Assembly (NCBI GenBank): GCA_016839635.1
Contig: JAEOTV010000154.1
Coordinates: 1 to 13,964, forward strand
Direction: 5' to 3'
DNA length: 13,964 nucleotides
Origin: Promethearchaeota archaeon
GTDB lineage: Archaea > Asgardarchaeota > Lokiarchaeia > Sigynarchaeales > SOKP01
Shown here: in pieces, positions 1-13,964 of the stretch
Numbering within the stretch: the stretch's first letter is position 1
Layout: every line of letters begins with the position of its first letter
Program-made: the position numbers and the translations under genes
Notes under the pieces: model-generated
Told to the model about the DNA's origin: nothing
Databases searched by the model: none
The model's input: the letters and a program-made list of their open reading frames with translations, nothing else

Positions 1-59
1 AGTTCTGGGAATTCACTTTTTTCAATTGGTAAAAAGTTAGCACGAGTAATTTTTAACAT
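1..59 (-). CDS. N-terminus of an unidentified protein, cut by the window edge
   Basis: The minus strand opens with ATG at 59-57 and reads 19 codons (MLKITRANFLPIEKSEFPE) before leaving the window. The frame is open upstream only back to a stop near 128 and has no other ATG, GTG or TTG start there. A TATA-like element on the same strand at 90-81 lies about 26 nt before the ATG, which fits a leaderless archaeal mRNA. The fragment is too short to assign a family. It would be divergent from the HTH-CBS gene, with both promoters in the intervening 190 bases. The call rests on promoter placement and open frame only. Confidence 0.4.
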   Translation of the reverse strand, partial: MLKITRANFLPIEKSEFPE

Positions 60-80
60 TTCATTTAACCAACTTCTTAA

Positions 81-90
81 TTGTATAAAT
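81..90 (-). promoter_or_regulatory. TATA-like element for the leftward gene
   Basis: Reads ATTTATACAA on the minus strand. Its centre lies about 26 nt before the ATG at 59, the usual archaeal TATA-to-start-site distance, so the transcript would be leaderless. This is an inference from spacing. Confidence 0.35.
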
Positions 91-191
91 AGTTCTTTTA
101 AATATATTTTAAAATTAATTATCAGTTAAATTCCTTATTAAATGAAAAAAGTCTTCAATTCATTTTTTAATTGAATAAAATCAATAACCTT

Positions 192-211
192 TATAAATAT
201 TCTATAAATAT
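192..211 (+). promoter_or_regulatory. Duplicated TATA element upstream of the HTH-CBS gene
   Basis: The nine bases TATAAATAT occur twice, at 192-200 and 203-211, offset by 11 bases (about one helical turn). Either copy could act as a TATA box. The second would put the start site near 232 and leave a leader of about 17 nt before the ATG at 249. Confidence 0.45.
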
Positions 212-212
212 A

Positions 213-231
213 ATATGCATAAGACGCATAT
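213..231. promoter_or_regulatory. Inverted repeat, candidate operator
   Basis: ATATGC (213-218) and GCATAT (226-231) are perfect inverted arms around a 7-base spacer. The site lies between the TATA elements and the start codon at 249, overlapping the expected transcription start. A dimeric XRE-type HTH protein, such as the product encoded just downstream, could bind here and block initiation. Autoregulation is inferred from placement. Confidence 0.4.
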
Positions 232-248
232 ATTTATTTCATTTAATC

Positions 249-818
249 ATGGAAATCTTACCATCTTTAAGCAATATAAAGCGTTTACGTAAAAAATTAA
301 ATATTACCCAAAAAGAGTTGGGAGAAGAATTAAATATTCCACAGTCAACAATATCTAGAATTGAAAATGGAACTATAGATCCTCCATATTCTAAAGTAAA
401 AAGAATTTATGAATATCTTGAGAACCAGCGTAAGATAAGAGAAAAATCTAAAAAGCATGCTGAAGACATTATGGTCGAGACCATTATATCTATCAAATCT
501 CATTCAACTATAAGAAAAGCAGTAGATTTAATGAATGAATATGAAATCTCGCAATTACCTATAATAGAAAATAATCAGAATTTAGGAAGTGTTACATCAA
601 AAAAAATACAGAGATATATAACAGACACTCCAAAAGTTATTAATATGGATGTATCGCTTATAAAAGAACTGCCTTTTCCAGAAATTGATAGGTCTTGGAG
701 TGCAAAGGATATTTCCGATTTACTTTTGAAGTATCCCGCTGTTCTAGTTAAAGAAAAAAATGTTTATTGTGGAATAATCACTGATTCAGATCTTCTTAGA
801 TTATCTAACAAAAAATGA
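249..818 (+). CDS. HTH (XRE-type) regulator with paired CBS domains
   Basis: 189 residues when started at ATG 249. An upstream in-frame ATG at 171 would add 26 residues encoded by promoter-like DNA and is rejected. Residues 9-57 form an XRE/Cro-type helix-turn-helix (KLNITQKELGEELNIPQSTI, then SRIENG). A basic linker covers about 58-70. Two CBS repeats follow at about 71-125 and 129-186, the second ending in the typical GIITDSDLL. CBS pairs commonly bind adenine nucleotides or SAM, so this looks like a transcription factor that senses such a ligand; the ligand cannot be read from the sequence. HTH-CBS fusions are common in archaea. An inverted repeat at 213-231 suggests self-control. The neighbouring genes do not reveal its targets. 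Confidence 0.85.
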   Translation: MEILPSLSNIKRLRKKLNITQKELGEELNIPQSTISRIENGTIDPPYSKVKRIYEYLENQRKIREKSKKHAEDIMVETIISIKSHSTIRKAVDLMNEYEISQLPIIENNQNLGSVTSKKIQRYITDTPKVINMDVSLIKELPFPEIDRSWSAKDISDLLLKYPAVLVKEKNVYCGIITDSDLLRLSNKK

Positions 819-935
819 GAAATTATGTTAATTATTTCAAATTTCCAAGGTAAAAACAATATATTTGCATATTTTCATTACTTAATTTAAAAAAGAATAA
901 TTTTTTAATACTATATTGTTTTTTAAAGATTAGAT

Positions 936-1937
936 TTGACGATTGAAAAGATTCTTCAAAGGATTAATGGTTTACTAAAAAAAGCTAATTACGAAACCTT
1001 AGCACTTGGTAATTTTGCTAGTACAAAGAGTAAATTCTGTTTTGATCTTTTAGTTAGAAAGGATGATTTAATATTTAGTGTTAAAATCTTTCCCAATATT
1101 GATAACTTAAATCAAGATATAATTCGTGATATTAAATCTCTATCCTTAATCCTCAAATCAAAACCTCTTTTAATTGGGGTCAGAAATCGGTATCAAAAAT
1201 TAGAAGATAACACAATTTATGTAAGAGAAGGCTTACCCTTTATAACACTTAATACATTTGAGAATATTCTTAATGATAATTACCCTCATATTTTAGCAAG
1301 AAGAGGTGGCGGAGTAGTATTTTTAGATGGCACATTAATGAAAATTTTGAGAGAAAAGCGTTCAATAACGAGAAAAGAATTATCGGAAGTCTTAGGAGTG
1401 ACTAAACGAACAATTTGCTCATATGAAAACGAATCTATGAGACCTTCTGAGAAAATTGCTAAAAAATTATTAGAAATCTTGGATAATACTGCTTTATGTA
1501 AAAAAATCAATGTTTTTGGATGGAGCATTAATGATAATATAGAAGAAAATGAAATATTGGAAGAAAAAGAATTAAGTAATTTTGAATCTCATGTTCAAGA
1601 TATAATAAAAGATATTGGGCTTTCTTCTTATTGGTATAAGAAAGGATCAGTTCCATTTAAATTATCTTTATACTCTCATTCTGATAAAATAAAATTAGAT
1701 GGATTTTATCCTCTATTTTCTGGTATATCAGAAGAACAAGGTAAAATTAATGAAATGAGCTTTCAATGCTTAAAGATGTTCACAGATTTATTCCATAAAA
1801 CTTCGCTTTTCATCATAGATAATGATATTAAAATTCCTGAACCGTTTAAAAAAACAAATATTTCTATTGTTAAAATTAAAAATCTAGAAGAAATAGATAA
1901 TGAAGAAGAGTTCATCGAACTCATTCAAGATTCATGA
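936..1937 (+). CDS. COG1395-type archaeal HTH transcriptional regulator
   Basis: 333 residues from a TTG start at 936; no in-frame ATG lies near the N-terminus, and residues from about 5 onward already match the family. The layout fits the archaeal putative HTH regulatory protein family COG1395. The N-terminal domain (about 1-118) has conserved-looking stretches CFDLLVRKDDLIFSVKIFPN, PLLIGVR and LEDNTIYVREGLPF. A central XRE helix-turn-helix spans about 133-183 (RSITRKELSEVLGVTKRTI, then CSYENESMRPSEKIAKKL). The C-terminal domain (about 215-333) contains PFKLSLYSH and PLFSGISEEQGK. Its DNA targets and signal are unknown. The last 38 nt overlap the true start of rnhB at 1900, so the two genes are probably co-transcribed. 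No clear Shine-Dalgarno precedes the TTG. Confidence 0.8.
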   Translation: MTIEKILQRINGLLKKANYETLALGNFASTKSKFCFDLLVRKDDLIFSVKIFPNIDNLNQDIIRDIKSLSLILKSKPLLIGVRNRYQKLEDNTIYVREGLPFITLNTFENILNDNYPHILARRGGGVVFLDGTLMKILREKRSITRKELSEVLGVTKRTICSYENESMRPSEKIAKKLLEILDNTALCKKINVFGWSINDNIEENEILEEKELSNFESHVQDIIKDIGLSSYWYKKGSVPFKLSLYSHSDKIKLDGFYPLFSGISEEQGKINEMSFQCLKMFTDLFHKTSLFIIDNDIKIPEPFKKTNISIVKIKNLEEIDNEEEFIELIQDS

Positions 1938-2643
1938 GGATGAAACAGAACTAATATGTGGGATAGACGAGGCTGGTAGAATTTATTTCTCTTCGAATTA
2001 AATGTTAAAAGGCTCTGTCTTAGGCCCTATGGTTATATGTGGAATTTGCTTCAAAAGATCAAAAATCAATCTATTATCTGAAATAGGTGTTAAAGACTCA
2101 AAAAAATTATCTCCTAAAAGTAGGAGTAAATTAGCAAAACTCTTACAAGATTATTGTTACTCAAAAAAAATACTTGTCATCAGTCCACAGGAAATCGATG
2201 AGAGAGAAAGTAAAAAAATTACATTGAATCGGCTTGAAGAATTAAAAATGGCAGAAATTATCAACATATTGACACCAGATGTTATTTATATAGATGCTGC
2301 TGATGTAAATGAACAGAGATTTGGAAACTCTATAAAAAAATTATTGAATTATACTCCAAAAAAAATTATATCTAAACATAAAGCTGATGATCTATACCCA
2401 GTAGTCTCAGCAGGATCTATAATGGCTAAAGATAAAAGAGATACTCTAATTGAAGAACTGCATAAAAAATATGGAAATTTCGGCTCAGGATATCCTTCTG
2501 ATGTCAGAACAACTCAATTTCTTAGAGATTATGTAAAAAAGAATAAGAAAGCTCCAATAATCGCAAGAAAATCATGGGATACTACTAAAAGAATAATAAA
2601 TGAAATAGTTTCATCAAAAAAAATAACTGATTTTCTTAATTAA
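1900..2643 (+). CDS. rnhB: Ribonuclease HII, split by a predicted 30-nt intron
   Basis: RNase HII cuts the RNA strand of RNA-DNA hybrids and removes single ribonucleotides from DNA. Read straight through, the frame from ATG 1900 stops at TAA 1999-2001. Joining 1900-1979 to 2010-2643 gives 237 residues, a normal archaeal length. In the joined protein the first catalytic motif is ICGIDEAGRGSVLGPM (D23, E24). Later come VKDSKKL, YIDAADVN (D122), HKADDLYPVVSAGSIMAKDK (D153) and GSGYPSD, completing the DEDD active site. Starting at ATG 2002 instead would lose both the D and E of the first motif and the GR of GRG, so that call would be a dead enzyme. ATG 1900 is the only plausible in-frame start and lies inside the upstream HTH gene (38-nt overlap). 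The 3' end overlaps flpA by 4 nt, tail to tail. Alternatives are a nonsense-mutated pseudogene or a sequencing artefact. The rest of the gene is intact, which argues against decay. Confidence 0.88.
1980..2009 (+). other. Predicted bulge-helix-bulge intron inside rnhB
   Basis: Thirty bases with an in-frame TAA (1999-2001) separate the Arg and Gly codons of the RNase HII GRG motif. Folding by eye gives four parts. The inner hairpin pairs 1981-1985 with 1999-2003 (five A-U pairs) and, past one U-U mismatch, 1987-1989 with 1995-1997; its loop is 1990-1994. The central 4-bp helix pairs 1974-1977 with 2004-2007 (one U-A, three G-U wobbles). The outer exon helix pairs 1973 with 2011, 1969-1971 with 2013-2015, and 1965-1968 with 2017-2020. 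The 3-nt bulges are 1978-1980 and 2008-2010, on opposite strands. Archaeal splicing endonuclease cuts between the second and third bulge bases, giving exon joining AG|A to restore Arg-Gly. Weak points are the wobble-rich central helix and a G-G mismatch at 1972/2012. Confidence 0.75.
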
Positions 2644-3335
2644 TCACTTTTTTTGACTATTAATACAATATGATTTGCAGCATATTTCCGGATATTTATA
2701 TTGTCTAAAATTTTGTATCCTGCTTTTTCGAGTGTCGTTTTCTCGTGTGCAAATGTAATTTCAGATTTTTGAATACTGTCAATTGATTGAGACTTTATTG
2801 CAAGAATTAAAATTCCCCCATTCTTTAAATAATAATTGCAATTTTCTAATGCAATTTCAGCTTGCCGTGGTTGTGCAACATCTTGGTAAATTAAATCTAC
2901 TTGAGTAAATATGTATTTTGCATAACTATCTGGAAAACGTGCATCTCCCAAAATTGGAATAATATTTTCCCTATTTGAGATATTTTGGATCAATTGCCTT
3001 ATACTTCTTTCAGCAAACTCTACACCATAAATTATTCCAGAATTTAAAATATCCGAAAGATAAGAAATTGTAGTACCTGAAGATGCTCCTAAATACAAAC
3101 ATTTTAAATTTTTTGATAAAAAGTTTGTGAGGGGGTTTTCTAAAATTAATGCTGCTAATTTACTTCTATATGGATCCCATTCTCGATATTCTATGCCTTT
3201 ATAGGTTAATAATTTCTCTCCGTATATTCTTTTACCTATGTCAAAATTCTTTGTATAGAGTTTTAATCGTTCTTGAGGTCCTGAAATAAAAACGTTGGAA
3301 AATTTAGGATGATTTCTAATCTCAATTTTTGACAT
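2640..3335 (-). CDS. flpA: Fibrillarin, C/D-box RNP 2'-O-methyltransferase
   Basis: 231 residues, normal for archaeal fibrillarin. It is the SAM-dependent enzyme that methylates ribose 2'-OH in rRNA and tRNA at sites chosen by C/D-box guide RNAs, working with Nop5 and L7Ae. The N-terminal small domain (about 1-50) ends in the conserved GIEYREWDPYRSKLAA. The SAM site is YLGASSGTT (81-89), followed by the acidic residue E106 in YGVEFAERS and D131 in GDARFP. The family's K-D-K-H catalytic tetrad is visible as K59 (RSKLAA), D152 (YQDVAQP), K181 (LAIKSQSID) and H222 (AANHIVL). The gene begins 20 nt after nop5 on the same strand, the usual archaeal operon order. It ends overlapping rnhB by 4 nt, tail to tail. 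A T-run on the minus strand at 2623-2616 could end its transcript. Confidence 0.96.
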   Translation of the reverse strand: MSKIEIRNHPKFSNVFISGPQERLKLYTKNFDIGKRIYGEKLLTYKGIEYREWDPYRSKLAALILENPLTNFLSKNLKCLYLGASSGTTISYLSDILNSGIIYGVEFAERSIRQLIQNISNRENIIPILGDARFPDSYAKYIFTQVDLIYQDVAQPRQAEIALENCNYYLKNGGILILAIKSQSIDSIQKSEITFAHEKTTLEKAGYKILDNINIRKYAANHIVLIVKKSD

Positions 3336-3355
3336 TTTTTACCCTGTTTTTTATC

Positions 3356-4561
3356 TTATCTTTTTTTCATTGATTTTTTTTTCTTACTCTTTACTATTGG
3401 CGCTTTTTTAGGAGGATTTGGATATTTAATTTCAATTTCTTTAATTTTTTCTTCAATTCCCTGTAATAACTTATCACCGATAAATTCACCATTGAAATAG
3501 TCTATTTTAGCTGCAACACCAATCTTTCCTGCGATAACCCTAGCAATCTTACCTCTTATCCATGGTTTAGCAGACCTGATTTGATTCCATTGAAATATTA
3601 AACCATGCTTCGGTCTTTTCTCACCTGTTTTAAGAAATCGATACAATGCTTTTTCTGCGCCTAATAATTGAATTCTCGATGCCGGCATATATGCTAATTT
3701 TTGCAAACTACCCGCCTTCGCTATTAATTTTGCACCAATTAAGGAGCCGATTAAAGAGTTAATGTTAGGAGCAAATTTTTCTAGTAATTCTTCTAAATAA
3801 TTCTCTAATTCTGAGCGATAATTATCTAATGAAATAATTTGATCAGCATAATTCTGTATCATAGAGAGATCAATACTTGCGCCCATTGAGCCCAAAGCGT
3901 ATTGCTCTAAAGCTTTAATTTTCCTTTCTTTTAAATCTACCTTATTTTTAATATTATCAAACGTAAAATTTTCTCTAGATCCCAAATTTCGAATTAAATT
4001 AGCTAAGATAATGTTATCTTCAATAATTTTATCAGTTAGTTCAGGAAAATGTAATCCATACCATTCTCTAAGATGACTTGAAAAGAGGCTTATTGATTTT
4101 TTAATCACATCTAAAACTGTTATAATTTGAATAACCATATTATCTGAATGCCCGCTTACCTCACTAACTTTTCTTCTTGTTAATTTTTCGCTTATCTCTT
4201 TATATTGTTTGAGGATTTCTTCACTTGTTTTATTTATTCCAACTTTTTTTAAGTGGTTTTCTAGATTTAAACGAAAAGCTTTGAGTTCTAGCGATTTGCT
4301 CTCGAAAATAGTCTTATAACTTAATTTTTCTGAGGTAATTGATTCTAACTTCGGATTATCAAAGATTAATTCATCAAAACCAACATTTTTCAAATCTAAT
4401 AAAAAGTCCTCATATATTTTTAGAATAATCTTATTATCTACTGCATTATAAAATTCAATTATTTTCTCGGTATTATCATCAAAATCAATAAAATTTAAGA
4501 TATTCCCAGACTCATCAAGTGAAAAAATCCCTATTAAAGTATCTGCTATGTACGACTTCAT
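3356..4561 (-). CDS. nop5: Nop5 (Nop56/58-like) C/D-box RNP scaffold protein
   Basis: 401 residues. Nop5 links fibrillarin to the L7Ae-bound guide RNA in the archaeal C/D-box methylation complex. The N-terminal domain (about 1-125), which in this family binds fibrillarin, is followed by a long helical coiled-coil region (about 125-255) containing the conserved HLREWYGLHFPEL (163-175). The NOP domain covers about 255-370. Its core is LIGAKLIAKAGSLQKLAYMP and the signature GAEKALYRFLKTGEKRPKHG (301-320). The last 17 residues form a lysine-rich tail (KSKKKKSMKKR at the end), probably RNA-contacting. The ATG at 4561 has no clear Shine-Dalgarno; a TATA element about 45 bases upstream is shared with the divergent pyrD. 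It is first gene of the nop5-flpA operon. Confidence 0.96.
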   Translation of the reverse strand: MKSYIADTLIGIFSLDESGNILNFIDFDDNTEKIIEFYNAVDNKIILKIYEDFLLDLKNVGFDELIFDNPKLESITSEKLSYKTIFESKSLELKAFRLNLENHLKKVGINKTSEEILKQYKEISEKLTRRKVSEVSGHSDNMVIQIITVLDVIKKSISLFSSHLREWYGLHFPELTDKIIEDNIILANLIRNLGSRENFTFDNIKNKVDLKERKIKALEQYALGSMGASIDLSMIQNYADQIISLDNYRSELENYLEELLEKFAPNINSLIGSLIGAKLIAKAGSLQKLAYMPASRIQLLGAEKALYRFLKTGEKRPKHGLIFQWNQIRSAKPWIRGKIARVIAGKIGVAAKIDYFNGEFIGDKLLQGIEEKIKEIEIKYPNPPKKAPIVKSKKKKSMKKR

Positions 4562-4602
4562 TTTGATTGGACTATTTATGCTTATTTTTCCTTCATTAAT
4601 AA

Positions 4603-4614
4603 TTATTATAAAAC
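4603..4614. promoter_or_regulatory. Shared TATA element between nop5 and pyrD
   Basis: The only strong TATA-like stretch in the 78-base divergent gap reads TTATAAAAC on the plus strand (4606-4614) and GTTTTATAATAAT on the minus strand. Plus-strand use places a start site within a few bases of the pyrD ATG at 4640 (leaderless). Minus-strand use leaves about 19 nt of leader before the nop5 ATG at 4561. The two promoters therefore appear to overlap. Confidence 0.45.
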
Positions 4615-4639
4615 TATAATCATTATTGTCTTTTAAAAA

Positions 4640-5566
4640 ATGCTAGAAGTAAATCTTTCTGGTTTAAAATTAAACTCTCCTATTATCTTAGCATCAGGTA
4701 TTTTAGGAGTTTCTTTTTCTTCAATGAAAAGAGTTATTGATGCGGGAGCAGGCGCCGTTACCACGAAATCTATTGGACCAAAACCAAGAAAAGGATACAA
4801 AAATCCATCCGTAATTGAGATATCTCCAGGTACTTTTATAAATAGTGTCGGGCTTGGTAATCCTGGAATAAATGAGTTTATCCATGAAATAGGAGAAATA
4901 AAAAAGCATAAAATACCATTAATTGTGAGTGTTTTTGGAGATACTAATAAGACTTATCTAGATGTGGCTTTAAAAGCTGAAAATGCAGGAGCAGACGCGA
5001 TTGAGATCAATATTTCTTGCCCCCATGCTGAAGTATCTTCTATAGGAATTAATAAAAATTTAACCTATAAAATTGTGAAATTTCTTAAAGAAAGCCTTAA
5101 AGTTCCTCTTTTTGTAAAATTAAATCCTAATGTAACTGATATAACCGAAATAGCCTTAGCAGCTCAGAAAGGAGGCGCAGATGGAGTAGTAGCCATAAAT
5201 ACCTTATCAGCATTGAAAATAGATATCAATACGAAAAGACCCATTTTATCCCATGGAAGTGGTGGGCTTTCTGGGAAGGCAATTCATCCTATAGCTATAA
5301 AGAAAGTATATGATTTGTATAAAGCCTTAAAAATCCCAATAATTGGATGTGGAGGAGTAGATTCCTGGCAGGATGTAGTAGAATTCTTTTTGGTTGGGGC
5401 TTCCGCAGTACAAATTGGAACAGCTTTATATAAAGGAACTGAAATTATCAAAAATATTAATGATGAAATAACTCGATATCTAAAGAATAATGAATATTCA
5501 TCTATTAATGACATAAAAGGATTAGCTCATCAATTTAAGACTCAAGAGGTGCCTGATTTTGACTGA
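4640..5566 (+). CDS. pyrD: Dihydroorotate dehydrogenase (class 1B), catalytic subunit
   Basis: 308 residues. It oxidises dihydroorotate to orotate in de novo pyrimidine synthesis using FMN, and passes electrons to the PyrK subunit encoded next. Visible family features are the FMN-barrel start TTKSIGPKPRKGYKNPSV (41-58), NSVGLGNPG (69-76), and the catalytic-loop EINISCPH with C127, the cysteine base that marks class 1 enzymes. Further on come VKLNPN with K160, the phosphate-binding HGSGGLSG (205-212) and IIGCGGV (235-240), and a terminal IGTALYKG (259-266). Pairing with pyrK supports class 1B rather than 1A. The ATG at 4640 directly follows a TATA element at the leaderless distance. Its last 8 nt overlap pyrK, and the pyrK Shine-Dalgarno lies inside this gene. 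Confidence 0.95.
   Translation: MLEVNLSGLKLNSPIILASGILGVSFSSMKRVIDAGAGAVTTKSIGPKPRKGYKNPSVIEISPGTFINSVGLGNPGINEFIHEIGEIKKHKIPLIVSVFGDTNKTYLDVALKAENAGADAIEINISCPHAEVSSIGINKNLTYKIVKFLKESLKVPLFVKLNPNVTDITEIALAAQKGGADGVVAINTLSALKIDINTKRPILSHGSGGLSGKAIHPIAIKKVYDLYKALKIPIIGCGGVDSWQDVVEFFLVGASAVQIGTALYKGTEIIKNINDEITRYLKNNEYSSINDIKGLAHQFKTQEVPDFD
5546..5551 (+). promoter_or_regulatory. Shine-Dalgarno for pyrK inside pyrD
   Basis: GAGGTG ends 7 nt before the TTG at 5559. It is complementary to the archaeal 16S rRNA 3' end and decides the TTG start and 8-nt overlap with pyrD, suggesting translational coupling of the two subunits. Confidence 0.7.
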
Positions 5567-6413
5567 AAATACCATAGAGACTGTAAGAGTACAGAAAATA
5601 ATTGATGAATGTAAAGATGTTAAAACCTTTTATTTCAACATGAAAAAAAACAACAATCAAAACTATATTAAACCGAAACCGGGACAATTTGCTATGATTT
5701 GGGTACCTGGTGTAGATGAAATTCCAATGTCTATATCTGGGTGTGATAATAATGGTAATTGGGCAATTACAGTAAAAAATGTTGGAGAGTGCACAGATGC
5801 TATATGTAAATTAAACATTGGAGATTATATCGGAGTAAGGGGGCCTTTAGGGAATCATTTTAAACTTCCAAATGATAACTCAAAAGAGATCTTCTTAATT
5901 GGTGGTGGAATAGGTATGGCTCCTCTAAAATTCCTCTCTATTGAACTTAATAATAGAAAAAAAAGATATAAAATCATAGAAGGTGCCAAAATAACTGATG
6001 AACTAATGTTTATGGATTATTTTCAAGAATCTAAACCAAATCACACTGAAGTCCATTACTGTACTGATGATGGAAGCTATGGAATTAGAGGTAATACATC
6101 TGATGTGTTTAAGGAAATGTTAAAAGAATTTAACGATAAACAATCTTCAACTATAATTGTATATACATGTGGTCCAGAAATCATGATGTACAAATTATTT
6201 CAAATATGTCATAAGTACGGTATAGAATTTTATGCAAGTCTTGAAAGAATCATGAGGTGTGGTTGTGGATTATGTGGATTATGCACTTTAGATCCAATAG
6301 GGGTGCTCGTGTGTACAGATGGACCAATTTTTAATTCAGAAATGCTAAAAAAAATTCAGGATTTTGGGAAATTTCAAAGAGATTTCACAGGAAAAAAAAT
6401 CAATATTATGTGA
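5559..6413 (+). CDS. pyrK: Dihydroorotate dehydrogenase electron-transfer subunit
   Basis: 284 residues from a TTG start set by the GAGGTG motif just upstream. PyrK carries FAD and a [2Fe-2S] cluster and moves electrons from the PyrD FMN to NAD+. An FAD-binding barrel covers about 5-100 (KPGQFAMIWVPG, then the PMSIS segment at 56-60). The NAD-binding half follows, with the glycine motif LIGGGIGMAPL at about 113-123 and YTCGPEIMM (202-210). The cluster motif RCGCGLCGLC (233-242) plus C252 matches the family pattern, giving likely ligands C234, C239, C242 and C252. C236 is an extra cysteine inside the motif. DGPIFN, typical of the family C-terminus, follows at 254-259. The N-terminal region has an Asn/Lys-rich insert around 28-38. 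It is the second gene of the pyrDK operon. Confidence 0.94.
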   Translation: MTENTIETVRVQKIIDECKDVKTFYFNMKKNNNQNYIKPKPGQFAMIWVPGVDEIPMSISGCDNNGNWAITVKNVGECTDAICKLNIGDYIGVRGPLGNHFKLPNDNSKEIFLIGGGIGMAPLKFLSIELNNRKKRYKIIEGAKITDELMFMDYFQESKPNHTEVHYCTDDGSYGIRGNTSDVFKEMLKEFNDKQSSTIIVYTCGPEIMMYKLFQICHKYGIEFYASLERIMRCGCGLCGLCTLDPIGVLVCTDGPIFNSEMLKKIQDFGKFQRDFTGKKINIM

Positions 6414-6530
6414 TTTTGCTTATAGAACAATGGCTTTAAATCAAAAATTATTAACATAATGTCTAAATATATTACTTGAAAATATAAGATCTTTTAAGTT
6501 AAAACATATTATTTTCCACCTTAAAATATA

Positions 6531-8159
6531 ATGGGTTCCTTAGAATCTGATAATTCTGAAAAAATTAAAAGAATTTCAAGAGAAATCATAGATTATTTGA
6601 TTAATAATCCCGAAACACCCCGTGAAAAAATAACAAATATTAAAGGAAGAATAGGTAAAAAATATAAATATACTAGGGTAATAAAAAACGCTACTATCTT
6701 AGATTATGCAACATTAAAAGAGAAAAATAAAATAACTCAGATTCTGAAAAGAAGAAAAACCCGAACTTTATCCGGAGTATCTGTCATAGCTATTATGACT
6801 AAACCTCTTCCATGTCCTGGAACATGTATATATTGTCCCGGCCAAGATTCTCAACCAGGAGATAAAGTTGCTCAGAGTTATACTGGTCGCGAACCCGCTG
6901 CTATGAGATCTATTCATAGTAATTACGATCCGTACTTACAAGTTCAAAGTAGAATTAATGATTTAGAAGCTATAGGGCATACAATTGATAAAATTGAATT
7001 AATCATTATGGGAGGTACATACTTATCTGCTGATCCAAAATATCAAGAAGAATTTATAAAAGGAGCATTGGAAGGAATAATCGAACAAAGAGTAAATACT
7101 TTAGAAGAAGCCAAAAAACTTGCTGAAAGCTCCAAAAAGCGTCTTATAGGGATAACAATAGAGACAAGACCGGATTATTGTAAAGAAAAAGATGTAGATC
7201 GAATGTTAGAATTTGGGACAACTCGGGTTGAGATTGGAATACAAACGGTTTATGATGAAATATTTGAACTCGTAAAGAGAGGGCATACTACTTTAGATAG
7301 CATAGAAGCTATAAGAATTGCTAAGGACGCGGGATTAAAAATAAATGCACATATTATGCCCAATCTCCCTGGTTCTAGTTATTCAAAAGACATAGAACTA
7401 TTTAATGAATTGTTCTCCAACTCAGATTACCGTCCAGATATGTTAAAAATATATCCTACACTTGTAATTGATGGTACTGAATTATATAATTGGTGGAAAA
7501 AAGGAAATTATACTCCTTATTCAGATAAGGAATTAATTAATTTAATCGCAACCGTTAAAAGGAATCTTCCTCCATATGTACGAATTCAAAGAATAATGAG
7601 AGATATCCCTGCCAATTTAATAGAAGCAGGATGTAAAAACAGTAATTTAAGACAACTTGTTCAAGAAAAATTAAAAGAAATAAATGAAACTTGTAAATGT
7701 ATTAGATGTAGGGAATATGGGATTAGTAAAAGAAAACAAATTATTGACGATAACTCTTTTGATGATATTGCATTATATAGACTAAATTATGAAGCATCTC
7801 ATGGTAATGAGGTGTTTTTATCTTTCGAAAATAAAGTGGAGGATTATTTAGCTGGATATCTTCGATTAAGGCAACCATCTGAATATGCTCACAGACCAGA
7901 ATTAAATGATGGGAAAACAATGATTGTAAGAGAAATTAAAGTAGTGGGTGAACTTGTTCCAAAAGATTCAAAACCGAACTATTACTCTCAAATTCAACAT
8001 CGAGGATTTGGAAAATTATTGATGGAATATGCTGAAAAGATATCCTCTGACGATTTTGATGCAAAAAAAATAGCAGTTATTAGTGGTTTCGGAGTTAGGG
8101 ACTGGTTTTATGAAATGGGATATAAACTAGATGGAGTTTATGTATCTAAAATCCTTTAG
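6531..8159 (+). CDS. elp3: Elp3, tRNA wobble-uridine carboxymethylating enzyme
   Basis: 542 residues, close to the usual Elp3 length. Elp3 uses radical SAM chemistry and acetyl-CoA to start cm5U34 formation at the tRNA wobble position; archaeal Elp3 generally works without the other eukaryotic Elongator subunits. A basic N-terminus (about 1-80, KRRKTRTLSGVSVIAIM at its end) precedes the radical SAM core with PLPCPGTCIYCPGQ (C95, C99, C102; CX3CX2C). The core continues with QSYTGREPAAMRSIHSNYDP, IMGGTY, TIETRPDYC, TRVEIGIQT and AHIMPNLPGS. A cysteine cluster CKCIRC near 387-392 matches the zinc site between domains. The C-terminal acetyltransferase (about 400-542) has the acetyl-CoA loop QHRGFGKLLMEYAE and ends GVRDWFYEMGY. 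The ATG at 6531 has no Shine-Dalgarno. The 117 bases upstream are AT-rich, with only a weak TATA candidate near 6499-6508. Confidence 0.96.
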   Translation: MGSLESDNSEKIKRISREIIDYLINNPETPREKITNIKGRIGKKYKYTRVIKNATILDYATLKEKNKITQILKRRKTRTLSGVSVIAIMTKPLPCPGTCIYCPGQDSQPGDKVAQSYTGREPAAMRSIHSNYDPYLQVQSRINDLEAIGHTIDKIELIIMGGTYLSADPKYQEEFIKGALEGIIEQRVNTLEEAKKLAESSKKRLIGITIETRPDYCKEKDVDRMLEFGTTRVEIGIQTVYDEIFELVKRGHTTLDSIEAIRIAKDAGLKINAHIMPNLPGSSYSKDIELFNELFSNSDYRPDMLKIYPTLVIDGTELYNWWKKGNYTPYSDKELINLIATVKRNLPPYVRIQRIMRDIPANLIEAGCKNSNLRQLVQEKLKEINETCKCIRCREYGISKRKQIIDDNSFDDIALYRLNYEASHGNEVFLSFENKVEDYLAGYLRLRQPSEYAHRPELNDGKTMIVREIKVVGELVPKDSKPNYYSQIQHRGFGKLLMEYAEKISSDDFDAKKIAVISGFGVRDWFYEMGYKLDGVYVSKIL

Positions 8160-8406
8160 TTTTCAAATTTAAATTAGCTCATAATACAATTAATATATTT
8201 TTAAACTTTTTATACAACATTATTTTAAATACTCGTTAAAATCGTAAAAATGATATAATAAATATCCCTTCTTGGTAATCGTGGACTTTCTTACAAAAAA
8301 GATCTTAAAAAACTTTGATTTTATTTAAAAAAATTTATCTTTTTAGACCTTTTTATATAAAATATAAGAATATAAAATGACAAAAATTTTTGAGTAATGA
8401 ATGAGA
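8160..8406. other. AT-rich intergenic region without a visible gene
   Basis: These 247 bases separate elp3 from the first 360-residue paralog. The first third has T-rich stretches (about 8197-8215) that could end elp3 transcription. No tRNA, structured RNA or convincing small gene was seen. The only clear signal is the TATA element at 8351-8362. Confidence 0.5.
8351..8362 (+). promoter_or_regulatory. TATA element for the first RHH paralog
   Basis: TTTTATATAAAA is a strong archaeal TATA-like sequence. A start site about 26 nt after its centre would fall near 8382, leaving a leader of about 25 nt before the ATG at 8407. No Shine-Dalgarno is seen. Confidence 0.45.
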
Positions 8407-9489
8407 ATGCCTTCACAAAAACCTTTATCAAAGAAGAAAATAACACAACAAACAATTTCAATTACCCCAAATCTTAAAGAACGAATTGATAACTATGTCA
8501 TAGAAAATCAAGAAAAACATCCAGATGATAAGAGGTTCAAAAGTGTTTCTGCTTTTTATAATCATGTATTAAACAAAACACTAGATTGTTTTGAAAAGGG
8601 AAAAAATTTGGACGATTTTGAAAATTATGTGGACAGTGAATTCAGGAATTTTTTTGATAGAATCTCTTTTAAGGCTACAATTCCATATTATGAGGAAGCA
8701 ATTAAAACAAATAAATATATAAATCCTACACTTGAGAAAATTCCATCCTTTTTCTTAACAATTAGGCGATTTTACATGAAAATGATGGAATCTCGTGATA
8801 TCTTTAGTATCCAAAATACAGTAAGTCGAATCAAAAATTATTTGGTATCAAATAATTTAACAAAAGAATTTAAGATAGATCTATTTACTGGAAAGAGTCC
8901 TACAGATTTATCAGGAGTCTTTGAATATTCAGGTATTTATAAAAATTTAAGTTATGATACTTGTAAATATACTTCTGCATTTTTTGGGATATTAGGAATA
9001 AGAGTAAATAATATTGTATATTCAGAAAAAGATTGCTATTATAGATTTGATTTAAAAGCAACTGATTTGTTTTTCCGGGATGATCTAGTGAAGTCTGAGA
9101 GAATTATGTTAATGAATGAAAATATTTCTCATTTTATTAATTACTGCAGAATTCTCAATGATAAAGATTATTATTTATGGATGAAAATGGCTGAAGATAA
9201 GAACATTATTCTTTGTTTTAACAACGATGAAACTCAAAATAGATGGATGAATTTAATTGAAAATGAAATAAGAAAATTCTCAGATAAAGATGATAATAGA
9301 CTCCAAATTTTAAAAATTTTTGAAAAATTGCATTGGATTGATATTGAAAACGAAGATGAACTATTTTTTTATATAAGATTATCAGATTCGAAATATCAAT
9401 ATGAAAAAGAGTATTTAATGAAGATTCTTTCAAAAAACTCCCAAATCTTCTATGAAAATGGAGGATATTATTTGAAAGATTTAAACTAA
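8407..9489 (+). CDS. Unknown protein with RHH-like N-terminus, paralog 1
   Basis: 360 residues from ATG 8407. An ATG two codons earlier (8401) is possible, but 8407 aligns exactly with the start of the second copy at 9875, and both are then 360 residues long. Residues 13-66 look like a ribbon-helix-helix DNA-binding unit: a strand (TQQTISITP), a helix, then KRFKSVSAFYNHVL and EKGK. About 170-220 contain SGVFEYSGIYKNL, CKYTSAFFGILGIRV and an aromatic strand ending CYYRFDL. This order of glycine, cysteine and final strand recalls ligand-binding V4R domains, but only distantly. The C-terminal third (about 230-360) is helical and well conserved between copies (SERIMLMNEN, DKDYYLWMKMAED, KLHWIDIEN). 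No signal peptide or membrane segment. A DNA-binding sensor is a guess; I do not recognise a named family. Confidence 0.75.
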   Translation: MPSQKPLSKKKITQQTISITPNLKERIDNYVIENQEKHPDDKRFKSVSAFYNHVLNKTLDCFEKGKNLDDFENYVDSEFRNFFDRISFKATIPYYEEAIKTNKYINPTLEKIPSFFLTIRRFYMKMMESRDIFSIQNTVSRIKNYLVSNNLTKEFKIDLFTGKSPTDLSGVFEYSGIYKNLSYDTCKYTSAFFGILGIRVNNIVYSEKDCYYRFDLKATDLFFRDDLVKSERIMLMNENISHFINYCRILNDKDYYLWMKMAEDKNIILCFNNDETQNRWMNLIENEIRKFSDKDDNRLQILKIFEKLHWIDIENEDELFFYIRLSDSKYQYEKEYLMKILSKNSQIFYENGGYYLKDLN

Positions 9490-9524
9490 TTAAAATCGCG
9501 AATGAATACTTAAAAAATTAAAAT

Positions 9525-9549
9525 AAAAAAAGGTGGATCTCGTCCTCCT
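9525..9549 (-). terminator. Hairpin plus T-run on the minus strand
   Basis: On the minus strand AGGAGGA (9549-9543) pairs with TCCACCT (9537-9531) around the loop CGAGA, with one A-A mismatch. It runs straight into seven T (9531-9525), with more T-rich sequence beyond. Archaeal termination depends mainly on the T-run. It would end a leftward transcript from near 9632. Confidence 0.4.
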
Positions 9550-9632
9550 TAACCCTCCTATTTTCTCCCTTTTTTACCTTTATGGTAAGGCTCTCCTGTC
9601 ATCCCCTTGATCTTTATCGTTATAAAGTGCCC
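9525..9632 (-). ncRNA. Candidate small RNA, purine-rich, antisense to paralog direction
   Basis: A block of about 108 bases rises above the AT-rich background, as structured RNAs often do in such genomes. On the minus strand it is preceded by a TATA-like element at 9661-9652 placed about 26 nt before a GGGCAC start near 9632. It ends in a hairpin followed by a 7-base T-run (9531-9525). Three stems can be drawn: 9612-9617 with 9622-9627 (6 bp, 4-base loop); 9574-9578 with 9584-9588 (5 bp, 5-base loop); and 9531-9537 with 9543-9549 (six pairs and one mismatch). The RNA would carry four GGAG motifs. It does not match tRNA, 5S, C/D-box or H/ACA signatures that I can see. A 14-codon frame (ATG at 9603-9601) lies within it. 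Family unknown. Confidence 0.35.
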
Positions 9633-9651
9633 ACATATATTTTTTCAAGAG

Positions 9652-9661
9652 TATATTTAAA
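9652..9661 (-). promoter_or_regulatory. TATA-like element for the candidate small RNA
   Basis: Reads TTTAAATATA on the minus strand, preceded by AACC, a reasonable BRE-TATA arrangement. Its centre is about 26 nt before the position where the GC-richer block begins (near 9632). Confidence 0.35.
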
Positions 9662-9874
9662 GGTTAGTATTAACTTTCTTCTTTGATAAATATAATCGTG
9701 GGTAACCCCAAAAAGAAAATATATAAGAATTATATGCGCAAATCATAATTAAACAAAAATGTATTTTGTAAAGATTTATTCAATTATAAAAATTCATTAA
9801 TATTGGGTAAAAGATTGATAAATCAAATTTTTCATCTAACATAAATTTAAAAATTATATAAAATTTAAAAAGAC

Positions 9875-10957
9875 ATGAGTAATAGAAAATACCTTTCAAA
9901 TAAGAAAACTGCCCAACAAACAATTTCAATATCACCAGCTCTTAAAGATTGGATAAAAAGATATGTAAATGTAAAAAACAGGAAGGATCCTAATGATGAG
10001 AGATTTAAAAGCGTAAGTTCGTTCATTACTTATATTTTGGATAATATTATGAAACTTTTTAAAGAAGGAAAAACCATTGAAGATTTTAAAAGGGTAGAAG
10101 ATCAAGTTTATAAAGATTTTTTTGATAAATTTACGTTTAAAGCCACAATCCCACTTTATGATATGGTAGCCGAGAGTAATAGATATGCTGAAATTTCTTT
10201 TGAATTTATTACACGATTTATTATGGCGGTGTATCATTTTTATCGAAATATTTATTTAAAGGAAAAGAGTCCTGAAGGTTGGAAACTAATATTTGAGCGG
10301 TTCAGAAATAGGACATATCCTTCTAATATCACAAAAGAACTCAAGCTTGAGATTTTTCCTGAAATTAATAAAAATTATGGGACAGGTTATTTGGAGTTTG
10401 TTGGTAAGCAGAGAAATTTACATTTCGAAAATTGCAAATTTTTCGCGGGTATATGTGGCATTTTAGGTATAAAGGTCACTGATTTTCATTATTCTTCTAA
10501 AGATTTTTATTGTAGGCTTGATTTAATAGAGACCCCTCTCGCGTTTAGAGAAGAATTAGCTAAGAAAGAAAGAATAAAACTATTACAAGAGAATGTAAAT
10601 TTTATTATCAACTATAATAGAATGCTCTCTGATAAAGATAAGTTCTTATGGATGAATTTAGCAGAGGATAATGACGTATTTGTATGTTTTAGGAGCAAAA
10701 ATGTATTTAATAAATGGATTAAAGCCATCGAGAATGATTTAAATAAATTTGGTACACAAGAAGATTTTCTTAACAAAATATTACAATTCTTTAATAAACT
10801 TCATTGGATTAGAATTGAAAATATAAAAGACCTTTCTTTTAGAATCGAGCAATCTCTCGAGAAAGATAATAAACAAAAAGGTTTTTTACTAGAATATCTT
10901 TCACAATATTCAGAAATTTTTCAAAACGATGAGATTTATCAATTAAAAAATGTTTAA
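9875..10957 (+). CDS. Unknown protein with RHH-like N-terminus, paralog 2
   Basis: 360 residues, homologous over its full length to the protein encoded at 8407-9489 and of identical length; by eye roughly two in five residues agree. The N-terminal RHH-like unit is TAQQTISISPALKDWIKRY, then DERFKSVSSFITYIL and EGK (13-66). Both copies share FFD...F(T/S)FKATIP at 82-93. The middle segment has TGYLEFVGKQRNLHF, NCKFFAGICGILGIKV and KDFYCRLDL (about 170-217), a pattern faintly like V4R small-molecule domains. The C-terminal part keeps KKERIKLLQENV, LSDKDKFLWMNLAED and NKLHWIRIEN. The conserved cysteine in this copy (C187) aligns with C186 of paralog 1. Divergence between copies points to an old duplication. 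The stop overlaps the start of a small downstream frame (ATGTTTAA). Function unknown. Confidence 0.75.
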   Translation: MSNRKYLSNKKTAQQTISISPALKDWIKRYVNVKNRKDPNDERFKSVSSFITYILDNIMKLFKEGKTIEDFKRVEDQVYKDFFDKFTFKATIPLYDMVAESNRYAEISFEFITRFIMAVYHFYRNIYLKEKSPEGWKLIFERFRNRTYPSNITKELKLEIFPEINKNYGTGYLEFVGKQRNLHFENCKFFAGICGILGIKVTDFHYSSKDFYCRLDLIETPLAFREELAKKERIKLLQENVNFIINYNRMLSDKDKFLWMNLAEDNDVFVCFRSKNVFNKWIKAIENDLNKFGTQEDFLNKILQFFNKLHWIRIENIKDLSFRIEQSLEKDNKQKGFLLEYLSQYSEIFQNDEIYQLKNV

Positions 10958-11169
10958 CTCTAACCTTCAATTAAGTTTATTAGCTTATGGAGGTGTTTGC
11001 CCAATAAATATTGATCCTGAACTTATTAGGATTGAAGATGGACAAATTTTGGTATCTTTGTTGGGATCTTATGTTAATTTAAATTTCAGGTTATAGTGTC
11101 AGATTTGTTGATCTCCCAAAAGCATTTCAGGAGGATATTATTGCCAGATATTGTTATAAAAATATTTGA
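10950..11169 (+). pseudogene. Frameshifted remnant of a short unknown gene
   Basis: ATG 10950 overlaps the stop of paralog 2 and opens a 48-codon frame ending at TAG 11094-11096 (starts MFNSNLQLSLLAYGGVCPIN, includes DPELIRIEDGQILVSLLGS). The next frame then carries protein-like sequence, SVRFVDLPKAF, QEDIIARYCYKNI, to TGA 11167-11169. Dropping one base near 11094 joins them into about 72 residues. Composition looks coding on both sides of the break, so this is a decayed gene, a sequencing frameshift, or a real 48-residue protein. I do not recognise the family. Confidence 0.35.
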
Positions 11170-11289
11170 AATGAATTTCCTTTAATATTGGCTGTTAAAT
11201 ATTTAAAATAATCTATATTAAAATATCCTAAACCTTTTTTGAAAATAATTATAAGATTTATTACTTCACAATTTTAATATTTGACTATC
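11170..11289. other. AT-rich leader region of gatE
   Basis: No gene is visible. The useful element is a TATA-like AATTATAAG at 11247-11255, whose expected start site near 11278 lies just before the TTG (11281) and ATG (11290) start candidates of gatE. Confidence 0.4.
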
Positions 11290-13209
11290 ATGGAAGAATT
11301 TAACTATGAAAAATTAGGTTTAAAGTGTGGATTAGAGATCCATCAACAGCTTGATACCAAGAAAAAACTATTCTGTAGGTGTCCTGCTAAATTACAAGGA
11401 ACTCGTGAACCAGACTTCACAATTAAACGAACTATGCGTCCAGTTCTAGGAGAATTAGGTGTTTATGATAATGCAATGCTAACAGAATACGAAAAGGGAA
11501 TGGGTATAGTGTATGAAGGTTATAACGATGTGGTATGTACATATGAACAGGATGATACTCCTCCTTTTTCCTGTAATTCAGAAGCAAGAAATGTAGCATT
11601 ACAAATTGCAATGCTATTGAGTGCCAATATAATTGAAGAAATGCATGTTTGTAGAAAGAACTATCTAGATGGTAGCGTTCCAAGTGGCTTTCAAAGAACT
11701 ATGATTTTAGGCACGGATGGTTATGTAACTCTAGAAAGTGGTAAAAAAATTCGGATAGACATCTTAAGCTTAGAGGAAGAAGCTGCGAGAAAAATTAAAA
11801 CCGAAAACAAAATGAATTTTTTTCGTTTAGATCGATTAGGAATTCCTTTAGTAGAAGTAACAACCAAACCTGATATAAATACACCTGTTGAATGTCGTGA
11901 GTGTGCAGAAAGAATTGGATTACTTTTATGGTCAACAAATGTTAAAAAAGTTCTCGGTTCAATAAGGCAAGACGTTAATGTAAGTATTGAAGCAGGAACC
12001 AGAATTGAAATAAAGGGTGTTCAGAAATTAGGATGGATTCCTATCCTAATCAATCATGAGATTTCGCGTCAATTACGACTCCTTGAAATAAAGGAGGAAC
12101 TTGAAAAAAGAAAACTGGCTGAAAAAAGTATTCCAAATAAACCGGTTGATTTAACTAACACATTAGCCAAAACCAACTCCAAATTTATTGCGAATGGTAT
12201 TAAATCAGGAAAGAAGCTCTATGGAATCAATTTCAAAGGATTCAAAGATTTATTTGGAAAAGAATTAATGCAAGATTATAGATTTGGTACTGAAGTAAGT
12301 AGTAAAGTAAAAATAATCTCAGGTTTAAAAGGAATAATTCATTCAGACGAAGATCTCAGTAAATATAAATTAACTGTTGATGATGTCAAAAAAATCAAAG
12401 AAGAATTAAACTCCAGTGAAAAGGATTGTTTTGTATTAGTAATAGGAACTACAAAGGAAGTAAATAAAGCCATGGATGTTATAATTAGTAGAATAAATTT
12501 TGCCTTTAAAGGTGTGCCCCCTGAGACCAGAAAGGCTCTTGAAAATGGAAATACAGAATTTTTGAGAGAACTTCATGGAGGAGCAAGATTATATCCTGAT
12601 ACGGATTCAGAAGCTATTTTTAATTTAGGGGAAGAAATCAATGAAATAAGAAAATCGCTCCCAGAATATCCATGGGAAACCATAAAAAAATATTCAAAAA
12701 AATACAGGACTGAAGAAAGAATAATAAAAGACCTAATTTTTACGGGAAAACTCAATCTATTTGATAATTTAATAGAATTATATCCTGCTAATCCTTCATT
12801 AATTTTCACAACTCTATTAGAGACTACAACTGCTTTACGAAGAGAAGGGAAGAATATAGAAGATATAGCTGATGACATTTTTTATGAAATCTTTAATTTA
12901 CTAAAAAAAGGAAAAATCAGTAAAGAAGCTATTGAAGATATATTGAGACTTAAAGCAGATTCTCCAGAACTTTCTATTGAGCTGATTTTAAAGAATTTAA
13001 AGATTGAAAGTATATCTGTAGATGATCTCAAAAAAATAATAGATGAAATTATTAAGAAAAACTTAAATCTAATAAAAGAAAAGCAAATGAGAGCAAAAGG
13101 ACCATTAATGGGAGAAGTCATGAAAAGAGCTCGAGGAAAAATTGATGGAGCTGTAATATCAAGGGAATTAGAAAATTCTATAAAAGCAATATTAAAGGAG
13201 ATGAAATAA
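11290..13209 (+). CDS. gatE: Glu-tRNA(Gln) amidotransferase subunit E
   Basis: 639 residues from ATG 11290. An in-frame TTG at 11281 would add three residues; ATG is preferred because there is no Shine-Dalgarno and family N-termini begin close to YEKLGLKCGLEIHQQL. GatE binds misacylated Glu-tRNA(Gln), phosphorylates the glutamate with ATP and receives ammonia from GatD. The GatB-like cradle (about 1-265) shows GLEIHQQLDT, RKNYLDGSVPSGFQRT (122-137), IPLVEVTTKPDI and GSIRQDVNVSIEAGTRIEIK. The archaeal GatE insertion resembling the AspRS GAD domain occupies about 285-415. GGARLYPDTDSEAI (430-443) is followed by the helical and YqeY-like tail, ending RAKGPLMGEVMKRARGKIDG (601-620). This insertion separates GatE from GatB. 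The stop codon abuts the gatD start. Confidence 0.96.
   Translation: MEEFNYEKLGLKCGLEIHQQLDTKKKLFCRCPAKLQGTREPDFTIKRTMRPVLGELGVYDNAMLTEYEKGMGIVYEGYNDVVCTYEQDDTPPFSCNSEARNVALQIAMLLSANIIEEMHVCRKNYLDGSVPSGFQRTMILGTDGYVTLESGKKIRIDILSLEEEAARKIKTENKMNFFRLDRLGIPLVEVTTKPDINTPVECRECAERIGLLLWSTNVKKVLGSIRQDVNVSIEAGTRIEIKGVQKLGWIPILINHEISRQLRLLEIKEELEKRKLAEKSIPNKPVDLTNTLAKTNSKFIANGIKSGKKLYGINFKGFKDLFGKELMQDYRFGTEVSSKVKIISGLKGIIHSDEDLSKYKLTVDDVKKIKEELNSSEKDCFVLVIGTTKEVNKAMDVIISRINFAFKGVPPETRKALENGNTEFLRELHGGARLYPDTDSEAIFNLGEEINEIRKSLPEYPWETIKKYSKKYRTEERIIKDLIFTGKLNLFDNLIELYPANPSLIFTTLLETTTALRREGKNIEDIADDIFYEIFNLLKKGKISKEAIEDILRLKADSPELSIELILKNLKIESISVDDLKKIIDEIIKKNLNLIKEKQMRAKGPLMGEVMKRARGKIDGAVISRELENSIKAILKEMK
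13197..13200 (+). promoter_or_regulatory. Shine-Dalgarno for gatD inside gatE
   Basis: GGAG (in AAAGGAGATGA) lies 9 nt before the TTG at 13210. It sits in the last codons of gatE and supports TTG as the gatD start, hence coupled translation of the two subunits. Confidence 0.65.
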
Positions 13210-13964
13210 TTGAGTGAAAAACTTAAAGGTTATAGAGGAGAAGGTAAAAAACTTCTAGAAAAGAATAAATTAGAAATATGGGACATTGTCCAAATTACCA
13301 CTGAAAAAACTCAATATGAAGGTATTATTTTACCTAGAATTGAACATTCAGCCCCAAATTTCATTAACATTAAATTAGAAAACAATTATAATATTGGGGT
13401 TAAGGTTTCTGAAATCCAAGAAATCAAAAAGATTGGAAAAAGAGAAGCGTCTTATAAAATACCCCAAAAAGAATTTCCATACAATAAAGATCTCCCTAAT
13501 GTAAAATTATTGGGAACTGGTGGAACTATAGCATCAAGGTTGGATTATACTACAGGAGCAGTGATTCCTTCCTTTACTCCAGGAGAATTATACAGTGCTG
13601 TTCCAGAATTGGCAGAAATATGTAATCTTGAATGTGAAATCGTATTTGAAATTCTTTCTGAAAATATGAAACCTGAATATTGGCAACAATTAGCAGAAAA
13701 AATTAAAGAAGCAGCAAATTCAGGAATCGAGGGGATTATGATTAGTCATGGAACTGATACAATGTCATTTACTAGTGCTGCTCTTTCATTCATGCTAAAG
13801 GATCTATCAATCCCCGTTGTTTTAGTTGGAAGTCAACGGAGTTCTGATAGACCTTCCTCTGATGCTGCTTTAAACCTAATGAATGCTGCAGTCGTAGCAA
13901 ATTCAGATATTGCAGAAGTTGTAGTGTGCATGCTCGGATCTGCATCTCACGATTATGGATTAAT
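13210..13964 (+). CDS. gatD: Glu-tRNA(Gln) amidotransferase subunit D, 5' part
   Basis: At least 251 codons, cut by the window end. GatD is an L-asparaginase-like enzyme that frees ammonia from an amide donor and channels it to GatE. The TTG start at 13210 follows the gatE stop with no gap. The N-terminal small barrel domain (about 1-80, WDIVQITTEKTQYEGIILPR) is typical of GatD and absent from free asparaginases. The AnsA-like domain begins near 96 with LLGTGGTIASR, whose T106 is the likely first catalytic threonine. ISHGTDTM (178-185) supplies the T182-D183 pair. VLVGSQRSSDRPSSDAALNL (205-224) follows. The catalytic lysine expected shortly after residue 251 is outside the window. Order gatE-gatD with shared translation signals suggests equal expression of the subunits. 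Confidence 0.95.
   Translation, partial: MSEKLKGYRGEGKKLLEKNKLEIWDIVQITTEKTQYEGIILPRIEHSAPNFINIKLENNYNIGVKVSEIQEIKKIGKREASYKIPQKEFPYNKDLPNVKLLGTGGTIASRLDYTTGAVIPSFTPGELYSAVPELAEICNLECEIVFEILSENMKPEYWQQLAEKIKEAANSGIEGIMISHGTDTMSFTSAALSFMLKDLSIPVVLVGSQRSSDRPSSDAALNLMNAAVVANSDIAEVVVCMLGSASHDYGL

What the first reader, a model, noticed from the sequence alone, without database searches (positions are those of the whole stretch)
1965..2020. Bulge-helix-bulge intron in the RNase HII mRNA
Thirty bases with an in-frame stop interrupt the catalytic GRG motif of an otherwise intact rnhB. The insert forms its own hairpin (1981-1989 with 1995-2003), the flanking exons pair with each other (1965-1973 with 2011-2020, one bulged base and one mismatch), and two 3-base bulges (1978-1980, 2008-2010) sit on opposite strands of a 4-bp central helix. 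That is the archaeal splicing-endonuclease substrate. Cutting at the canonical bulge positions removes 1980-2009 and rebuilds ICGIDEAGRGSVLGPM in frame. Protein-coding BHB introns are rare in archaea (best known in cbf5); I know of none described in rnhB. The structure and the restored motif are independent lines of evidence. The central helix has three G-U pairs, so it may need a broad-specificity endonuclease.
Basis: partly seen in the sequence, partly recalled or inferred. Interest (0 to 1): 0.93.

Follow-up and report, generated by a model that had tools for sequence, protein, structure and literature searches.

The report
Conserved mRNA intron in archaeal rnhB
A 30-base insert interrupts the catalytic motif of the RNase HII gene in this Lokiarchaeial (Asgard) contig and is predicted to be spliced out of the messenger RNA by the tRNA-splicing machinery; inserts at exactly the same position of the same gene occur in three archaeal phyla, so this rare kind of coding-gene intron is likely more widespread than known.

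Summary
rnhB is open from ATG 1900 to 2643 except for 30 bases (1980-2009) with an in-frame stop inside DEAGRG. The window is Asgard (Lokiarchaeia).

The same site is interrupted in 35 of 227 Asgard genomes (30 nt, once 28), 4 of 389 Thermoplasmatota (35-43 nt) and 21 of 237 Nanobdellota (19-39 nt). Relatives without the insert have an unbroken motif. In 57 distinct inserts the four-pair central helix between exon and insert forms 210 of 228 pairs (0 of 2000 shuffles reach this); the exon's Gly wobble base pairs in 56 of 57, through five pair types. Outside Lokiarchaeia insert length ignores the codon frame. L147 allows only the junction that the bulge-helix-bulge (BHB) predicts. An in-frame stop lies in 56 of 57 inserts, against 36 expected.

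Best reading: a pre-mRNA BHB intron, likely cut by EndA and joined by RtcB, without which full-length RNase HII cannot be made. No RNA was seen. It resembles the crenarchaeal cbf5 intron, in another gene and other phyla; my searches listed no report of it.

The parts
1900..1979 (+). Exon 1 of rnhB: ATG 1900 to the first two bases of the split Arg codon; encodes GIDEAG with the first two acidic catalytic residues (roles recalled)
   Evidence: translation; the joined protein aligns from residue 19 to RNase HII structures 2dfh and 1io2
1980..2009 (+). 30-nt intron (AAUUUAUUUCUCUUCGAAUUAAAUGUUAAA)
   Evidence: same-site inserts in 57 distinct sequences of three phyla plus two read by eye; relatives without it have the motif unbroken
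2010..2643 (+). Exon 2 of rnhB: last base of the Arg codon to the stop
   Evidence: Pfam RNase_HII 142.8 bits on 2002-2643; dN 0.08-0.17 against dS 0.41-1.15 versus seven relatives, ungapped
1974..1977 (+). Central helix, 5' strand (UGGU, exon)
   Evidence: pairs with 2004-2007; 126 of 136 pairs in 34 Asgard sequences, 210 of 228 in all 57
2004..2007 (+). Central helix, 3' strand (GUUA, intron)
1978..1980 (+). 5' bulge (AGA), predicted cut between 1979 and 1980
   Evidence: bases 1978-1979 are AG in 56 and AA in 1 of 57; 1980 is T in L147, where only this junction restores Arg
2008..2010 (+). 3' bulge (AAA; 2008-2011 in the alternative outer register), predicted cut between 2009 and 2010
   Evidence: base 2010 is A in all 33 aligned 30-nt sequences; junction codon AGA in 56 and AAG in 1 of 57
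1981..2003 (+). Inner (intron) hairpin 1981-1989 with 1995-2003
   Evidence: 8 of its 9 pairs have changes on both sides in some sequence; 86.1% of cells paired
1965..2020 (+). Outer (exon-exon) helix 1965-1973 with 2011-2020, with a G.G or an A.C mismatch depending on register
   Evidence: Glu codon GAG in 34 of 34 distinct intron-bearing Asgard sequences against 15 of 27 without, p 1e-5 (sequences are related)
1999..2001 (+). In-frame stop TAA inside the intron
   Evidence: an in-frame stop in 56 of 57 introns, shuffle mean 35.7, maximum 46 in 2000
2002..2643 (+). 213-aa ORF of the kind that databases list as the protein; starts inside the intron and lacks DEAGR
   Evidence: 59 of the 120 listed database homologues (the window's own entry included) lack DEAG, 44 of the 59 are 213 aa

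Best explanation
The 30 bases at 1980-2009 are most likely an intron of the rnhB pre-mRNA that is predicted to be cut out at a bulge-helix-bulge by the tRNA-splicing endonuclease EndA and sealed by the ligase RtcB, rebuilding an intact RNase HII. The exons pair with each other, the four exon-1 bases before the 5' bulge pair with the 3' part of the intron, and the intron forms its own hairpin; the predicted cuts fall after the second base of each bulge, inside the Arg codon of DEAGRG. The insert, its position, its co-varying structure and the restored frame are shown from sequence; cutting, ligation and circle formation are inferred from the known EndA/RtcB pathway. Because an in-frame stop is kept in nearly every intron, unspliced message would yield only a short peptide without the catalytic core, so splicing is predicted to be an obligatory on-step for RNase HII. 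In Lokiarchaeia the intron looks old, with several clean losses; at the same site it also occurs in Thermoplasmatota and Nanobdellota, through recurrent insertion, transfer or deep ancestry (not resolved).
For: Same-site inserts: 53 loci, 33 distinct 30-nt sequences, window included, plus L148 with 28 nt. 35 of 227 Asgard genomes score 63 bits or more with model R1; the next best, 39.6 bits, is an intronless rnhB. Thermoplasmatota: 3 of 389 and a fourth of the same draw, G400. Nanobdellota: 24 of 237 match, 21 at intron length and 3 intronless. Covariation: 35 cells changed on both sides, 0 of 500 shuffles, covariation score 0.354 against 0.06-0.10 when slid. Across phyla 210 of 228 central pairs, shuffle maximum 182 in 2000; Nanobdellota alone 69 of 76, maximum 60. 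Lengths in 19 Nanobdellota introns leave remainders 0, 1 and 2 on division by three in 5, 8 and 6 cases. L147 fixes the junction. Exon 2 is under purifying selection. RtcB in 7 of 7 genomes asked. EndA in 24 of 24, 5 of 5 and 27 of 27, intronless genomes among them.
Against: No RNA evidence. The BHB conformation is not the minimum-energy fold and RNAalifold omits the central helix. The window's central helix has three G-U pairs; 6 of 34 Asgard sequences have G.A or G.G at its second pair, and the first pair fails in 10 of 57 overall. The four Thermoplasmatota introns hardly vary in the central helix and by themselves add no covariation (15 of 16 pairs, no better than shuffled). One Nanobdellota sequence (L233) forms only 1 of 4 central pairs and would splice to Lys, not Arg. 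Many Asgard sequences are related, so shuffle counts overstate independence. No Rfam match at gathering thresholds.
Confidence: 0.95

Rival explanations
1. Programmed ribosomal bypassing: the ribosome hops over the hairpin, as in phage T4 gene 60 or mitochondrial byp elements (recalled), and no RNA is removed.
For: A short hairpin with a stop in an otherwise intact gene; the length need not be a multiple of three.
Against: Known hops use matching take-off and landing codons (recalled); here AGA would mostly have to land on another triplet: the 3' bulge is AAA in 37, AUA in 7, UAA in 4, ACA in 3, AGA in 3 and other in 3 of 57. It does not predict co-variation of the exon's Gly wobble base with the insert's 3' part (56 of 57 paired).
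Confidence: 0.02
2. The gene is a decaying pseudogene, or the insert is an assembly artefact.
For: The window's own genome is not held, and the reading frame has a stop.
Against: Same insert site in separate assemblies of three phyla, including records of 2.3 and 3.3 Mb titled as chromosomes (L003, L002); dN/dS about 0.13-0.20 against seven relatives; both exons conserved.
Confidence: 0.01
3. A shorter protein is made from the internal start at 2002, as databases list it, and exon 1 is a regulatory leader.
For: 44 of the 120 listed homologues are 213 aa and lack DEAG.
Against: That start is ATA, ATC, GTA or GTG, or absent, in other intron-bearing loci; exon 1 codes for the G-x-DEAG motif of intact relatives, which the short form lacks.
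Confidence: 0.02

Closest known systems
cbf5 pre-mRNA intron of Desulfurococcales and Sulfolobales (Yokobori 2009, PMC2738675: abstract, passages and the second half of its Results and Discussion read; Watanabe 2002 known only as cited there)
   Same: BHB-like intron in a coding gene, very short (16-44 bp there), splits the codon of a catalytic residue, spread over a clade with losses, cleaved by EndA
   Different: Other gene (rnhB), other phyla (Asgard, Thermoplasmatota, Nanobdellota), same-site occurrence across phyla; splicing not yet shown here
HVO_1309 5'-UTR BHB intron of Haloferax volcanii (PMC7714728, passages read)
   Same: mRNA intron flanked by a BHB, cut by EndA in vitro, found as a circle
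   Different: 46 nt, in an untranslated leader, so it does not interrupt coding
tRNA and rRNA BHB introns, including the intron-rich tRNAs of Atabeyarchaeia and Freyarchaeia (PMC11291895, passages read)
   Same: Same fold and expected enzymes
   Different: Non-coding RNA hosts
Putative 12-bp introns in coding genes of an archaeal virus (Peng et al., as cited in PMC2738675)
   Same: Tiny putative introns in archaeal coding genes
   Different: Shorter, in a virus, splicing not shown

Membership tests
Archaeal BHB intron | 4-bp central helix between exon 1 and the 3' part of the intron | tested here: met
   41 of 57 distinct sequences have 4 of 4 pairs and 56 of 57 at least 3; the window has 4 of 4
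Archaeal BHB intron | Two 3-nt bulges on opposite strands | tested here: inconclusive
Archaeal BHB intron | Outer exon-exon helix and inner intron helix flank the central helix | tested here: met
Archaeal BHB intron | Excision at the bulge cut sites restores the gene product | tested here: met
   junction codon Arg in 56 and Lys in 1 of 57; L147 allows only this junction
Archaeal BHB intron | Host encodes the splicing endonuclease | tested here: met
   24 of 24, 5 of 5 and 27 of 27 genomes searched; the window's own genome is not held
Archaeal BHB intron | Ligase RtcB present | tested here: met
   7 of 7 genomes asked
Archaeal BHB intron | Spliced RNA or intron circle observed | not testable with these tools
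   no transcript data held
Group I or group II intron | Catalytic RNA core of hundreds of bases (recalled) | tested here: not met
   inserts of 19-43 nt; no Rfam match in the window at gathering thresholds
Translational bypass element | Matching take-off and landing codons (recalled) | tested here: not met
   the two bulge triplets are given: AGA in 50 of 57 at the 5' side against AGA in only 3 of 57 at the 3' side
cbf5 pre-mRNA intron | Located in cbf5 | tested here: not met
   the host gene is rnhB (PF01351)
(alpha-beta)2 EndA, for the Lokiarchaeial enzyme | A catalytic and a non-catalytic subunit | tested here: met
   two or more matches in 19 of 24 genomes; active-site His present in 18 of 18 read of one kind and absent in 8 of 8 read of the other; the assembly itself was not tested

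The most novel reading that the evidence does not exclude
One site in one housekeeping gene, the DEAGRG codons of rnhB, is a hot spot for coding-gene introns across Archaea: tRNA-type introns entered it, or moved between lineages, in at least three phyla, and their conserved in-frame stop makes the tRNA-splicing machinery an on-switch for RNase HII, tying removal of RNA from DNA to tRNA maturation.
Probability: 0.45. Interest if true: 0.93.

Novelty: new member of a known kind. Interest (0 to 1): 0.87.

Why it matters
A 2020 paper (PMC7714728, passages read) says that besides its own 5'-UTR case only the cbf5 mRNA had a reported BHB intron. A second coding-gene intron family, in Asgard archaea, Nanobdellota and Thermoplasmatota, would show that pre-mRNA splicing by the tRNA machinery is not a crenarchaeal oddity and reaches the phylum held to be closest to eukaryotes. 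It gives 59 natural variants of one mRNA BHB substrate, down to 19 nt, with clean losses and same-site occurrences in distant lineages, so that origin, mobility and loss of archaeal introns become testable. It also exposes a systematic annotation error: 59 of the 120 listed homologues in the protein database lack the catalytic N-terminus.

Tried and rejected
Pseudogene, artefact, bypass and internal-start readings were considered and rejected (see rivals). The P0053 entry, whose N-terminus reads through the intron in another frame, suggests a 29-nt Lokiarchaeial intron, but its DNA was not fetched. Stops reported inside rnhB for G107, G028, G043, G047, G166 and G184 (a capped list) were checked: all six have an unbroken DEAGRG. 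R1 over 227 Asgard genomes gave a few weak matches of other lengths elsewhere (E 0.0016 or worse), which I did not follow; R1 contains rnhB exon sequence, so it cannot exclude BHB introns in other genes. Phyla reached from G617, G620 and G618 gave only matches of intronless length (42 nt) at E 1e-6 or better: 16 of 294, 2 of 146 and 3 of 87 genomes. One search scored 12 candidates per genome and missed G400, which one search found with 95, so absences are weak and counts are lower bounds. Thermoproteota were not sampled.

Rows dropped: L222 and L229 fell out of the pattern because their exon 1 reads GTDDAGR and DESGR; by eye both carry a same-site insert with 4 of 4 central pairs. L156 (partial) was left out of the tree. 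In the tree my script labelled L077, a Thermoplasmatales row, as Asgard. One search is an earlier form with a narrower pattern (55 sequences). Of 22 catalytic-type EndA loci, four were not read by the pattern, and of nine Nanobdellota ones five were not.

Full report
What is there. The window (28.9% G+C) carries an archaeal gene set: fibrillarin, Nop5, PyrD, PyrK-like, Elp3 and GatE. Its closest named rnhB homologues are Promethearchaeota (Asgard), mostly Lokiarchaeia; the nearest in the tree is L001, a Lokiarchaeia MAG (84% identity). rnhB runs from ATG 1900 to 2643 but is broken by 30 bases inside DEAGRG; without 1980-2009 it encodes 237 aa that align from residue 19 to solved RNase HII structures. 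The claimed helices are present.

The insert is conserved and position-exact. Of the 49 loci printed (out of 80), 27 carry it and 22 do not. Counting the loci held (window and repeat copies of the same genomes included; 33 distinct sequences) have exactly 30 extra bases at the same point; L148 has 28, which breaks the frame. Relatives without it show the motif unbroken and no scar. A covariance model (R1) finds it in 35 of 227 Asgard genomes at 63 bits or more. The next matches, 39.6 bits or less, are mainly 42 nt long, the length of an intronless site, and the ten best of these lie at the rnhB places. In the first rnhB tree (84 proteins, quick method) the intron label needs 9 changes, 4 of them forced by supported branches. 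The Lokiarchaeial clade there holds 35 intron-bearing and 21 intronless proteins, including a well-supported pair that differs (L138 without, L142 with). That fits an old intron with several clean losses, though the tree is poorly resolved.

The structure is under selection. On 33 sequences the BHB pairs form in 90.9% of cells; 10 of 20 pairs and 35 cells show changes on both sides; no shuffle of 500 reaches any measure, and sliding the partner drops the covariation score from 0.354 to under 0.10. The exon is involved: position 1977, the free third base of the Gly codon, pairs with intron base 2004 in 33 of 33 through U-G, U-A, C-G and G-C. The Glu codon in the outer helix is GAG in 34 of 34 distinct intron-bearing Asgard sequences but in 15 of 27 without the intron (p 1e-5; related sequences, so overstated). 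L147 has T instead of A at 1980, so only the junction that BHB rules predict rebuilds Arg.

Other phyla. L059, a Thermoplasmatales MAG, has 37 extra bases at the same point, with no broken pair among those aligned to R1. R1 then found G412 (38 nt) and G465 (35 nt) among 389 genomes of that phylum, and G400 (43 nt) when more candidates were scored. In Nanobdellota 24 of 237 genomes match, 21 at intron length and 3 at intronless length. The 21 were read out: each follows a GxDEAG-like exon and precedes an RNase HII exon, and they run from 19 to 39 nt. The 19-nt one (L223) is AG | AGGAAGCAAUUCCGCCUUA | A: a four-pair hairpin with a GCAA loop and a full AGGC/GCCU central helix. Their rnhB proteins do not group with the Lokiarchaeial ones, and the Thermoplasmatota carriers sit among intronless Thermoplasmatota, so the whole gene was not simply handed over. 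In Nanobdellota too a well-supported sister pair differs (L216 with, L237 without). Some Thermoplasmatota and Nanobdellota introns share AGAAUA at the 5' end and UUCGCC near the 3' end (L059, L209, L216, L217, L219); homology or constraint cannot be told apart yet.

Across 57 distinct introns of the three phyla (34 Asgard, 4 Thermoplasmatota, 19 Nanobdellota), 210 of 228 central pairs form (shuffle mean 166.2, maximum 182 in 2000), and the Gly wobble base pairs in 56 of 57 through five pair types. The four Thermoplasmatota introns alone show no covariation (15 of 16, as shuffled). Two further introns, dropped by my pattern, also have 4 of 4. One exception, L233, does not fit.

How it likely works. 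The Lokiarchaeial and other Asgard genomes asked carry EndA (24 of 24; two or more matches in 19 of 24). One paralogue matches the A. pernix tRNA-splicing endonuclease chain 3p1z_B (E 1.4e-34) and keeps the Tyr, His and Lys positions (by eye for L094; roles recalled); the His is present in 18 of 18 read. The other best matches 1a79 and lacks the His in 8 of 8 read. That is the make-up of the broad (alpha-beta)2 type, but the assembly was not tested; PMC6379350 (passages read) says that only (alpha-beta)2 and epsilon2 EndAs efficiently remove introns with relaxed motifs. Intronless Lokiarchaeia such as G008 have both paralogues too, so this does not explain the distribution. Intron-bearing Thermoplasmatota have a fused two-domain EndA, and the 21 intron-bearing Nanobdellota one detectable EndA gene each, as do three intronless ones. 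RtcB is present in 7 of 7 genomes asked. Cutting and joining are therefore possible, but inferred.

An on-step. An in-frame stop lies inside 56 of 57 introns (codons that overlap the intron's edges included); shuffled introns give 35.7 on average and at most 46. In Nanobdellota, whose introns differ most, it is 18 of 19 against 11.0 (maximum 17). The shuffles keep neither the hairpin nor kinship, so this is suggestive. With the stop, unspliced message would end before the catalytic core is complete. The internal start at 2002 is not conserved, and 59 of the 120 listed homologues in the protein database, the window's own included, lack DEAG.

Comparison with the literature. [quoted passage not shown] PMC7714728 (passages read) reports a 5'-UTR BHB intron and calls cbf5 the only other example. 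Ten searches of the open-licence PMC library showed, in the titles and abstract openings of the rows listed, no paper on an rnhB intron; several listings were capped, and subscription papers and preprints are not held, so novelty is likely, not certain. Earlier predictions in other coding genes are cited in PMC2738675 (its refs 39 and 50); I did not read those.

Against it. No transcript was seen; the BHB is not the minimum-energy fold; the consensus fold omits the central helix; the window's central helix is rich in G-U; the outer register and so the size of the 3' bulge is open; and relatedness inflates the Asgard counts. None of these outweighs the compensation seen in Asgard and, separately, in Nanobdellota.

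Noticed in passing
window 8401-9489 and 9875-10957 (+): Two proteins of 362 and 360 aa that look alike (TAQQTISI-like and DERFKSVS near the N-terminus, by eye) lie in tandem and match no Pfam or NCBIfam family.
   Followed up: no
L059, L209, L216, L217, L219 (introns): Some Thermoplasmatota and Nanobdellota introns share AGAAUA at the 5' end and UUCGCC near the 3' end; possible transfer between phyla, or constraint from the hairpin and the early stop.
   Followed up: partly
L233 (Nanobdellota, G1020): Same-site insert of 32 nt with only 1 of 4 central pairs and a Lys junction; either another register or a different solution.
   Followed up: no
protein database: 59 of the 120 listed rnhB homologues are given from a start after or inside the intron and lack DEAG, a systematic annotation error.
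   Followed up: yes
L222 and L229 (Nanobdellota): Exon 1 reads GTDDAGR and DESGR instead of DEAGR, beside same-site BHB introns with 4 of 4 central pairs.
   Followed up: partly
G166:C228:2244-2313, G143:C73:108859-108937, G071:C183:29282-29360: Weak R1 matches of intron-like length outside the listed rnhB places (E 0.0016 to 0.012); could be other BHB sites or chance.
   Followed up: no
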